Of a stretch of DNA of 64,000 nucleotides, positions 1 to 64,000 are shown piece after piece (the stretch's first letter is position 1; each line of letters begins with the position of its first letter). Origin of the DNA: Muribaculaceae bacterium (GTDB lineage: Bacteria; Bacteroidota; Bacteroidia; Bacteroidales; Muribaculaceae); the NCBI GenBank assembly GCA_022510505.1, contig JAFLTL010000012.1, positions 1 to 64,000 of the forward strand. The letters run 5' to 3'. Made by a program: the position numbers and the translations under genes. The notes under the pieces were generated by a model. The model made no database searches. It saw nothing but the letters and a program-made list of their open reading frames with translations, and was not told where the DNA came from.

Positions 1-62
1 TTCAACGGATAGAATGGAAGTTTCCTAAACTTTAGATAGCAGTTCGATTCTGCTCCGGGGTA
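1..62 (+). tRNA. tRNA-Arg (anticodon CCT), 5' end outside window
   Basis: The 3' part of a tRNA. The anticodon stem is 17-21 paired with 29-33, and the 7-base loop holds the anticodon CCT at 24-26. The T stem is AGCAG (38-42) paired with CTGCT (50-54) around TTCGATT. The acceptor 3' strand CCGGGGT is at 55-61 with discriminator A62. CCA is not encoded, as is common in Bacteroidota. The acceptor 5' strand and part of the D arm lie before base 1. Confidence 0.85.
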
Positions 63-113
63 CTAACTATCCTATTCATCTTTAATCCAACTTTTTTGAA
101 ACCGGCTTCATGG

Positions 114-2444
114 ATGCGTCTTCTGGTGGTTGCGGTTATAGCATTTGCAGTAGCCGCTTGTGCCAGCATAGGACGACCCACAGGCGGAGATAAGGATGAG
201 ACTCCTCCGGTTTATGTAAGAAGCAACCCCGAACCGGGAACAAAAAACTTCAACAAGGATAGAATCGAAGTATTTTTTGACGAAAACATTAAAATTGAGG
301 ATGCCTCAAACAAGGTCGTCGTATCCCCGGCCCAGCAACAGCAACCGCGAGTAATAGCCAACGGCAAAAAACTGACTGTCACTCTTCAGGACACCCTGAT
401 ACCCGATCAAACCTACACGATTGACTTCTCAGATGCTATACGCGATCTGAATGAGGGAAACATTCTCGACGGATTCGTGATTGACTTTGCAACGGGCGAT
501 TCAATTGACTCTCTCAGAATTTCCGGACTGGTACTACAGGCATCAAATCTCGAACCGGCACAAGGAATGCTCGTGGGAGCCTACAGAAACTATGCAGATA
601 GTGCGGTAAAAACCATTCGCGTTGAACGAATAGCCAAAACCAATCAGTTGGGACAATTCACCCTCCGAAACCTGAAAGATGACAATTACCGTGTTTTTGC
701 AATTAACGATGTAAACCGCGACTTCCATTGGGACCGTTCCGAGGATATTGCCTTCTATAACATGCCAATCCGACCCTGGACCGAGAACTTTACAGTGACC
801 GACACCCTAAGAGCTTCCAACGGAGCCGATTCTGTTGCAACGCGTCCCGGCATTCGTTATCTTCCCAATGACATACTCCTGACATGGTTCAATGAGGACT
901 ACAAACAACAATATCTCAAAGAATACTCGCGTGAGGAACCGAATTTGATAAAAATGCAGTTCGGTGCGCCATCCGACACATTTCCAATCCTCAAAATCGT
1001 CAACGGAGAAAATGAAGGAAAAAAAATCGGCGACTATGCCAAAATCAACTATTCGGCAACACGCGACACACTCGAATTCTGGATATCTGACAGCACTATA
1101 ATCAAGCAGGACTCCCTTCTAATCGCCACGACTTATCTAAAAACCGATTCTACCGATAATCTCTCCTGGACAACCGACACACTCCGTTTCTTCTACCGCA
1201 TTAGCCGTGCCAAACAAAAGGAGCTCGAGCAACTCCAAAAACAGAAGGAACAGAAAGAGAAGAAACGACTGGACAAAATCAAGGAATGGCTTGAAACCGG
1301 CGATTCGGCTCTCCTGGCCGATACAATGCCGGAAGTTGAACAAATTGAGTTCTTAACCGTAAAGGCAACGACAGGTTCGTCTCAAGATTACCATCGACCC
1401 GTCCGACTACAGGTCTCGGAACCTCTGCAGGTTTTCGACACGACTGCTGTAAAACTTGAGTGGCAGGAAGACACCATTTGGCATCCGCTTGATTTGGTAT
1501 CGGTTATGCCCGATACCACAGGGAAGATAATGGAATATGTTATTAACCGCCAATGGGATTATGAAACTAAATATCGGTTAACCATCGACTCGGCTGCAAT
1601 GACCGGTATATACGACCATTGGAACGATGCATTCAAGCATGAATTCACTGTAAAAAAAGCCGAGGATTATTCCACCATCATATTCGACATACCTAATAAA
1701 CCCTATCTTCCCGAAATTCCCTTCGATTGGAGTACATTAGAGACGTTTGATTCTATTCCCGCCAATCTCCCCGATTCAATTTCGCTGCAGCTGAGCGATT
1801 CAATAACTTTGCAATTTAACGACTCAACTGCACAGCTACTCAACGATTCAATTTCACTGCAGCTTAGGGACTCTATAACCGTCCAGTCTAACGACTCAAC
1901 GACTCAACAATCCATCAACCATAATGATTCAATCTCCACTTTAGATTCCCTTGATACTAAGATCCCGGAATTAGGGACTATTAACTCCGATGCACCGGCC
2001 ATTATTGTTGAATTGTTGACCCAAAACGAAGCTGTCGTTGCTCGACAGAAAGTCGTCGACGGAAAAGCTCGCTTTGACTTCATCTCACCGGGAAACTATT
2101 ACGCACGGGCATTCATTGATTTCAACGGCAACGGAGAGTGGGACACCGGTAACATATCGGAATGGAGGCAACCCGAGGATGTTTTCTATTATCCCAAGAA
2201 AATCACATTGAAACAGAACTGGGACATGTCTCAAACCTGGGATATGTTTGAAACCCCATTGGAACTTCAGAAACCTCTCGACATTAAGAAAAATAAACCT
2301 AAGACCAAGGACGGTAAAAATGTGAAGCCAACCGAGGAAGAAGAGGAAGAGGACCAGTTCAATAACAACTATTTCTATGGAGGAGGTTATGACCCTTCAT
2401 CGCAATACAATAATGCCGGTAACCGCACAAATACTCTTCGCTGA
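114..2444 (+). CDS. Ig-like domain surface lipoprotein
   Basis: A large lipoprotein of 776 aa. I start it at ATG 114 rather than the upstream TTG 96, because this gives a clean lipoprotein signal ending in AVAAC with the lipidated Cys at residue 16. A short Gly/Asp/Glu-rich stretch and TPP follow, then an Ig-like module (about residues 31-130) of the bacterial Big_5 type seen in Bacteroidota lipoproteins. Later segments contain Asn/Asp-rich loops (VNRDFHWD and FNGNGEWD) that resemble calcium-binding turns. A Ser/Asp/Gln-rich linker near residues 555-610 is built of a 24-residue tandem repeat. The C-terminus is a Lys/Glu-rich and then Asn/Gly/Tyr-rich tail. It is probably anchored at the outer membrane; the exact role is unknown. 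The stop overlaps the next start (TGATG). Confidence 0.8.
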   Translation: MRLLVVAVIAFAVAACASIGRPTGGDKDETPPVYVRSNPEPGTKNFNKDRIEVFFDENIKIEDASNKVVVSPAQQQQPRVIANGKKLTVTLQDTLIPDQTYTIDFSDAIRDLNEGNILDGFVIDFATGDSIDSLRISGLVLQASNLEPAQGMLVGAYRNYADSAVKTIRVERIAKTNQLGQFTLRNLKDDNYRVFAINDVNRDFHWDRSEDIAFYNMPIRPWTENFTVTDTLRASNGADSVATRPGIRYLPNDILLTWFNEDYKQQYLKEYSREEPNLIKMQFGAPSDTFPILKIVNGENEGKKIGDYAKINYSATRDTLEFWISDSTIIKQDSLLIATTYLKTDSTDNLSWTTDTLRFFYRISRAKQKELEQLQKQKEQKEKKRLDKIKEWLETGDSALLADTMPEVEQIEFLTVKATTGSSQDYHRPVRLQVSEPLQVFDTTAVKLEWQEDTIWHPLDLVSVMPDTTGKIMEYVINRQWDYETKYRLTIDSAAMTGIYDHWNDAFKHEFTVKKAEDYSTIIFDIPNKPYLPEIPFDWSTLETFDSIPANLPDSISLQLSDSITLQFNDSTAQLLNDSISLQLRDSITVQSNDSTTQQSINHNDSISTLDSLDTKIPELGTINSDAPAIIVELLTQNEAVVARQKVVDGKARFDFISPGNYYARAFIDFNGNGEWDTGNISEWRQPEDVFYYPKKITLKQNWDMSQTWDMFETPLELQKPLDIKKNKPKTKDGKNVKPTEEEEEEDQFNNNYFYGGGYDPSSQYNNAGNRTNTLR
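1773..1916 (+). repeat. Two-copy 72-bp in-frame tandem repeat
   Basis: Two diverged copies, 1773-1844 and 1845-1916, each encode 24 residues beginning DSISLQL and containing DSIT and NDST. The DNA begins GATTCAATTTC in both copies. The period is a multiple of three, so copy number can change without a frameshift. It forms a Ser/Asp/Gln-rich linker in the lipoprotein. Confidence 0.75.
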
Positions 2445-3277
2445 TGAGGTTCCTTTACATTAGCAACAGGCTGTTACAGGCCTTCTCATTCGGGTCGACA
2501 CCACAGGAACAACAATTCTTTTTCTCATTACAATGTGAAGAAGATGAAAAAGACTTTGTCAGAACTGTGGAAGATTTCATCTATGGACACCCCGAAATAA
2601 CCGCCGACGATTCTCAGCCTGTTATTCTGCTGAATCTCCCCCACTCCACTGTTGTGCCATCAGTTATAGAAGGGCCGCAATTGGAGAAAGTTCTAAATGA
2701 GATGTGGGGTATTACACCCGAAGAAGCCGACCGATTTGTAACCTTCCGCGACAAACTTGATGAGAATCTGTCAACGACTATTTCGGTAGATGCAAAACTT
2801 GCCAATTTCTTGAACAGGTCATTTCCTTTGGCCAAAATACACTGGGCAGCCAATCCTCTTTTGCTGACCGCTAAACGTCACTTTCTTAAAGAAGGAGCGG
2901 TCGGAACTGAGAACGTCCTCTATATCATTTACGACAACGACTCTATCACCTTGATTTTGTTCAACCAAAACCGGCGTCCCCTTTTGATCCCGGTTCATGA
3001 CGGAGAAACCGATATTAAGAATATTGCTTTCTTCGTGGACCTGATTAAAAGAACGATTTTCGAAAATACAGTTGACCCTGTTATGCTTCGAATAGCCGGA
3101 AACTCTCCCAAACTTAAGAATCTGACCGAGATTCTTATGGGCCAAGGGTTTAACTTGCAATATTATAAACTTGTGCCGACAAGATTCTCCAAAACTTTTT
3201 TTATCGCATGCGAAGAGATGTCATCGGCTCTCAAGACATCGGCTTTTCTCAATCACATCAACACTGTGAATCAATGA
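2444..3277 (+). CDS. DUF3822-like protein
   Basis: A protein of 277 aa without a signal peptide or membrane segment. Alternating hydrophobic strands (VLYIIYDNDSITLILFNQ and later FFVDLIKRTIF) and the overall length resemble the DUF3822 family, a Bacteroidota group related to the actin/Hsp70-type fold. The family call is from memory of the pattern and is uncertain. It starts at ATG 2444, sharing one base with the stop of the lipoprotein, and its TGA overlaps the ATG of the TPR gene by four bases. The three genes are therefore probably one translationally coupled operon. No catalytic motif is recognised. Confidence 0.5.
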   Translation: MRFLYISNRLLQAFSFGSTPQEQQFFFSLQCEEDEKDFVRTVEDFIYGHPEITADDSQPVILLNLPHSTVVPSVIEGPQLEKVLNEMWGITPEEADRFVTFRDKLDENLSTTISVDAKLANFLNRSFPLAKIHWAANPLLLTAKRHFLKEGAVGTENVLYIIYDNDSITLILFNQNRRPLLIPVHDGETDIKNIAFFVDLIKRTIFENTVDPVMLRIAGNSPKLKNLTEILMGQGFNLQYYKLVPTRFSKTFFIACEEMSSALKTSAFLNHINTVNQ

Positions 3278-5442
3278 AAATGAATGAAATACTACAATTA
3301 GGGAGTAAAATCAGAAAAGAAGTATATTCCAATGAACTCTTTCTCGCATTTCAGAACACCTTTGCGCTTTCTGAATCACTAATGCTTTGGGAACTGACCG
3401 AAGAAATAAAATCAATCGAGAAAACCTATCGTCTTGTACTCCATTATGCAGTCAACAATTTCGCGGATGAATCCCGAAAACAATATCTTGAAGGAGTTAA
3501 GGACCGTCTTCTTGCAGTTCTCGACAAGATTCTTATTGCTGCTTATTTGCGAAACAACAGCACCGACCTCTATTTCTCAGCGCTGAGATTTTCCCAGACG
3601 ACCGGAGAGTCTTTGAAACGTTTGCTTGATCAATACGCTTCTCTGAAAGAAAACAACAGTGCCGAGGAAATCCTGCAGCGACACATAGAAGAAATGCAGA
3701 AAAGAATATTCAATCTGCTGTGGGTTTCTTTCCCCTTGTCATCGGGTGATATTGAAGTACTAAAAGAGCAGTTTCCAAGCAATTCAGACTTCGATCCGGT
3801 TCAAGGTATCATCATATCGTCGCTTTTTCTTGGCACACTGAAATTTTACGATCAAAGTAAACTTGAGCTTCTACTCGAGATATATTTAAAATCGCAAAAC
3901 GAACGAATTCAAGCCGAAGCACTTACTGCAGTCGTTATTCTCCTGTTTACCTATGACCGCCGCACCGATAACTCCCATATAGAGGAACTCATCAAAAAAG
4001 CATCAAAAAACAACAAGGAGGAATTCGGCCGACGAATAAACTTGATTATAAAGGAAATCGTAAGGACCAGAGAAACCGAACGAATCAATAAGAAATTCCA
4101 AGAGGACATCTTACCGTCGATGATGAAATTCGGTCCGAAGTTCAACCAGAAGTTTGGATCACTCGATGAGGATGAACTGGCCTCCTTGGAGGAGAATCCG
4201 CAATGGAGGGATATGATTGAGAAATCGGGACTTGCCGACAGTCTGAAGGAAATGAACGAATTGCAAATGGAAGGTGCCGATGTCATGATGAGCACATTCG
4301 GAAATCTCAAGAATTTCCCCTTCTTCAACGAACCTGTCAACTGGTTTTTGCCTTTCGATGTCCGCAGAACCGAAATTAGGAAATCCCTCGAGGACTTGGG
4401 TAATCTGGGAAAAATTCTGGTGAAATCCTATTTCCTTTGTGACAGCGACAAATATTCCTTGCTAATGGCCTTCGGCTCATTCCCCGACCTTCAGAGAAAT
4501 GCGATGAAGGCAAGCATGAGCGAACAGTTTAAGGCGATGGAAGAAATGATGGAAAACAAAGAAGCCTTCAACGACTGGTTCTTATTCTATGTGAACAAAT
4601 ATATTCAGAATCTCTTCCGTTTCTTCAAATTGTTTCGTCGCAAGAATGAATTCTACGACCCGTTCAAAAAACTACCCAACCCTCTCGATGTCAAACTCCT
4701 CCTACCATTCGTAGAGAATGGGAACAACATAAGGCTTCTGGCCGAATTCAATTTGAAACACGGTTATTGGGCCGATGCTTTCCGTCTTTATGACCGTTTG
4801 CTCGACATAGAGGGACCGAACGCTCCGATTTACCAGAAAATGGGATTTGCCCGTCAAAAAGAGGGCGAATTGGAAGATGCTCTGAATTATTACATGCAGG
4901 CCGACCTTCTTGAAAGTGATGATCCCTGGACACTAAAAAGAATTGCCGTCACATCCCGTTTACTTGGAAATTGGTCGACCGCACTCAACTATTACAAGAA
5001 ACTTGACTCCCTGCAACCCGACAATCCTGCCGTGGCACTCGCAATCGGGAAGTGTTGTCTTGAGCTCGATAAATATGCCGACGCAGTTCAATGGTTCTAC
5101 AAAGCCGATTACCTCGATCCCGACTCGAAGAAAGTGCGTCGCGGACTAGCTTGGGCCTTAGTCATGAATCAGGAATTTGAAGCTGCGCGTAAAAACTATC
5201 TTAAACTGATGGAACAAGAGCCATCGGCCGAAGATTTTCTTAACTTAGGGCACCTGGAACTACTCGAACTGAATTATACCGGTGCTATTGAAAACTACAT
5301 TAAAGCAGCAAGGAAAGGAAAATGGGACACGCAGGCAGTCATAGAGCATCTCGACCCGACTTTTCGCATCCTTCGAAATCTAGAACCTGAGATTCAGCAG
5401 TCGCTCATTATTGACGAACTGTTATATCGACTACAATCCTGA
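3274..5442 (+). CDS. Large TPR-repeat protein
   Basis: A protein of 722 aa when started at ATG 3274, which forms a four-base ATGA overlap with the preceding stop; a longer reading from 3208 would overlap the previous gene by 70 bases and is less likely. The first 450 residues or so are charged and mostly helical, with no signal peptide, so it is probably cytoplasmic. From about residue 500 there are at least four tetratricopeptide repeats with the usual W-x2-LG-x2-Y/A and A-x-P spacing (for example LGNWSTALNYYKKLDSLQPD). TPR arrays bind proteins; the partner is not evident. Coupling to the DUF3822-like gene suggests they act together. Confidence 0.7.
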   Translation: MKMNEILQLGSKIRKEVYSNELFLAFQNTFALSESLMLWELTEEIKSIEKTYRLVLHYAVNNFADESRKQYLEGVKDRLLAVLDKILIAAYLRNNSTDLYFSALRFSQTTGESLKRLLDQYASLKENNSAEEILQRHIEEMQKRIFNLLWVSFPLSSGDIEVLKEQFPSNSDFDPVQGIIISSLFLGTLKFYDQSKLELLLEIYLKSQNERIQAEALTAVVILLFTYDRRTDNSHIEELIKKASKNNKEEFGRRINLIIKEIVRTRETERINKKFQEDILPSMMKFGPKFNQKFGSLDEDELASLEENPQWRDMIEKSGLADSLKEMNELQMEGADVMMSTFGNLKNFPFFNEPVNWFLPFDVRRTEIRKSLEDLGNLGKILVKSYFLCDSDKYSLLMAFGSFPDLQRNAMKASMSEQFKAMEEMMENKEAFNDWFLFYVNKYIQNLFRFFKLFRRKNEFYDPFKKLPNPLDVKLLLPFVENGNNIRLLAEFNLKHGYWADAFRLYDRLLDIEGPNAPIYQKMGFARQKEGELEDALNYYMQADLLESDDPWTLKRIAVTSRLLGNWSTALNYYKKLDSLQPDNPAVALAIGKCCLELDKYADAVQWFYKADYLDPDSKKVRRGLAWALVMNQEFEAARKNYLKLMEQEPSAEDFLNLGHLELLELNYTGAIENYIKAARKGKWDTQAVIEHLDPTFRILRNLEPEIQQSLIIDELLYRLQS

Positions 5443-5475
5443 TAGAACAACTAACAAATAAACACATCTGATATT

Positions 5476-5910
5476 ATGGTAATACAACGTTGGCAATCCC
5501 TTTTCCTATTCATCGCCGTCGTGTTGATGGGTATCTTCTGTGTGAGCACTCTTGCTACTATCACCTCTCCCACGGGCGCTTACCCCGAAGTAGCGTTCCA
5601 GGCCTACGACGAATGGGGCTACTTCCTTCTTAACATCGTAACGACCATTTTGGTGTTGCTTTCGATTTTTCTGTTCAAGCAAACGTCAGTTCAACGAACT
5701 ATCGTATTGGTGTCAATGCTGCTGATGGTGATTTCGGCTGTTTGTGGCCTATGGATTTTCTTCGACCTCATGGGACAAAATCAGGGAGAGACAGTCAAAC
5801 TGTCGCTTAGCGGAATTCTACTTTGCTGTTCATTCGTCTTATGTCTGCTCGCCTACATTTTCATCAGTAAGGATGAAAAGTTATTGCGCAGCTACGACCG
5901 AATCCGTTAA
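5476..5910 (+). CDS. DUF4293 four-helix membrane protein
   Basis: A small integral membrane protein of 144 aa with four predicted transmembrane segments, at about residues 6-27, 45-65, 73-94 and 105-127. It begins MVIQRWQSL, matching the MIQR-type start of DUF4293, a Bacteroidota family of unknown function. It ends in a short basic/charged tail. It follows the TPR gene by 33 bases and may be the last gene of that operon. Its last 30 bases overlap the 3' end of the convergent TolC-family gene. Confidence 0.75.
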   Translation: MVIQRWQSLFLFIAVVLMGIFCVSTLATITSPTGAYPEVAFQAYDEWGYFLLNIVTTILVLLSIFLFKQTSVQRTIVLVSMLLMVISAVCGLWIFFDLMGQNQGETVKLSLSGILLCCSFVLCLLAYIFISKDEKLLRSYDRIR

Positions 5911-7095
5911 ATCATGTCGGTTGAGGTTAACCAGCGACAGGTTATATTGATGCTGTAGCTCGATATACTGACGTGTCACCTCGACATAGAAATTCAATTC
6001 CTGGAGGTAATGGATATTGTCGGTTTCACCTCCTTCGAGTGCAAGCTTTAACAGCTGTGAATAGTTTCCGGCCTCGAAGATAGAAGAATAATCATTAAGT
6101 TCATGAGCCAGCGAAAGCGCCGCATTTCGCTGGTTTCTCATTTTTGACAGCAGAGATATCTGTTCTGCCTGGGCCTCAAGTTGAGCCGCTATGACATTTG
6201 CCTTCGAAGCACGCCTCACATTAGATGTTCCATAGATTGGCAGCGACATCGAAACATTGAATCCGTTAAAGGTTTCCCATTGTTCGCGCTGATAAACATA
6301 CCCCACTGAGAATACGGGATAGCCGGTAGCCATTTTCTCCGACTTGCCGGTTTCCTCTATGGCCTGAATGGTGGCCTGTAAATATCTCATACGTGGATCT
6401 ATCTGCTTTAGGATATCTTCATATTCCTCTTCGCTTTTTATTCCCCATGAAGGAACATCCGAAACTTGAGCCATAAGAGACACACAGTTTTCTTTTCCGG
6501 TCGCCGCCGTCAATTCGGCATACATTTCATCAAGTATACGCTGAGCCTCACGCAATTGAATGGACGTCTGTATACGCTCCAGTTCGGTCCTCTTGAATTC
6601 CAGTTTCGAAATCTCACCTCTTTCATAGGCTTCTTTGGTAGCCTTCTCAAGCTGAATGGCATGGTCGTTCATCATGTTGGCAAGATGGAGATTTTTTTTC
6701 TGAAAAATAATGTCGACCATCAGCAATTTTACTTGAAGAGTCTTCTCCAACAAACTCGATTGTTCCATCAGCAGGTTGGCGTTGGACTGGGCATCAATCA
6801 TTTTTGCACGCTGCCGATAGAGACCTGGCCAGTCAAAACTTTGGCTGACGCCCACATCAAACTTGTTCCCGACACCGTGACGACCCCAAACCTGTTCGAC
6901 TTCCACCTCGGGTGATGCGATACGGTTAACGGCTCGTTCGGTTTCAATCGATGCCAAATTTGCCGCTTTTATCACCTGGATTTCCGGACAATCCTTCACC
7001 AATTCGTCAAGCACACGATAGAAAACATTGTCCTCGGCTCGCAAGATGAAAGTCGATATCAGAAGTAACGGAAGAACAGTGAGTATTCTCTTCAT
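5881..7095 (-). CDS. TolC-family outer-membrane protein of metal efflux system
   Basis: An outer-membrane channel subunit (404 aa) of a heavy-metal tripartite efflux pump, lying third after the adaptor and the permease. It has a Sec signal peptide (MKRILTVLPLLLISTFILRA) and long amphipathic helical stretches rich in Ala, Glu and Gln, typical of the two-fold repeated coiled coil of the TolC/CusC family. The repeat pair can be seen in the segments around residues 95-190 and 270-380. It lies 25 bases after the RND gene. Its stop falls inside the end of the convergent DUF4293 gene, so transcripts from the two sides are antisense over the last 30 bases. Confidence 0.85.
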   Translation of the reverse strand: MKRILTVLPLLLISTFILRAEDNVFYRVLDELVKDCPEIQVIKAANLASIETERAVNRIASPEVEVEQVWGRHGVGNKFDVGVSQSFDWPGLYRQRAKMIDAQSNANLLMEQSSLLEKTLQVKLLMVDIIFQKKNLHLANMMNDHAIQLEKATKEAYERGEISKLEFKRTELERIQTSIQLREAQRILDEMYAELTAATGKENCVSLMAQVSDVPSWGIKSEEEYEDILKQIDPRMRYLQATIQAIEETGKSEKMATGYPVFSVGYVYQREQWETFNGFNVSMSLPIYGTSNVRRASKANVIAAQLEAQAEQISLLSKMRNQRNAALSLAHELNDYSSIFEAGNYSQLLKLALEGGETDNIHYLQELNFYVEVTRQYIELQHQYNLSLVNLNRHDLTDSVVAAQ

Positions 7096-7120
7096 CTTTA
7101 GTTATTTTATCTACTTTAAG

Positions 7121-10100
7121 TTATCTATTAGAAACTCTCGAGATATATCTGTACAGTATAGGAACCACAAATATATTAAGAATTGTTGCCGATATAAGAC
7201 CGCCAAGAATCACTATTGCCAGGGGAGACTGTATCTCATTGCCGGGTTCACCACCCCTAATCGCAATCGGAATCAGGGCAAGAGCAGAAGTTAAAGCCGT
7301 CATGATGATCGGAAGCAATCTATCCTTCGAACCACGCTTAATTCGGTCTTCCAAATCTATGCCATCCTGTTCCAAATGATTATATCTTGACATCAGAAGC
7401 ATACCGTTACGGGTCGAGATACCTAACAGTGAAATAATTCCAATGATAGCCGGTATGTTTAACTCTGCGCCTGTAATCCAAAGAATATAGGAACTGCCAA
7501 TCAACGCCAGTGGCATATTTATCAGGATGACCAAGGATTCCTTTACCGATTTGAATTCCTGATATAACAGCATGAATATCAGCAACAGCGCAATGAACGA
7601 TGTCAATCCCAATATCCTTGTTGCACGGGATTCACTCTCGAACTGACCTCCATAGGTGACATAAACATTCTCGGGAAGTTTCACCTCCTCCTCTATCTTT
7701 TCTTTAATCATGTTGACCGCACCTCGAAGGTCGCTACCATCGACATTGGCCGAAACCACAATCAGTCTGGATACATTTTCGCGATTGATAGTGTTTGGAC
7801 CGGTTGTAGAAACGATATCGGCCAACTCACTTAACGGGACCTTACCTTCACGGGTGTCAACCATCAGGTCTTTCAAGGATTCCAACGAATTACGCTCATC
7901 CGATGCAAGTTTAAGCGTCAAGTCATACGGTATGCCGTCTTCGTAGACATGTGACACCCGGCTTCCGTTCATCGCCGTTTCCACAAACGATCTCAATTCG
8001 GCAGGTGACACACCATAACGCGACATTATCCCGCGTCTCGGACGAATATCGATTTGTGGACGACCAATCTGCTGCTCAAGATTAACATCCACTATACCGT
8101 CAATCTCTCCTATCTCCTGTTTGATTTTTTTCCCGACCCCATACAATGTCGTCAGGTCGTTGCCGAAAATTTTGATGGCTATCTGTGCCTGTGTCCCCGA
8201 CAACATGTGGTCTATACGGTGAGATATCGGCTGTCCGATCTCAACATTGGTTCCCGAGAACACCGACAATTTCTCTCGCACATCTCTAACCATCTCGTTT
8301 CTCGAACGACCTTGATTGAGAATATACGGTGCTTCGAATTCCGAAACGTTTGCCCCGAAAGTGTGTTCATCGAGCTCGGCACGCCCGGTCTTTCGTGCTA
8401 CAGTTTGAATTTCAGGAACCGAGAGAATTAGTTCCTCGGCCAAGTGTCCGATACGGTCGCTTTCTTCAAGCGAAATGCCTGGAAGTGCGCTGATATTGAT
8501 TGTCAATGAACCCTCATTGAATGAAGGTAAGAAACTGCGTCCACGAGTCAGGAACACTGCTACAGCGCCCCCGAACAATACCAAAGTTCCTATAAGCACC
8601 CATTTCTGATGTCCGAGAGTAAACTCCAACGCATGAGAATATCCTGCTTTAAGCTTGCGTGTCAGCCATGGATCTTTCGATAGCTCGGAATTTTCCTTAC
8701 GGTTACCAAGCAAATAGCAACAGAGCACCGGGGTCAATGTCAACGCCACGATAGTCGAGGCTGCCAATGCAACGATAAAAGCTATTCCTAAGGGTATTAG
8801 CATGCGCCCCTCTATCCCCTGAAGGAAGAATAAAGGCACAAAACTTACTACTATAATCAAGGACGAATTGAAGATTGGCATACGAACCTCCTTGGAGGCT
8901 TCAAACACAACCTCAACAGTTTTCTTCCTTTCGACAACCGGAAGTTTCCTATTCTCCTTCAAACGTTTGTAGACATTTTCAACATCCACGATGGCATCAT
9001 CGACAAGCGATCCGATGGCTATGGCAATACCTCCCAAACTCATCGTATTGATGGTCAATCCCATCAGATGCAGTATAATTACAGTCGTCAGAATCGACAT
9101 GGGCAATGCGATGATGGATATCATCGTGGTACGCAGGTTCATCAGGAAGAAGAACAACACCACTATAACGAAAAGAATTCCCTCAAACAACGACTGCTGG
9201 AGGTTTCCGATTGAATTCTCTATAAAGTCACTTTGACGGAATATGTTGGTCGAGACAACTACATCCTCAGGGAAAGTTTTTCCCAATGATGAAAGTTCAT
9301 CCTCAATCCGTTCGGTCAGCTCAATGGTTCCGGTTGCAGGCTGTTTTGTGACGGTTAGTAACACAGCTTCATGACCTCTCACCGAAGCCTTTCCCAACTT
9401 TGGCTCCTTCGCAGTCATCTCTACCCGGGCAATATCGCTCAGCAAAACCGTTTCGCCCTTTTCATTGTTAACCACAGGTATCATTTCCAGTTCCTCGGGA
9501 TCGGTGGTACCAATCTCAGCCTTCACCAGATATTCTTTCCCATGATCATAGATAACACCACCCGAAGCATTCTCATTGACACGCTCCACGGCATCAATCA
9601 CATCCCGGAGCGTCACATCATAGTATTTCATCTTTCCCTGATCCAGGGATATTCTATACTCCTTGATGTCGCCCCCTAACACTGATACCTGCGAAACACC
9701 GCCCAAAGCAAGAAGTCGAGGACGCAGCTGCCTGTCGGCTATTGAACGAAGGTCAAACAATGAAGTGGAATCGGCCGTCAATCCTATTATCAGCATTTCC
9801 CCCAACACCGACGACTGAGGTCCGATTACGGGTGAACCCACACTTTCCGGAAATTCTACCGCCGCCTCCTGAAGCTTCTCGGCAACAATTTGTCGGGCAC
9901 GATATAGGTCGGTGCCCCAGTCAAACTCCACATTAACGACCGAGAACCCGGTTGCCGAGGAAGACCTGACGCGACGAACACCCGGCGCACCGTTCATCGA
10001 GGTCTCTACAGGATAGGTCACCAGTTTCTCTACTTCTTCAGGAGCCAAACCACGCGCCTCGGTCATCACAACCACTGTTGGAGCATTCAGGTCGGGAAAA

Positions 10101-10213
10101 ATATCAATCTCGGTGCGCAACAGCACTATCGTGCCTGTCAGCAACAACAGTGCCGACAAAATCAACACAACCAGCCGGTTCTCCAAAGAAACCTGTATGA
10201 TACGGTTCAGCAT
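7121..10213 (-). CDS. CusA/CzcA-type heavy-metal efflux RND permease
   Basis: The inner-membrane proton/metal antiporter of the pump, 1030 aa, the usual length of HME-type RND proteins. The N-terminus begins MLNRIIQVSLENRLVVLILS (first membrane helix), followed by a large periplasmic domain. Transmembrane helix 4 carries the acidic relay signature GSLVDDAIVDVENV around residue 405, and the sequence RLKENRK follows it. The second half repeats the same layout, ending with the helix LAIVILGGLISATILNIFVVP. The substrate could be Cu/Ag or Zn/Co/Cd and cannot be fixed by reading; the His-rich adaptor upstream supports a divalent metal or copper. It is co-transcribed with the adaptor (3-base gap) and the TolC-family gene. 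Confidence 0.9.
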   Translation of the reverse strand: MLNRIIQVSLENRLVVLILSALLLLTGTIVLLRTEIDIFPDLNAPTVVVMTEARGLAPEEVEKLVTYPVETSMNGAPGVRRVRSSSATGFSVVNVEFDWGTDLYRARQIVAEKLQEAAVEFPESVGSPVIGPQSSVLGEMLIIGLTADSTSLFDLRSIADRQLRPRLLALGGVSQVSVLGGDIKEYRISLDQGKMKYYDVTLRDVIDAVERVNENASGGVIYDHGKEYLVKAEIGTTDPEELEMIPVVNNEKGETVLLSDIARVEMTAKEPKLGKASVRGHEAVLLTVTKQPATGTIELTERIEDELSSLGKTFPEDVVVSTNIFRQSDFIENSIGNLQQSLFEGILFVIVVLFFFLMNLRTTMISIIALPMSILTTVIILHLMGLTINTMSLGGIAIAIGSLVDDAIVDVENVYKRLKENRKLPVVERKKTVEVVFEASKEVRMPIFNSSLIIVVSFVPLFFLQGIEGRMLIPLGIAFIVALAASTIVALTLTPVLCCYLLGNRKENSELSKDPWLTRKLKAGYSHALEFTLGHQKWVLIGTLVLFGGAVAVFLTRGRSFLPSFNEGSLTINISALPGISLEESDRIGHLAEELILSVPEIQTVARKTGRAELDEHTFGANVSEFEAPYILNQGRSRNEMVRDVREKLSVFSGTNVEIGQPISHRIDHMLSGTQAQIAIKIFGNDLTTLYGVGKKIKQEIGEIDGIVDVNLEQQIGRPQIDIRPRRGIMSRYGVSPAELRSFVETAMNGSRVSHVYEDGIPYDLTLKLASDERNSLESLKDLMVDTREGKVPLSELADIVSTTGPNTINRENVSRLIVVSANVDGSDLRGAVNMIKEKIEEEVKLPENVYVTYGGQFESESRATRILGLTSFIALLLIFMLLYQEFKSVKESLVILINMPLALIGSSYILWITGAELNIPAIIGIISLLGISTRNGMLLMSRYNHLEQDGIDLEDRIKRGSKDRLLPIIMTALTSALALIPIAIRGGEPGNEIQSPLAIVILGGLISATILNIFVVPILYRYISRVSNR

Positions 10214-10216
10214 CGC

Positions 10217-11413
10217 TTAATGACTATGACTGTGACCTTCCGGAATCACACCCGAATTTTCGGCAAGTTTGACAAAAGTGACACCTTTTGTCACAACCTC
10301 CTCTCCCGGATTCAACCCCGAAACTATCTCGACTACATCTCCTCCAAAATTACCGGGCTTCACCGCACGTTTTTCGTAGCAGTCCTCGTCGAGCTTTACA
10401 TAGAGCCACCACTGACCTTGTTCCTCCACTAAAGATTCCGAAGGGACAACTAATGCGTTTTTCTTCTCATCAAGTTTCAGATACACATCTACATAACCGC
10501 TCCCTTCTATTGAACCCGGATTGTTAAAAGTGAAATAAATCGGCAGAAAACTGCTCTTGCTGTCTTTTACCGAGATATCACCGTCAAGTCTTTTGCCGTT
10601 ATAATCCTCAATCACGAATCCCGGACAATCACCACAAGGAGGGATAATATAGGCCGTTCTGATTTGTGATTCCTTCGAATGATACCTTCGGGGAAGGTCG
10701 GCTTTAAGAGTCAGAAGCGAATTGTCGCCTATAACTCCAATCACTTGCCCAGCCTCTACATAGTCACCGTTGCCAGCATATAGAGATGAAAGAGTGCCAC
10801 CAACCGGCGCCTTAACCTCAATCACACCATCACCCGATTGTTTATTGCCCAATGCAGCCCGAGCACTCTCCATTTCAGTTACTGCACGGTTATATTCCTT
10901 GGTGGAAACAACACCCTTCTCATGTAATGGTGTCAACCGCTCAACTTCTCTTTTCGCTGCGTCATAGCGCAGGCTGAGCTCCGACAGGACATTCCCTCCT
11001 GCTATCTCCGCACTGCTGATACTTGCGATCAGTTGACCTGCACCTACTTTCTTCCCTGGAGACACACTGTTGGGAAGAGTCACTATTCCGGGGGCGGTTG
11101 CTGAGATAACACGTCGACTGGATGGTGGAGCTATTATCTCGCCTGTAACTTTTATCGAACCGCTGTAGTTTTCATAATTTATCGGCGTCGCCTCAATCCC
11201 AAGCTTCTCGGCCTTCTCAGGAGAGATGTTGATAGCATCTTCTTCCTCTTCCGACTCATGAAAATGTCCCCCATGGTCGTGACCGTGCTCGTGTTCGTGA
11301 CTGTGATCATGATGATGGTCGTGGGCCAATTCATTCTTCTCCGAATTATTGTGGCACGACCATGGCAAAAGCATGCATGAAACAAAAAGCGACAATATGG
11401 ATATTTTATTCAT
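10217..11413 (-). CDS. Metal efflux RND periplasmic adaptor lipoprotein with His-rich ends
   Basis: A membrane-fusion subunit (398 aa). I start it at ATG 11413 because this gives a lipoprotein signal ending LLPWSC (Cys at residue 20); the longer reading from 11452 adds 13 residues in front of the signal. Right after the Cys comes a metal-binding-like run with more than ten His alternating with Asp/Glu (about residues 30-53), and the C-terminus again ends GHSHSH. The core has the adaptor layout of beta-barrel, lipoyl half-motifs around a helical hairpin, and a final domain. It also contains CGDCPG, a Cys pair that could bind metal. It is the first gene of the operon, so its transcript probably starts in 11414-11460, divergent from tRNA-Pro. 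Confidence 0.88.
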   Translation of the reverse strand: MNKISILSLFVSCMLLPWSCHNNSEKNELAHDHHHDHSHEHEHGHDHGGHFHESEEEEDAINISPEKAEKLGIEATPINYENYSGSIKVTGEIIAPPSSRRVISATAPGIVTLPNSVSPGKKVGAGQLIASISSAEIAGGNVLSELSLRYDAAKREVERLTPLHEKGVVSTKEYNRAVTEMESARAALGNKQSGDGVIEVKAPVGGTLSSLYAGNGDYVEAGQVIGVIGDNSLLTLKADLPRRYHSKESQIRTAYIIPPCGDCPGFVIEDYNGKRLDGDISVKDSKSSFLPIYFTFNNPGSIEGSGYVDVYLKLDEKKNALVVPSESLVEEQGQWWLYVKLDEDCYEKRAVKPGNFGGDVVEIVSGLNPGEEVVTKGVTFVKLAENSGVIPEGHSHSH

Positions 11414-11465
11414 TCGATTGGACTGGAAAAAGCAAGATTTTATACAACACAAAATTACGAAATAT

Positions 11466-11497
11466 TTTGTGGGATTAATATTAATAAGTTAATTTTG
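11466..11497 (+). promoter_or_regulatory. Promoter of tRNA-Pro
   Basis: An exact match to the Bacteroidota housekeeping promoter: -33 box TTTG at 11466-11469, a 20-base spacer, and -7 box TAATTTTG at 11490-11497. The start of transcription would be near 11504, sixteen bases before the tRNA. Confidence 0.7.
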
Positions 11498-11519
11498 CAA
11501 CGTCTTTCTAAGAGACACT

Positions 11520-11593
11520 CGGGGCGTAGCGCAGTCCGGTAGCGCACCTGGTTTGGGACCAGGTGGTCGCAGGTTCGAATCCTGTCACCCCGA
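11520..11593 (+). tRNA. tRNA-Pro (anticodon TGG)
   Basis: A complete cloverleaf. The acceptor CGGGGCG at 11520-11526 pairs with CACCCCG at 11586-11592 (one C-A mismatch), with discriminator A11593. The anticodon stem CCTGG/CCAGG encloses the loop TTTGGGA, giving anticodon TGG. The T arm contains GGTTCGAATCC. CCA is not encoded. Confidence 0.97.
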
Positions 11594-11627
11594 CGAAAAT
11601 GTAAGAAATTTTTTCAATTAACATGAT

Positions 11628-11663
11628 TATCACTTCGACGGGACGTCGAGGTGATATTTTTTT
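11628..11663 (+). terminator. Rho-independent terminator after tRNA-Pro
   Basis: A 12-bp stem, ATCACTTCGACG (11629-11640) paired with CGTCGAGGTGAT (11644-11655), with a 3-base loop and one G-T pair. It is followed by a run of T at 11657-11663. Confidence 0.85.
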
Positions 11664-11791
11664 AAGATCCCCTTCCATCAATTTGATAATGACAGACAAC
11701 TCCGAGCATTGCCCGCAATTGGCCATTTAATGAAGGGCCCATGAGAAAAATTTGAAACTAAAAACTTTCATGAATTCAAATAATAATAAAA

Positions 11792-11823
11792 TTTGTGGAG
11801 GTAAGAATTTATTTATATATTTG
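11792..11823 (+). promoter_or_regulatory. Promoter of tRNA-Leu
   Basis: A -33 box TTTG at 11792-11795, a 20-base spacer, and a -7 box TATATTTG at 11816-11823, matching TTTG/TAnnTTTG. The tRNA begins 13 bases later. The 128 bases between the tRNA-Pro terminator and this promoter hold nothing recognisable. Confidence 0.7.
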
Positions 11824-11835
11824 CATCGCTTTTGA

Positions 11836-11919
11836 GCCCAGATGGCGGAATCGGTAGACGCGTTGGTCTCAAACACCAATGAGGTAAAACTCGTGCCGGT
11901 TCGAGACCGGCTCTGGGTA
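11836..11919 (+). tRNA. tRNA-Leu (anticodon CAA)
   Basis: A class II tRNA with a long variable arm. The acceptor GCCCAGA at 11836-11842 pairs with TCTGGGT at 11912-11918, with discriminator A11919. The anticodon stem TTGGT/ACCAA surrounds the loop CTCAAAC, giving CAA. The T stem is GCCGG/CCGGC. Confidence 0.96.
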
Positions 11920-11922
11920 CTG

Positions 11923-11964
11923 ATAGAGGCTGAAATCTAAAGATATTCAGCCTCTATTATTTTC
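11923..11964 (+). terminator. Rho-independent terminator after tRNA-Leu
   Basis: A perfect 12-bp stem, ATAGAGGCTGAA (11923-11934) paired with TTCAGCCTCTAT (11946-11957), with an 11-base loop. It is followed by TATTTTC. Confidence 0.85.
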
Positions 11965-11985
11965 TTGTAAGCCTAATGAATAACA

Positions 11986-12510
11986 ATGAGTGATTTTGCT
12001 GCGATAGATTTCGAAACTGCCAATGGACGCAGGTCCAGTGTTTGCAGTGTAGGTATAGTAATTGTTAGAGAGGGAAAAATCGTCGATAAGTTCTATAGTC
12101 TTATTCGACCCCGACCAAATTTCTACACTCCATGGACCACAGCTATTCATGGGCTTGACCATTATGATACCGACTATGAGGAAAATTTTCCCGAAGTCTG
12201 GGAACGCATATCCGGCAAACTTGAGGGCCTTCCATTGGTGGCCCATAACAAGCCCTTTGATGAAGGCTGTCTAAAAGCTGTTTTCAAAGAATATGGCATG
12301 CCCTATCCCGGCTATCGTTTTCACTGCACCCTTGCAGCATCGCGTCGCACATTGAAGTTACCTAATCATAAACTCCACACAGTAGCTGCAGCTTGTGGTT
12401 TCGACCTTGAAAACCATCACCATGCATTAGCCGATGCTGAAGCGAGCAGTATTATAGCACTTCATATTTGCAAAGAATTTGGTGAAGAAGTAATGTTTGG
12501 AAGAAAATAA
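11986..12510 (+). CDS. DnaQ-like 3'-5' exonuclease, 3' end supplied by an inserted element
   Basis: A DEDDh-family exonuclease of 174 aa, similar in layout to the epsilon subunit of DNA polymerase III and RNase T. Motif I is AIDFETA (Asp8, Glu10), motif II includes AHNKPFDEGCL, and motif III is HHALADAE with His145 and Asp150. These residues bind two metal ions that drive removal of 3' nucleotides. The substrate is not known. The gene is a chimera: bases 11986 to about 12431 belong to the host, while the last 26 codons come from the integrated element and have AT-rich codons. The original end, 24 codons coding DTEACSA...LMFH, is displaced to 16681-16753. The ancestral gene would have been 172 aa. 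No strong ribosome-binding site is seen; it follows the tRNA-Leu terminator by 22 bases. Confidence 0.88.
   Translation: MSDFAAIDFETANGRRSSVCSVGIVIVREGKIVDKFYSLIRPRPNFYTPWTTAIHGLDHYDTDYEENFPEVWERISGKLEGLPLVAHNKPFDEGCLKAVFKEYGMPYPGYRFHCTLAASRRTLKLPNHKLHTVAAACGFDLENHHHALADAEASSIIALHICKEFGEEVMFGRK
12423..12431 (+). repeat. Left attachment core (attL) TGCATTAGC
   Basis: A nine-base sequence inside the HALAD codons of the exonuclease. It is repeated exactly at 16672-16680 at the other junction. To its left the sequence is host (CATCACCA); to its right it is element DNA (CGATGCTGAAGC), which resembles the displaced host sequence (GGATACTGAAGC). Confidence 0.75.
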
Positions 12511-12525
12511 CTTCTTTCTTTTTTA

Positions 12526-13018
12526 TTGAAATTTCTTAAGTTTAAGATATTTGAAATATGCAGATGTGAACAGTCAGACTATTCCGAGTTTGACGGTCAG
12601 CATTACTTGAAGGTCATAGGTAAGAGTTCTTCATACTTCAAATTGAGAATTGACGGTAAGAAAGCCGCTTTCATCGCCATACAGTCTATGCCAATAAGGG
12701 ATTATACAAAACTGTGTCATATTCCATAGAATAGTAATTAAAGAAGAGTTTAGGGGATTGGGGCAGTCATGGTTGATTTTAAATTTATTCGGTGGAATGT
12801 ACCTGCAAAATGGGAAGCAGATGTATATTAAAACATTTTCTAAAAAGATGGGGAAAATGCTTAGGAATAATCCACTATGGGAAGCCACTATAATGAATCA
12901 ACGAACAAGGAACTTGACAAAAGGAGACCATAAAAGAAATAAGAACCGTCAGAGAAGAGCCGCCTTTTCTTACCTTTATAATGGTATCGGTATCTTAAAT
13001 TTGGTTATAATAATATAA
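12526..13018 (+). pseudogene. Frameshifted GNAT-like acetyltransferase remnant (tentative)
   Basis: Two reading frames together look like one broken gene. The first (12526-12729, with no ATG start) contains KLRIDGKKAAFIAIQSMP and ends at a stop. Shifting frame near 12718 gives HRIVIKEEFRGLGQSWLI and then continues to 13018 through LFGGMYLQNGKQMY and NNPLWEATI. The R-G-L-G-Q-S piece after a V-x-x-E-F strand resembles acetyl-CoA-binding motif A of GNAT acetyltransferases, and the preceding strands fit the same fold. This is a guess from the pattern only. The DNA is AT-rich like the rest of the element. Confidence 0.35.
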
Positions 13019-13029
13019 TATATTGGAAA

Positions 13030-13563
13030 TCAATTGAGATTATAGGTTACTATTCCATTCATTGTGTAGTCTTGCTCGTCAGAACCTCTACTCTTCGTGA
13101 ATGAGAAGTTCGAGAATTTAAGGGTTACAGCACTGTTTGTAATTTTCTGAACCTTAACACTTCCCTCAATATCATTGAATCGTGGGCTACCTCCACCAAA
13201 ACCGATGTTGGAATCATTCTGACCGCTCAATACATAGAATCCGCTAATGTCAATATAATTAATCAATTCTTGACCTTCCTTTAATTGAGAGAATGAATTG
13301 AATGGTACGGATAATTCAAGATTGACCATATCCTTTTTGTAGTAGAAGGTCGAACTGAAGGAAACCCAATATTCTCCACTTAAATGTCCTTCTTCACAGA
13401 CAGCACTCAATAGACTACTGATTTCCGTGCCATTGATTTTAATAGTGGCGGATGAAGAACCTCCTCCCTCTACATCATTATCATCATCCTTACTGCAAGA
13501 AATCACGGTAAGGGCTATCATGGCAAATAGAGCCATGAAAGAAATACGTAAATACTTTTTCAT
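13030..13563 (-). CDS. Small surface-type lipoprotein, element cargo
   Basis: A lipoprotein of 177 aa. I start it at ATG 13563; the upstream TTG at 13569 adds only two residues. The signal ends VISC and is followed by SKDDDND, the Ser-Lys-Asp-Asp pattern that in Bacteroidota directs lipoproteins to the cell surface. The mature part is rich in Ser, Gly and beta-strand-like segments, with no recognised catalytic motif. It follows the barrel gene by 12 bases, so the two are probably one operon and may form a surface complex. Function unknown. Confidence 0.7.
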   Translation of the reverse strand: MKKYLRISFMALFAMIALTVISCSKDDDNDVEGGGSSSATIKINGTEISSLLSAVCEEGHLSGEYWVSFSSTFYYKKDMVNLELSVPFNSFSQLKEGQELINYIDISGFYVLSGQNDSNIGFGGGSPRFNDIEGSVKVQKITNSAVTLKFSNFSFTKSRGSDEQDYTMNGIVTYNLN

Positions 13564-13575
13564 TGTCAACTATCT

Positions 13576-14097
13576 TTAGAAATGATAGGTTGCACCTATG
13601 GTTATAGGAAGTCGGCTAAAATTTTTCATGTACTGATATTTGATTTCCAAACCAGCCGATATTTTTCTTGTGATATTATATTCTGCTCCCGCTCCAACAT
13701 TGAAAAGGAATCTGCTCATGGATGAAGACCAATCATCATCGCCATCTAAGTCATAATCCCATGTAACCGCTCCACTCACATTTGCATATCCAATACCTAT
13801 TAAGGGATATACACTAAGTTTATTGCCAATATGGAAGAGATAATGAGCATTAGCCGAAATATCAAAGATTCCGAGACCTTTATCCTTAAACCAATAGTCA
13901 ACATCGGCTTCAAGACGGATAGGATTAGTAACATTGTATTGGAATTTAGCACCAATACCAAAGTTTGTAATGCTGATTCCCTTTTCCAACAATGGAGCGA
14001 CACCGAGATTAAGACCTACTGCCATGTCTCCTTTTGATTGTGCATAGCCAGTTAAACCTACGACACATAGACACAATGAAATTAGATACTTTTTCAT
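13576..14097 (-). CDS. Outer-membrane beta-barrel protein, element cargo
   Basis: A small barrel protein of 173 aa. I start it at ATG 14097 (MKKYLISLCLCVVGLTGYAQ), which gives a normal Sec signal cleaved after YAQ. The mature part has about eight alternating amphipathic strands and ends in a strand with terminal Phe (TIGATYHF), the usual signal for barrel insertion. The size fits an OmpX/OmpA-like eight-stranded barrel. An acidic loop, DYDLDGDDDW, lies between strands. It is the first gene of a two-gene unit with the lipoprotein. Confidence 0.75.
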   Translation of the reverse strand: MKKYLISLCLCVVGLTGYAQSKGDMAVGLNLGVAPLLEKGISITNFGIGAKFQYNVTNPIRLEADVDYWFKDKGLGIFDISANAHYLFHIGNKLSVYPLIGIGYANVSGAVTWDYDLDGDDDWSSSMSRFLFNVGAGAEYNITRKISAGLEIKYQYMKNFSRLPITIGATYHF

Positions 14098-14588
14098 ATT
14101 TTCTATTGACACCTATGGCTCAATCGGTATCGTAATTCATTACGGTTAATACAAACAAGAAAAGTGGAGCCACTTTCCACTCGCTTAACTTGTGAGGGCT
14201 TCGACTCCTTTAATTTACTCGGCAAGTGATGCAAACTCCACTTTGACCGTATATCGAAGTAAAACGATCATACAAGCCAAAGAGAAGCGATATTCACTTC
14301 CGTTCTGTAAATTATGAAGTTGTCGAAGTTTCACAAGTAGAACGATGCGAAAACGCTTTCTCAATATGTCTGTAATCCGAAGATTACGGTTGCAAAATTA
14401 ATAAATTTTAACGGATAACTAACCTTTCAACCCTAAAAAACTAAACCAACTAATATTTATTGATAAAGGTGATTGCGTGGAATGTACAGAACCCTTAAAC
14501 AACGAAAAAATGCAAGGAAGCCGTTTGTCAAAAGGCAATTTCAAATAGTTAAATAACTAAATAATAATATATTATAAATTTTAGTATT
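14098..14588. other. Long AT-rich intergenic region with leader of the barrel operon
   Basis: 490 bases without a convincing gene. It contains a short palindrome AAAGTGGAGCCACTTT (14161-14176), a hairpin GTAATC-CGAA-GATTAC (14372-14387), and a reverse-strand -7-like box at 14393-14400. If that promoter is real, the barrel operon has a leader of about 290 bases that begins with the hairpin. The right part (14400-14588) is very AT-rich and presumably holds the promoter of the small + strand gene, but no clear TTTG/TAnnTTTG pair was found there. Confidence 0.5.
14393..14400 (-). promoter_or_regulatory. Possible -7 box of barrel-lipoprotein operon
   Basis: On the minus strand this reads TAATTTTG, matching TAnnTTTG. 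No good TTTG -33 box is found at 19-21 bases, so the call is weak. The hairpin at 14372-14387 would lie at the very start of the transcript. Confidence 0.35.
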
Positions 14589-14843
14589 ATGATATTAATG
14601 GTTAACCTAACAGATTTAGAAGCCAAAGAGGGCTTGAGCCAAAATCCACTAAAAAATGAATCTAATAATGATTCAATTGAAATGACGGAAGATGATTTTA
14701 AAGAATTCCTAACACCTTATCTAAGAGATATAATCTTCAATGATACCACTTTCCGTAAGGAATTTGGACTTGTCAAAATATCAAATTTCGTAGATGAAGA
14801 TACCGAAGACCTCAATGACCTTGAGGAAATCAAGAATCTGTAA
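14589..14843 (+). CDS. Small acidic hypothetical protein
   Basis: A reading frame of 84 aa (or 81 if started at the ATG of MVNLTD at 14598), strongly acidic with a run of Asp/Glu at the C-terminus (DEDTEDLNDLEE). It has no signal peptide or membrane segment. The central part, FLTPYLRDIIFNDTTFRKEF, looks helical. It is flanked by AT-rich DNA and ends before a good terminator, which supports it being a real transcribed unit of the element. Family not recognised. Confidence 0.45.
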   Translation: MILMVNLTDLEAKEGLSQNPLKNESNNDSIEMTEDDFKEFLTPYLRDIIFNDTTFRKEFGLVKISNFVDEDTEDLNDLEEIKNL

Positions 14844-14878
14844 GTCAATCACAACTACTTTTCATATTTCTAAAAAGG

Positions 14879-14922
14879 ATGCCAGTGCTTCTTAACGATT
14901 TTAAGCATTGGCATTTCTCTTT
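14879..14922. terminator. Bidirectional terminator
   Basis: A 12-bp stem, ATGCCAGTGCTT (14879-14890) paired with AAGCATTGGCAT (14903-14914), with one G-T pair and a 12-base loop. A T-rich tail follows on the plus strand (14914-14925), and on the minus strand the sequence after the stem is CCTTTTTAG. It separates the small acidic gene from the convergent recombinase pseudogene. Confidence 0.8.
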
Positions 14923-14924
14923 TT

Positions 14925-16606
14925 CTATTCTTCGTTTTGGATTCGATTTTTTCTTACTCTCCCTTTTCCCAAATCTCTCATGATTTGTTTAGGGGAAATT
15001 TTTCTTATTTCTTCAAATTTACCAGTTTCTTCATCATATAACTGAATTTCGGGAACCATATAATAATCATACTTATTATACCAAGCATGACCGTAAAATT
15101 CGAGACAACGATTGGATATTGTCTCAATCACTATTTTTTTATAGTTTTTTTTGAAATCATCTGCTCGTGTTACTGTCACTCTTGTTATAAACCTATACAC
15201 AATTTCATACATTTGTTTATAATTGTCCGAAGTTATATTTTCAAGATTTTCATAAGCAATTTCCATGCGTTCCCAAATATCATTTTGCTCATGTAGGGAT
15301 TTTAACAGTTCTTGCAGACTGTTTAAATCATTGGTATATCTAAGAATAAGGTTTTCATCTTCAATTTTTTCCTTTTTTAATTCTTCTCTTTTTAATTCCA
15401 TCTTATTTTTAGAAATCATACCTTCTACATAGGTTTCTGCCAATTTTTCAATTTTGTCTTTGAAGGATTCAATTCTTTTCTGACTACTTCCAATTTTTTG
15501 TTTGATAATTTCAATTTCTTCAATACAATTTTTTATGCTGTTTTCTCTTTCGTCCGCAAACCATCTTGCATATTCATCCTCAGCAACCCACCATAAAAGA
15601 GTATCTAAAAGGTTAATATGAATAGATGTAGAATTAGTACATTTAGGAATATCCTTGTTATCATGTCTATATACCACACTGATATGTCCTTGCAAATTTA
15701 TAACCTACATAAGAATAACCACATTCATCGCAACGTAAAAGATTTTTTGCAAAATAATAAGATTCCTTCCTAAGGCAATTTTGATTTTTGAGTTTCTTTT
15801 TTTCTTGTGCTTTGTTAAATATTTCGGAATCAATAATTTGAGGGTAGGAAATTGGATTACCTTGTTTTTTACCCTTTAACTTATCATAAGTAATTGGTAT
15901 ATGGGGTTTACCTGTGTATGCTTCTCTTGTAAAAATTCTTCTGATAAGGTCTTGTGAATGATTATTACCCCCTTGAGAGCATTTCTTTTCTGATTCTGTC
16001 TTGACCCATATCAGTTGTGGTGTATAATTCATATAATATGCGAACTATTTGAGCCTCCTCTTCATTTATCACATAAAAATTATCCTTTCCAATGTTATAT
16101 CCGAACATGGGTTTTGTTCCACCATTCCATTTACCCTTTTCTGAATTTGCCCTTCTTGTTCTTTGCCATCTTGATTGTTTATTTCTCATTTCTGATTCAG
16201 CCATCTGGGCAAACAATGCAAGAATAGTTTCAGCACCATCATCAATATCTAATTTACCCTCTTCATTTTCCTTTAAAAGTCTTATTGATGGTTCTTTTAT
16301 TATCAACTGAATCCCTCTTTCATGAAGAAAATCTACAATAGAAAAAATAACTTTCTTTTTTCTACCTATTCTTGAAACCTCCCACGCATATACCGTAGAA
16401 ACCCCTCCTTTGCTTATTTCCTCCTTTAATCTATTAAGTCCTTTGCGTTCTTCTTCCTTTAGTTTTATACCTGATTCTTTTTCTTAAATTGCTAAAATTT
16501 CATTTTCTTTGAACCCATCTTTAAGAGCCATGTCATAGAGTTCTCTTTCTTGTTCATCAAAATCTTGACGGTCAGTAGATACTCTTACAAGTAAAATTGC
16601 TTTCAT
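14925..16606 (-). pseudogene. Large serine recombinase, one nonsense and two frameshift mutations
   Basis: The remains of a large serine recombinase of about 560 aa. The start is ATG 16606; residues 1-14 read MKAILLVRVSTDRQ, with the catalytic Ser in VRVSTDRQ. Codon 41 is a TAA stop (16484-16486). Reading continues in frame through the resolvase core (YAWEVSRIGRKKK; LALFAQMAESE) and the recombinase domain (GGTKPMFGYNI) to a frameshift at a five-G tract near 15968-15972; four Gs would restore the frame. The next piece contains the zinc-ribbon motif CDECGYSYVG and frameshifts again near 15680. The last piece is the coiled-coil region (IEEIEIIKQKIG...) and C-terminus. The enzyme would have cut and rejoined att sites through a Ser-DNA link. 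It is AT-rich relative to the flanks. Confidence 0.88.
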
Positions 16607-16671
16607 AAACTTATGAATTTCAAAACAATGAAGCGAAATTACATAAATTTAAAATCATATACAATACTGAT

Positions 16672-16680
16672 TGCATTAGC
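16672..16680 (+). repeat. Right attachment core (attR) TGCATTAGC
   Basis: An exact copy of the core at 12423-12431. To its left is element DNA (ATACTGAT); to its right is the displaced host exonuclease end (GGATACTGAAGC). Confidence 0.75.
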
Positions 16681-16753
16681 GGATACTGAAGCCTGCAGTG
16701 CCATTTGTCTCCACATATGCCGCCACTTCGGAGAAGACCTCATGTTCCACTAA
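16673..16753 (+). pseudogene. Displaced original 3' end of the exonuclease gene
   Basis: Read in frame from GCA at 16673, this codes A-L-A-D-T-E-A-C-S-A-I-C-L-H-I-C-R-H-F-G-E-D-L-M-F-H and then TAA (16751-16753). It aligns residue for residue with the present exonuclease end (ALADAEASSIIALHICKEFG, then EEVMF) at 12424-12504. Its codons (CTC, CAC, CGC, TTC, GAC) are like the host chromosome, whereas those of the present end are AT-rich. Host bases 11986-12431 plus 16681-16753 make 519 bases, an uninterrupted frame of 172 aa. It has no start and is not expressed as such. Confidence 0.85.
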
Positions 16754-16829
16754 ATTAATTAATATACCCCCATAAAAATAATTTTGCTCTTATCAGGAAA
16801 TTGAATGCTATAAGGTGTGATTAAAAGAA

Positions 16830-16846
16830 ATCTTAGGGTTTAAGAT
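16830..16846 (-). terminator. Weak terminator after xerD
   Basis: A 6-bp stem, ATCTTA-AACCC-TAAGAT on the minus strand, followed by TTCTTTT and lying just past the xerD stop. The short stem makes the call uncertain. Confidence 0.4.
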
Positions 16847-16848
16847 AA

Positions 16849-17751
16849 TCACTTTTGGATGTTGCGGGGGTGGTAGAGGAGGATTTCGTCGCGGAGGCGT
16901 GTCCGATCAACATGGAGGTAAATTTCGGTAGTAGCAATGCTTGAATGACCGAGCATTTGCTGAATGATGTTCAGGGGAGCTCCTCCTTCAAGAAGATGTG
17001 TGGCGAAGGAATGTCGTAGAGTGTGGGGAGAAATGGTCTTGTCGATTCCGGCAAGCTCGGCGAGTTGTCGGACGATGATGAACACCATATTGCGGGTCAG
17101 AGCATTTCCTCGACGATTTAAAAAAACTGTATTTTCGGCCTTAGGTTGGATATCAAGCGTGGGACGGTCATCGGTAATCCAGCTTAATAGCAAATGGAGG
17201 GCCGTGTCACTGACCGGCACAATTCGCTGCTTGTTTCCCTTGCCACTTATCATCAAATAGCTCTCATCGGGATAAATGTTGTCAAGTTGCAGGTTCACCA
17301 ATTCCGAAACACGCAGCCCACAACTATAGAAAAGCTCCATCATTGCGCGGTTGCGACGCCCAAGTATATCGGATATGTCACATTCCCCTATCATTGCATT
17401 GATCTCTTCGACTGTCAAAACCTCGGGCAAATGCAACCCTATGTGGGGCATTTCGAGCTGAAGAGCAGGATTGACCGATGTCAGACCCTCAAGTTTCAGG
17501 AATGTATAGAAAGATCGGAGAGAGGATATAAAACGGGCTTGCGTTCGAGGGGAGATCCCCAGATCGTGCATAGCAGCAACAAACCCATGAAGGTCTTCGG
17601 TGGAAACTTTATCGGCTTCCTTTCCTGAGGAAGCCAAAGTCTGTTGAAATTTCAGTATATCGGAGAGATAGGCCTCCCGAGTATTCTCAGTCATTCCCCG
17701 CTCAGCAGTGAGCCATGCGCTGAAAGATCGATTTACTCGGTTATAATCCAT
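16849..17751 (-). CDS. xerD: Tyrosine recombinase XerD
   Basis: A site-specific tyrosine recombinase of 300 aa that, with XerC, resolves chromosome dimers at dif beside the division septum. The N-terminal SAM-like DNA-binding domain (about 1-90) begins with SFSAWLTAERGMTENTREAY. The catalytic domain shows the Arg in YSCGLRVSELVNL, the H-x-x-R box in SPHTLRHSFATHLLEGG, LGHSS, and the Tyr nucleophile in TTEIYLHVD. The C-terminus LLYHPR is typical of XerD. Length and motifs are complete. It is followed by aroA upstream with a 7-base gap and is probably last in a minus-strand operon. It is a core gene, not part of the neighbouring element. Confidence 0.92.
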   Translation of the reverse strand: MDYNRVNRSFSAWLTAERGMTENTREAYLSDILKFQQTLASSGKEADKVSTEDLHGFVAAMHDLGISPRTQARFISSLRSFYTFLKLEGLTSVNPALQLEMPHIGLHLPEVLTVEEINAMIGECDISDILGRRNRAMMELFYSCGLRVSELVNLQLDNIYPDESYLMISGKGNKQRIVPVSDTALHLLLSWITDDRPTLDIQPKAENTVFLNRRGNALTRNMVFIIVRQLAELAGIDKTISPHTLRHSFATHLLEGGAPLNIIQQMLGHSSIATTEIYLHVDRTRLRDEILLYHPRNIQK

Positions 17752-17758
17752 GTCAGTC

Positions 17759-19000
17759 CTATTGTTTACCTACTTCCTCGAGTACAAAACCTGCCGAACG
17801 GAGATCATCCCAAAATCCCGGATAGGATTTGCTCACCACCTCCACGTTTTTGACGACAAGTCCCGGATAATAGATAGCTGCCGGAGCAAAAGCCATGGCC
17901 ATACGGTGATCATCGTAGGTATCTATCACCGGCTCCTCGAAAAGCGGATGAATTGCACCTTCCCAAGTCAAGGAATCATCACGGGTTATTTCCACTATAT
18001 ATCCAAGCTTGTCAAGTTCCCTACGTAAGGCATCCAGACGGTCGGTCTCCTTGATTCTCAACGTTGAGAGTCCGGTCAATGTGAACGGAACGCGAAGAAG
18101 CGCAGCAGTTACCGCAACGGTTTGGGCCAAGTCGGGATTCTCCGACATGTCGAAATTTATCCTCGAATGCACTTCGGGGTGAACTGTGAAGGTCAGTTCG
18201 TCATCTTCTTCCTCCACAAGGAGTCCCAGAGGTTCGAACAATTCCACCAATCTCCTGTCACCCTGCATGCTGTCATCGGAAAGACCGGGCACTTTCACCT
18301 CACCCGCAGCCAAGGTTACGATTTCGGCCCAATAAGATGCAGCACTCCAATCTTTTTCGGCTGCATCTCCTTCCGGCACTTCATAGAAACCTGGCCGGAC
18401 CGTCACCGAATCGTTGTCAACCTCCACCTCTATACCGCGGTCGGTCATCATCTTGGCTGTCATCAGGATGTAGGGTCTCGAAACCACCTCTCCCACAAGT
18501 TGAAGATGCAAACCGTTTCTCATCAAAGGAGCTATCATCATCAGCGCCGAAATATACTGAGAGCTGACCGATGCATCGATCGATAATGTTCCTCCCGAAA
18601 GTTCCTTACCCCTAATTTTCAAAGGAGGATAACCGTCGCGCAAAACATAGGATATATCAGCACCCAGGGATCGCAATGCATCGACAAGCGGTCCAATCGG
18701 TCGGTTCCTCATTCGCTCGCTGCCATCAAGCACTACATCTGATTCTTTTATTACCGAGAAATAGGCGGTCAGAAACCTCATTGCGGTGCCCGCCGCACCA
18801 ATATTTATCTCCCCAAGCGGTTCACGGTTCAAAGCATAGATGATTGCTTTCGAATCGTCACAGTCGGGAAGCGAGAATTCTTGAGGATTTCCCGGTGTTA
18901 ATGCCTTCATTATAAGCGCACGGTTAGCCACACTCTTCGAAAGCGGCAAGTTTACCACAGCCTCGAGATATTCTTCAGGAGGATAAATTCTATAATCCAT
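17759..19000 (-). CDS. aroA: 3-phosphoshikimate 1-carboxyvinyltransferase (EPSP synthase)
   Basis: An enzyme of the shikimate pathway (413 aa) that joins phosphoenolpyruvate to shikimate-3-phosphate. It contains the substrate-binding stretch LPLSKSVANRALIMKAL near the N-terminus, GAAGTAMRFLTAY, the region NPDLAQTVAVTAALL, the motif LRIKETDRLDALRRELDKLG, and YDDHRMAMAFAPAA. It is somewhat shorter than the E. coli enzyme (427 aa), as in other Bacteroidota. The start is ATG 19000, 7 bases after ispF. It supplies chorismate, which the isochorismate synthase in this window also uses. Confidence 0.93.
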   Translation of the reverse strand: MDYRIYPPEEYLEAVVNLPLSKSVANRALIMKALTPGNPQEFSLPDCDDSKAIIYALNREPLGEINIGAAGTAMRFLTAYFSVIKESDVVLDGSERMRNRPIGPLVDALRSLGADISYVLRDGYPPLKIRGKELSGGTLSIDASVSSQYISALMMIAPLMRNGLHLQLVGEVVSRPYILMTAKMMTDRGIEVEVDNDSVTVRPGFYEVPEGDAAEKDWSAASYWAEIVTLAAGEVKVPGLSDDSMQGDRRLVELFEPLGLLVEEEDDELTFTVHPEVHSRINFDMSENPDLAQTVAVTAALLRVPFTLTGLSTLRIKETDRLDALRRELDKLGYIVEITRDDSLTWEGAIHPLFEEPVIDTYDDHRMAMAFAPAAIYYPGLVVKNVEVVSKSYPGFWDDLRSAGFVLEEVGKQ

Positions 19001-19007
19001 TGCAGTT

Positions 19008-19487
19008 CTACTTATCGTTGTAAATCAAGGCCACTGCTTGAGCTGCTATTCCCTCACCGCGTCCTGTAAATCCAAGATGTTCGGTAGTAGTAGCCTTTAT
19101 CGAAACCGAATCCAATGGGATTTCCAAGTCGGCTGCCACATTCTCGGTCATCTTTTCAATGTGAGGCAACATTTTCGGTGCTTGAGCTATAATAGTCAGG
19201 TCGACATTGGATATCATGAATCCTTTTGTTCTAACCAATTCCACAACTGCGCGCAAAAGTCTACGTGAGTCGGCACCTTTCCATTGCGGGTCGGTATCGG
19301 GAAAATGATAACCTATATCATGCAACGCCGCAGCCCCAAGTAAGGCATCAGAAATGGCATGCAACGCCACATCGGCGTCGCTGTGACCCAACAAGCCCTT
19401 TTCATAGGGTATATTCACCCCACAGATTACCAAATCACGCCCTTCGACGAGTTGGTGAACATCATATCCTTGTCCTATCCTAAACAT
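19008..19487 (-). CDS. ispF: 2-C-methyl-D-erythritol 2,4-cyclodiphosphate synthase
   Basis: The fifth enzyme of the non-mevalonate isoprenoid pathway (159 aa), which cyclises CDP-methylerythritol phosphate and releases CMP. The zinc-binding motif GYDVHQL (Asp8 and His10 by my count), [19 protein letters not shown] with the third zinc ligand His, and the C-terminal [20 protein letters not shown] are all present. It forms a homotrimer in known homologues. Its start (ATG 19487) overlaps the 3' end of holA by 13 bases, so translation is probably coupled. Confidence 0.95.
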
Positions 19488-20491
19488 ATTCTCATCACTA
19501 AATCTTCCATCAGGTCGGTTATATTCTGTCGGCTTCCGATTCCTTTACCCTGTGTATCAACCTGCCTGATTAACCTTATTGCTTTCAAAACTTCGGTGGC
19601 GGAATAATACTTTGTACAGGTTCGACTGTCATCAAGACCATAAGAATTACTTTTTCCCAGGGCCAGCATGAGGTCACGATCGGAACCGGGGGTATAGAAG
19701 GCCACCATAGCGTTAGAGAACAGAGTGAAAATGTTCGAAAGTGTCAGAACCCACGGGTTATTCTTTTGATTGTTATTGAGATAACGAATAATTGTCATGG
19801 CCTTGGGTGTGTCACGTCGTGCAAGTGCTTTCACAAGCTCAAAGCTGTTGTATTCTTTGCTGACTCCTATGTTCTTCTCTATCACTTCCGGAGTGATTGT
19901 ACCTCCCCGGGGTAGCAAAAGCGTCAGCTTCTCTATTTCGTTATATAGACGAGACAAATCGGTTCCGATGAAATCGGCCAGCATCCTGACACCCTTACTG
20001 TCGATTTTCAACGAATGTTGGTTGACAAAATCGAGAATCAAAGGCTGAAGATCCCGGTCATACTTGATTTTTTGGAACTCGGCTACCTGACCACCACCCT
20101 TTTTGACCGCTTCGGTGAATTCCTTGCAGGCGAGTTTCTCACCGCGAGCCACAATGACCAAAACAGTTGTCGGCGAGGGCTCTTTGGCATAGGGAGCCAG
20201 TTTGTTGACCCATTTGCCACCACCTCCCTGCACATTCTGCACCTCTTTTACTATAACCACCAGTTTATCGGCCATCATCGGATAGCGACGTGCGATATCC
20301 ATGACATCATCAGGACTCTTCTCTATCGCATAAAGGGTAAACCGGTTGAACGGACGGTCAGCTTCAGGCAGATATTCCTCGAAAAGTTCAGTCAGCGCAT
20401 CACTATAGTAGGCCTCCTCACCATGAAGAAAGTATATAGGTGCGAGATTTCTATCCTTTAAGTCTTTCTTAATACTATCGAAAGTTGCCAT
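19475..20491 (-). CDS. holA: DNA polymerase III subunit delta
   Basis: The delta subunit of the clamp loader (338 aa), which opens the beta clamp so it can be placed on DNA. The N-terminal domain has [19 protein letters not shown], the degenerate AAA+ pattern of HolA, and later [11 protein letters not shown]. The middle carries [18 protein letters not shown], characteristic of the family, and the C-terminal collar domain is helical. I start at ATG 20491 instead of TTG 20497, which would add only two residues. The dnaN gene for the clamp itself lies 4 kb away on the same strand. Confidence 0.9.
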
Positions 20492-20497
20492 TGTCAA

Positions 20498-20881
20498 TCA
20501 TAAACAGTTTCGGAGAATCCACCATGTAAAGAAAAGAACTATATAGACCCAGGCAGCCTCCCGTCCTAGAAAAATTCTTCTTACCATTGATCCCGAGTTT
20601 CCTTTGACTTGGGTTGCCACGAAAACAGCAGTCAGATAGGGCACTCCAATCACGAGAAAAAGATTGTAGTTCACCGCTTCAGTGAATCTGCCGTGTAGAA
20701 ATGCATGGCCTGCCCTCAGAGCCCCGCATGACGGACAGTCAAGTCCCGTCAACATCTTGAATCCGCATTTCGGCATCCAAACTGCCTCCATCGGGTTAAA
20801 AAAATACAAGGCAACAATAATGGCAACCAGGACAACCGGAATCAAAGCCTTGATCAATAGATTCCTGTCAGGACGCCACAC
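20498..20881 (-). CDS. DUF2752 membrane protein
   Basis: A small membrane protein of 127 aa with about three hydrophobic segments (residues 10-28, 74-92 and 106-124). The conserved DUF2752 core is present: FFNPMEAVWMPKCGF, then GLDCPSCGALRAGHAFLHG with its C-P-x-C-G-x-x-R/T pattern. The Cys pair could bind metal or form a disulfide; the function is unknown. Its start lies 28 bases inside the upstream GYF/CD225 gene, so the two are tightly coupled. A short gap of 6 bases separates it from holA. Confidence 0.8.
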   Translation of the reverse strand: MWRPDRNLLIKALIPVVLVAIIVALYFFNPMEAVWMPKCGFKMLTGLDCPSCGALRAGHAFLHGRFTEAVNYNLFLVIGVPYLTAVFVATQVKGNSGSMVRRIFLGREAAWVYIVLFFTWWILRNCL

Positions 20882-21321
20882 ATCACCATAATAAAATACA
20901 ACCCTCCTAACACAAACGACGTGACGGCCGACGCTATGGCCCAGTTCCGCGCCAGAAGCGATTTGCGTCGCGCGTTTTCATAATTGCCTCTCATCCATTC
21001 CGAATCCACTTGAGAAGCATATACTATCGAAACGATTCCTAACGGCAGACAGCAAAGTATTGTGGTCAATATTGCCCAGACAAGGTTGGTGGGCGGACAC
21101 TGCGAGCGGTCGGGCGACGACATGTAAGGACTTCCCGGTGCATAGCCGGGAGAAGGCAAAATGTATGGTGCAAGCTCGGGAATCTCTCCAGCCGGTTGCC
21201 AGTTGGCCATCCCGGGACACCACACCCGTGTTTGGGCCGTCACTCCAAGCGCAGTGAACTGTGTCGGATAAACCGGTCCGCACTGCCGGTTCTGGTTATC
21301 AAGATAATAGTATTGGGTCAT
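20854..21321 (-). CDS. GYF_2 and CD225 (dispanin-like) membrane protein
   Basis: A protein of 155 aa with two parts. Residues 1-55 form a GYF_2-type domain (YYYLDNQNRQCGP and RVWCPGMANWQPAGEIPEL). After a Pro-rich linker, residues 75-150 form a CD225/dispanin module, with PPTNLVWAILTTILCCLPLG, IVYASQVDSEW, a loop with YENARRKSLLARNWAI, and a final membrane helix. The same architecture is common in Bacteroidota; the CD225 fold is shared with animal IFITM proteins, but the bacterial role is not known. It is the first gene of the unit and overlaps DUF2752 by 28 bases. Confidence 0.85.
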   Translation of the reverse strand: MTQYYYLDNQNRQCGPVYPTQFTALGVTAQTRVWCPGMANWQPAGEIPELAPYILPSPGYAPGSPYMSSPDRSQCPPTNLVWAILTTILCCLPLGIVSIVYASQVDSEWMRGNYENARRKSLLARNWAIASAVTSFVLGGLYFIMVMCGVLTGIY

Positions 21322-21346
21322 GAGCTGAAACTTTTATGATACAACA

Positions 21347-21378
21347 CAAATTTAATCAAAAATCATCACACATGCTAA
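21347..21378 (-). promoter_or_regulatory. Possible promoter of the GYF/CD225 operon
   Basis: On the minus strand there is a -7 box TAAATTTG (21347-21354) with TTAG twenty bases upstream (21375-21378), a three-of-four match to TTTG. It lies about 25 bases before the start at 21321. The rest of 21379-21495 shows nothing recognisable apart from a few short AGCTAT/AGCT repeats. Confidence 0.45.
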
Positions 21379-21495
21379 TTATGTTATTCTGTCGTTATAT
21401 CGTTATGTAGCCATATCATTGAGCTATAACCTTTAGCTATTAGCTGTTCAAGTTGCGATATTTGCTAACATTGTCAGCTCAGCTGATTAACAACA

Positions 21496-21933
21496 TCAAC
21501 GCCTCAGCATCTTGATGACTCTACTGACTACGCCCCACACCGTGAATTCGTCCTCGGGAGTAATCAAAAACGGCGGAAATTTTTTGTTTGCCGGACGAAG
21601 CCATATCCTACCTTGGCGTTTCTCGCTCAAATCGATATATTTCATCGTGAACTCTCCGTCGATGAAAGCTACCACAATGTCACCGTTCTTAGCTTCCAAA
21701 GCACGGTCGATTACCAATATGTCACCTTCGTCTATACCTGCTTCGATCATCGACAAACCGCTAACTTTGGCATAGAAAGTGGCCTCGGGGTGTTCGATCA
21801 GATCCCGGTTTAAATCGAACGTTCTGTCCATGTAGTCCTGGGATGGACTCGGAAATCCGGCCTTGATGTAATCGGCCATGGGCAAATCAAGGGATGTTGA
21901 AAACTCCCCTTTTAAAAATTCCAATTCTTTCAT
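21496..21933 (-). CDS. umuD: UmuD-like S24 self-cleaving peptidase, no umuC nearby
   Basis: A LexA/UmuD-type protein of 145 aa without a DNA-binding domain. The self-cleavage site Ala-Gly lies in IKAGFPSPSQDYMD near residue 25, the Ser nucleophile is in SGLSMIEAGI, and the general-base Lys is in EAKNGDIVVAF. In the SOS response such a protein is cut after RecA activation and forms part of a translesion polymerase with UmuC. No umuC is found within this window, and the 174 bases downstream are non-coding. The ATG shares one base with the stop of DUF4835 (TGATG), so it is translated with that gene. It could instead be a regulator or partner of a polymerase encoded elsewhere. Confidence 0.85.
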   Translation of the reverse strand: MKELEFLKGEFSTSLDLPMADYIKAGFPSPSQDYMDRTFDLNRDLIEHPEATFYAKVSGLSMIEAGIDEGDILVIDRALEAKNGDIVVAFIDGEFTMKYIDLSEKRQGRIWLRPANKKFPPFLITPEDEFTVWGVVSRVIKMLRR

Positions 21934-22835
21934 CAGTTGTTTCCCTTTCTAATTTTTTCGATTTTTGTGATATCGGTAGGATAAATTTCTTCCAAAAGTT
22001 TTAAAATCTTTGTTTTCTCATCACCGGTCCCTTTCATGTAGATTTCGACTATCTCATCAAGCTTTGCATCACGGAACATTGCGATGCCAACACTCATGGG
22101 GGCATTAGTATAAACCTCGGAAAGATTTCCGATCAAAGTCTCGGTTATATTTTCGCGAGCCTTAACGACTCCCGACGACATTTCGTCGAGACCGTTACGG
22201 TGATAGGTATAAAGCAAATCACGCAACTTCGATGTCGACGGTTCGGTCCATGCAGCCAGTACAGCCGAACGGTTCCGTGAGTCTTCAAAACGACGCCAGC
22301 CAGTCTCTCCCGAACTTTGCCCCATCTTCACAACCTCATCGACACGTTGAAAAGCAGCGTCGCCACCCCTGGGAGAGAAGGAGTCACTGTCGAGAGCTAT
22401 AATCAGGTAGGCATAGAAATTCAATATGGCAGTCAGCTGGCTTTCCATCGTTGTCGTAGAGAATATCAACGGCTCGTATTGCCGATAATCAAACTGAACG
22501 TTCTGATCGCGGAAATTTACCATCGGGGTGATATAACTGCTCCCATATACCGGTCGGGTCGACTGAATTTGCAACTCACCCGACAAGCGGTCGTTGCCAT
22601 ATTCCTTTACAGTCAGAAACAAACTGCAGTCAATCTTCTCGTTGTCACCGAACCGGGCATCGGTGAACGACGTGTTGTTCATATAGTCGGTTATAGCGTT
22701 TTCAAGAGTCTTGAAAACCTCCCGGGAAGTTGTCTCTACCTGATCGGCATTAACCTCTACCCTGCAGTTCAGTTCCTGAGAAAGAAGAACCATCGGCTGC
22801 AGTAGAAGAAGAAATATAAGAATTATTCTGTCCAA
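21933..22835 (-). CDS. DUF4835 family secreted protein (PorD-like)
   Basis: An exported protein of 300 aa with a hydrophobic N-terminus (IILIFLLLLQPMVLLSQ) ending in a likely signal peptidase site. The start must be TTG 22835, since no ATG lies upstream in frame before the coaBC stop; it overlaps coaBC by 13 bases. The body contains FKTLENAITDYMNNTSFTD and LSGELQIQSTRPVYGSSY, which fit DUF4835. I recall this family as including a type IX secretion-associated protein, PorD, in Porphyromonas, but no other type IX genes are in this window. Conserved Bacteroidota order dnaN - exonuclease - coaBC - DUF4835 is kept here. Confidence 0.75.
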   Translation of the reverse strand: MDRIILIFLLLLQPMVLLSQELNCRVEVNADQVETTSREVFKTLENAITDYMNNTSFTDARFGDNEKIDCSLFLTVKEYGNDRLSGELQIQSTRPVYGSSYITPMVNFRDQNVQFDYRQYEPLIFSTTTMESQLTAILNFYAYLIIALDSDSFSPRGGDAAFQRVDEVVKMGQSSGETGWRRFEDSRNRSAVLAAWTEPSTSKLRDLLYTYHRNGLDEMSSGVVKARENITETLIGNLSEVYTNAPMSVGIAMFRDAKLDEIVEIYMKGTGDEKTKILKLLEEIYPTDITKIEKIRKGNN

Positions 22836-24049
22836 TCGTAATACAAGGATACGATGTTGTTTATCTCTTCGGCAACCTCTTTCTTTGACAACAGCGGAAG
22901 GTCCTTTATAACGTCAATAGTTTCGACTTTACCAAGTATTTTGACTTTGTTGGTATCGGTGCCGAAACATGCGCCCTCGTCGCGCATTGAATTGAGAACT
23001 ATAAAATTTAAATTCTTCTCTCTCAATTTACGTCGAGCGTTCTCTTCCTCGTTATTTGTCTCCAAAGCAAATCCGATCAACATTTGGGGATCGCGCTTCA
23101 TTTCTCCGAGCCGCTTGGCTATGTCGGGATTCTTTACCAATTCCAGCTCAAAATCCCCTGTTGTTTCCCTTTTGATTTTCGTGTCGCTGTAATTTTTAGG
23201 ACGGTAATCGGCCACTGCTGCCGAAAGAATGGCGACATCAACGTCGGGGAAGATGGACACACATTCCTTTTCCATCTCTTCAGCGCTTTCGACCTTTTTC
23301 ACCGTTATGCCTTCAACCGAGGTAGTGATGGAAACCGGACCGCTTACGAGAGTCACATCAGCTCCTCTCAGAGCAGCATTCTCAGCTATCGCATAACCCA
23401 TCTTGCCGCTCGAGAAATTACCGATATAGCGCACCGGATCAATCCTTTCAATCGTAGGACCTGCCGTAACGAGTATTCTCATGCCCGTCAAATCCCTAGT
23501 ATCAGTTCCTATCCTATAATCTACAGCCTCGAAAATTTTCTCAGGCTCTTCCATTCGACCTTTCCCAACAAGACCGCTGGCCAACTCCCCTTCGGCAGGC
23601 ATGATAATCGTCGCACCGAAAGATCGCAGTTTCTCGATATTCGCTACAGTCGAAGGATGTGACATCATGTCAAGGTCCATGGCCGGCGCCACAAAAACCT
23701 TTCCACGGGTGGAAAGATAGGAAGTCACAAGCATGTTGTCGGCTATGCCATTGGCCATCTTTCCAATAGTGGAAGCCGTGGCAGGCGCTACGACAAACGC
23801 ATCGGCCCAGAGTCCCAGGTCAACATGGCTGTGCCATTCCCCGGTATTGGCGGTGAAGAATTCCGAAATGACCGGTCGCCGACTCAATGTGGCGAAAGTC
23901 AACGGTCGGACAAATTCTTTGGCAGCCTCGGTCATGACAACCTGAACCTCAGCCCCGGCCTTAACGAACAGGCGGAGGAGAGATACGGACTTATAGGCAG
24001 CTATGCCACCTGTCACACCTAAAACGATATGTTTTCCGTTAAGCGACAA
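22823..24049 (-). CDS. coaBC: Bifunctional phosphopantothenoylcysteine synthetase/decarboxylase
   Basis: Two consecutive steps of coenzyme A synthesis in one protein of 408 aa. The N-terminal flavin-binding CoaC half has KHIVLGVTGGIAAYKSVSLL, the active-site His in the WHSHVDL segment, and APAMDLDMMSH. The C-terminal CoaB half has RILVTAGPTIERIDPVRYIG, NFSSGKMGYAIAENAALRGA, and FALETNN. The start is TTG 24049 (M-S-L-N-G-K-H); no ATG is close by in frame. It sits between the DnaQ-like gene (15 bases) and DUF4835 (overlap), in a minus-strand operon led by dnaN. Confidence 0.95.
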   Translation of the reverse strand: MSLNGKHIVLGVTGGIAAYKSVSLLRLFVKAGAEVQVVMTEAAKEFVRPLTFATLSRRPVISEFFTANTGEWHSHVDLGLWADAFVVAPATASTIGKMANGIADNMLVTSYLSTRGKVFVAPAMDLDMMSHPSTVANIEKLRSFGATIIMPAEGELASGLVGKGRMEEPEKIFEAVDYRIGTDTRDLTGMRILVTAGPTIERIDPVRYIGNFSSGKMGYAIAENAALRGADVTLVSGPVSITTSVEGITVKKVESAEEMEKECVSIFPDVDVAILSAAVADYRPKNYSDTKIKRETTGDFELELVKNPDIAKRLGEMKRDPQMLIGFALETNNEEENARRKLREKNLNFIVLNSMRDEGACFGTDTNKVKILGKVETIDVIKDLPLLSKKEVAEEINNIVSLYYDWTE

Positions 24050-24064
24050 TTTAACAAAATCTTC

Positions 24065-24835
24065 TTAAGAACCCTTTCTCATTGTGTTCATCACCCGGTT
24101 AAGAACAGCTTTTGTATCGGTGGGAAAATCACTTTCCATTATCCACCCGTAATAGCCGGGATCATCCTTCAATACTTTCCTAAGGTCTTTTCCTTTATAT
24201 TTTCCGAAATTTATCAGAACAGTTCCTTTGTCATCCCGAACGAACCGGCCCATGAGATCGACATTCCTTGATGAATTGGAAAATTCGGCCAAACCCTGAA
24301 TATCCTGCGGGAGGTCGTCATATCTTTCCAATTGGGCCAGAAACACCTCGTAGGTTGCGCGAGTGTCGGCATTGGCCGAATGGGCATCCTCAAGATTTTT
24401 GTCACAGTAGAAACGATAGGCGGCAACAAGGTTGCGCGGCTCTTTCTTATGGAAAATTGTCTGCACGTCAACAAGACGCGCCTCAGAAATATCAAACCTG
24501 ACCTTAGCCCTCGACATTTCTTCAATCAGCAAAGGCAAGTCAAACTTCGTCGAGTTGAATCCTCCAATGTCGCAACCTTCAAAGGAGTCGGCAATCTTTT
24601 GGGCTACTTCCTCGAATTTCGGACAGTGGGCCACATCCTCATCGAATATGTGATGAACGTTGGACGCCTCGACAGGAATGGGCATTCCAGGATTAATCCT
24701 CAACGTTCGTTCTTTCGGCTCATTTTCACCCGGCCGGACTTTCAACATCGAAATTTCAACGATTCGGTCTTTGGTGACGTTAGTACCGGTGGTTTCGAGG
24801 TCAAAGAAAATAATCGGACGTTCTAACTTCAACAT
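24065..24835 (-). CDS. DNA polymerase III epsilon-like 3'-5' exonuclease
   Basis: A DEDDh exonuclease of 256 aa, started at ATG 24835 (a TTG at 24844 is possible but adds three residues). Motif I is FFDLETTG, motif II includes GFNSTKFDLPLLIEEM, and motif III DAHSANADTRAT carries the catalytic His and Asp. It probably proofreads or trims 3' ends of DNA. The C-terminal third has a second small domain with INFGKYKGKDLRKVLKDDP, often seen after the exonuclease domain in Bacteroidota. It lies 16 bases after dnaN, which fits a role with the replisome. It is not closely similar to the shorter exonuclease at 11986. Confidence 0.9.
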   Translation of the reverse strand: MLKLERPIIFFDLETTGTNVTKDRIVEISMLKVRPGENEPKERTLRINPGMPIPVEASNVHHIFDEDVAHCPKFEEVAQKIADSFEGCDIGGFNSTKFDLPLLIEEMSRAKVRFDISEARLVDVQTIFHKKEPRNLVAAYRFYCDKNLEDAHSANADTRATYEVFLAQLERYDDLPQDIQGLAEFSNSSRNVDLMGRFVRDDKGTVLINFGKYKGKDLRKVLKDDPGYYGWIMESDFPTDTKAVLNRVMNTMRKGS

Positions 24836-24851
24836 CTTCTTCAAAAGTCGG

Positions 24852-25985
24852 TTAGAATTCGCTGACGGTCATCGGCATCAACAGCATCAGGAGCTCGTTT
24901 CCCTCTTCGTTCTCGTCGGGGAGGAAAAGACCCGGACGAGAGGGATCCGACAGTTTCAGAATAACGTCCTTACTCTTTAAAGTAGAGAAAATCTCAATCA
25001 GATAGTTCGAGCTGAATCCTATGACCATGGGCGAACCATCGAAAGAACCCGATAGCGTTTCAGTTCCCGAGGTGCACAAAGTATTATCCTGTGCCTTCAT
25101 GGTGATTTTTTCCGGCTCAAGTTTAAATTTAACCAGTCCGTGTCCTTGTTCCACGAAGATAGCGACACGCTTGACCGAATTCAGGAATGACAAACGGTCA
25201 ACAGTCAGCGAATAGGGGTTATTCTTGGGAATCACCCTGTTATAGTCGGGGAACTGACCTTTTATGAAACGACAGTTGAACACATAATTACCGAACGTGA
25301 AAGTCGCGCTCTTCGGTTCAACCCTGATTTTAACCGATTCTTCATTCTTTACCAAAATATTCTTGAGAATCGAGGCGGGTTTCACCGGCAAAATGAAAGA
25401 CCCTTCAACGCCCGGTTTAATGTTTCCGTTGAGATATTTCACCAACTTTCGACTATCGGTAGCAACAAAAGTCATATTTTCAGGTTTCATATCCCAAAGG
25501 ATACCCATCATCTGGGGCCATATTTCATCGCTTCCAACGGCAAACAACGTATTCTCAATGCCGTCGATTATCTCGGCAGCAGGAATTTCGAGTTCAAGGC
25601 ATTGTGACTCGTCTACGACTTCCCTGTCGGAAGGGTATTCGGCACCGTTTATTCCAATCAAACTGAAATCACCGTTGAAATAAGTGATGGAGATAGCAAA
25701 ATTCGTCTCGTTTATTTCAAACGTTATTCCCTGGTCAGGCAATTCCTTCAAAAGTTCCACAATTTTTCGTGCATCGGCACAAAAGACACCCTCCCCTTCC
25801 ACTTCGGTCACTTCGATTTTAGCAGTCAAAGTGTTTTCGATATCAGAAGCAGTTATAGTGAGTTCATCTCCTTTCAAAACAAAAAGGAAGTTGTTCAGAA
25901 TGGTCATGGCATTCTTCGAACTGATTACCCTGCTAACCGCTGCAACCTGATTATAAAGTTGCTTGCTCGCTACATTAAATTTCAT
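24852..25985 (-). CDS. dnaN: DNA polymerase III beta sliding clamp
   Basis: The ring-shaped processivity clamp (377 aa), started at ATG 25985 with MKFNVASKQLYNQ. Three repeated clamp domains of about 120 residues are visible. Conserved parts include ILNNFLFVLKGDELTITASD, the second-domain FAVGSDEIWPQMMGILWDMK, and the C-terminal ELLMLLMPMTVSEF that contributes to the protein-binding pocket. It is the first gene of an operon with the exonuclease, coaBC, DUF4835 and umuD. It is not beside dnaA, as is common in Bacteroidota, so it does not mark the origin here. Confidence 0.96.
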   Translation of the reverse strand: MKFNVASKQLYNQVAAVSRVISSKNAMTILNNFLFVLKGDELTITASDIENTLTAKIEVTEVEGEGVFCADARKIVELLKELPDQGITFEINETNFAISITYFNGDFSLIGINGAEYPSDREVVDESQCLELEIPAAEIIDGIENTLFAVGSDEIWPQMMGILWDMKPENMTFVATDSRKLVKYLNGNIKPGVEGSFILPVKPASILKNILVKNEESVKIRVEPKSATFTFGNYVFNCRFIKGQFPDYNRVIPKNNPYSLTVDRLSFLNSVKRVAIFVEQGHGLVKFKLEPEKITMKAQDNTLCTSGTETLSGSFDGSPMVIGFSSNYLIEIFSTLKSKDVILKLSDPSRPGLFLPDENEEGNELLMLLMPMTVSEF

Positions 25986-26018
25986 TCCTGTAATTTTTTG
26001 TCGTTTACTATTAATTCA

Positions 26019-26050
26019 CAAAAATAGCAAACTTTCCACTAAAATAAAAA
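26019..26050 (-). promoter_or_regulatory. Possible promoter of the dnaN operon
   Basis: The minus strand has TATTTTTG at 26019-26026, matching TAnnTTTG, with TTTT twenty bases upstream (26047-26050), a three-of-four match to TTTG. It lies 34 bases before the dnaN start. The T-rich context lowers confidence. Confidence 0.4.
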
Positions 26051-26074
26051 TTTCCTACAGGCTCCAAATTGAAG

Positions 26075-26767
26075 CTACACGTCACACAAAGGTTCTGTGA
26101 AATGATGACTATGGGCATGGCACGGTCGGACAGTGTGGTCCACCAAAATGTGACGGTTGGCCATATCGGCTATTCGGGACATCTCATGGGAAACAAGAAC
26201 GATGGTGGTTTCTTTTGAAAGCTTCTCCAGCAGACAATAAGTTTCGTCAATAAAATGACGATCCAGATAACTAAGCGGCTCATCGAGCAGCAGAACTGCA
26301 GGCCGATTTATTATAGCTCTTCCAATCAAAGCACGTTGCAATTGGCCACCCGAAACATTTCCAATCGAATAATCGGCCCGGTCATTCAAATGCAACACGG
26401 AAAGCATTTCTTGTACCCGATTTCGTTTTTCACTTCGGCTCAATGACTTATTGGCAAGAAGTCCGGTGGCTATCACTTCCTTCACAGTCATGGGGAAACG
26501 GGAATCAATGCTATTTTTCTGAGGCAGGTAGCCTATGTCGAGTCGTTGAATCGGGAGTTCGTCCTCTCCCAAATAAATAACCTCTCCTGAAGTTGGTTTC
26601 ATCAGCTTCAGCATGACTTTCAGCAATGTTGTCTTACCGCCCCCATTGGGACCGGTAATGGCAAGAAAATCACCACGATTAACCGTAAGGTTCACCTTGT
26701 CCAGAATGACGCGGCCCTCGCGCCTGACACTAATATCGCGAAGTTCAATTAACGGTGAAGGCATCAT
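26075..26767 (-). CDS. znuC: Zinc-type ABC transporter ATPase (ZnuC-like)
   Basis: An ATP-binding subunit of about 230 aa. I choose ATG 26767 (MMPSPLIELRD); the upstream reading to 26800 lies well inside znuA and adds Cys-rich residues unlike the family. Walker A is GPNGGGKTT, the Q-loop YLPQKN, the signature VSGGQLQRALIGRA, Walker B LLLDEPLSYLD, and the switch His SHEMS. The His-rich end PCHAHSHHF is usual in zinc/manganese uptake ATPases. It overlaps the binding-protein gene by 23 bases. No permease (znuB) gene follows; the next gene is dnaN. Confidence 0.85.
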   Translation of the reverse strand: MMPSPLIELRDISVRREGRVILDKVNLTVNRGDFLAITGPNGGGKTTLLKVMLKLMKPTSGEVIYLGEDELPIQRLDIGYLPQKNSIDSRFPMTVKEVIATGLLANKSLSRSEKRNRVQEMLSVLHLNDRADYSIGNVSGGQLQRALIGRAIINRPAVLLLDEPLSYLDRHFIDETYCLLEKLSKETTIVLVSHEMSRIADMANRHILVDHTVRPCHAHSHHFTEPLCDV

Positions 26768-27635
26768 ACAGCTTTTGCATTTCATCCTCCCATTCCTCAT
26801 TCATGGGATTTATCTCCACCACATTCGTATCAGTTTCCCGGGCAATCGACTTTGCTCGATCATTGTCGAACTCTTTCTGGTAAAAATAAACTTCAGCACC
26901 CGAAGACTTGATTGCATCCATTCGGTCAATCATTCCTTTCACCGACGACTCTTTGCCCGACATCGACAACGCCAATTGAGTCAATCCATAATCCCTGGCA
27001 AAATAGGACAAAGAGGGATGCCATACGATAAAAGACTTTGTCACGTCGGGTCTACTGAAAACTTCACGGAAACAACTGTCGATAGAATCTATTCGTTGCT
27101 CAAGGCGTCCATAGTTTGCTCGGTAAACATCCTCGTTTTTAGAGTCGGCTTTAATCAATGCATTAAGTGTGTTCAATGCGATAATCTTTCCATTGACCGC
27201 ACTGCTCCACATGTGGGGATCAACATCGTGACTGTGGTGCCCGTCATGATGGGAATGGGTTCCTTCCAAAGGCACGATTCCTTCAGTCACTTTCTCAATT
27301 TCAAGACTTGAATTATTGGCTTTCAGCTTGTCAATCAAGGATTTTTCAAAAGCTAATTCTCCCATTGGCAAATAAACAGCAGCCTTCTCAAGAGCCACAA
27401 GCTGATTCATCGAGGGTTCAAAACTCTCGGGATCGGCACTGCTTTCGAGCAGACAGAAGGTATCGACTCGGTCACCGGCTATTGCCTTTATGAAAAAAAG
27501 CTGAGGTGGAATACTGACAGCTATCAAGGGACGGGAGCCAGACCCATCGGAACGCTTGGTTGCACCAGAACATGCCGAAAACAGCCATGCAATTACGGCC
27601 ATTGCCACAGCACCCAATATCAAATTCTTTATCAT
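26745..27635 (-). CDS. znuA: Zinc-binding lipoprotein (ZnuA-like)
   Basis: A metal-binding component of 296 aa of an ABC uptake system. The N-terminus is a lipoprotein signal ending LFSACSG. The cluster A-1 fold is suggested by AVSIPPQLFFIKAIAGDRV, DPESFEPSMNQL, and LPMGELAFEKSL. A His-rich loop (THSHHDGHHSHD) precedes VDPHMWSS, the site that usually gives a metal-binding His. A later HPSLSYFARDYGL holds another probable ligand. It is followed by the overlapping ATPase gene and preceded by a LolC/E-like permease gene 10 bases away. Confidence 0.87.
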   Translation of the reverse strand: MIKNLILGAVAMAVIAWLFSACSGATKRSDGSGSRPLIAVSIPPQLFFIKAIAGDRVDTFCLLESSADPESFEPSMNQLVALEKAAVYLPMGELAFEKSLIDKLKANNSSLEIEKVTEGIVPLEGTHSHHDGHHSHDVDPHMWSSAVNGKIIALNTLNALIKADSKNEDVYRANYGRLEQRIDSIDSCFREVFSRPDVTKSFIVWHPSLSYFARDYGLTQLALSMSGKESSVKGMIDRMDAIKSSGAEVYFYQKEFDNDRAKSIARETDTNVVEINPMNEEWEDEMQKLYDAFTVN

Positions 27636-27645
27636 TTTTCAGTTA

Positions 27646-28863
27646 TTATTCTTCTTTATCATTCTTGGCCGTGCCAAGCGACACAAAGGTAGTCAGAAGC
27701 GACAAAATAACAATAAGGCCTATCACGGCAATCAGGTCGGAAAATTCCACCGAAACAGGATAGGTTGTAATCGAGAGCATCGACACGTCGATATCCGACG
27801 ATAACTTAATCCATCCGAAATGTTGTTGTCCCAAACTGAGCAACAATCCCAAAATGCAACCGGCCAAACCACCTACAAAAGAGACAAGAACTCCCTCCCA
27901 GAGGAACACATTACGGATCATCGAACCAGAAGCACCCATGGTACTTAGCAGGAACATGTTGTTTTTCTTCTCAATAATCAGGATAGTCAATGTTGAAATA
28001 ACATTGAACGAGGCAATCAGCAGAATAAATGCCAACAATGCAAAAGACATCCATTTTTCCATTGCTATCATGTTGAACGACTCGCTGTTCTGGTCGTGAA
28101 TATCCATCACCCTGAACCCGGGCATCTGCAAGCTTTCCTTTAACTTCGTAACAGTTCTTCCGTCAGAGGGGTAAAGATTCAATGAACTGACATAACCATC
28201 CTCATATCCTGCTAAAGCCCTCACCATTTCAATGTCGACTAAAAGTATGTCGTTATCTACCGAAGGATCCTCAGCCTGATATACACCGGCAATGTATAAC
28301 GAATCGGTGCGGAACGTCGATATCATCGACGACGGATTTATTCGTCCATTTCTACGAGGAATCATCACTTTTACACTACGTCCGTCGCCGGGTCGAACCT
28401 CAAGTCCCAAAGCAACACCCACGCTGGCCATACCCCAACTCGTGTAAAGAGTATCACCGACAAACGGGACCCCGTCTATAGTGATGGCATCTACATTGTT
28501 CTCACTTAGGAAATCCTTTGGGGCCCCAATCAGTTCAATAAGCATTGGCGATGTTGTGGTCTGGGCGAAAGCCTTTGTCTCAATAATGGGGATTACAGTC
28601 TTTATTCCTTCACTCGGGAGCAACGATATCACAGAATCGGCAGGAAACAACCTTCGGTCACTCCTTTCGATTCTCAGCGGTGCATCGAACTTGCTCAGCT
28701 TTGATTCGGCGAGTTTTGTAAACCCATTGAAAACCGACAGGATAATGACAATAGCAGCTGTGGCCACGGTCACACATGCCGAAGCCACTGCCGTTATTAT
28801 GTTCACTGCGTTATGGGTCTTCTTTGAGAAGAGATAGCGCAGCGCTATCTTTAATGCAAGCAA
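27646..28863 (-). CDS. LolC/E-like FtsX-family ABC permease
   Basis: A membrane protein of 405 aa of the FtsX/LolE superfamily. Residues 1-45 include RYLFSKKTHNAVNIIT and a first membrane helix, followed by a large periplasmic MacB-like domain. Three membrane helices lie near the C-terminus, around residues 260-290, 310-340 and 370-395. The sequence FNVISTLTILIIEKKNN is typical. In proteobacteria such proteins release lipoproteins from the inner membrane with the LolD ATPase; no LolD is beside it. The start is TTG 28863; no ATG fits. It ends 10 bases before znuA and lies 22 bases after rbfA. Confidence 0.85.
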   Translation of the reverse strand: MLALKIALRYLFSKKTHNAVNIITAVASACVTVATAAIVIILSVFNGFTKLAESKLSKFDAPLRIERSDRRLFPADSVISLLPSEGIKTVIPIIETKAFAQTTTSPMLIELIGAPKDFLSENNVDAITIDGVPFVGDTLYTSWGMASVGVALGLEVRPGDGRSVKVMIPRRNGRINPSSMISTFRTDSLYIAGVYQAEDPSVDNDILLVDIEMVRALAGYEDGYVSSLNLYPSDGRTVTKLKESLQMPGFRVMDIHDQNSESFNMIAMEKWMSFALLAFILLIASFNVISTLTILIIEKKNNMFLLSTMGASGSMIRNVFLWEGVLVSFVGGLAGCILGLLLSLGQQHFGWIKLSSDIDVSMLSITTYPVSVEFSDLIAVIGLIVILSLLTTFVSLGTAKNDKEE

Positions 28864-28885
28864 TTAAAGCTTAAGGCGTTTATTT

Positions 28886-29221
28886 TTAAGATTTCAACAA
28901 ATTATCGATATTCTCAATGTAATCGAGTGAATCGTCAAGGAAGAATGCCAACTCGGGACACTTTCTCAGTTGGAAGCGAACTTTCTGAGCCAATTCATAA
29001 CGAATGGTGCGGGCCGATGCTTTGATAGACTCCAGAACTTCCTCATTATTATCGGAAGGGAAAATTGAAAGATACACCCTTGCAACGCTCAAATCGGGAG
29101 AAACCCTGACATTGGTTACCGATACTATCTTTCCTTGTGTCTTCGCAGTTTGCTGACGGAAAATCTCGCTCAGGTCCTTTTGAATGAGACGGGATATCTT
29201 TGCTTGTCTTGTCGATTCCAT
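28886..29221 (-). CDS. rbfA: 30S ribosome-binding factor RbfA
   Basis: A small KH-fold factor (111 aa) that binds immature 30S subunits and helps process 16S rRNA. It shows RLIQKDLSEIFRQQT near the N-terminus, the strand VSVTNVRVSPDLSVARVYLS, and the helix-strand end IRYELAQKVRFQLRKCPELAFFLDDSLDY. Length and motifs are complete. The start is ATG 29221. It probably heads a unit with the LolC/E-like gene, and an inverted repeat lies just upstream. Confidence 0.92.
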   Translation of the reverse strand: MESTRQAKISRLIQKDLSEIFRQQTAKTQGKIVSVTNVRVSPDLSVARVYLSIFPSDNNEEVLESIKASARTIRYELAQKVRFQLRKCPELAFFLDDSLDYIENIDNLLKS

Positions 29222-29245
29222 AGTAGCAGATTATATTTCGTTTTC

Positions 29246-29298
29246 TATAATTTCAACATGGATGGGTTCAGAAGATCTAAACCCCATTTGAAATTATA
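29246..29298. repeat. Long imperfect inverted repeat upstream of rbfA
   Basis: The outer arms TATAATTTCAA (29246-29256) and TTGAAATTATA (29288-29298) pair perfectly. An interrupted inner stem follows, with CATGG against CCATT and GGGTT against AACCC. The loop is around 29269-29278. No strong T run follows on the minus strand, so it may be a processing site, protein-binding site or weak terminator between the lipoprotein gene and rbfA. Confidence 0.65.
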
Positions 29299-29339
29299 AC
29301 AATCCAAAGGATATTTTTATCGTAACTTCAATAAAAAAA

Positions 29340-30203
29340 TCATTTGGATTGATCGGGAAGCGTACGCGCCTTCTGATCCCTCGCCAACTGGAGTTTTCTC
29401 TCAAGTAGTTCGCGCTGTGCCGACAATCGTTTACCTTTTGTCAGGGAACTAGCCATCAGGTAGGCATCGGCGATAGCCTGAACCTGGTCGGTTTTAAGGT
29501 TGACAGTCTTGGTCTTGCCATCTTCTCCTATAAAAATGAGTTTTATGGGGTCGTTGACGTATCTAACAGCAAAACGTCCAACCGAATCGGTATTCTCTCC
29601 ACTGTAAGTAACCGTTTCAGAGTTATTTATCCGGTAATTCAGTTCATTGTCAAAAGGAACAGTATCGGAATGTGCCTTAACGCCTGACGGTGTCGAAAGA
29701 GAGAATGAAGAATGATGAAGATTGTTGGCGCCGTTGACCTCCGATATCACATAAAATTCACCGTCCTCGCTGACACGTGCTTGAATTCCCGTGCTTTCCA
29801 TGAATTTCGGATCATTTCCATCAATGGCAATCCAATAGCCCTCAACAAGCTGAGGATTCTCAACCTTTTTCATTCTAGGTAGCACTTGATCATAAAGGAT
29901 CTTCATCTCGGCCGACATGGAATCATTATAAGAAATCTCCTTCAACGTCTCTGCTTCGATGACCGATGTTCTTAAGAACATCGCCTGTTTTCTGATTTCG
30001 GTCTCTTTAGGATAGGCAACTGAAATTGAATCAAGCAATTTGAAAGCCTGTTGGAAATTGCCACTGTCAAGTTGGCTCTGTGCCTCGTTTAGAAGCGACT
30101 CGGCAGCCAAACGTTCTTTCGACGGTCCACATCCAAAAAGAACCAGCATCGACATGAGAAGGAAAGACCCTAACAATTTTTTGCCGTAGAACAATTTTTT
30201 CAT
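29340..30203 (-). CDS. Bacteroidota lipoprotein with helical N-terminal segment
   Basis: A lipoprotein of 287 aa, started at ATG 30203, which gives MKKLFYGKKLLGSFLLMSM and the lipobox VLFGCGPSKE. A longer reading from 30233 would overlap the upstream relA-like gene. After the Cys comes a TPR-like helical segment (residues 30-80: LLNEAQSQLDSGNFQQAFKLLDSI), then a beta-rich domain and a charged helical tail with many Arg, Leu and Gln. Function unknown. It lies 10 bases after the relA-like gene and may share its transcript. Confidence 0.7.
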   Translation of the reverse strand: MKKLFYGKKLLGSFLLMSMLVLFGCGPSKERLAAESLLNEAQSQLDSGNFQQAFKLLDSISVAYPKETEIRKQAMFLRTSVIEAETLKEISYNDSMSAEMKILYDQVLPRMKKVENPQLVEGYWIAIDGNDPKFMESTGIQARVSEDGEFYVISEVNGANNLHHSSFSLSTPSGVKAHSDTVPFDNELNYRINNSETVTYSGENTDSVGRFAVRYVNDPIKLIFIGEDGKTKTVNLKTDQVQAIADAYLMASSLTKGKRLSAQRELLERKLQLARDQKARTLPDQSK

Positions 30204-30213
30204 TTTTATATAA

Positions 30214-32436
30214 TTATCTGCTTCGTTCAACATTTTTTACACCTTTTACGGTTTTGATTTTCTTTATCAGGGACTGAAGTGTCTCGTTGTCGGGAACGCC
30301 AACTGTCAGGTGACCCTGGAACAATCCATCGTTGGAATCAATTGAAATAGACCGCAATGTAGTGTTCTTTTCCTTATTGATTATCGAACTGATATTAGTC
30401 ACAATTCCTATATCGTCCTGACCCACAACCCGCAATGTGACACCCAGTTGAGCGCCAATTTTTCCCGACCATTTGGTTCTTATCACCCTATAAGGATATC
30501 GTTCTCTCAAATGGATGGAATTAGGACAGTCGTCGCGATGAATCTTGACTACACCGTCGCTTCCTATGAACCCGAAAACCTTATCGCCATAAATCGGATT
30601 GCAACAACGAGCCAACCGATAGTTGACCCCTCGAAGGTTGTCTCCGATAACTATCACATCATTATTTGTGCTTTGATCGGCGGTTTCATCCAAAGGTTGA
30701 AGCGTGAATTCCTCAGCCGAAACCTTTTCAACCGAATCGGCAGGAGTCAAGAAATTCTGATAGGCATCAATAACAACCGACGCGTCGAGATTTCCGGCAC
30801 CAATTTCTTTATAGAAATCGGTCACCGTCTTATAGCCCAGTTTCTTGATAACCTTCATCAGAATTGCTTCCTCAACCTCAATTTTACGGTTCTTGAAACG
30901 ACGCATCAACATCTCCTTAGCCGGTTCGGCCTGACGGTTGGCCAATTCATTGAGCGACTGCCTTATCTTGTTTCTAGCCTTGGAAGTCACGGCTATTGAC
31001 AACCAGTCCTGTTTTGGAACCTGAGACGATGAAGTCAGAATCTCTACAGTGTCTCCGCTGTGCAGCCTATAGCTTAGTCTCTGATTTTTTCCGTTGACTT
31101 TTCCACCCGTACAGGAACATCCCACGCCCGAGTGTATCGCAAATGCAAAGTCAAGAAGTGTCGCGCCCAATGGCAAACGAAACAAATCTCCCTTGGGAGT
31201 GAATACAAACACTTCTTTGTCGTAGACATCCATTCGGAGATTGAGCATCGAGTTGGTGGGCTCACCCGAATGAGCAGCCTCCAGAATATCCCTCACATTA
31301 CCCATCCAGGCATCAAGGTTATCCTCGGCTTTCACTCCCTTATATTTCCAATGAGCCGCCAAACCTCGTTCGGCTACGAGGTCCATTCGTCGGGTTCTGA
31401 TCTGTACCTCTACCCATCTATGTGCCGGACCATTGACTGTTATGTGCAACGATTCATAACCGTTACTCTTCGGAATTGAGATCCAGTCCTTCATGCGGGA
31501 AGGATTGGGCTGATACATGTCGGTCACTATAGAATAAGCTGTCCAACAGTCACTTTTCTCCTTATCAGGTTCCGAATCAAGAATAATCCTGATAGCGAAC
31601 AAATCATAGATGCGGTCAAGGTCAATACCCTGCTTGAGCATTTTGTTCCAAATGGAATGGATTGACTTTGTCCTACCCTTTATCTCAAACTTCAAGCCGG
31701 CTCTTTCTAATCGTTCCTTGACCGGTTCGATGAATTTCTCAATGTAAGCATCACGCTCTTTCTTCGTTTCGTTAAGCTTTTTTGCTATAACCGAATATGT
31801 TTCTCTCGATGTGTATTTCAAAGACATGTCCTCGAGAGAAGATTTAATCGAATAGAGTCCCAAACGATGAGCTAGAGGCGCATAAAGGAATGACACCTCA
31901 GTTGCGACCTCTTTAACGAAATCATCGTCGGGATGATGATTTATTGTCTCCATCAAAGTCAAGCGGTCGACAATCATGATGACAATCACTCGCAAATCAC
32001 TCGCAAGGGAGAGAAGGAGGTTGCGGAAATTTTCGGAGCGACGAATATTTTTCCTACGATATAGATCGGCCACTTTTACCAAACAGTCAATCAATGCCTT
32101 GACATCTTCTCCCCATCGATTTTCAATTTCTTCTCCCGATAAAAATCCGCGACCATGAAGATTATAAAGCAGAATCGCCAATATCATATTCCTGTCGGGA
32201 GCAACATGTTCACACAAGTTTACCGCAGTCGAAAGATGACGCAGCGCCGGCACTATTCCATGAATATCCCTACGATAATACCCCTGGGCAATCCCTGCGG
32301 TTATGGTCTTTTTCAAATCGGCGAAATCACCCGGCTGAACCAAATCGGAACAATGTCTCATCAGACGTCTGACCAATTCAAACATCTTCTCTTTTTCATC
32401 GTTCTGAAAATATTCCGTAAACTGTGACTCGTCCAT
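30214..32436 (-). CDS. relA: RelA/SpoT homologue with degenerate hydrolase domain
   Basis: A long RSH protein of 740 aa that makes the alarmone (p)ppGpp. The order is HD domain (about 40-165), synthetase (about 240-370), TGS (about 400-465), helical and zinc-finger-like region, and ACT (about 665-740). In the synthetase, GRTKSIHSIWNKM, NGYESLH and AAHWKYKG are kept, and the metal-binding motif is of the R-x-K-D type (SRMKDW). The hydrolase site looks dead: the His-Asp of the HD motif is replaced (ILLYNLHG where LLHD is expected) and the usual DRLHNMRT reads DRLTLMET. The C-terminal CCNPIYGDKVFGFI with HRDDCPN is typical of RSH proteins. It is likely a synthetase only, regulated by stress through TGS/ACT. 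The start is ATG 32436. Confidence 0.88.
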   Translation of the reverse strand: MDESQFTEYFQNDEKEKMFELVRRLMRHCSDLVQPGDFADLKKTITAGIAQGYYRRDIHGIVPALRHLSTAVNLCEHVAPDRNMILAILLYNLHGRGFLSGEEIENRWGEDVKALIDCLVKVADLYRRKNIRRSENFRNLLLSLASDLRVIVIMIVDRLTLMETINHHPDDDFVKEVATEVSFLYAPLAHRLGLYSIKSSLEDMSLKYTSRETYSVIAKKLNETKKERDAYIEKFIEPVKERLERAGLKFEIKGRTKSIHSIWNKMLKQGIDLDRIYDLFAIRIILDSEPDKEKSDCWTAYSIVTDMYQPNPSRMKDWISIPKSNGYESLHITVNGPAHRWVEVQIRTRRMDLVAERGLAAHWKYKGVKAEDNLDAWMGNVRDILEAAHSGEPTNSMLNLRMDVYDKEVFVFTPKGDLFRLPLGATLLDFAFAIHSGVGCSCTGGKVNGKNQRLSYRLHSGDTVEILTSSSQVPKQDWLSIAVTSKARNKIRQSLNELANRQAEPAKEMLMRRFKNRKIEVEEAILMKVIKKLGYKTVTDFYKEIGAGNLDASVVIDAYQNFLTPADSVEKVSAEEFTLQPLDETADQSTNNDVIVIGDNLRGVNYRLARCCNPIYGDKVFGFIGSDGVVKIHRDDCPNSIHLRERYPYRVIRTKWSGKIGAQLGVTLRVVGQDDIGIVTNISSIINKEKNTTLRSISIDSNDGLFQGHLTVGVPDNETLQSLIKKIKTVKGVKNVERSR

Positions 32437-32481
32437 TATAGCATTGACGGTGATAAATTATATACAAATGTACTAAAACTC

Positions 32482-33960
32482 TTAATATTTCATATAAATA
32501 AAGGGAACGAGGTCACTCGACCGAGCTTGAATCACAATAAAAATTACAATAGCGACAACCAGTGCCTGTAGGAAAGGTTTCATGCTGTGGAATACATTCA
32601 TGGAGAATGCCGACCATGACTTAGGCAGGAAGTGAAGAACCAAAGCTGCCGCTATGGCCGCAACCACCAAAGGATATCCTGCAAGGAACTGGGGCGCAAT
32701 CTCACCATGGAAATTATACACGATAGCCGTCATCATTTCTTTCACCTTGGTCATCGACTCGGCACGAAAGAACATGAATCCAACAGCAAGTAGATTGAAA
32801 GTGAAGAAAACATTCAAACCGGCACGCCACCATGAAACCTTTGTCTTTACATTGAGATGGAAAACTCTTCGGAAAAATTTATGAAGAATGAGTAACAACC
32901 CGTTCCAAGCCCCCCATAACAAATACATCCAAGAGGCTCCGTGCCATAATCCTCCGATCAGCATAGTATTGAAGAGATTGAAATTGGCACGAGTCCTAGT
33001 CTTGACTCTATTTCCTCCCAACGGAATGTAAAGATAGTCCCTCAGCCACGTTGATAAAGAGATGTGCCAACGACGCCAAAACTCACTAGGATTCTGTGAT
33101 TTGAACGGAGCGTTAAAATTCTCTTTGAAAGCGAATCCCAAAAGAAACGCCAAACCTATCGCCATATCGGAGTAGCCCGAAAAGTCACAGTAAAGCTGAA
33201 TGGCAAAACCATAAACCGCCATCAGGTTCTCGAAACCCGAATAAAGTGAAGGATTATCAAACACTCGGTCCACAAAATTGCCGCTCAGGTAGTCGGCTAT
33301 CACCATTTTCTTTACCAAACCACACATTATCAGGAAAAATCCCACACTGACCATCCTTCGGGTGACAACAGGATTTGACTCGATTTGAGGAAGCATATCC
33401 TTGGCTCTTACTACAGGACCGGCAAGCAAGGGAGGAAAGAATGTCAAAAAGAACGTGTAGTGGAGGAAGTTCTTGCATGGAGCTATCTCGCCACGATAAA
33501 TATCTACAATATAGCTGATGGAACGAAATGTAAAGAAAGATATCCCGGCAGGAAGGATTATGTCAAGAGGATCGAAGCGTTGGGATGAAAAATTGGATAT
33601 TGTTTCAATCAAAAGGTTGAAATATTTGAAATAAATCAACATCCCTATATTCATGATAACATTTATCCCAACTATCACCCGCTTTATCCAGTTGCGGCGG
33701 CTTGCACCCATCCAGAGTCCCAACAGATAATCGCTCACACACACTCCCAGAAGAATCCAACAATAGGAAGCACTTGATTTATAGTAAAAATAGAGAGAGA
33801 ATAGTATGACAAAAATGATTTTGACCCTCGGCAGCTTTGACAAAAGATTATAGAACAGAAGGAAGAAAAGAAACAGAACCATAAACAGCCCCGTGTTGAA
33901 TAACAACGGAGATGATGGATCATACAAAAGCTGATGTTTTATATTCTCGAGAAGTTCCAA
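32482..33960 (-). CDS. MBOAT O-acyltransferase (AlgI-like)
   Basis: A multi-pass membrane protein of 492 aa from the membrane-bound O-acyltransferase family. It moves an acyl group across the inner membrane for O-acetylation of a glycan. Typical family stretches are ILPAGISFFTFRSISYIVDIY, FFPPLLAGPVVRAKDMLPQI, NFNAPFKSQNPSEFWRRWHI, SLSTWLRDYLYIPLGGNR, and the catalytic His in GGLWHGASWMYLLWG. About ten or more membrane helices are evident. The start must be TTG 33960, as the nearest internal ATG would remove conserved N-terminal sequence. It lies 15 bases after an SGNH gene. Candidate substrates are peptidoglycan or an exported polysaccharide. Confidence 0.9.
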   Translation of the reverse strand: MELLENIKHQLLYDPSSPLLFNTGLFMVLFLFFLLFYNLLSKLPRVKIIFVILFSLYFYYKSSASYCWILLGVCVSDYLLGLWMGASRRNWIKRVIVGINVIMNIGMLIYFKYFNLLIETISNFSSQRFDPLDIILPAGISFFTFRSISYIVDIYRGEIAPCKNFLHYTFFLTFFPPLLAGPVVRAKDMLPQIESNPVVTRRMVSVGFFLIMCGLVKKMVIADYLSGNFVDRVFDNPSLYSGFENLMAVYGFAIQLYCDFSGYSDMAIGLAFLLGFAFKENFNAPFKSQNPSEFWRRWHISLSTWLRDYLYIPLGGNRVKTRTRANFNLFNTMLIGGLWHGASWMYLLWGAWNGLLLILHKFFRRVFHLNVKTKVSWWRAGLNVFFTFNLLAVGFMFFRAESMTKVKEMMTAIVYNFHGEIAPQFLAGYPLVVAAIAAALVLHFLPKSWSAFSMNVFHSMKPFLQALVVAIVIFIVIQARSSDLVPFIYMKY

Positions 33961-33975
33961 CCGCCAAGCAATTAG

Positions 33976-35304
33976 TTAATCATCTTTTAATGCAACATCG
34001 ACAAGCAAAGAGCTCGACAAAGCTCGATCCAAGGCCGAGTGAAAGAGAATAGCAGCAAGTTCATAACCCGCAACAGTGTTGTGAACCCTATCTTTGTTCA
34101 AAAGAGAATTCTCAATCCATAAGTCGGAAGCTCCATCGCCTCCGGCTACTTCGAACCAGTCGTAAACCGGAATTTTGTGGTCACGTCCATATTTGAGCAG
34201 GACATTACGCAACTTGTGACAATTCTCGACCACAACATAGGTCTTGGGAGATTTCCTAGACTTACCTTTTCGTACACCTCGTTGACATTCCTTTGGTGTC
34301 GTCAGAAGTATTTTTGACTCGGGATTTTCCTTTTTTAAAGAAGTTACCAATCGGTCGACCTCCTTGTAAAAATCTTCCGATGACAACTTACCGAAAGCAT
34401 CATTAGTTCCCAGGCTGACGATTATCAGATCGGGATAAAGGGTCGAGACCCCCGAACTGAAATCAGCAAGAGCATTGTAGGTGGAATAACACGCTCCATT
34501 ATTTCCGATGACATGATATATGATACCATTTTCCTCGGATGATAGCATCACTCCATGGATTGTTGCAGAGTCATCGGTCGACAAGGACAATTTCAGAGAA
34601 GGGGTCATACGGCTCAGAAAAACATCGGTGTAATTGTCATCGGGCATCAAATCAATCCAATATTCCATCGATCGGTCTTCCAAATCCCTTACACCCGATA
34701 TCTTCAACTTGCCACTGTGGTAAATCCTGATGAACTTAAACAGACTCTCACCATGAGGTTCAGTGTCTACTATCAATTCAAAATTCTTGTTTGCAGGTGT
34801 AACACCGATTCCGCAGAAATTGACAGGAGTAACCCACGGTTTCTTTAGCAGCTTGGATGACTTTACCTTTGAATTTATCGTCATACGATAATCAACAGGC
34901 TCGTTAGTACCTGCAAGTCGGAAAGGCACAATCAATCCTCGGCCTCCGTCACCATGTTCTTGTTGAAGCAGGGCTCTCACATGTCCCGTGGCAATATCGG
35001 CCTGTAAATGGGAGTCTCCTATGTGTACAATAGAAAAGTTCCCGTCATGGGAGTTCTGATAGAGATGTTTGATTTCGGTCCAATCATCACCGTTCATCTG
35101 AATGACATTGGCGGCATGGTGTATAAAATCGAATGCGTTTAGGTCAACTTCCTTTACTATATTCTCAATTGTGACAAACCCTTCCCTCAAGGTGTCGGAG
35201 TCAATATAGTTCGAGTCATTTACAAGACTGTCAACAGGCAGCTGAGCGGCCGGGAAAAACCTTACCGTCAACATCAGAAACAATATAACAGCCTTTAAAT
35301 TCAT
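33976..35304 (-). CDS. SGNH/GDSL-family protein, likely glycan O-acetylation
   Basis: An exported SGNH-fold protein of 442 aa with a signal peptide (MNLKAVILFLMLTVRFFPAAQ). Block I is IVHIGDSHLQADI (Ser nucleophile), block III is VSLGTNDAFG, and block V is DRVHNTVAG, giving the catalytic Asp and His. All three are intact. Between them lies a carbohydrate-binding-like beta-rich segment. Together with MBOAT it resembles PatB/AlgX-type transferases, which receive the acyl group in the periplasm and place it on a glycan. Its ATG overlaps the stop of the next SGNH gene (TGA) by four bases, so the pair is coupled. Confidence 0.85.
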   Translation of the reverse strand: MNLKAVILFLMLTVRFFPAAQLPVDSLVNDSNYIDSDTLREGFVTIENIVKEVDLNAFDFIHHAANVIQMNGDDWTEIKHLYQNSHDGNFSIVHIGDSHLQADIATGHVRALLQQEHGDGGRGLIVPFRLAGTNEPVDYRMTINSKVKSSKLLKKPWVTPVNFCGIGVTPANKNFELIVDTEPHGESLFKFIRIYHSGKLKISGVRDLEDRSMEYWIDLMPDDNYTDVFLSRMTPSLKLSLSTDDSATIHGVMLSSEENGIIYHVIGNNGACYSTYNALADFSSGVSTLYPDLIIVSLGTNDAFGKLSSEDFYKEVDRLVTSLKKENPESKILLTTPKECQRGVRKGKSRKSPKTYVVVENCHKLRNVLLKYGRDHKIPVYDWFEVAGGDGASDLWIENSLLNKDRVHNTVAGYELAAILFHSALDRALSSSLLVDVALKDD

Positions 35305-36830
35305 TTCAATGACTTTTCCAATGCCTCTACAAACAACTTCGAAAGTCGGTTGCCTCCCTTAAATGAGAGGTGAATATAGTCTTTGTTGATCTCCTTGTTT
35401 TTACTCCACTCAACAACCGCATCCTCGCCACCCATAGCCGCACGCGTGTCCCAGAACAGACTTCCCGTTTCACGAGCAACACGTCGCTGTTCATTTATCA
35501 TATTCGGAACCGTCGACATCGAATGAATTTCACTCCCACGTTTTTCTCCACGGTCACCTATTCCCATAATAAGGATTACTGCTTCGGGATACAATTCCTT
35601 GATGTGATTGACAACTGTAATCATCTGGTTCCCATAATGTGTGTAATTGGTCTGTTGGGAACTCAAGGCATTTATTCCGAACTCAAGAATAATCAAATCA
35701 TAACTCAGTTCATCAGAAGTCTCTTCAATAATCGTTTTGCTTATTTCATCATGTCGGATACCCGCATATCCTCTTATGGACATATTATCGACGGCGACAC
35801 CGTTGTCACCGTCAAGATAGCATCCAAGGAAAATGGTTCCGGGCGTTATCCGGTCGATTCTAATGCGGGAAGTAGGTTCTTCGAGATCAATAACATGAAT
35901 GCTATCGGAGGGAGAATAGGAGTATTCACTCGACGAGATGTTTTCTCCTTTCCCTATTCTGACTCTCAGGGATCCACCGTCGGGTGTCTTAAAGAATAGA
36001 CGACTTCGGTCCCAGCTTCCTGCATTTGCAATTTTGGAGCCTTCGAACGTTGTAGCCGCACCTTCGTTGGCAACCGATATAACACCCTGAAGCATTGCGT
36101 TTTTCTTCCCTATCTTCGTTCGAAAATCATGATTCTCCCAACTCGAACATGACTGATTGACCGAACGACGAAAACCCGGAATGTCACTGTGGGCCGAAAC
36201 ATAGCCAACACCATTGCCTCCATATTTTTCCTGAAGCTGAGATCGCAAAGTTTCGGTAAAAATATCACCTTCGATATAGGAATCACCCAGCACTGCCATT
36301 CTAACCAGGCGTCTCCCCGCTTCATCGAAAGACCGCTTCAGATTTCTCAGGTTGATATTCCCACGAGAATAGTCCTCTATTCGATTATCATATTCAACAG
36401 GCGCGTTTTCATTTTCCTCTATCCGGGAGGTTTGCTGTAAAGCGGCATCATTCTCAATCTCAGTTTTATGTAAATCTACATCGTGAGAAATGTTTTCGTT
36501 TGACATCTCTAACTCCTCCGCCTCATCATTGTCTTCATCGGATTGACTTTTCAATTCGTCCTCCTCATCTGACAAATTCATCTCGTGTTTTTCATCATTA
36601 ACCGGAACTTCATCTACGCGAGTGTCCAATAGAGCCAGATCAGGGTCAAGATAAACAGTAGCCGAAGTTTCCTGAGGTAAACGCGCACCACCCGGTCGCA
36701 CATCGGCCCAGAGGTCGAAAGATTTAAAACGGCCTTTTGTCAAATCCTCCCATCCCAGCAACGAAAGAGCACCCAGTATCAGAATGGCTACAAAAAGTAT
36801 GAAAAAAGAATTGCCTCTATCAGACTTCAT
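35301..36830 (-). CDS. Membrane-anchored SGNH-family protein with degenerate block III
   Basis: A protein of 509 aa with one N-terminal membrane helix (residues 8-28) that tethers a periplasmic domain. A strongly acidic, Asn/Glu-rich disordered stretch follows (about residues 60-150). The SGNH domain starts with RMAVLGDSYIEGDI (block I with Ser). Block III reads LEFGINALSS, with Ala in place of the Asp after the conserved Asn, and block V is DYIHLSFKG with Asp and His. The protein may still be active, or be a non-catalytic partner of the 442 aa protein. It begins at ATG 36830, overlapping the menF stop by four bases. Confidence 0.8.
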   Translation of the reverse strand: MKSDRGNSFFILFVAILILGALSLLGWEDLTKGRFKSFDLWADVRPGGARLPQETSATVYLDPDLALLDTRVDEVPVNDEKHEMNLSDEEDELKSQSDEDNDEAEELEMSNENISHDVDLHKTEIENDAALQQTSRIEENENAPVEYDNRIEDYSRGNINLRNLKRSFDEAGRRLVRMAVLGDSYIEGDIFTETLRSQLQEKYGGNGVGYVSAHSDIPGFRRSVNQSCSSWENHDFRTKIGKKNAMLQGVISVANEGAATTFEGSKIANAGSWDRSRLFFKTPDGGSLRVRIGKGENISSSEYSYSPSDSIHVIDLEEPTSRIRIDRITPGTIFLGCYLDGDNGVAVDNMSIRGYAGIRHDEISKTIIEETSDELSYDLIILEFGINALSSQQTNYTHYGNQMITVVNHIKELYPEAVILIMGIGDRGEKRGSEIHSMSTVPNMINEQRRVARETGSLFWDTRAAMGGEDAVVEWSKNKEINKDYIHLSFKGGNRLSKLFVEALEKSLK

Positions 36831-37900
36831 TTCAAGAATTTCGACAGGGTGTTAATCTTCGACATGGCTTCCGTGTGTTCTTCATCGGGATCTGATTCAG
36901 GCAGAATCCCACCTCCACCGTAAAGACAATATTTTTTATTATCAAAATGCAAACAGCGGATGTTGACGAACAGCTTTATACCTTCATTCGAACTTAGCCC
37001 GACGAAACCACCATAACAGTTTCGTGGTCGTCCTTCAAATTTTTCAATCAGCTTAATGGCCTCGTTTCTTGGATATCCGCTTAGAGCGGGCGTTGGTTGC
37101 AACTCATCAACAAGAAGTCCGATATCCTTCTTATCACTAAACTTACATTTGGCAGAAATGCGTGTCTCAATGTGTTGCAAATCTCCGCTCCGAACTGTGA
37201 GATTATCTATCTTGTCAACTTCAAGACCATTCTCTTTTAATTTCTTTAAAATAAAATTCTCTACAATTTTTTGTTCGCGCATGTCTTTTGCGTCCCATGG
37301 CTCATTCAGTTCAAACTGCAGGTTGGATCTGGTCCCAGCCAGTGCAACAGTTTTCAAGACTCCGGCGATAGGTTCATAATCCATCAACATTTCAGGTGAA
37401 GCGCCAAGCCAAGCTCCTGTCAATGGGGTATAATACAAATATCGAAAAGCTGTTGTGTAGGCCGAAAACACTTTTTCAGCTATTTCGGGCCATGCTGACG
37501 AACAGAAATCATGAGAGCAAGAGACATTTGTTGAGAATACCACCTTCTCAATGTTTTTTTCCTTCATCTCATGCAACAACAATCTTATTTTTGACAGGTA
37601 TTCTTCATAATCATCATTTTCTCCCACAGGAGAAATTTCAGGAGAAGGTTGGCTTTCAATATAGGAAAGCAAATTGAGTGTTTCTTCAAGTCCTTTCTCC
37701 TCTTTGATTGAATGAACATCGTTCCATCTTTCGTTCCAACAACCCACAAGGAATTCCCTACCGACATCTAAACATTTTTTTCCTGACGGGTTTGAAAAAA
37801 AGACCGGTGTCGAGTCTTCACCCGGCAACAAGTAAAGGCAAAATGGAACATTTTTGTCCAAACACCCGGCGACCGCTTCTTTTATCGACTCTTCAATCAT
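36827..37900 (-). CDS. menF: Isochorismate synthase
   Basis: A chorismate-binding enzyme of about 357 aa that makes isochorismate, the first step to menaquinone. I choose ATG 37900, preceded at six bases by GGAG and overlapping the rimO stop by 8 bases; ATG 37912 adds 4 residues. The C-terminal chorismate-binding domain shows LKTVALAGTRSN, DAKDMREQKIVENFI, LQHIETRISAKCKF, LQPTPALSGYPRNEA, and CYGGFVGLSS. No other men gene is nearby. It is followed with a four-base overlap by the SGNH genes, an odd pairing that may reflect only operon fusion. Confidence 0.85.
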   Translation of the reverse strand: MIEESIKEAVAGCLDKNVPFCLYLLPGEDSTPVFFSNPSGKKCLDVGREFLVGCWNERWNDVHSIKEEKGLEETLNLLSYIESQPSPEISPVGENDDYEEYLSKIRLLLHEMKEKNIEKVVFSTNVSCSHDFCSSAWPEIAEKVFSAYTTAFRYLYYTPLTGAWLGASPEMLMDYEPIAGVLKTVALAGTRSNLQFELNEPWDAKDMREQKIVENFILKKLKENGLEVDKIDNLTVRSGDLQHIETRISAKCKFSDKKDIGLLVDELQPTPALSGYPRNEAIKLIEKFEGRPRNCYGGFVGLSSNEGIKLFVNIRCLHFDNKKYCLYGGGGILPESDPDEEHTEAMSKINTLSKFLK

Positions 37901-39200
37901 TGACCACTCCATATAATTCAAATGGCTGAACCGATGTGACAGTCACATTATAGAAATCACCGGTTTTCAAAGCTCTATCCTTCTTAATTAAAACCTCGGG
38001 GTCTACCTCCGGTGAATCCCATTGTGTGCGGCCCACATAAAAATCATCTTCCTCCCGGTCTATTATGGTATTGAAACTCTTTCCAATTTTTGACTTGTGG
38101 ACTTCCAAGGAAATGCCTTCCTGTAGGTCGAGAAGTCTCTCCAGTCTTTCTTGCTTGACTTCTTCACTTATGCAATCCTGAAAATTCTGAGCGGCAAATG
38201 TATCTTCCTCCTCACAATAAGCGAATGCTCCCATGCGCTCGAATTTTGTTTTACCAACGAAATCGAGAAGTTCATCGAATTCTTTCTCTCCCTCTCCGGG
38301 AAAACCAACCATGAGTGTCGTGCGAAAATGTATATCGGGAACCTTTTTCCTGATTTTTTCAATCAGCTCAACAGTTTCATTCCCGGTAATATGTCTTCTC
38401 ATGTTTGAAAGTACCTTGTCACTGACATGCTGTAACGCAATGTCAAGGTATTTACAAACATTATCGCGAGAGGCCATTACATCAAGAAGTTCTTCGGGAA
38501 ATTGAGCCGGATAGGCATAATGCAGCCTTATCCATTCAACTCCAGCGATTTGTGACATTGAATCTATAAGTTCAGGTAGAGCCTGATGTCTATATAGGTC
38601 AAGACCATAACTGGATAAATCCTGAGCTATCACATTGAATTCCTTAACCCCTTTGTCAACCAAACCTTTCACCTCGTCAAGAAGGTCTTCCTTACGTCGC
38701 GACTGATGGGGTCCAGTAATTAATGGTATAGCACAAAATGCACATTTACGGTTGCAACCTTCCGAGATTTTCAGATAAGCATAATGGGAAGGGCCCGTCA
38801 AAATCCTTTCATAGGGATGACATATAATTTCAGGAATATCGGCATTTAAAGTCTTTGTGATGCCATCCCAGTCGAATTTCCCAAACCAACCGTCAACCTC
38901 AGGAATCTCCTCTTTCAGATCGTTCAGATATCGCTGGGACAAGCAACCCATTACAAAGACTTTCTCAACCTTTTTCTTCTTTTTCAAAGACAGGACATCA
39001 AAGATCATCTCAATCGATTCTTCCTTTGCATCCCCAATAAAGCCGCAGGTGTTTATAACGACTATATCTCCGTTGACATTTCTCGGGTTATGTTCTACGT
39101 CATAACCGGCTCGAGAAAGCTGTGACAACAATCGTTCCGAATCACATAGATTCTTGGAACAACCCATAGTTATTACATCAACTTTTTTCTTTGCCGACAT
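37893..39200 (-). CDS. rimO: Ribosomal protein S12 methylthiotransferase RimO
   Basis: A radical-SAM enzyme of 435 aa that adds a methylthio group to an Asp of ribosomal protein S12. I start it at ATG 39200 (MSAKKKVDVITMGC), four bases after ftsY; the longer reading to 39233 overlaps ftsY. The N-terminal methylthiotransferase domain has three Cys (ITMGCSKN, INTCGFIGDA, VMGCLSQR) that bind one cluster. The radical-SAM motif is CNRKCAFCAIP. The C-terminal TRAM domain ends with FYNVTVTSVQPFELYGVV. The ftsY-rimO order is common in Bacteroidota. Confidence 0.95.
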   Translation of the reverse strand: MSAKKKVDVITMGCSKNLCDSERLLSQLSRAGYDVEHNPRNVNGDIVVINTCGFIGDAKEESIEMIFDVLSLKKKKKVEKVFVMGCLSQRYLNDLKEEIPEVDGWFGKFDWDGITKTLNADIPEIICHPYERILTGPSHYAYLKISEGCNRKCAFCAIPLITGPHQSRRKEDLLDEVKGLVDKGVKEFNVIAQDLSSYGLDLYRHQALPELIDSMSQIAGVEWIRLHYAYPAQFPEELLDVMASRDNVCKYLDIALQHVSDKVLSNMRRHITGNETVELIEKIRKKVPDIHFRTTLMVGFPGEGEKEFDELLDFVGKTKFERMGAFAYCEEEDTFAAQNFQDCISEEVKQERLERLLDLQEGISLEVHKSKIGKSFNTIIDREEDDFYVGRTQWDSPEVDPEVLIKKDRALKTGDFYNVTVTSVQPFELYGVVND

Positions 39201-39204
39201 AAAA

Positions 39205-40170
39205 TCAGGATTTACCAAACAAAGAATTGACAAATTCCTGTTTGTGGAAAACCTGAAGGTCTTCCATACCTTCTCCCAGTCCTATATATTTGACCGGGAT
39301 TTTGAATCTTTCGCTGATACCGATAACAACTCCTCCCTTAGCCGTTCCATCAAGCTTTGTAATTGCCAGTTGATTAACCTCGGTGGCCGCTACAAATTGC
39401 TTAGCCTGTTCGAAGGCATTCTGACCGGTTGAACCGTCCAAAACAAGCAAGATGTCATGTGGTGCTCCAGGTACCACCTTATCCATCACCTTGCGTATCT
39501 TCGTCAACTCATCCATCAAACCTTTCTTATTATGCAAACGACCGGCTGTATCGATTATTACGACATCTATTCCGTTAGCTACAGCCGATGACAATGTGTC
39601 GAACGCTACAGCGGCAGGGTCAGCACCGGTTTTCTGCTTTACTACCGGCACCCCCACTCTCTTCCCCCATTCGTCAATCTGTTCAACTGCAGCTGCCCTG
39701 AAAGTGTCGGCAGCCCCTAACATGACCGAATTACCTGCTTTCTTGAACTGATAGGCCAGTTTGCCAATCGTAGTGGTTTTACCAACGCCATTTACACCTA
39801 CAACCATTATCACATGGGGTTTCTTTGAATCCCCGGGTAAAGTGAAATCGGGCAACGCATCCACTTCCGAATCTTTTTCCGACAGCATCTCGGATATTTC
39901 CTCAACCAAAAGTCGGTTCAAATCGTCGGCTCCAACATATTTATCACGGGCCACGCGATCTTGCAACCGTTTGATTATCTCAAGAGTAGTGTCAACACCC
40001 ACATCTGATGTAATAAAAACTTCCTCCAGCTCGTCGAGAACATCATCATCGATTTTCGACTTACCGGCTATAACTCTCGCAATTTTGCCGAATACCCCCT
40101 GTTTGGTTGTTGACAAGCCCTTGTCAAGAGTCTCTTTCTTTTCCTTCGAGAAAAATTTGAAAATACCCAT
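39205..40170 (-). CDS. ftsY: Signal recognition particle receptor FtsY
   Basis: The receptor GTPase for SRP (321 aa), which docks ribosome-nascent-chain complexes at the membrane. It starts MGIFKFFSKEKKE with a short basic N-terminus, without the long acidic A domain of E. coli, as usual in this phylum. The N domain is followed by the G domain with GVNGVGKTTT, the insertion-box DTFRAAAVEQ, DTAGRLHNK, and TKLDGTAKGG. GLGEGMEDLQVF is the typical end. The start is ATG 40170. It is the first gene of a minus-strand unit with rimO, menF and the SGNH/MBOAT genes. Confidence 0.96.
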   Translation of the reverse strand: MGIFKFFSKEKKETLDKGLSTTKQGVFGKIARVIAGKSKIDDDVLDELEEVFITSDVGVDTTLEIIKRLQDRVARDKYVGADDLNRLLVEEISEMLSEKDSEVDALPDFTLPGDSKKPHVIMVVGVNGVGKTTTIGKLAYQFKKAGNSVMLGAADTFRAAAVEQIDEWGKRVGVPVVKQKTGADPAAVAFDTLSSAVANGIDVVIIDTAGRLHNKKGLMDELTKIRKVMDKVVPGAPHDILLVLDGSTGQNAFEQAKQFVAATEVNQLAITKLDGTAKGGVVIGISERFKIPVKYIGLGEGMEDLQVFHKQEFVNSLFGKS

Positions 40171-40201
40171 TTATCAAAACTAATGACCCTGAAATGATAT
40201 G

Positions 40202-40209
40202 CAAAATTA
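40202..40209 (-). promoter_or_regulatory. Possible -7 box of the ftsY operon
   Basis: The minus strand reads TAATTTTG here, about 32 bases before the ftsY start. No good TTTG is found at 19-21 bases upstream, so the call is weak. Confidence 0.35.
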
Positions 40210-40240
40210 ATAAATTTGGCAGTTAGTTTCACTATTGAAA

Positions 40241-40272
40241 CTTGAATATGTGAATTAAATGCTATATCTTTG
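40241..40272 (+). promoter_or_regulatory. Promoter of the TPR membrane protein gene
   Basis: CTTG at 40241-40244 (three of four of TTTG), a 20-base spacer and TATCTTTG at 40265-40272. The start of transcription would be near 40279 and the gene begins at 40334. It is divergent from ftsY. Confidence 0.6.
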
Positions 40273-40333
40273 CCCCCCTGAAACAGGTCATTAAACGACA
40301 TTGAAACAAACAACTCATTTCACATAAAGAATC

Positions 40334-41017
40334 ATGTCAAAAAAGACAAAAGAAACCGAAAACGCAAATGCCATCGACGGACTGAACGATTCCTTGACCG
40401 GAATCAGCGAAAAAGTTCAAAACAATCAGAATATCATTTTTATCGTTACTGGCATTGTTGCTGTGATAGTAATCGCCATTCTCGTTTACATCTATGCATT
40501 TCGTGAACCATCTATCAAGGCCGGCAATGAACAAATCGGTCAGGCCGACTATGAACTGGCCCTGGGAAACGATTCCACAGCATTGAGCATCTACAAGAGT
40601 GTGGCCGACAACCACGGTTATGACGCAGGTAACCGAGCTGCTTTGCAAGCCGCTATCCTGCTATATCAAAACGGTGAATATCAACAGGCACTTGATTACC
40701 TGGGCAAATATGCTGCGAAGGATAATTTCATCGGACCGGCTGCTTATTCTTTGGCAGGCGATTGTTATGTTAACCTCGACCAACTTAACGATGCTGAAAA
40801 GGCATTCAAAGATGCCATTAGGGAGAGTGATGAAAATCCAGCCTACACCCCCTTCTTCATGCTTAAGCTTGCAAGAGTTTATCGCGCTCTTGGAAAATAC
40901 AAGGATGAGGCACATGTCTATGAAACCATCGAGAAAGATTACCCACTCTATGGCCAAAACTATAACATAGACATCCAAAAATATCTCGAAAGAGCAAGAA
41001 TCCAGGCAGGAGAATAA
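40334..41017 (+). CDS. YfgM-like TPR membrane protein
   Basis: A protein of 227 aa with a single N-terminal membrane helix (about residues 33-57: IFIVTGIVAVIVIAILVYIY) and an outward TPR domain. At least three TPRs are visible, for example ALQAAILLYQNGEYQQALDYL, LAGDCYVNLDQLNDAEKAF, and LARVYRALGKYKDEAHVY. The layout is that of YfgM/YbgF-like ancillary proteins, which help proteins in the periplasm. The start is ATG 40334 behind a good promoter. The gene is followed by a likely terminator, so it is probably monocistronic. Confidence 0.8.
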   Translation: MSKKTKETENANAIDGLNDSLTGISEKVQNNQNIIFIVTGIVAVIVIAILVYIYAFREPSIKAGNEQIGQADYELALGNDSTALSIYKSVADNHGYDAGNRAALQAAILLYQNGEYQQALDYLGKYAAKDNFIGPAAYSLAGDCYVNLDQLNDAEKAFKDAIRESDENPAYTPFFMLKLARVYRALGKYKDEAHVYETIEKDYPLYGQNYNIDIQKYLERARIQAGE

Positions 41018-41042
41018 GAACCTGGCCCAATTTATTGATTAA

Positions 41043-41095
41043 CGGGGTGGAGCGCGCTGGCTACAAGCCTTCGCCCTTCACCCCGATTGTTTTAT
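41043..41095 (+). terminator. Likely terminator after the TPR gene
   Basis: A perfect 7-bp outer stem, CGGGGTG (41043-41049) with CACCCCG (41079-41085), and an inner GGCT-ACA-AGCC hairpin. It is followed by ATTGTTTTATTATTTT. The large loop makes it unusual for a terminator. Confidence 0.6.
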
Positions 41096-41113
41096 TATTT
41101 TAAATATAGCAAA

Positions 41114-42760
41114 TTGAAAACCATCATCATTTCTGCATTAGCAGTCTTTACACCGGCTATATCATTCGCTTGCACAAGCCTTATTGCCGCTAAAGGCGCA
41201 ACTAAGGACGGCAGCGTTCTGGTTACTTATGCCGCCGACTCCCACAGCTTGTTTGGGGAACTTTATAATCAACCTGCTGCCGACCACAAGCCGGGGACAA
41301 TGAGAAAAGTAGTAGAATGGGATACAGGACGACCACTAGGAGAAATTCCCGAAGTGCCCCACACATTCAAGACTCTCGGAAACATGAACGAACACGGGCT
41401 TGTTATCGCAGAAAGCACATGGGGAGGTCGGCATGAACTACTCGACACCACAGGCATAATCGATTATGGTTCGCTCATTTATATCACCCTCCAAAGAGCC
41501 ACTAATGCTCGCGAGGCCATTAAAATAATGACCGACCTTGTTAATGAATACGGATATGCCAGCGAAGGTGAATCGTTTTCTATCGCCGACCCTGATGAAG
41601 TTTGGATAATGGACCTGATCGGCAAGGGGTCCAAAGAAAAAGGTGCGGTTTGGGTTGCTCGCCGTGTACCCGACGGATATATTGCCGGACATGCAAATCA
41701 ACCAAGAATTCACACTTTTCCTCTGAACGATCCAAATGGAGAAACCATTTACAGTCCCGACGTCATTTCATTCGCAAGAGAAATGGGGTATTACGACGGA
41801 TCTGACGAAGATTTCAGTTTTTCTCTGACCTACAACCCGGTTGACTTCGGCACTTTGCGTGGATGTGACGCGAGGATATGGGCCTATTTCAACAAATACG
41901 CATCAGGAATTGACCAATATCTCCCATGGATTAATCAGGCCGCTGACCCGATTATGCCGCTATGGGTCAAACCGGATTCTCTCCTGGATGCTAACGACCT
42001 GAAATGGATGATGAGAGACCATTACGAAAACACCCCCTTCGACATGACTCAGGATATAGGTGCCGGCCCATTTAGAGTTCCTTACAGATGGCGGCCGATG
42101 AACTTCAAGGTCGAAGGTGAAGAATATTTCCATGAAAGAGCCATAGCGACTCAACAAACAGGTTTCTCATTTGTCGCCCGATTGAAGGATGACCTGCCCG
42201 AAGGTGCAAAAGGACTGCTATGGTTTGGAACCGATGATGCCAACACATGTGTCTATATGCCCGTTTATTGTTCAGTTGACTCGGTTCCGTTCCAGATAGC
42301 ACAAGGAAACGGTGACATGAACACCATCAGTTGGGACTCTAACTTCTGGGTGAACAACTATGTTGCCAACCAGGCCTATAATCGATACTCTCAAATGATT
42401 CCCGATATACGTAAAGTCCAGGCAAATCTCGAAAATGGCGCGGAAATGGCTGTAATGGAGTTCGAAAAGAATGCATCCCAAATGACTCCTCAGCAAATCG
42501 CTCAGGAAACTCAAAGAATGGCCGATTATTGGGCCAAGAAATCAACTGAAGACTATAAGACACTCGGTGATTTCCTTCTTGTAAAATTCATGGACGGAAA
42601 CATCAAGAAACAAAACGACGACGGGTCATTTAAGACCAATGGCTACGGACTGCCTGCCAACCCGAACTATGGCGGTTATGACGACCAGCGCTATTTCAAA
42701 TCCATTGCCGATGAAACAGGCGACCGACTCAAAGTCAAGGAAGTAAAACGCGAAAAGTAA
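41114..42760 (+). CDS. C69-family dipeptidase
   Basis: A secreted dipeptidase of about 548 aa of peptidase family C69 (PepD type), an N-terminal nucleophile hydrolase. The signal peptide (KTIIISALAVFTPAISFA) is followed directly by CTSLIAAKGATKDGS, so cleavage would expose the catalytic Cys as the new first residue. Further motifs include SESFSIADPDEVWIMDLIG-like and YIAGHANQPRI. I prefer TTG 41114, because the earlier TTG 41087 lies in the tail of the preceding terminator and would make the signal peptide unusually long. It ends 6 bases before queF, with which it may be co-transcribed. Confidence 0.88.
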   Translation: MKTIIISALAVFTPAISFACTSLIAAKGATKDGSVLVTYAADSHSLFGELYNQPAADHKPGTMRKVVEWDTGRPLGEIPEVPHTFKTLGNMNEHGLVIAESTWGGRHELLDTTGIIDYGSLIYITLQRATNAREAIKIMTDLVNEYGYASEGESFSIADPDEVWIMDLIGKGSKEKGAVWVARRVPDGYIAGHANQPRIHTFPLNDPNGETIYSPDVISFAREMGYYDGSDEDFSFSLTYNPVDFGTLRGCDARIWAYFNKYASGIDQYLPWINQAADPIMPLWVKPDSLLDANDLKWMMRDHYENTPFDMTQDIGAGPFRVPYRWRPMNFKVEGEEYFHERAIATQQTGFSFVARLKDDLPEGAKGLLWFGTDDANTCVYMPVYCSVDSVPFQIAQGNGDMNTISWDSNFWVNNYVANQAYNRYSQMIPDIRKVQANLENGAEMAVMEFEKNASQMTPQQIAQETQRMADYWAKKSTEDYKTLGDFLLVKFMDGNIKKQNDDGSFKTNGYGLPANPNYGGYDDQRYFKSIADETGDRLKVKEVKREK

Positions 42761-42766
42761 TTGATC

Positions 42767-43261
42767 ATGAGCCGAACTGAAGACCAGCTGCAGGGAATTA
42801 CTCTTCTTGGTAACAATTCAACGGTCTATCCCACCGACTACGACCCCTCGATCCTGGAAACTTTCGAAAACAAGAATATCGAAAATGATTATCTCGTGAC
42901 GCTTAATTGTCCCGAGTTCACAACTCTATGTCCCAAAACCGGACAACCCGATTTTGCTAGAATTGTCATTTCCTATATTCCAAGACTTAGAATGGTTGAA
43001 AGCAAAAGCTTGAAACTTTACCTGTTCAGTTTTAGAAACCATGGGGATTTCCATGAGGACTGCGTCAACATCATCATGAAAGACCTTCAGAAACTCATGG
43101 ATCCCAAATACATCGAGGTGACCGGCATATTCACACCAAGGGGCGGAATCTCAATTTATCCATTTGCAAATGACGGTGACGAACAACATCAGGAACTCGT
43201 TAAAAAAAGACGTTGTGACATGATGAATTCTTTCTTATCTTTGTCAAAATCATTGATATGA
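42767..43261 (+). CDS. queF: NADPH-dependent preQ0 reductase QueF
   Basis: The enzyme (164 aa) that reduces 7-cyano-7-deazaguanine (preQ0) to preQ1 for queuosine in tRNA. I start at ATG 42767; the TTG at 42761 adds two residues. The motif [18 protein letters not shown] contains the catalytic Cys (in TTLCP) and Asp, and [20 protein letters not shown] includes the substrate-binding Glu. It is the short, unimodular form. Its TGA overlaps the queC ATG by four bases, so the two are coupled. No queD or queE is in the window. Confidence 0.95.
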
Positions 43262-43923
43262 CGCAAAAAGTGAAAGCTGCATTGTTAGTTCTGTCGGGGG
43301 GTATGGACTCGGTTACCATGCTCTATGAGTTCCGGAATGAAATAGCCCTTGCAGTGAACTTCCATTATGGCTCCAACCATAACGAACGCGAAACCGAATG
43401 CGCACGATATCACTGCGGAAAACTTGGAATTGAACTTCTCGAACTGAATCTCGAATTCATGGGCGAATACTTCCACAGCTCATTGCTCGACGGGCCCGAA
43501 GCTGTCCCTGAAGGTCATTATACCGATGATAACATGCGCTCTACTGTCGTTCCGTTCCGCAACGGAATAATGCTTTCTGTTGCCGCAGGAATTGCCGAAA
43601 GTAATGGGCTCAATAAACTTTTGATTGCCAACCATTCGGGTGACCATGCAATTTACCCCGATTGTCGCAGACCGTTCATAGACGCCATGGCGCAGGCAAT
43701 TCAGCAAGGCACCTATGAGGACATCAGGCTTGAAGCCCCCTATTGCAGTCTTTCAAAATCGGAAATCGCAGCAAAAGGAAAAATCCTGGGAATCGACTAC
43801 TCGAAAACCTACAGCTGTTATCGCGGACAAAAGAATCATTGCGGAACATGCGGAACATGCGTCGAACGAAAGGAGGCATTGAGGGATGCCGGTATAGATG
43901 ACACAACAGTATATGAAAATTAA
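43258..43923 (+). CDS. queC: 7-cyano-7-deazaguanine synthase QueC
   Basis: A synthase (221 aa) that uses ATP and ammonia to turn 7-carboxy-7-deazaguanine into preQ0, the substrate of QueF. The PP-loop is [15 protein letters not shown]. The zinc site is [20 protein letters not shown], with four Cys. [14 protein letters not shown] precedes it. It is translated together with queF through an ATGA overlap. Transketolase follows 30 bases later. Confidence 0.95.
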
Positions 43924-43952
43924 TACAGTACAATATCCAAATTTACACATCC

Positions 43953-45989
43953 ATGGAAAAAGAAATTATGAGAAGAGCTGCCGACAATATCAGAGTACTT
44001 GTCGCTTCAATGGTAGAAAAAGCTAAATCAGGGCACCCGGGAGGAGCAATGGGAGGTGCCGATTTTGTTAACGCTCTTTATTCAAAATATCTCGTATATG
44101 ATCCTGAAAATCCAACATGGATAGCCCGAGACCGATTCTTCCTCGACCCGGGACACATGTCTACAATGCTTTATAGCGCCCTCGCACTGACAGGAAAATA
44201 CACAATGGAGGAACTGCAACAGTTCCGTCAGTGGGGAAGTGTTACACCGGGACACCCGGAACTTGACCCCATGAGAGGAGTGGAAAATTCATCGGGACCA
44301 CTTGGGCAAGGACATGTGATGGCTGTCGGTTGTGCAATAGCCGAACGTTTCCTCGTTGCCAAATTCGGGGAAACAGTTGCCCATAAAACTTATGCCTTTA
44401 TTTCTGATGGAGGCATACAGGAGGAAATTTCCCAAGGAGCCGGACGCATTGCCGGAACTCTGGGACTGAAGAACCTCATAATGTTCTACGACTCAAATGC
44501 GGTTCAGCTTTCAACAAAAGTAAAGGATGTCACATGTGAGGACACCGCCGCAAAATATCGTTCGTGGAACTGGAACGTCATTGAAATTGATGGCAACGAT
44601 CCAAAACAAATTTGCGATGCACTCGACCAAGCGGTCAAGGAAGACAAACGGCCCACTATTATTATCGGTCACACCATTATGGCCAAGGGGGCTGTCAAAG
44701 CCGACGGAACATCAATGGAAGGAGCAGTTTCAACCCACGGACAGCCACTGAGTGCAGCAGGCGCCGACTATGCCGCTTCCATCAAGAACCTGGGAGGCAA
44801 TCCCGAGAATCCTTTTGAAATCTGGGATGATGTAAAAGAGCTTTATGCAAAACGGAGTGAAGAACTTAAGGAAATAGTTGCGACCCGTCATGCTGCTGAA
44901 AAAGAATGGGCAAAGACAAACCCGCAATTGTCACAGAAACTTGAAGAATTCGTTTCGGGAAAGCTTCCAAAACTAGATTGGGATTCCATCGAATTCAAAC
45001 CCAATATGGCAAGCCGCAACTCGTCGGCCACTGTACTCGGTTTTCTTGCCGAACACATTGAAAACATGATCGTTTCGAGCGCCGACCTGGCTAATTCCGA
45101 CAAAACCGACGGATTCCTGAAAAAAACTCAGGCCATAACAGCACAGGATTTCGGCGGACGATTCCTCCAGTCGGGTGTTGCCGAACTGACTATGGCTGCT
45201 ATCATGAACGGAATTGCGTTGCATGGTGGACTGATCGGAGCATGCGGCACATTCTTCGTTTTCAGCGATTACATCAAACCTGCCCTGAGAATGTCGGCAT
45301 TGATGGAACTCCCAGTAAAATACATCTTTACCCACGATGCATTCCGTGTTGGAGAAGATGGTCCTACCCACGAACCGGTTGAACAGGAGGCACAAATCCG
45401 ATTGATGGAACTCATGAACAACCTCGCCGGAGAAATGAGTACATTAGTGCTAAGACCAGCCGACTCGGCCGAAACTGCAGTCTCCTGGAAGATGGCCATG
45501 GAAAACAAAAAATCACCCTCGGTTCTTATATTCTCACGTCAGGACCTGGAAGATCTTCCGGCAATCTCGGGAAATCGCCGAAAAGAAGCCTACGGAGCCG
45601 AACATGGCGGTTATGTCGTCAAAGATTGCGACCATGAAACATTGACGCTCGTCGGGAACGGCTCAGAAGTCGCACTTTTGATTCATGTTGCCGAAGAACT
45701 TGAAAAAACCGGACTTAAAGTTAAAGTTGCCTCTTTCCCGTCAATCGGTCTTTTCCTGCGACAGGGGGCCGCCTATCGTGACACTGTCCTAACTCCCGGG
45801 GGAACCAGGTTCGGATTAACCGCAGGACTTCCGGCAACACTCTATCCATTGATGAAGAATGCCGGGGCGTGGGATGTCAAGGGAATGGAACGTTTCGGCG
45901 CATCGGCACCCTATAAGGTTCTCGACCAAAAGTTCGGATTCACCGTCGAAGCCGTTCTTGAAGATGTAAAAAAATTCTTGAACCAATGA
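43953..45989 (+). CDS. tkt: Transketolase
   Basis: A thiamine-diphosphate enzyme of the pentose phosphate pathway (678 aa) that moves two-carbon units between sugar phosphates. Substrate and cofactor regions are KSGHPGGAMGGADFVNALY, VTPGHPELDP, and SSGPLGQGHVMAVG. The ThDP motif reads SDGGIQEE, where many enzymes have GDG, a variant I believe is common in Bacteroidota. The second domain has HDAFRVGEDGPTHEPVEQ with the catalytic Glu, and the C-terminal domain is complete. It depends on the cofactor made by the thi cluster 7 kb away. The start is ATG 43953. Confidence 0.95.
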   Translation: MEKEIMRRAADNIRVLVASMVEKAKSGHPGGAMGGADFVNALYSKYLVYDPENPTWIARDRFFLDPGHMSTMLYSALALTGKYTMEELQQFRQWGSVTPGHPELDPMRGVENSSGPLGQGHVMAVGCAIAERFLVAKFGETVAHKTYAFISDGGIQEEISQGAGRIAGTLGLKNLIMFYDSNAVQLSTKVKDVTCEDTAAKYRSWNWNVIEIDGNDPKQICDALDQAVKEDKRPTIIIGHTIMAKGAVKADGTSMEGAVSTHGQPLSAAGADYAASIKNLGGNPENPFEIWDDVKELYAKRSEELKEIVATRHAAEKEWAKTNPQLSQKLEEFVSGKLPKLDWDSIEFKPNMASRNSSATVLGFLAEHIENMIVSSADLANSDKTDGFLKKTQAITAQDFGGRFLQSGVAELTMAAIMNGIALHGGLIGACGTFFVFSDYIKPALRMSALMELPVKYIFTHDAFRVGEDGPTHEPVEQEAQIRLMELMNNLAGEMSTLVLRPADSAETAVSWKMAMENKKSPSVLIFSRQDLEDLPAISGNRRKEAYGAEHGGYVVKDCDHETLTLVGNGSEVALLIHVAEELEKTGLKVKVASFPSIGLFLRQGAAYRDTVLTPGGTRFGLTAGLPATLYPLMKNAGAWDVKGMERFGASAPYKVLDQKFGFTVEAVLEDVKKFLNQ

Positions 45990-46000
45990 ATTAAACCTAA

Positions 46001-47422
46001 ATGAGATTAAGTCTAATTCTCGGAGTCATTGTCTTCATTTTCTGTTTCTCGGCTAATGCACGGGAAACAGAGGATGGAGGCAAATACCTTCTTGATTCAC
46101 TCCCCCAAAGATGGGAATATTATCCCTCTACCGATGGAAAAATAATCTCGGTGGATGATAAATGGTGGCGCAATTTTGAAGATGACCTTCTTGATTCGCT
46201 TGTTGAGATGGGACTTCGAGCCAATTATGACATCAGGAATGCCTATCGCAACCTTCAGATAGCCCACAACACATTTAAGAGCGCTCGTTCAGCCTATTTT
46301 CCCACACTGTCGGCTAGTCTTGGATGGGAAAAGGAGCGAATATCGGGGGTGACCCAGAGTCGCAAAGGAAGTGCTGTCAACAGTTCCTTTTGGACGGGAG
46401 AAGCAGGACTCAGCTGGCAAATTGATCTGTTTGGAAAAATAACTTCTCAGGTCAACTCAAAAAAAAGTCTCTGGCAAGCCTCACAGGCCGAATGGGCCGG
46501 AATGATGCTTAGCGTGGCAGGAGAAATCGTCAACGAGTACATTTCCCTCCGAATAGCACAAGCTCAGCTTGAGCTTCTCAAACAGCATGCCGAGTCGCAG
46601 TTAACTATCGTCAAAATGACCGAAGCAAGAAAAGAAGCCGGCGTTTCATCCATGCTCGATGTCTCCCAGGCAAAAACCGTCTATTATTCGACGCTTGCAT
46701 CGGTTCCAGTCTACGAGAACACAATCAACACATGCATCAATGCGCTGGCCGTCCTTTTGGCTGTTTATCCCGACCAGCTTCCTCATGAATTAAAAAACAT
46801 GGGAGACCGTTTGCCGGCCTGGCAACAAATGATTTCTACGGGCATTCCCATGGATCTCCTCCGTCGCCGTCCTGATATTGTCGAAGCTGAAAAAACCGTC
46901 GCATCCTATGCAGCTCAACTCGGTCTGGCTAAAAAAGATTTTTTGCCGACTTTGACGCTTGATGGCACTATCTCAACCTCGGCAATGCACATGGGCGATC
47001 TTTTCACCGGTCCCAGCTTTGGTTATTCTATCATCCCAACACTTTCATGGAATTTCTATACCGGGGGTGAAACCACCTACGAAATCAGAATAGCCAGAGA
47101 AAACCTCCAATCGGAGATCGACACTTATAACCTGACAGTTGCCACGGCGGTTGAAGAAACCAACAACGCCCTGTCGGGGTACTTTACCGCACTGAAACAC
47201 ATAGAATTGATCGATGATGTAGTCACTTGGGCTCAAAAATCATTGACTTTGTCGGTCGATCTGTATAAAGACGGTCTCTCTTCGTTCACTAACGTGGTTG
47301 ACGCCCAGGAAACTCTCCTCGAATATGAAACCGAGGCTGTCACTGCTCGTTCCGACGCATTGTCCTCCTTAGTTCAAATATACACTGCCCTTGGTGGTGG
47401 TTGGGATGCTTCTAATTTATAA
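46001..47422 (+). CDS. Outer-membrane efflux channel (NodT/OprM type)
   Basis: The outer-membrane part (473 aa) of a drug-type RND efflux system, lying first in a three-gene operon. A signal peptide (MRLSLILGVIVFIFCFSANA) is followed by WWRNFEDDLLDSLVEMGLRANYDIRNAYRNL, the usual start of the OprM/NodT fold. Helical repeats include AYFPTLSASLG and, in the second half, RRRPDIVEAEKTVASYAAQLGLAKKDFLPTL with the conserved RRPD-x2-AE motif. There is no lipobox, unlike OprM. It ends in TAATG, overlapping the adaptor start by one base. Confidence 0.9.
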   Translation: MRLSLILGVIVFIFCFSANARETEDGGKYLLDSLPQRWEYYPSTDGKIISVDDKWWRNFEDDLLDSLVEMGLRANYDIRNAYRNLQIAHNTFKSARSAYFPTLSASLGWEKERISGVTQSRKGSAVNSSFWTGEAGLSWQIDLFGKITSQVNSKKSLWQASQAEWAGMMLSVAGEIVNEYISLRIAQAQLELLKQHAESQLTIVKMTEARKEAGVSSMLDVSQAKTVYYSTLASVPVYENTINTCINALAVLLAVYPDQLPHELKNMGDRLPAWQQMISTGIPMDLLRRRPDIVEAEKTVASYAAQLGLAKKDFLPTLTLDGTISTSAMHMGDLFTGPSFGYSIIPTLSWNFYTGGETTYEIRIARENLQSEIDTYNLTVATAVEETNNALSGYFTALKHIELIDDVVTWAQKSLTLSVDLYKDGLSSFTNVVDAQETLLEYETEAVTARSDALSSLVQIYTALGGGWDASNL

Positions 47423-48549
47423 TGGATTCCATGAAAAAATATTTATTGATTCTTTTAGCCGTTCCGGTCTTGATGTCAAATATCATGACGGCTTGTCATA
47501 ACAACAAAAAGGGAATGTCCGATGGCGAAGACATGCCTGTAGCAGTTGCCAAGCCAATGGTCGACTCGGTAGTTCTCAGAAATGTCTATCCCGGAAATCT
47601 GACCGCTATCCGTGAAGTCAGCATAATGGCCCGAGTCAATGGTGTTGTAACAAAAGTCTATGCTTCATCGGGATCAAAAGTAAAGAAGGGACAACTACTT
47701 TATTCAATCGAGGACACAAAATACCAGGATGCCGTCAGAGAAGCACGCGCTTCTCTAGCCACCGCTAAATCGGCATATGAATACTATAAGAATCAGTATG
47801 CAGCGATGCAGAAAGCTCTACGAGCCGACGCTATCAGCGAGATGGAGGTCTTGGAGGCTAAAAATAATATGGAACAGAGTGCCGCGTCTATTGAAACTGC
47901 CGAAGCTACACTTAAGTCGGCCCTGACCACATTGGGCTACTGTACTATCACCGCACCCTTCGATGGACAGTTGGCTCTGGCATCCATCGACCAGGATGAA
48001 TATGTCAACGGTGAAGATTCTCCTTTCAAGCTGAACACTTTGTATAATGACGAGGTTCTGCATGCCTATATATCAATTGACGAGTCAATGTATCTCAGAC
48101 TTCTTTCAAACCTTGAGAAAGGCATTCTGACACTCGACAGTGTGCCCGTTACATTTTCTCAGGAATTGCCACATAAATATTATTCGAAAATCAATTATAC
48201 ATCTCCCGACGTAGACACCTCTACCGGAACAGTAACCATGAGATTCAACTTCGAGAACAAATATGGAGAACTGAAACCGGGAATGTTCATGAATCTAGAG
48301 CTCCCCTACGATGTCTCACCAAAAGCTATACTCGTCAAGGATGCTTCAATAGGAACCGATCAGCTTGGAAAATATCTCTATCTTGTCAATGATTCCAATC
48401 AGGTTGTCTACACTCCCATCGAAGTCGGAGAACTTTATCAGGATACCTTGAGGATTGTCACCAAAGGTTTGACTCCCGAGTCACGCTATGTTACCGAAGC
48501 TTTGTTGAAAGTCAGAAATGGAATGAAAGTCAAACCGATAGAAAAATAA
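47422..48549 (+). CDS. RND efflux periplasmic adaptor lipoprotein
   Basis: A membrane-fusion protein of 375 aa that links the RND pump and outer-membrane channel. The start is ATG 47422 or, three codons in, ATG 47431; both keep the signal (MKKYLLILLAVPVLMSN) and the lipobox MTACHNN. The lipoyl half-motifs are VNGVVTKVYASSGSKVKKGQ and, after a helical hairpin of about 80 residues, TITAPFDGQLALASIDQDEYV. The C-terminal barrel part is FENKYGELKPGMFMNLEL. It lies between the channel and pump genes with a 1-base overlap and a 3-base gap. Confidence 0.92.
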   Translation: MDSMKKYLLILLAVPVLMSNIMTACHNNKKGMSDGEDMPVAVAKPMVDSVVLRNVYPGNLTAIREVSIMARVNGVVTKVYASSGSKVKKGQLLYSIEDTKYQDAVREARASLATAKSAYEYYKNQYAAMQKALRADAISEMEVLEAKNNMEQSAASIETAEATLKSALTTLGYCTITAPFDGQLALASIDQDEYVNGEDSPFKLNTLYNDEVLHAYISIDESMYLRLLSNLEKGILTLDSVPVTFSQELPHKYYSKINYTSPDVDTSTGTVTMRFNFENKYGELKPGMFMNLELPYDVSPKAILVKDASIGTDQLGKYLYLVNDSNQVVYTPIEVGELYQDTLRIVTKGLTPESRYVTEALLKVRNGMKVKPIEK

Positions 48550-48552
48550 TCC

Positions 48553-51500
48553 ATGCTCTCCAAATTTTTCATCAATCGGCCGATTTTCTCTATCGTAATC
48601 GCCCTTTTTATGGTCCTGATAGGACTGATTACGGTTAAGACGCTTCCAATCACCAAATACCCCAACATGTCGCTGCCAAGCGTTACGGTCACGGCATCCT
48701 ATCCCGGAGCTGATGCTAAAACGGTTGCCGAAGTAGTTGGTGTTCCTATTGAAGAACAGATTAATGGAGTGGAAGGAATGCTCTACATGAGTTCCAACTC
48801 GGGTAGCGACGGCAGTTATTCGGTGACTGTAACCTTCGAGGAAGGAACTGATGAGGACATCGCAGCGGTGAAAATACAAAACCGAGTCTCAAGAGCCGAA
48901 CCCCAACTTCCTTCCTCGGTTAAAGAGCAAGGAATCGATGTCATTCAACGTTCGGCCGATCTGGTCCTGTTCATTTCCATTGAAGGCGATTCACTGCATA
49001 ACTACGACGGACTCTATCTCACCAACTATGCCCAACTACACATCATCGATGAGATATCACGAGTGAAAGGTGTGGGACAGGCCGAAGCGTTCGGAGTTGG
49101 CGAATACAGCATGCGCGTTTGGCTGAATCCCGACAAAATGAAAACCCTCGGACTCTCTACCTCCGATGTCATGTCGACTATTCAGTCACAAAACATGGCG
49201 GTGTCGGCCGGTAGTGTTGGAGCACCACCCGAGGGAACTCCGGCGGCTTTTCAGTTTACATTGACTGCCCAAGGACGTCTTGTTTCACCCGAGGAATTCG
49301 GAAACATAATTCTGAGGACAGGAAGCCACGGAGCTATGGTGCGTCTCAAAGATGTCGCCAGAATTGAGCTCGGAAGTCAAACCTACAGTAATGCGGCACA
49401 AGTATCGGGAAAACCCTCCGGTGTTATCGGTGTACGACAATTCCCGGGAGCCAATGCTCTCGAAGTAGCAAAAGACGTCGAGAAGAAAATGGCTGAGTTG
49501 GCTCCATATTTCCCGCCGGGAGTCAACTACCGGATAGTAATGAACGCTACCGATGTTGTCACTGCGTCAATAGACGAGCTTCTGGTGACTTTTATCGAGA
49601 CTACCTTACTGGTCATGCTCGTCATTCTCCTGTTCCTGCAAAACTGGAGAGCTGTCATAATACCGATGTTGACAATCCCTGTTTCACTCATAGCTACTTT
49701 TGCCGTGATGAAACTTCTCGGATTCACCATCAACACATTGACATTGTTCGGGATGCTTCTTGCTATTGCCATAGTCGTCGACGATGCCATAGTCGTCGTC
49801 GAGGACTGTAGCCGAATCATTGACGAAGGAAAACTTTCGGTTACTCAAGCGGTTCAAAAGGCAATGACCGAGCTTCAAGGGCCCATTATCGGCGAAGTCC
49901 TGGTGCTGATGTCGGTTTTTATCCCAACGGCTTTTGTCAGCGGCATTACCGGTCAGCTCTACAAGCAGTTCGCGTTGACCATCGCCGTCTCAGTGGCCTT
50001 CTCGGGATTCAATGCATTGACTTTTACACCGGCAATGTGCGCTCTCTTCCTGAAGAAGACGACCCCAAGCAATTTCATCGTTTACCGAGAATTCAACAAA
50101 GGCTACGGAAAAACCCTTGGGCTCTACAACAAAATCGTTGACCATTTCCTTAAGCATCCAAGTTTTGCAATCGGACTTTACCTCATTATTACTCTCGCCG
50201 CCTTCTGGGGATTCGTCAAATGGCCTACAAGCTATATACCAAAAGAGGACCAGGGTTATTTCTTGACTTCCATACAGTTACCCGACGGTGCTTCGCTCGA
50301 AAGAACCGACAAGATAATGAAAGAGGTCGAGGATATCATCCTGGCACAACCCGAAGTGGAGAATGTCGTGTCAATATCCGGTCTGTCCTTCCTCGCCGGA
50401 GGAGCGGGAAGCAACTACGGCTCCATGTTCATTATCCTGAAACCTTGGGATGAGAGAAAGAAAAAAAATCAGACTGCGTTCGCTGTAATCGACCGTCTTA
50501 ATGAGCTTTGTTATGGCATCCCTCAGGCTGAGATATTCTCAATCGACCCTCCTTCGATTCCGGGTCTCGGACTCAGTGCAGGTCTTGAGATGGAGCTTCT
50601 CGACATCAACAATCTTGGTGCCGACCAAATGAAAGAGGCAATTCAGCTTATTCAGGACAAAGCAGCCGGCGACAAACGGTTTGCAAGCGTCAGGTCGCTC
50701 TATCAAGGTAAAGTCCCACAGTATAAGGTTAACTTCAATCGTGACCGAATCAAACTACTGGGGCTGTCGCTCGACGATGTCTTCACTTCTCTTGCCGATT
50801 ATATGGGAGGCAGTTTCGTCAATGACTTTGTGGAATTCGGCCGAGTTTATCAGGTTACTCTTCAGGGTGACAACATAGCCCGTACCGACCCCAAGGACGT
50901 TCTTAAGATTAGCGTAAGAAACTCCGATGGCAACATGGTGCCGCTTTCGTCGTTTGCGACTCTGGTTCCATCTATGGGAGAACCATCGGTCAACCGCTAT
51001 AACATGTATAACAGTGCATCGATAACATTCTCTCCGGCCAAAGGAACCAGCACCGAAGAAGGAATTCTCGGAGCCGAACAACTCATCAGGGAAGCATTAG
51101 GCGACAATTACTCCTACGCATGGACTGGACAAGCCTATCAGGAGTCTCAATCGGGAACGACCATAGCAATCGTCCTTATTTTCGCTATCATTGTGACACT
51201 TCTCGTGCTTGCTGCCCAATATGAAAGCTGGACCGACCCGATTGCCGTGATCATCTCGATGCCTACTGCCATTCTCGGAACAGTTATCGGATGTATCTTC
51301 ATGAGTCAGAGCATCAGCATCTACACTCAGATTGGTATTATTCTATTGCTGGGAATGTCGGCCAAAAACGCCATCCTCATTGTTGAATACGCAATCGATT
51401 ATCGGAAATCGGGCCTTGACATTGTCAAAGCTGCTGCAAGTGCCGGAAATGTGCGATTCCGACCTATTATGATGACCGCCTTCGCGTTCGTTTTCGGCGT

Positions 51501-51720
51501 GATGCCAATGCTATTCGCTACCGGTGCAGGAGCCGAGAGCCGCATATCACTCGGTACGGCCGTCGTCTTTGGCATGGCCATCAATGCACTTGTCGGAACC
51601 CTCTTTGTTCCTAACTTCTGGGCACTCCTGGAACACTTCAATGAAAAATATCTCATGAAATTCTTCCATCATGAACTTCCACCGGCTTCTCCTCAGAATA
51701 ACACAACCGAATCGGTCTGA
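48553..51720 (+). CDS. AcrB/MexB-type RND efflux permease (HAE1)
   Basis: A proton-driven drug efflux pump of 1055 aa. The N-terminus MLSKFFINRPIFSIVIALFM matches AcrB-type pumps. TM4 contains IAIVVDDAIVVVEDCSR with the two Asp of the proton relay. PLPTxxYPxxxxP-like TLPITKYPNMSLPSVTV and GTDEDIAAVKIQNRVSRAEPQLP are typical of the porter domain. The second half repeats the fold, with GMSAKNAILIVEYAIDYRKSG (Lys at TM10). It belongs to the hydrophobe/amphiphile family, unlike the metal-type pump at 7121. The end overlaps the next gene by 50 bases. Confidence 0.94.
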   Translation: MLSKFFINRPIFSIVIALFMVLIGLITVKTLPITKYPNMSLPSVTVTASYPGADAKTVAEVVGVPIEEQINGVEGMLYMSSNSGSDGSYSVTVTFEEGTDEDIAAVKIQNRVSRAEPQLPSSVKEQGIDVIQRSADLVLFISIEGDSLHNYDGLYLTNYAQLHIIDEISRVKGVGQAEAFGVGEYSMRVWLNPDKMKTLGLSTSDVMSTIQSQNMAVSAGSVGAPPEGTPAAFQFTLTAQGRLVSPEEFGNIILRTGSHGAMVRLKDVARIELGSQTYSNAAQVSGKPSGVIGVRQFPGANALEVAKDVEKKMAELAPYFPPGVNYRIVMNATDVVTASIDELLVTFIETTLLVMLVILLFLQNWRAVIIPMLTIPVSLIATFAVMKLLGFTINTLTLFGMLLAIAIVVDDAIVVVEDCSRIIDEGKLSVTQAVQKAMTELQGPIIGEVLVLMSVFIPTAFVSGITGQLYKQFALTIAVSVAFSGFNALTFTPAMCALFLKKTTPSNFIVYREFNKGYGKTLGLYNKIVDHFLKHPSFAIGLYLIITLAAFWGFVKWPTSYIPKEDQGYFLTSIQLPDGASLERTDKIMKEVEDIILAQPEVENVVSISGLSFLAGGAGSNYGSMFIILKPWDERKKKNQTAFAVIDRLNELCYGIPQAEIFSIDPPSIPGLGLSAGLEMELLDINNLGADQMKEAIQLIQDKAAGDKRFASVRSLYQGKVPQYKVNFNRDRIKLLGLSLDDVFTSLADYMGGSFVNDFVEFGRVYQVTLQGDNIARTDPKDVLKISVRNSDGNMVPLSSFATLVPSMGEPSVNRYNMYNSASITFSPAKGTSTEEGILGAEQLIREALGDNYSYAWTGQAYQESQSGTTIAIVLIFAIIVTLLVLAAQYESWTDPIAVIISMPTAILGTVIGCIFMSQSISIYTQIGIILLLGMSAKNAILIVEYAIDYRKSGLDIVKAAASAGNVRFRPIMMTAFAFVFGVMPMLFATGAGAESRISLGTAVVFGMAINALVGTLFVPNFWALLEHFNEKYLMKFFHHELPPASPQNNTTESV

Positions 51721-52903
51721 TTTAGCTTCCTCATTTGTTTCCTTAATATTGATGTCGATGACGATCGTCGACGTCGAAGCTGTCACTCCTCGCGATGTCG
51801 CATCCAATCTGACCGCCATGGGAACCTTCTGTGGCAGAGCCACTGTTGAGGTCCAGCTTCCCATGTCAAACGACAATGAAATAAAATATTCTATAGACCT
51901 TCTGTCAAGCGAAAGTGAGAATGACAGCCTGTCACCCGTGTCCTATCTGATCGATTGGACTCTTCCCACCCCAATGGGAGTGTCCCATGGATTCACATCC
52001 TACTTCAACGGAAACCTCTATCGATTCCGTGACGGGGCTCCATTGCAGGAATATCATTTCGACAAGAACCCAGACCCTTTCTTAGTGTCGGCGGTTCCTG
52101 TTCAGAAAGGTGTTCAGTTTCTTGATATACTACCGGTATACGTTGGGGAAGAAATCAACAACATGCTCGACGATTCTACCTTCACAGTGCGATGGTGGGA
52201 AGATACTGTCTTCAACGGTTCGAAGGTAAATGTTCTCAAAGCTCGAAGGATAGTAAACGATCTAGAAGTGGGAAACTGGCTTATTGTTTTAAATCCTGAA
52301 ACTGACAAACCGATTCTTGTTGAAAAAGAGATGAGTCCCGGATCGGTTGGAGAACAAACTGTCATAGTTCGTTACGATGAATGTTCGTTCGCAAAGACAT
52401 TGCCACTGTCGGAAGAACAACTCGTGGACCTTTATCCCCAAGAATTCTCTAATTTCCGGCAGGATTCCTGGAAACTTGAACGACTGGTCGGAAAAAATCT
52501 TCCGGGATTCTCACTTCCGATGTCCGATGGATCACGATTCAGTCACTCAAAAGGAGAAGCTCTTTCTTCACCTTCGATTTTTGTATTCCTTGAAGAGAAC
52601 CTCCCTTCAACCCCTCAATTTATCGAAGACTTGCGTCAAACTGTTGCCACTTTGCCATTCAACGTCGACATCTATTGGATTTTCCTGTCTAACAGGGTTG
52701 ACGAAATTGCCGAAACGGTTGGGAGGACCTTTCCTGGAGAAGTTGTTCTTACGAGCGGAAGAAACATCACCAAAGATTTTGGTGTCACGGTAACTCCGTC
52801 CACCCTATTGGCTTCGCGCCAAGGTGAAGTATTGGAAATTATACAGGGCCTCAACAATGATCTCCAGCAAATTGTTATAGATAAAATGACTCTTACAAAA
52901 TAA
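51671..52903 (+). CDS. Secreted thioredoxin-fold protein without CxxC
   Basis: A protein of 410 aa. From ATG 51671 it has an extended N-terminal region and then a hydrophobic segment (SSFVSLILMSMTIVDVEA) that could be a signal peptide. The first half is beta-rich and unlike known enzymes to my eye, somewhat like periplasmic carrier domains. The second half (about 275-410) looks like a thioredoxin/AhpC fold: LVGKNLPGFSLPMSDGSRF, SPSIFVFLEENLPST, and FGVTVTPSTLLASRQGEV with a cis-Pro-like position. It has no CxxC, so it is unlikely to be a redox enzyme in the usual way. It lies between the RND operon and tpx. Confidence 0.6.
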   Translation: MNFHRLLLRITQPNRSDLASSFVSLILMSMTIVDVEAVTPRDVASNLTAMGTFCGRATVEVQLPMSNDNEIKYSIDLLSSESENDSLSPVSYLIDWTLPTPMGVSHGFTSYFNGNLYRFRDGAPLQEYHFDKNPDPFLVSAVPVQKGVQFLDILPVYVGEEINNMLDDSTFTVRWWEDTVFNGSKVNVLKARRIVNDLEVGNWLIVLNPETDKPILVEKEMSPGSVGEQTVIVRYDECSFAKTLPLSEEQLVDLYPQEFSNFRQDSWKLERLVGKNLPGFSLPMSDGSRFSHSKGEALSSPSIFVFLEENLPSTPQFIEDLRQTVATLPFNVDIYWIFLSNRVDEIAETVGRTFPGEVVLTSGRNITKDFGVTVTPSTLLASRQGEVLEIIQGLNNDLQQIVIDKMTLTK

Positions 52904-52911
52904 AAACTATA

Positions 52912-53421
52912 ATGGAAACTGTTTATTTCAAAGACATTCCCTGTCAAACTAACGGCAATTTGCCTGCTGTGGGAACAATAGCTCCCGATTTCACACTCGT
53001 TACGGGCGATCTAAAGGAAATCCACGCGTCAGACTATGAAGGGAAAAGAATAGTCCTTAATATTTTCCCGAGCATCGACACCGGTGTTTGCGCCGCATCT
53101 GTGCGCCGTTTCAACCAGGAGGCAGCATCCTTGGAGAACACCGTAGTTATTTGCATTTCCATGGACCTTCCGTTCGCTCAGGCACGATTCTGTGCTGCAA
53201 ACGACATTGAGAATGTGGTCACCGCATCGGCTTTCCGTTCTCCCGAGTTTGTAAAAGACTATGGGGTTGAACTCATCGACGGACCTCTCAAAGGACTACT
53301 TGCTCGTTCCGTTCTGGTTCTTGATGGAAAACGTGAAGTGATCTATCGTCAGCTTGTAGAACAAATCACCGACGAACCTGACTACACTGCAGCTCTTAAC
53401 GTTCTAAAAGGAAAGTTCTAA
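52912..53421 (+). CDS. tpx: Thiol peroxidase Tpx
   Basis: An atypical two-Cys peroxiredoxin (169 aa) that reduces hydrogen and alkyl peroxides with thioredoxin. The peroxidatic Cys is in SIDTGVCAASVRRFN and the resolving Cys in ARFCAANDIENV, the spacing expected of Tpx. The N-terminal APDFTLVTGDLKEI and the C-terminal LARSVLVLDG are also typical. The start is ATG 52912, 8 bases after the thioredoxin-fold gene. Its last 26 bases overlap the convergent thiF gene. Confidence 0.95.
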   Translation: METVYFKDIPCQTNGNLPAVGTIAPDFTLVTGDLKEIHASDYEGKRIVLNIFPSIDTGVCAASVRRFNQEAASLENTVVICISMDLPFAQARFCAANDIENVVTASAFRSPEFVKDYGVELIDGPLKGLLARSVLVLDGKREVIYRQLVEQITDEPDYTAALNVLKGKF

Positions 53422-54121
53422 ACTCCATCGTAAAGGCGTCGACCGTCAACAATCTGTTGACCAGCAGGTCCCCTTTTCCGGTTAGAAATTTTATCACCTC
53501 GGCTGCTTGAATAGAGCCCACTATGCCGGGTAACGGACCCAAAACGCCACCTTCGGAACACGGAGTGCAACCTTCTTTAGGCGCGGCTTCCGGAAATACA
53601 TCCCGGTAAGTCGCGCTTTCCTGTATATGCGTCATCACCTGGCCGCCATATCCCGAAATACCTGCGAGAACATAGGGTTTCCCGGTGGAAACGCAAATAT
53701 CATTGACAAGATATTTCGTTTCGGGATTGTCACTCCCCTCGACAATAATATCACTTCCCTCAAAAAGTCTTTCGCCGTTTTTCCCACTGAGAAGGACATC
53801 ATTAGCTATAACTTTAACATCGGGATTCAACGAGATAATCCTCTCGGCTAGTATCTCACATTTTTTCAGTCCGGTTTCAGTTTCTCTGTAAACGATCTGA
53901 CGCTGCAGATTTGAGATATCAATTGTGTCGAAATCAATCAGATTTATTGTCCCCACTCCCGAACCTGCAAGATACATTGCCGTAATGGTGCCCAGAGCTC
54001 CGCATCCCACAATAGTCACCCGGGAAGATAAAAGACGTTCCTGACCCTCGGCACCTATCTCTTCCAACATCAGATTGCGACCGTACCGTCTATATCTGTC
54101 ACCCGAATATAAATCCTTCAT
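53396..54121 (-). CDS. thiF: Thiamine sulfur-carrier adenylyltransferase ThiF
   Basis: An E1-like enzyme of 241 aa that adenylates the Gly-Gly end of ThiS so that it can receive sulfur. The nucleotide site is VTIVGCGALGTITAMYLAGSG, the next conserved part ISNLQRQIVY, and the active segment has GCTPCSEGGVLGPLPGIVGS. The first C-x-x-C is present, but the C-terminus ends at TMEFRTFLLER without the second C-x-x-C that forms the zinc site in E. coli ThiF and MoeB. It lies directly after thiH (no gap) and is the last gene of the cluster. A MoeB role is less likely given the context. Confidence 0.88.
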   Translation of the reverse strand: MKDLYSGDRYRRYGRNLMLEEIGAEGQERLLSSRVTIVGCGALGTITAMYLAGSGVGTINLIDFDTIDISNLQRQIVYRETETGLKKCEILAERIISLNPDVKVIANDVLLSGKNGERLFEGSDIIVEGSDNPETKYLVNDICVSTGKPYVLAGISGYGGQVMTHIQESATYRDVFPEAAPKEGCTPCSEGGVLGPLPGIVGSIQAAEVIKFLTGKGDLLVNRLLTVDAFTMEFRTFLLER

Positions 54122-55275
54122 TCAGTCAAATATTGCATCCCAATCCTTCCAAACGACATCATAGCCGTTATCCTTAATCTTCCTCTCTATTTCCTTCGGA
54201 CTCCGGTCATCACTGACACTGAACTGCTCCAGTGAGTCGGGATTAGTGCTATATCCTCCCGGGTCGGTCTTGCTTCCGGCACTCATCGAAGTGACACCCA
54301 GTTTCATCATGTTGTCACGAAACTCAGGTAACTCTCGCGTTGAGTAGGAAATGTCAAGATCATGATCAAATAGTCGGAATGCAAATGTCAATTGGGCAAG
54401 TTCCTTGTCAGTCATCACAACATTGGGCTGGAATCCGCTCTCTGACGGACACATGCGCGGGAAATTGACACTGTAGCGGGTTCTCCAATATTTCTTTTGG
54501 AGATAGCGCAAATGACGAGCCATCATCGTGACGTCGGCCCTCCAATCTTCCAATCCTATCAGAACACCCATCCCAATCTTGTGGACGCCTGCTGCACCCA
54601 TTCGGTCATAACCGTTAAGCCGCCACTCGAATATCGACTTCAATCCTCGGGGATGATATTTTTTGTAATTTCTTCTGTTATAGGTTTCCTGAAAACAAAC
54701 CACCCCATTCAACCCCGATTCGGTCAATCTACGATATTGTTCCTGTTTTAGCGGTTGCACCTCAATAGTGAGGTTATGGAAATAGGAACGACATGTCTTC
54801 AAGACTTCCTCAAAATATTCCACTCCACACAGGGCCGGGAATTCTCCGCTGACAAGCAGCAGATTCTCAAAGGGTCCGAGCTTCTTTATAGCTTCACATT
54901 CCTTTTTGATTTCATCCGGCGTCAGAATTGTCCTTTCCATTGGATTGTCATGATTGAAACCGCAATAAACACATTTATTGCTGCATGCATTTGATACATA
55001 CAATGGAATGTACATCGAAATTGTCTTTCCGAACCTTTCCAGTGTGAAATGACGACTCAGCACAGCCATCTCTTCAAGTCGTTCCGCCCCGGCTTTGGAT
55101 ATCAACGCCATGAAATCATGATCGTCGAGTTGTCGTCGATTATTCCTTGCCTTGAACAACGCCTCGTCGACATCCTTGACAGTCATCGACGATATCACGT
55201 CGACGGTCTCGTCCCAATCCCATTGGCCGATAACATCGGCGAATCCGGTTCCCCAGGTTGAAATTTTATCAATCA

Positions 55276-55276
<1 letters not shown>
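54122..55276 (-). CDS. thiH: 2-iminoacetate synthase ThiH
   Basis: A radical-SAM enzyme of 384 aa that splits tyrosine to give dehydroglycine (2-iminoacetate) for the thiazole ring. This is the anaerobic route, used instead of the oxygen-dependent ThiO. The cluster motif is SNACSNKCVYCGF (C-x3-C-x2-C). Other conserved parts are FENLLLVSGE, IEVQPLKQEQY, and GMGVLIGLEDWRAD. TSMSAGSKTDPGGY lies near the C-terminus. The ATG shares one base with the thiC stop. It works with ThiG, ThiS and ThiF from the same operon. Confidence 0.95.
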
Positions 55277-57782
<2,506 letters not shown>

Positions 57783-57793
57783 GGAATCACTGT

Positions 57794-58432
57794 TCAGAAT
57801 TTTTCAATTACCTTCATGAATTTCTCGGTGGCTTCCTTCCTATCGGAGGCTTTTGTGATGGCACCGCTGACAGCCACACCCCATAGACCGAGTTCCATCA
57901 GGTCATTTACATCCTCAAGCATGATACCGCCTATTGCCACTGCTGGCTTGTCGATTCCGGTTTCTTTCATGGCATTGACGATATAGTCATATCCCTGCAA
58001 ACCAATAACCGACTTCAAGTTTTTTTTCGTTGTTGTGTAACGGTAAGGACCGATACCGAAATAGTCAACCGACTCCTGCGATTTCAAAAGTATGTCCTCA
58101 AAAGTGTTTGCCGTTACACCAATCAAAGCTTTGTCACCCAGAATGTTTCGTGCCTCGGCTACCGACATGTCGTCATCTCCAAGGTGAACTCCGTCCAGGG
58201 AATACCGCGAAGCCATGTCCACCCTGTCGTTCATGATCAGGGTGACACCCTTTTCATCCGTTAATGGCTTTACGGCCTCTATCACTTTCTCAATGGCATT
58301 ATCCGGGAATTCTTTCATTCTCAACTGAACCCAGAAACATCCGCCGGCAATCACTTCTTTTATCTGAGAAATGATTTCTTCTGCCGAGTTTCCGTCGGTT
58401 ATGAATTGAAGTACTTTCTTTGTCGGTATCAT
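57794..58432 (-). CDS. thiE: Thiamine phosphate synthase ThiE
   Basis: The enzyme (212 aa) that joins HMP diphosphate with thiazole phosphate to make thiamine phosphate. I start it at ATG 58432 ([14 protein letters not shown]); the TTG at 58456 would extend it into the previous gene. Motifs are [41 protein letters not shown], and [11 protein letters not shown] in the pyrophosphate-binding loop, with AIGGI before the end. It has the complete active-site set, unlike the shorter paralogue just upstream. It lies 17 bases after that gene. Confidence 0.93.
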
Positions 58433-58449
58433 AGTTATTACTTTTTTGT

Positions 58450-58974
58450 TCACCAAATTGAACCCATCATGGCCGCTCCATAGAAACCTTTTTCTTTCAA
58501 AAGAGACAGTTTCCCGGTCGTTACGCCGCCTAACGCTACCACTCGCCCCAGCGACAGATATGGTGTCAGTTCGTCTATATTGAATTTGCTTTTGTAATCT
58601 TTCTTGGATATTGAATCAAATATCGGTGACAGGAAAACATAGTCTTTATCGTTATTGTAGACTATCTCTTCGACCGCATGACAGCTGCATGACACCGACC
58701 TTGCGTTTTCAGGTGCAATTCGGTTCCTGGAATTCAAGTGAACTCCACCCAAACCGAAACGGTCAAGCAAAGAGAAATGATCATGGAGTTTTAGTCTTGA
58801 ATGATACTCCTCGGGAATCTCTTTCAACAGTTTCTCCACTTGCCGAAGTTCTTTTCCGGGTTTTCTTATATGCACATAGTCCACTCCCGAATCCAGAAGC
58901 TTCATAATCTTTTCCGATTCATTCTCAACATCCTCGGGAAGCGTAATGGCAATTATTTTGAAATCATCCGCCAT
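58450..58974 (-). CDS. ThiE-fold paralogue (TenI-like, possible thiazole tautomerase)
   Basis: A shorter TIM-barrel protein (174 aa) related to ThiE. I choose ATG 58974 (MADDFKII), overlapping the thiS stop by 11 bases. Visible motifs are GVDYVHIRKPGKE, LGGVHLNSRNR, SCSCHAVEE, VFLSPIFDSISKKDY, and VALGGV. The HLNSRNR and CSCH pattern is what I recall in Bacteroidota ThiE-like second copies. It lacks the usual ThiE MNDR and TPTKK loops. TenI-type proteins tautomerise the thiazole product; the assignment is by analogy. Confidence 0.75.
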   Translation of the reverse strand: MADDFKIIAITLPEDVENESEKIMKLLDSGVDYVHIRKPGKELRQVEKLLKEIPEEYHSRLKLHDHFSLLDRFGLGGVHLNSRNRIAPENARSVSCSCHAVEEIVYNNDKDYVFLSPIFDSISKKDYKSKFNIDELTPYLSLGRVVALGGVTTGKLSLLKEKGFYGAAMMGSIW

Positions 58975-59164
58975 AGGCCGCTTTGACGACGATAATACTG
59001 TCACCGTCACGAAGAATCACATCACCTCGGTCCTCTTTTTTGATCAACTTTCCGTTCACGGCAACCGCTGTTCCTTTTTCCTCACAGCCCTTTGTCTGCA
59101 GAATTTCCTTCAGCGGGGTGTGCTCCTGAACCTCTAACTCTTCGTCATTATATTTTATAACCAT
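58964..59164 (-). CDS. thiS: Sulfur carrier protein ThiS
   Basis: A ubiquitin-like small protein of 66 aa that carries sulfur as a C-terminal thiocarboxylate. It ends in the required Gly-Gly (VVKAAYGG). The beta-grasp pattern includes LKEILQTKGCEEKGTAVAVN and ILRDGDSIIVVKA. The start is ATG 59164, overlapping the thiD stop by 17 bases, and the stop overlaps the TenI-like gene. Confidence 0.95.
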   Translation of the reverse strand: MVIKYNDEELEVQEHTPLKEILQTKGCEEKGTAVAVNGKLIKKEDRGDVILRDGDSIIVVKAAYGG

Positions 59165-59945
59165 CGATTGTTATCTCTCGTGAAAAATTATGTTCTACGG
59201 GACCATGCCCCTCTCCAAGTTTGTATCGGCTTCCCTTCTCTATCGCAATTTGAAGCCAGTCTATTCCTCTTTCAACTGCCATCTCCAAATCGAATCCCAA
59301 GGCAAGGAAACTTGCAATGGCCGACGACAGGGTACAACCCGTACCATGGGTATTGTCGGTCACTATTTTCTTGTGACCGAATTGTCTTTTTTTATCCGGG
59401 CCAATATAAAGCGTGTCGGTCAATTCGTCACCCGGTCCATGACCACCCTTGACGAGAAGTCCGGGGCAAATCTCCAAAAGTCCTGCTATATCGGAATTTT
59501 CAGTCAGAATTTTAAGTTCCGACAAATTAGGGGTGACTACAGTTGCAACCGGAAAAAGAAATTTCTTTAAGGCATCTCCCGTTTCGTTTGAGGTTAGTCG
59601 GTCACCCGAAGTGGCTACCATCACGGGATCGACCACAACATTCTTAGCATTCCTTGATGAGAGGAACTTTCCAACAATCTCAATCGACGATGCATTCGGA
59701 AGCATACCCACTTTAACCCCATCGGGAACAACATCGTCAAACACTGCGGCCAACTGCTCCTCCAGCAACTCAGGACTTACTGCCTCGAATCTTTTGACAC
59801 CCCTTGTATTCTGAGCTGTCACTGCTGTTATGACTGTCATTGCATAGCATCCCAAAGCCTCTATTGTCTTGATATCGGCTTGAATACCTGCCCCGCCTAT
59901 ACTGTCGGAACCGGCTATACTGAGAACTGTGGTGTAATTGGTCAT
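59148..59945 (-). CDS. thiD: Hydroxymethylpyrimidine/phosphomethylpyrimidine kinase ThiD
   Basis: A kinase of 265 aa that phosphorylates HMP and then HMP phosphate. The ribokinase-fold motifs are SIAGSDSIGGAGIQADIKT, VVVDPVMVATSG, LLVKGGH and DNTHGTGCTLSSAIASFLA with the catalytic base Asp/Cys region. The start is ATG 59945. It is the first gene of the thi cluster. A terminator-like hairpin lies only 17 bases upstream, so its promoter must be within a very short space or the cluster depends on read-through. Confidence 0.95.
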   Translation of the reverse strand: MTNYTTVLSIAGSDSIGGAGIQADIKTIEALGCYAMTVITAVTAQNTRGVKRFEAVSPELLEEQLAAVFDDVVPDGVKVGMLPNASSIEIVGKFLSSRNAKNVVVDPVMVATSGDRLTSNETGDALKKFLFPVATVVTPNLSELKILTENSDIAGLLEICPGLLVKGGHGPGDELTDTLYIGPDKKRQFGHKKIVTDNTHGTGCTLSSAIASFLALGFDLEMAVERGIDWLQIAIEKGSRYKLGEGHGPVEHNFSREITIDGYKI

Positions 59946-59961
59946 GTATTACAAAAATAAT

Positions 59962-60003
59962 AGAAAAAGTTGGGACCCGTTAGACGAAGTCCCAACTTTT
60001 TCT
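59962..60003. terminator. Strong hairpin terminator between DUF3861 genes and thiD
   Basis: A perfect 15-bp stem, AGAAAAAGTTGGGAC (59962-59976) with GTCCCAACTTTTTCT (59989-60003), and a 12-base loop. It has A/T tails on both sides and can act in either direction; here it most likely ends the DUF3861 transcript. Confidence 0.85.
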
Positions 60004-60023
60004 GTTATTGTGTCGAGTTATTA

Positions 60024-60320
60024 TTATTTACCGTTGGCCTGTGCTTTCAATGCATCCTTGAATTCCTTAAATTGGGGTGCAAATGCCTTGATGGCCTCAT
60101 TTTCGGGATATTTCTTCATCACGTGGTGAAGAAGACGAACTGCTACTACCAATTCTTTTGCGTGTTTTTCGGTGATGTTTCCAACTGCAACAGCCTTCTC
60201 TACGAGAGCTGCCAAATCATGATGACCGCCGAAATTGAAGCTGAACGCATCCTTTACTTTATTATCTATGACTTCCTCCACATTGAAGTGATAGGAACGT
60301 TTTACTTTTTCAGTATCCAT
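60024..60320 (-). CDS. DUF3861 family protein, second copy
   Basis: A small soluble protein of 98 aa. It matches what I recall of DUF3861: an N-terminal strand (YHFNVEEVIDNK), the HHDLAALVEKAVAV motif after a beta strand, and then KHAKELVVAVRLLHHVMKKYPEN and the end FKEFKDALK. It is a paralogue of the gene just upstream (60358), sharing SYHF, FNFGGHHDL, TEKHAKELV and FKEFKDALK. The function is unknown. The start is ATG 60320, and the genes are separated by 37 bases. Confidence 0.75.
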   Translation of the reverse strand: MDTEKVKRSYHFNVEEVIDNKVKDAFSFNFGGHHDLAALVEKAVAVGNITEKHAKELVVAVRLLHHVMKKYPENEAIKAFAPQFKEFKDALKAQANGK

Positions 60321-60357
60321 AGTTGTAGTTTTTTCTTGATGATTTCGGAATGTGGAA

Positions 60358-60657
60358 TTATTTGGATTCGCATGAGCAATACTGTTTCTTCAAAGCGTCT
60401 TTGAATTCCTTGAAGGAAGGTTTAATGCTCTGGAAGATGGGGTTGCCGGGATATTTCTTCAAAACATGATGAAGCAAACGAACTCCGCAAACAAGTTCTT
60501 TTGCATGTTTCTCGGTCATTGTACCGCTGGCTACAACGCCTTCAACCATTTCTTTCAAATCATGATGACCTCCGAAATTGAATCCGAACACATCTTCAAT
60601 CTTGTTGTCAACTACCTCACTAACGTGGAAGTGGTAGGAGTGTTTTCTTTTTTCCAT
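60358..60657 (-). CDS. DUF3861 family protein, first copy
   Basis: A protein of 99 aa of the same family as its neighbour, with VFGFNFGGHHDLKEMVEGVV, TEKHAKELVCGVRLLHHVLK, and FKEFKDALKKQY. It differs in a C-terminal CSCESK tail with two Cys and in one internal Cys. The many His residues (HFHV, HHDL, LLHHV) and the Cys tail could bind metal, but this is speculation. The start is ATG 60657, 56 bases after patB. The intergenic sequence is AT-rich. Confidence 0.75.
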   Translation of the reverse strand: MEKRKHSYHFHVSEVVDNKIEDVFGFNFGGHHDLKEMVEGVVASGTMTEKHAKELVCGVRLLHHVLKKYPGNPIFQSIKPSFKEFKDALKKQYCSCESK

Positions 60658-60713
60658 AGTTATTTTTTTTAGTGTTTGTTTATATTTTTAACAATCGTCC
60701 TTCTTATTTGGTT

Positions 60714-61880
60714 CTAAATTTTTGAGAAAAATTTCTTCATCCTCTCAAGTCCCTCAGTCAGTGTGATTCTTGGACAAGCTATGTTCAGTCTGAGGAAATG
60801 TTCTCCTGCTGCTCCATATAAAGTGCCCGGACTGAGTCGCACTCCGGCCTCCTTTGTCATTCGCTCAACCAGTTCTTCCGATGTCATCGGAATCGATTCG
60901 CAATTTATCCAAACCAAATAAGTACCTTCCAAAGGAACGATCTTCAATTGAGGCATATTTTCCTCGAAAAAACTCCTGGTAATTTGATAGTTCCCCCATA
61001 GGTAATCTCTTAGGGCATCGAGCCAATCCTCTCCATGGTCATAGGCCGCTCTAACCGCAACAACACCGAACGGATTGACATCACACACTTCGTTATCATT
61101 GATGGCGCGGTCGATTTTACGACGCACCTCAACATCAAGCGCCATGATGTTGGCATTCTGCAGTCCTGCGATATTGAAAGCCTTAGATGGTGCCGAGCAT
61201 GTGACCGATTTGACTGCATACTCTTCCCCTATCGTTTGGTAAGGTGTATAATCATGACCCTTGAATGTCAATTCACAATGAATCTCATCCGATACCACGA
61301 AGACATCATGCTTCAAACAAATCTCTCCGATTTTTAGAAGTTCCTCCCGGGTCCACACCCTTCCGACAGGATTGTGGGGGTTGCATAACAGCATAAGCCT
61401 GACATTTTCGCTCGATGCCATTGCCTCGAACTTGTCAAAATCGATCAGATAACCCTCCGGACGGTAAATCAGCGGACACTCGACTACCTCACATCCGTTA
61501 TTTCTTATCGACGAGTAAAAACAGTTATAGACAGGAGTCAACATTATCACACCGTCACCCGGCTTTGTCAGCCCCTTAATAACAGCCGAAATAGCCGGGA
61601 CCACTCCTATGGTATACATTATCGAATCTCTGGAAATTTTCCAGCCATGACGTCGCTCAAACCAGTTGATTATCGAATCATAGTAGGATTCGGGTACATC
61701 GACGTAACCGAACACGCCGTGATCAACCCTTTCACGCAACGCCTCGATTATGCAGGGAGCAGTCTTGAAATCCATGTCGGCTACCCACATTGGAATGACA
61801 CCTTTCTCTGTATGGTCCCACTTCACCGAACCGCTACCCTCGCGATTCACTGTCTTGTCGAAATTGAATTTTTCACTCAT
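60714..61880 (-). CDS. patB: MalY/PatB-type cystathionine beta-lyase
   Basis: A pyridoxal-phosphate enzyme of 388 aa of aminotransferase fold type I that removes sulfur-containing groups from cystathionine or similar substrates. I start it at ATG 61880 (MSEKFNFD), overlapping the MATE stop by four bases. Motifs are VIPMWVADMDFKTAPCIIEA, NPHNPVGRVWTREEL, FVVSDEIHCELTF, and the lysine region CSAPSKAFNIAGLQNANI. The C-terminal Arg-binding region has FLRLNIACPR. MalY homologues can also have regulatory roles. It is the third gene of a coupled set with DUF3737 and MATE. Confidence 0.92.
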   Translation of the reverse strand: MSEKFNFDKTVNREGSGSVKWDHTEKGVIPMWVADMDFKTAPCIIEALRERVDHGVFGYVDVPESYYDSIINWFERRHGWKISRDSIMYTIGVVPAISAVIKGLTKPGDGVIMLTPVYNCFYSSIRNNGCEVVECPLIYRPEGYLIDFDKFEAMASSENVRLMLLCNPHNPVGRVWTREELLKIGEICLKHDVFVVSDEIHCELTFKGHDYTPYQTIGEEYAVKSVTCSAPSKAFNIAGLQNANIMALDVEVRRKIDRAINDNEVCDVNPFGVVAVRAAYDHGEDWLDALRDYLWGNYQITRSFFEENMPQLKIVPLEGTYLVWINCESIPMTSEELVERMTKEAGVRLSPGTLYGAAGEHFLRLNIACPRITLTEGLERMKKFFSKI

Positions 61881-63292
61881 CTCAGTTTCTCTATTCTTTT
61901 CATCCATTTGCCCGATTTCATTCTGAGCAGAAATATAGTTCCACGGAAACATAGCTCGACACACATGGCAAACCAAACGCCCGATAGTCCGAATTTAGGA
62001 GCCAACAGTGCCGCTAATGTCACCCTGACAACCCAGATGCTCCCAAGATTCATAAAACTTGGAATCAACGTGTCGCCGGCCCCCACAAAACAGCAATAGG
62101 CAACTATAGAAGCTGCAAACATTGGTTCGGCGAACGCTTCGATTCTCAATGCTATGGCGCCAAGTTTCACTATCTCTTCAACCGGAGTCATTATCTCGAT
62201 CATCAACGGAGCCGCAATAAACATCACGATACCCATGAAGGTCATTACCAACATTCCAAGTCCAACCGTTGTGTGAGCAAATTTTCTGGCAAGATCCTTG
62301 CGGTCGGCCCCGATGCTCTGACCCACAACCGTAGTTGCAGCATCCCCGATACCGTAGCCGGGCATGTAGCATATTCCCTCGGCTGTGATAGCGAATGCAT
62401 TTGCCGCGATGGCATAGATGCCAAGAGGAGCCACAATAATAGTCATCACAATCTGTGCGGCTGTCGATATAAACCTTTCGCAGCCCATTGGCATACCAAT
62501 ATGGAACGCACGTCGCAAACACCGGCGCGTCGGTTTGTACGATCCTTTCGTACCCGAAAGTTTCAGTTCGCCGCCTCTGTTCCACAGATATATGAGAAGA
62601 TAAACCGTTGCGACAACCGAAGCCAAAGCGGTTCCCAAGGCCGCACCGGCAACACCCAGTCCGGCTCGGGGCAGATAGAAATTCCAGTCACCGATCGAGA
62701 AATCAAGCGGTGGAAATATCAGCATGAAATTGAACACAACGTCGAGAACACACATCACCACACCCGTCATTCCCGGAACGACCATGTTTCCCGAACTTCG
62801 CAGCATGCCGCTCGCAAGAAAATTCCACTGTAAAACCGGTAACGACAGGATGAATATGGCGAAATAAAGCGAAGCCTTCCCTTGGATAATCTCTTGGCCT
62901 CCGAGCCAATGAGGCAACGGACCCGAAACTCCGAAACCGATTGAGGTCAGGATCAAACTGAAAATCATCGAAGCGAGAAGTCCCTGGCGTAGAACCGAAC
63001 GTGCCTCCTCACCCTTGCCGGCGCCAAGCAGATGGGCTACCTGGACGCAGAACCCGATTGACACGGCCGAAGTCAATCCGAAAAACAGCCAGGTGGTGGT
63101 CGACACCAATCCTATGGCTGCCGATGCATCGGCTCCCAAATGTCCCACCATCGTCGCGTCGATGTATTCCATCAACACGGCCGAAATCTGCGACATGATA
63201 GCGGGAATACTCAACGTGACGACAAGTTTCAGCCGTTGACGCCACGTCAGGTTTCCACTCTCTCTGATTACCGATGATAGAGTGCGCTTCAA
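61877..63292 (-). CDS. MATE-family efflux transporter
   Basis: A multidrug and toxin extrusion protein of 471 aa with twelve membrane helices in two similar halves. Family features are LSIPAIMSQISAVLMEYIDATMVGHLG at the start of helix 1-2, GLVSTTTWLFFGLTSAVS, and in the second half GMPMGCERFISTAAQIVMTI and GIGDAATTVVGQSIGA. It exchanges sodium or protons with organic cations. The start is TTG 63292, overlapping the DUF3737 stop, and its stop overlaps patB, so all three genes are translationally linked. Confidence 0.93.
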   Translation of the reverse strand: MKRTLSSVIRESGNLTWRQRLKLVVTLSIPAIMSQISAVLMEYIDATMVGHLGADASAAIGLVSTTTWLFFGLTSAVSIGFCVQVAHLLGAGKGEEARSVLRQGLLASMIFSLILTSIGFGVSGPLPHWLGGQEIIQGKASLYFAIFILSLPVLQWNFLASGMLRSSGNMVVPGMTGVVMCVLDVVFNFMLIFPPLDFSIGDWNFYLPRAGLGVAGAALGTALASVVATVYLLIYLWNRGGELKLSGTKGSYKPTRRCLRRAFHIGMPMGCERFISTAAQIVMTIIVAPLGIYAIAANAFAITAEGICYMPGYGIGDAATTVVGQSIGADRKDLARKFAHTTVGLGMLVMTFMGIVMFIAAPLMIEIMTPVEEIVKLGAIALRIEAFAEPMFAASIVAYCCFVGAGDTLIPSFMNLGSIWVVRVTLAALLAPKFGLSGVWFAMCVELCFRGTIFLLRMKSGKWMKRIEKLR

Positions 63293-64000
63293 CCTTTCGT
63301 TTCGGTGATTTTACAATCACCGGGTGCCTTTATGTTCTTGTCGATAATGATTTCCCCTATCTTTCCGTTGACTGTGATTGAACCGCTGCGAGGATTCTTG
63401 ATGCTGATAACATCTCCATCTATCGTTGCGTTTAAAGTCGAATATTCGAATGCAAGGTCGGCATCATCGCCCAACGTACAGTTCTCCATTATCAGATCGG
63501 TACAGTAACACAACGGTTGTGTGCCACTTATCTTGCAATTCACCAAACGCAACCTCTTGGAATGCCACCCAAGATATTCTCCGTTGATTTCACTGTCGTA
63601 GACTGTCACGTCCTCAGTATTCCAGAAAGCATCCTTCGAATCGATGATAGCATTGTGAATCTCCACATTATGACAATATTGGAAAGAATAATTACCCTGC
63701 TGCCGATAATTGTTTATGACAATATTATCGGAGTGCATAAAAAGATAATCGGCTTTCGACACTTCCACCTCATTCAAAACTACATTCTCGCAATGCCACA
63801 AAGTTTCCAAAGCATTCGGTATCTTCACTCTCTCCACTCTCATGTTCCTCAATTCACGGAACATCTTGGGTGCCTCCACCAGAGTGTCGGTCATCTCCAG
63901 ATTCTTGGAATACCAAAGAGCCGCACGAGCTCCTTCGGTGAATAGACAGTTGCGAATTATAAACCCATCGACATGCCAGAAAGGATATTTACCCTCAAAC
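63289..64000 (-). CDS. DUF3737 family protein, 5' end outside window
   Basis: The C-terminal part (about 237 residues seen) of a DUF3737 protein; the frame stays open to base 64000, so the start is off the window. The sequence is made of repeating short turns with many Cys, Asn, His and Trp (ENVVLNEVEVSKADYLFMHS, HNVEIHNAIID, NTEDVTVYDSEIN), a pattern of a right-handed beta-helix. DUF3737 has no known activity. Its stop overlaps the MATE start by four bases. Confidence 0.82.
   Translation of the reverse strand, partial: FEGKYPFWHVDGFIIRNCLFTEGARAALWYSKNLEMTDTLVEAPKMFRELRNMRVERVKIPNALETLWHCENVVLNEVEVSKADYLFMHSDNIVINNYRQQGNYSFQYCHNVEIHNAIIDSKDAFWNTEDVTVYDSEINGEYLGWHSKRLRLVNCKISGTQPLCYCTDLIMENCTLGDDADLAFEYSTLNATIDGDVISIKNPRSGSITVNGKIGEIIIDKNIKAPGDCKITETKG

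Follow-up and report, generated by a model that had tools for sequence, protein, structure and literature searches.

A predicted synthetase-only long RSH with a degenerate hydrolase domain and a basic R-x-K-D motif in a Muribaculaceae genome, and its hydrolase-bearing partner

Introduction

The closest described counterparts of the gene studied here are the paired long RSH proteins of Porphyromonas gingivalis and Bacteroides thetaiotaomicron. In the passages of Atkinson 2011 (PMC3153485) that deal with these organisms, an RSH named RshB is reported from Bacteroides, Porphyromonas and Parabacteroides; it carries the label [HS] and has a long branch in the HD tree, as does RelA. According to the relevant sections of a second paper (PMC6994654), many of the key residues are missing from the hydrolase domains of both Pg_Rel and BT_0700; it was concluded there that Rel is a monofunctional synthase and that RshB (PGN_1757, BT_3998) is bifunctional. 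In P. gingivalis more ppGpp came from the bifunctional copy, and the synthase-only copy was credited with basal levels (same sections of PMC6994654). For B. thetaiotaomicron, a passage of PMC10746209 likewise gives BT0700 as a synthase and BT3998 as having both activities, and refers to duplication and loss of the hydrolase function. As far as these extracts go, the name RshB looks to have been swapped between papers, since PMC6994654 applies it to the bifunctional copy and the divergent HD described by Atkinson fits the other one.

Genetic information on the pair comes from the same source. A deletion of the bifunctional gene of P. gingivalis was obtained with the other RSH unmutated, and the single mutants were without phenotype in the figure described; bt3998, on the other hand, was reported there to be recalcitrant to transposon insertion in B. 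thetaiotaomicron (PMC6994654, in the portions used here).

A motif in the synthetase domain has been linked to the nucleotide used, the proposed rule being R-x-K-D for GTP and E-x-D-D for GDP (PMC3153485, citing Sajish 2009, in the part consulted). The RelA of Francisella, with E-x-S-D, is a published departure from this rule, as its substrate specificity and kinetics are nearer to those of the bifunctional enzymes (excerpt of PMC4708007). In the text of PMC6994654 drawn on here ppGpp was the sole product detected in P. gingivalis, and a 1979 title cited in PMC10746209 mentions tetra- and pentaphosphates in B. thetaiotaomicron. In literature passages searched by term, with supplements outside the scope, we found no statement on the motif of the Bacteroidales copies.

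In this study we focused on an RSH gene in a stretch of 64,000 nucleotides from a Muribaculaceae bacterium (GCA_022510505.1, contig JAFLTL010000012.1, positions 1 to 64,000), the whole of which is referred to as the window.

Materials and Methods

RSH copies were typed in 59 genomes, drawn from the window's own genome, its family and its order. Two pieces at contig ends (G045:C320 and G015:C124) were left out, as were the fragment L072, rows L001, L003, L004 and L005, which repeat the two genes of the window's own genome, and the partial E. coli genes L133 and L134. The eight hydrolase residues R44, H53, H77, D78, E81, D82, D144 and N148 follow what we take to be the RelSeq numbering, and were placed by spacing only. 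A row was called hydrolase-dead when not all of H53, H77, D78 and D144 were kept; the lack of dead rows with all four thus follows from the definition and carries no weight as evidence. Two rows that are dead in this sense and lie outside the clade described below, L113 and E. coli RelA, are excluded from the 63 rows counted for it; L065 is probably the same gene as L008, with equal score and key residues, and the 63 rows thus include at least one near-duplicate.

The main tree was built from 69 chosen rows with the HD and motif columns removed. Not included were the long-branch rows L113, L114, L117, L119 and L120, rows L070, L071 and L118, and the greater part of the window's family. Conservation was compared as mean pairwise identity in 50 genomes in which each of the two copies is full-length; these genomes are related, so the counts of genomes are not independent. 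The structure model was built from 42 aligned sequences.

Results

Gene and domain layout

The gene lies on the minus strand (30214-32436) and encodes 740 amino acids and a stop codon, with no internal stop in the ORF list; in the genome search the open frame around the RSH at this locus is 747 codons. The protein passes the Pfam cut-offs for HD_4, RelA_SpoT, TGS, RelA_AH_RIS and ACT_4 and has the architecture of a long RSH, and TIGR00691 scores 502 bits against a cut-off of 499.2. The domains, all on the minus strand, are a pseudo-hydrolase (HD) domain placed by Pfam and alignment (residues 38-188; 31873-32325), a SYNTH domain matched by PF04607 (residues 254-367; 31336-31677), a TGS domain (residues 409-468; 31033-31212), the ZFD/RIS zinc-finger motif ARCC...HRDDC with C611, C612, H633 and C637 (30526-30612), and a Pfam-defined ACT/RRM domain (residues 666-738; 30223-30441). 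The closest named matches, at 61-64% identity, are from MAGs labelled Muribaculaceae or uncultured Bacteroidales.

Of the neighbouring genes, those downstream of the RSH (26075-30233, minus strand) comprise a lipoprotein-like ORF with no Pfam match, rbfA, an FtsX-like permease, a ZnuA-type zinc-binding protein and an ABC ATPase. At 32482-36830, also on the minus strand, an MBOAT O-acyltransferase stands beside two GDSL-type hydrolase-like genes, a group that resembles a surface O-acetylation cassette.

The hydrolase site

The first-pass annotation had read L-Y-N-L at the HD position and D-R-L-T-L-M for D-R-L-H-N-M and described the hydrolase as dead-looking, and alignment with intact RSH proteins bears this out. 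LLYNLHG (residues 89-95; 32152-32172, minus strand) replaces LLHDxxED, with H77 changed to Y91 and D78 to N92, and DRLTLM (residues 157-162; 31951-31968, minus strand) replaces DRLHNM, with N148 changed to L161. In the MAFFT alignment with intact relatives R44 corresponds to D57, H53 to R66, E81 to G95 and D82 to R96. Seven of the eight residues are therefore gone, and only D144, as D157, is retained; in the same alignment E. coli RelA has none of the eight and E. coli SpoT all of them. The degenerate domain still scores 71.6 or 75.5 bits with HD_4 in two scans, against 157.5 or 161.2 for the intact paralogue, and since the loss is in addition common to the entire orthologous clade, the degeneration is not a matter of chance. 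Three of the four ligands persist in 7 of the 63 dead rows (two belong to the window's family and five elsewhere in the order), which suggests from the alignment that the site was lost stepwise.

The structure model has a mean pLDDT of 81.9 and a pTM of 0.59, with pLDDT below 50 at residues 1-5, 317-326, 360-400 and 567-591. It is helical throughout the HD region, and its catalytic half matches Rel (TMt 0.88 and rmsd 3.1 with S. aureus Rel 7oiw_A; 0.84 with 1vj7_A). Compared at full length with RelA/SpoT structures the rmsd is large (17-32), so the placement of domains in the model is not trustworthy.

It could be argued that other His and Asp residues form a metal site at a new position, with which the HD domain would still be able to hydrolyse (p)ppGpp. 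Five such residues are well conserved in the 42 close relatives and differ from what is found in the 96 HD-intact rows: D111 (42/42; D in 8/96), H168 (41/42; M or L in 96/96), D81 (40/42; D in 15/96), H167 (38/42; rare or unseen in the intact rows) and D57 (35/42; R in 96/96). None of these, however, is at a metal-ligand position, D57 being at that of R44, and in the model the newly conserved residues would be placed in loops or where helices begin. H53, H77, D78, E81, D82, R44 and N148 are all lost in the window protein and their positions vary widely in the clade, in every one of the 50 genomes compared the HD domain is less conserved than the paralogue's, and the window's genome has a second RSH whose hydrolase site is intact. 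Among the H, D, E and C columns conserved in the dead copies nothing pointed to a metal site that had moved, and hydrolysis by such a site is, in our view, very unlikely. It is possible that D81, D111, H167 and H168 of the pseudo-HD domain mark a new interface or ligand site; the retention of a pseudo-HD as an inactive regulatory domain is described for specialised copies of this kind in a passage of PMC13376610.

The synthetase domain and its motif

All nine synthetase residues that were checked (R255, K257, S261, D278, K323, Y327, H331, E343 and Q345) are present in the window protein. The R-x-K-D motif that had been read in the synthetase is also there, as SRMKD at residues 313-317 (31486-31500, minus strand), a basic acceptor-specificity motif with R314, K316 and D317. 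E. coli RelA has E-F-D-D in the columns where the window protein has R-M-K-D (residues 314-317), so the E-x-D-D feature is missing from the latter.

The earlier reading had implied that R-x-K-D together with a dead hydrolase is an anomaly. In Bacteroidales it is instead the rule, as the motif is basic in all 63 rows of the hydrolase-dead clade (R-x-K-D in 40, R-x-R-D in 23) and E-x-D-D occurs in none. E-x-D-D thus does not follow from the loss of the hydrolase. The 56 bifunctional rows from the 59 genomes have R-x-R-D (53) or R-x-R-N (3), and beyond the order all 29 rows that were typed have R-x-R-D. On the 69-row tree, from which the motif columns had been left out, there are 4 changes between K and R. 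By these counts R-x-R-D is the usual state among the typed rows of the phylum, and the K of the window protein is a later local change.

A second RSH in the same genome

A check for a second RSH gene, as the first-pass annotation had advised, found one. With the PF04607 and PF13328 models two RSH genes are present in the genome of the window (2.14 Mb, 55 contigs, 91.75% complete), and a third was not found with either model in this assembly. The second gene, on contig C53 (L002:700-3012), encodes 770 amino acids and has the motif R-T-R-D. It has the same architecture as the window protein, as do the bifunctional Bacteroidota Rel proteins, and it also has all nine synthetase residues; the difference lies in the hydrolase residues, of which it has eight of eight and the window copy one. 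Identity between the two copies is 93/178 positions in SYNTH and only 41/150 in HD.

Distribution

A hydrolase-dead, synthetase-intact copy was found in 55 of the 59 genomes. In 54 of these it is accompanied by a copy that has the four metal ligands and that by residues is bifunctional in 52 and hydrolase-only in 2; in the exception, G045, the other RSH copy is seen only as a piece at a contig end. The remaining 4 of the 59 genomes have a single bifunctional copy. The pairing of a synthetase-only copy with a hydrolase-bearing one is standard for the order. In a wider sample of the phylum (118 genomes including the window's own) there was one match in 113 genomes and two in 5, and the best-scoring 29 loci besides its own, when typed, had 8/8 hydrolase residues in every case.

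Some genomes depart from this arrangement. A third long RSH with frames of 631-664 amino acids is present in 8 of the 59 genomes (L121-L128, in G057, G015, G011, G017, G031, G013, G025 and G004). Its hydrolase residues are intact and its synthetase residues broken, with R241 changed in 7/8, D264 changed in 8/8, Q325 replaced by H in 8/8 and the motif altered to S/G-x-x-N in 8/8; by residues it is hydrolase-only, and it occurs beside the other two copies (three were scanned with Pfam). This third type was not found in the genome of the window with the PF04607 and PF13328 models. In G037 (L117, L120) and G047 (L114, L113, L094) the search for a bifunctional RSH found none; one copy has intact HD ligands and broken synthetase residues and the others have intact synthetase residues and a broken HD, which would be a complete split, read with caution as to alignment given the long branches. 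A hydrolase-dead RSH from a contig titled as a Calditrichaeota MAG (L070) is nested inside the Bacteroidales clade, and is either a mis-binned contig or a transfer.

Descent and reciprocal conservation

The main tree contains two clades, one with the 29 hydrolase-dead rows (support 100/99) and one with the 23 bifunctional Bacteroidales rows (99/95). In a second tree, with the HD columns removed and rooted on E. coli RelA and SpoT, 37 window-type rows form one clade (SH-aLRT 100), and in both trees the clade with the window type is made up solely of dead-HD rows. The two copies are not sisters in the free tree; forcing them together costs 15.8 log-likelihood units with p-AU 0.06, so the duplication may or may not have taken place inside the order.

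Comparison of the two copies in the same 50 genomes gave opposite patterns for different domains. Mean identity in HD was 0.380 for the window type and 0.780 for the bifunctional copy, with the window type higher in 0/50 genomes, while in ZFD it was 0.594 against 0.470 (higher in 50/50) and in ACT 0.526 against 0.403 (46/50). The values were closer for SYNTH (0.665 against 0.652; 33/50) and TGS (0.639 against 0.688; 6/50). A smaller set of 22 genomes, in which the window's family is under-sampled, had the same directions (HD 0/22, ZFD 21/22, ACT 16/22, SYNTH 17/22, TGS 6/22). The window type thus retains the synthetase and zinc finger as its HD domain relaxes, and for HD and zinc finger the reverse holds in the partner; TGS is outside this pattern.

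H435 in the TGS domain of the window protein is the equivalent of E. coli RelA H432, the tRNA 3'-CCA contact, which has been tested by mutation (PMC7058999, in the part seen). This position is H in 63/63 dead rows, which also keep the CC...H...C residues of the zinc finger (with one X). In the bifunctional copies it is H in 56/56, and the zinc-finger cysteines are present in 54 or 55 of 56, the rest being gaps. As both copies keep the His and the cysteines, ribosome sensing is not confined to window-type proteins, and neither copy can be called devoid of tRNA reading.

The loss of the HD catalytic residues might be taken to mean that the gene is a decaying pseudogene or a non-functional duplicate. 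Against this, the frame is intact, the mean identities of SYNTH, TGS and ZFD given above are held across the 50 genomes, the nine synthetase residues (with K304 as K or R) are found in 63/63 dead rows and the copy itself persists in 55/59 genomes; moreover, in sections of PMC6994654, P. gingivalis without the counterpart gene had less ppGpp than its parent. Decay of the gene is hardly credible on this evidence. Nor do we give any real weight to acquisition by transfer of a RelA of the beta/gamma-proteobacterial kind: the functions are split alike, D replaces R44 in E. coli RelA too, and of the solved structures those of RelA chains on the ribosome match best in sequence, but the window protein is without E-x-D-D, its near relatives are from its own family, and it groups with Bacteroidota Rel in both trees (in the second of which E. 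coli RelA and SpoT are the only outsiders, used as root).

Discussion

The window gene very probably encodes a synthetase-only, RelA-like long RSH with a non-catalytic HD domain, putatively the orthologue of BT_0700 and Pg_Rel (the BT_0700/PGN_0465 type), with hydrolysis left to the partner encoded on C53. The loss and retention of residues, the paralogue, the single clade and the reciprocal conservation on which this rests are all features of sequence, and from them we infer the catalytic activities, the dependence on ribosomes and the nucleotide used. An ancestral bifunctional Rel probably duplicated, after which the copy in the window would have lost the hydrolase site but not the HD fold, now a non-catalytic module, and would have kept the synthetase and the TGS and zinc-finger parts; with the latter two, E. 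coli RelA reads uncharged tRNA at the ribosome. The C53 copy would have kept the hydrolase, with a looser zinc-finger/ACT region. During amino-acid starvation the window protein would likely bind stalled ribosomes and make (p)ppGpp, and the C53 enzyme would remove it and probably also make some. If P. gingivalis is a guide, a simple role for the window type as the main starvation synthetase does not fit the shares of ppGpp there, which were larger for the bifunctional than for the synthase-only enzyme.

It had also been proposed that a cell with this gene would need a separate hydrolase. A partner gene is indeed nearly always present, but P. gingivalis could be deprived by mutation of the one hydrolase predicted for it, according to the passages cited from PMC6994654. 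The separate hydrolase is therefore a genomic pattern and not a proven requirement.

The rule taken from E. coli and mycobacterial enzymes, by which E-x-D-D denotes a synthetase-only protein and R-x-K-D a bifunctional one, is unfit for annotating the RSH proteins of Bacteroidota. We suggest, tentatively and with some doubt, that the switch to E-x-D-D is an event independent of the loss of hydrolysis, that these synthetase-only enzymes with the basic motif prefer GTP and so make pppGpp if the motif sets the acceptor, and that on the window's side of the clade the pseudo-HD domain, having gained D81, D111, H167 and H168 as conserved residues, may be a new regulatory site. If the GTP reading were true, the reported absence of pppGpp in P. 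gingivalis would be due to rapid conversion, or else the motif would have no role in specificity in this phylum. Enzymes of the window type could serve as a simple test system for control by the motif of GTP versus GDP use.

A hydrolase-lacking copy has been published for both P. gingivalis and B. thetaiotaomicron, so the gene in the window belongs to a kind already described. BT_0700/PGN_0465, named Rel in PMC6994654 and apparently the RshB of Atkinson 2011, is by the accounts in these extracts a long RSH without many of the hydrolase residues and a synthase, like the window protein, and it is paired with the bifunctional BT_3998/PGN_1757 as the window gene is with the C53 copy. No difference was found between the two in a comparison by description only. 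The TGS structure of P. gingivalis PG1808 (2kmm) scores 81.2 bits with the C53 protein and 67.3 with the window copy, an indirect and weak sign that assumes PG1808 to be the bifunctional gene. E. coli RelA is also similar to the window protein in its dead HD domain (0/8), active-type SYNTH, TGS with H432, zinc-finger residues and change of R44 to D; it differs in having E-x-D-D where the window protein has R-x-K-D, and the duplication is judged to have been independent. The window pair is a second, apparently independent division of labour of the RelA/SpoT kind, one that is already in print.
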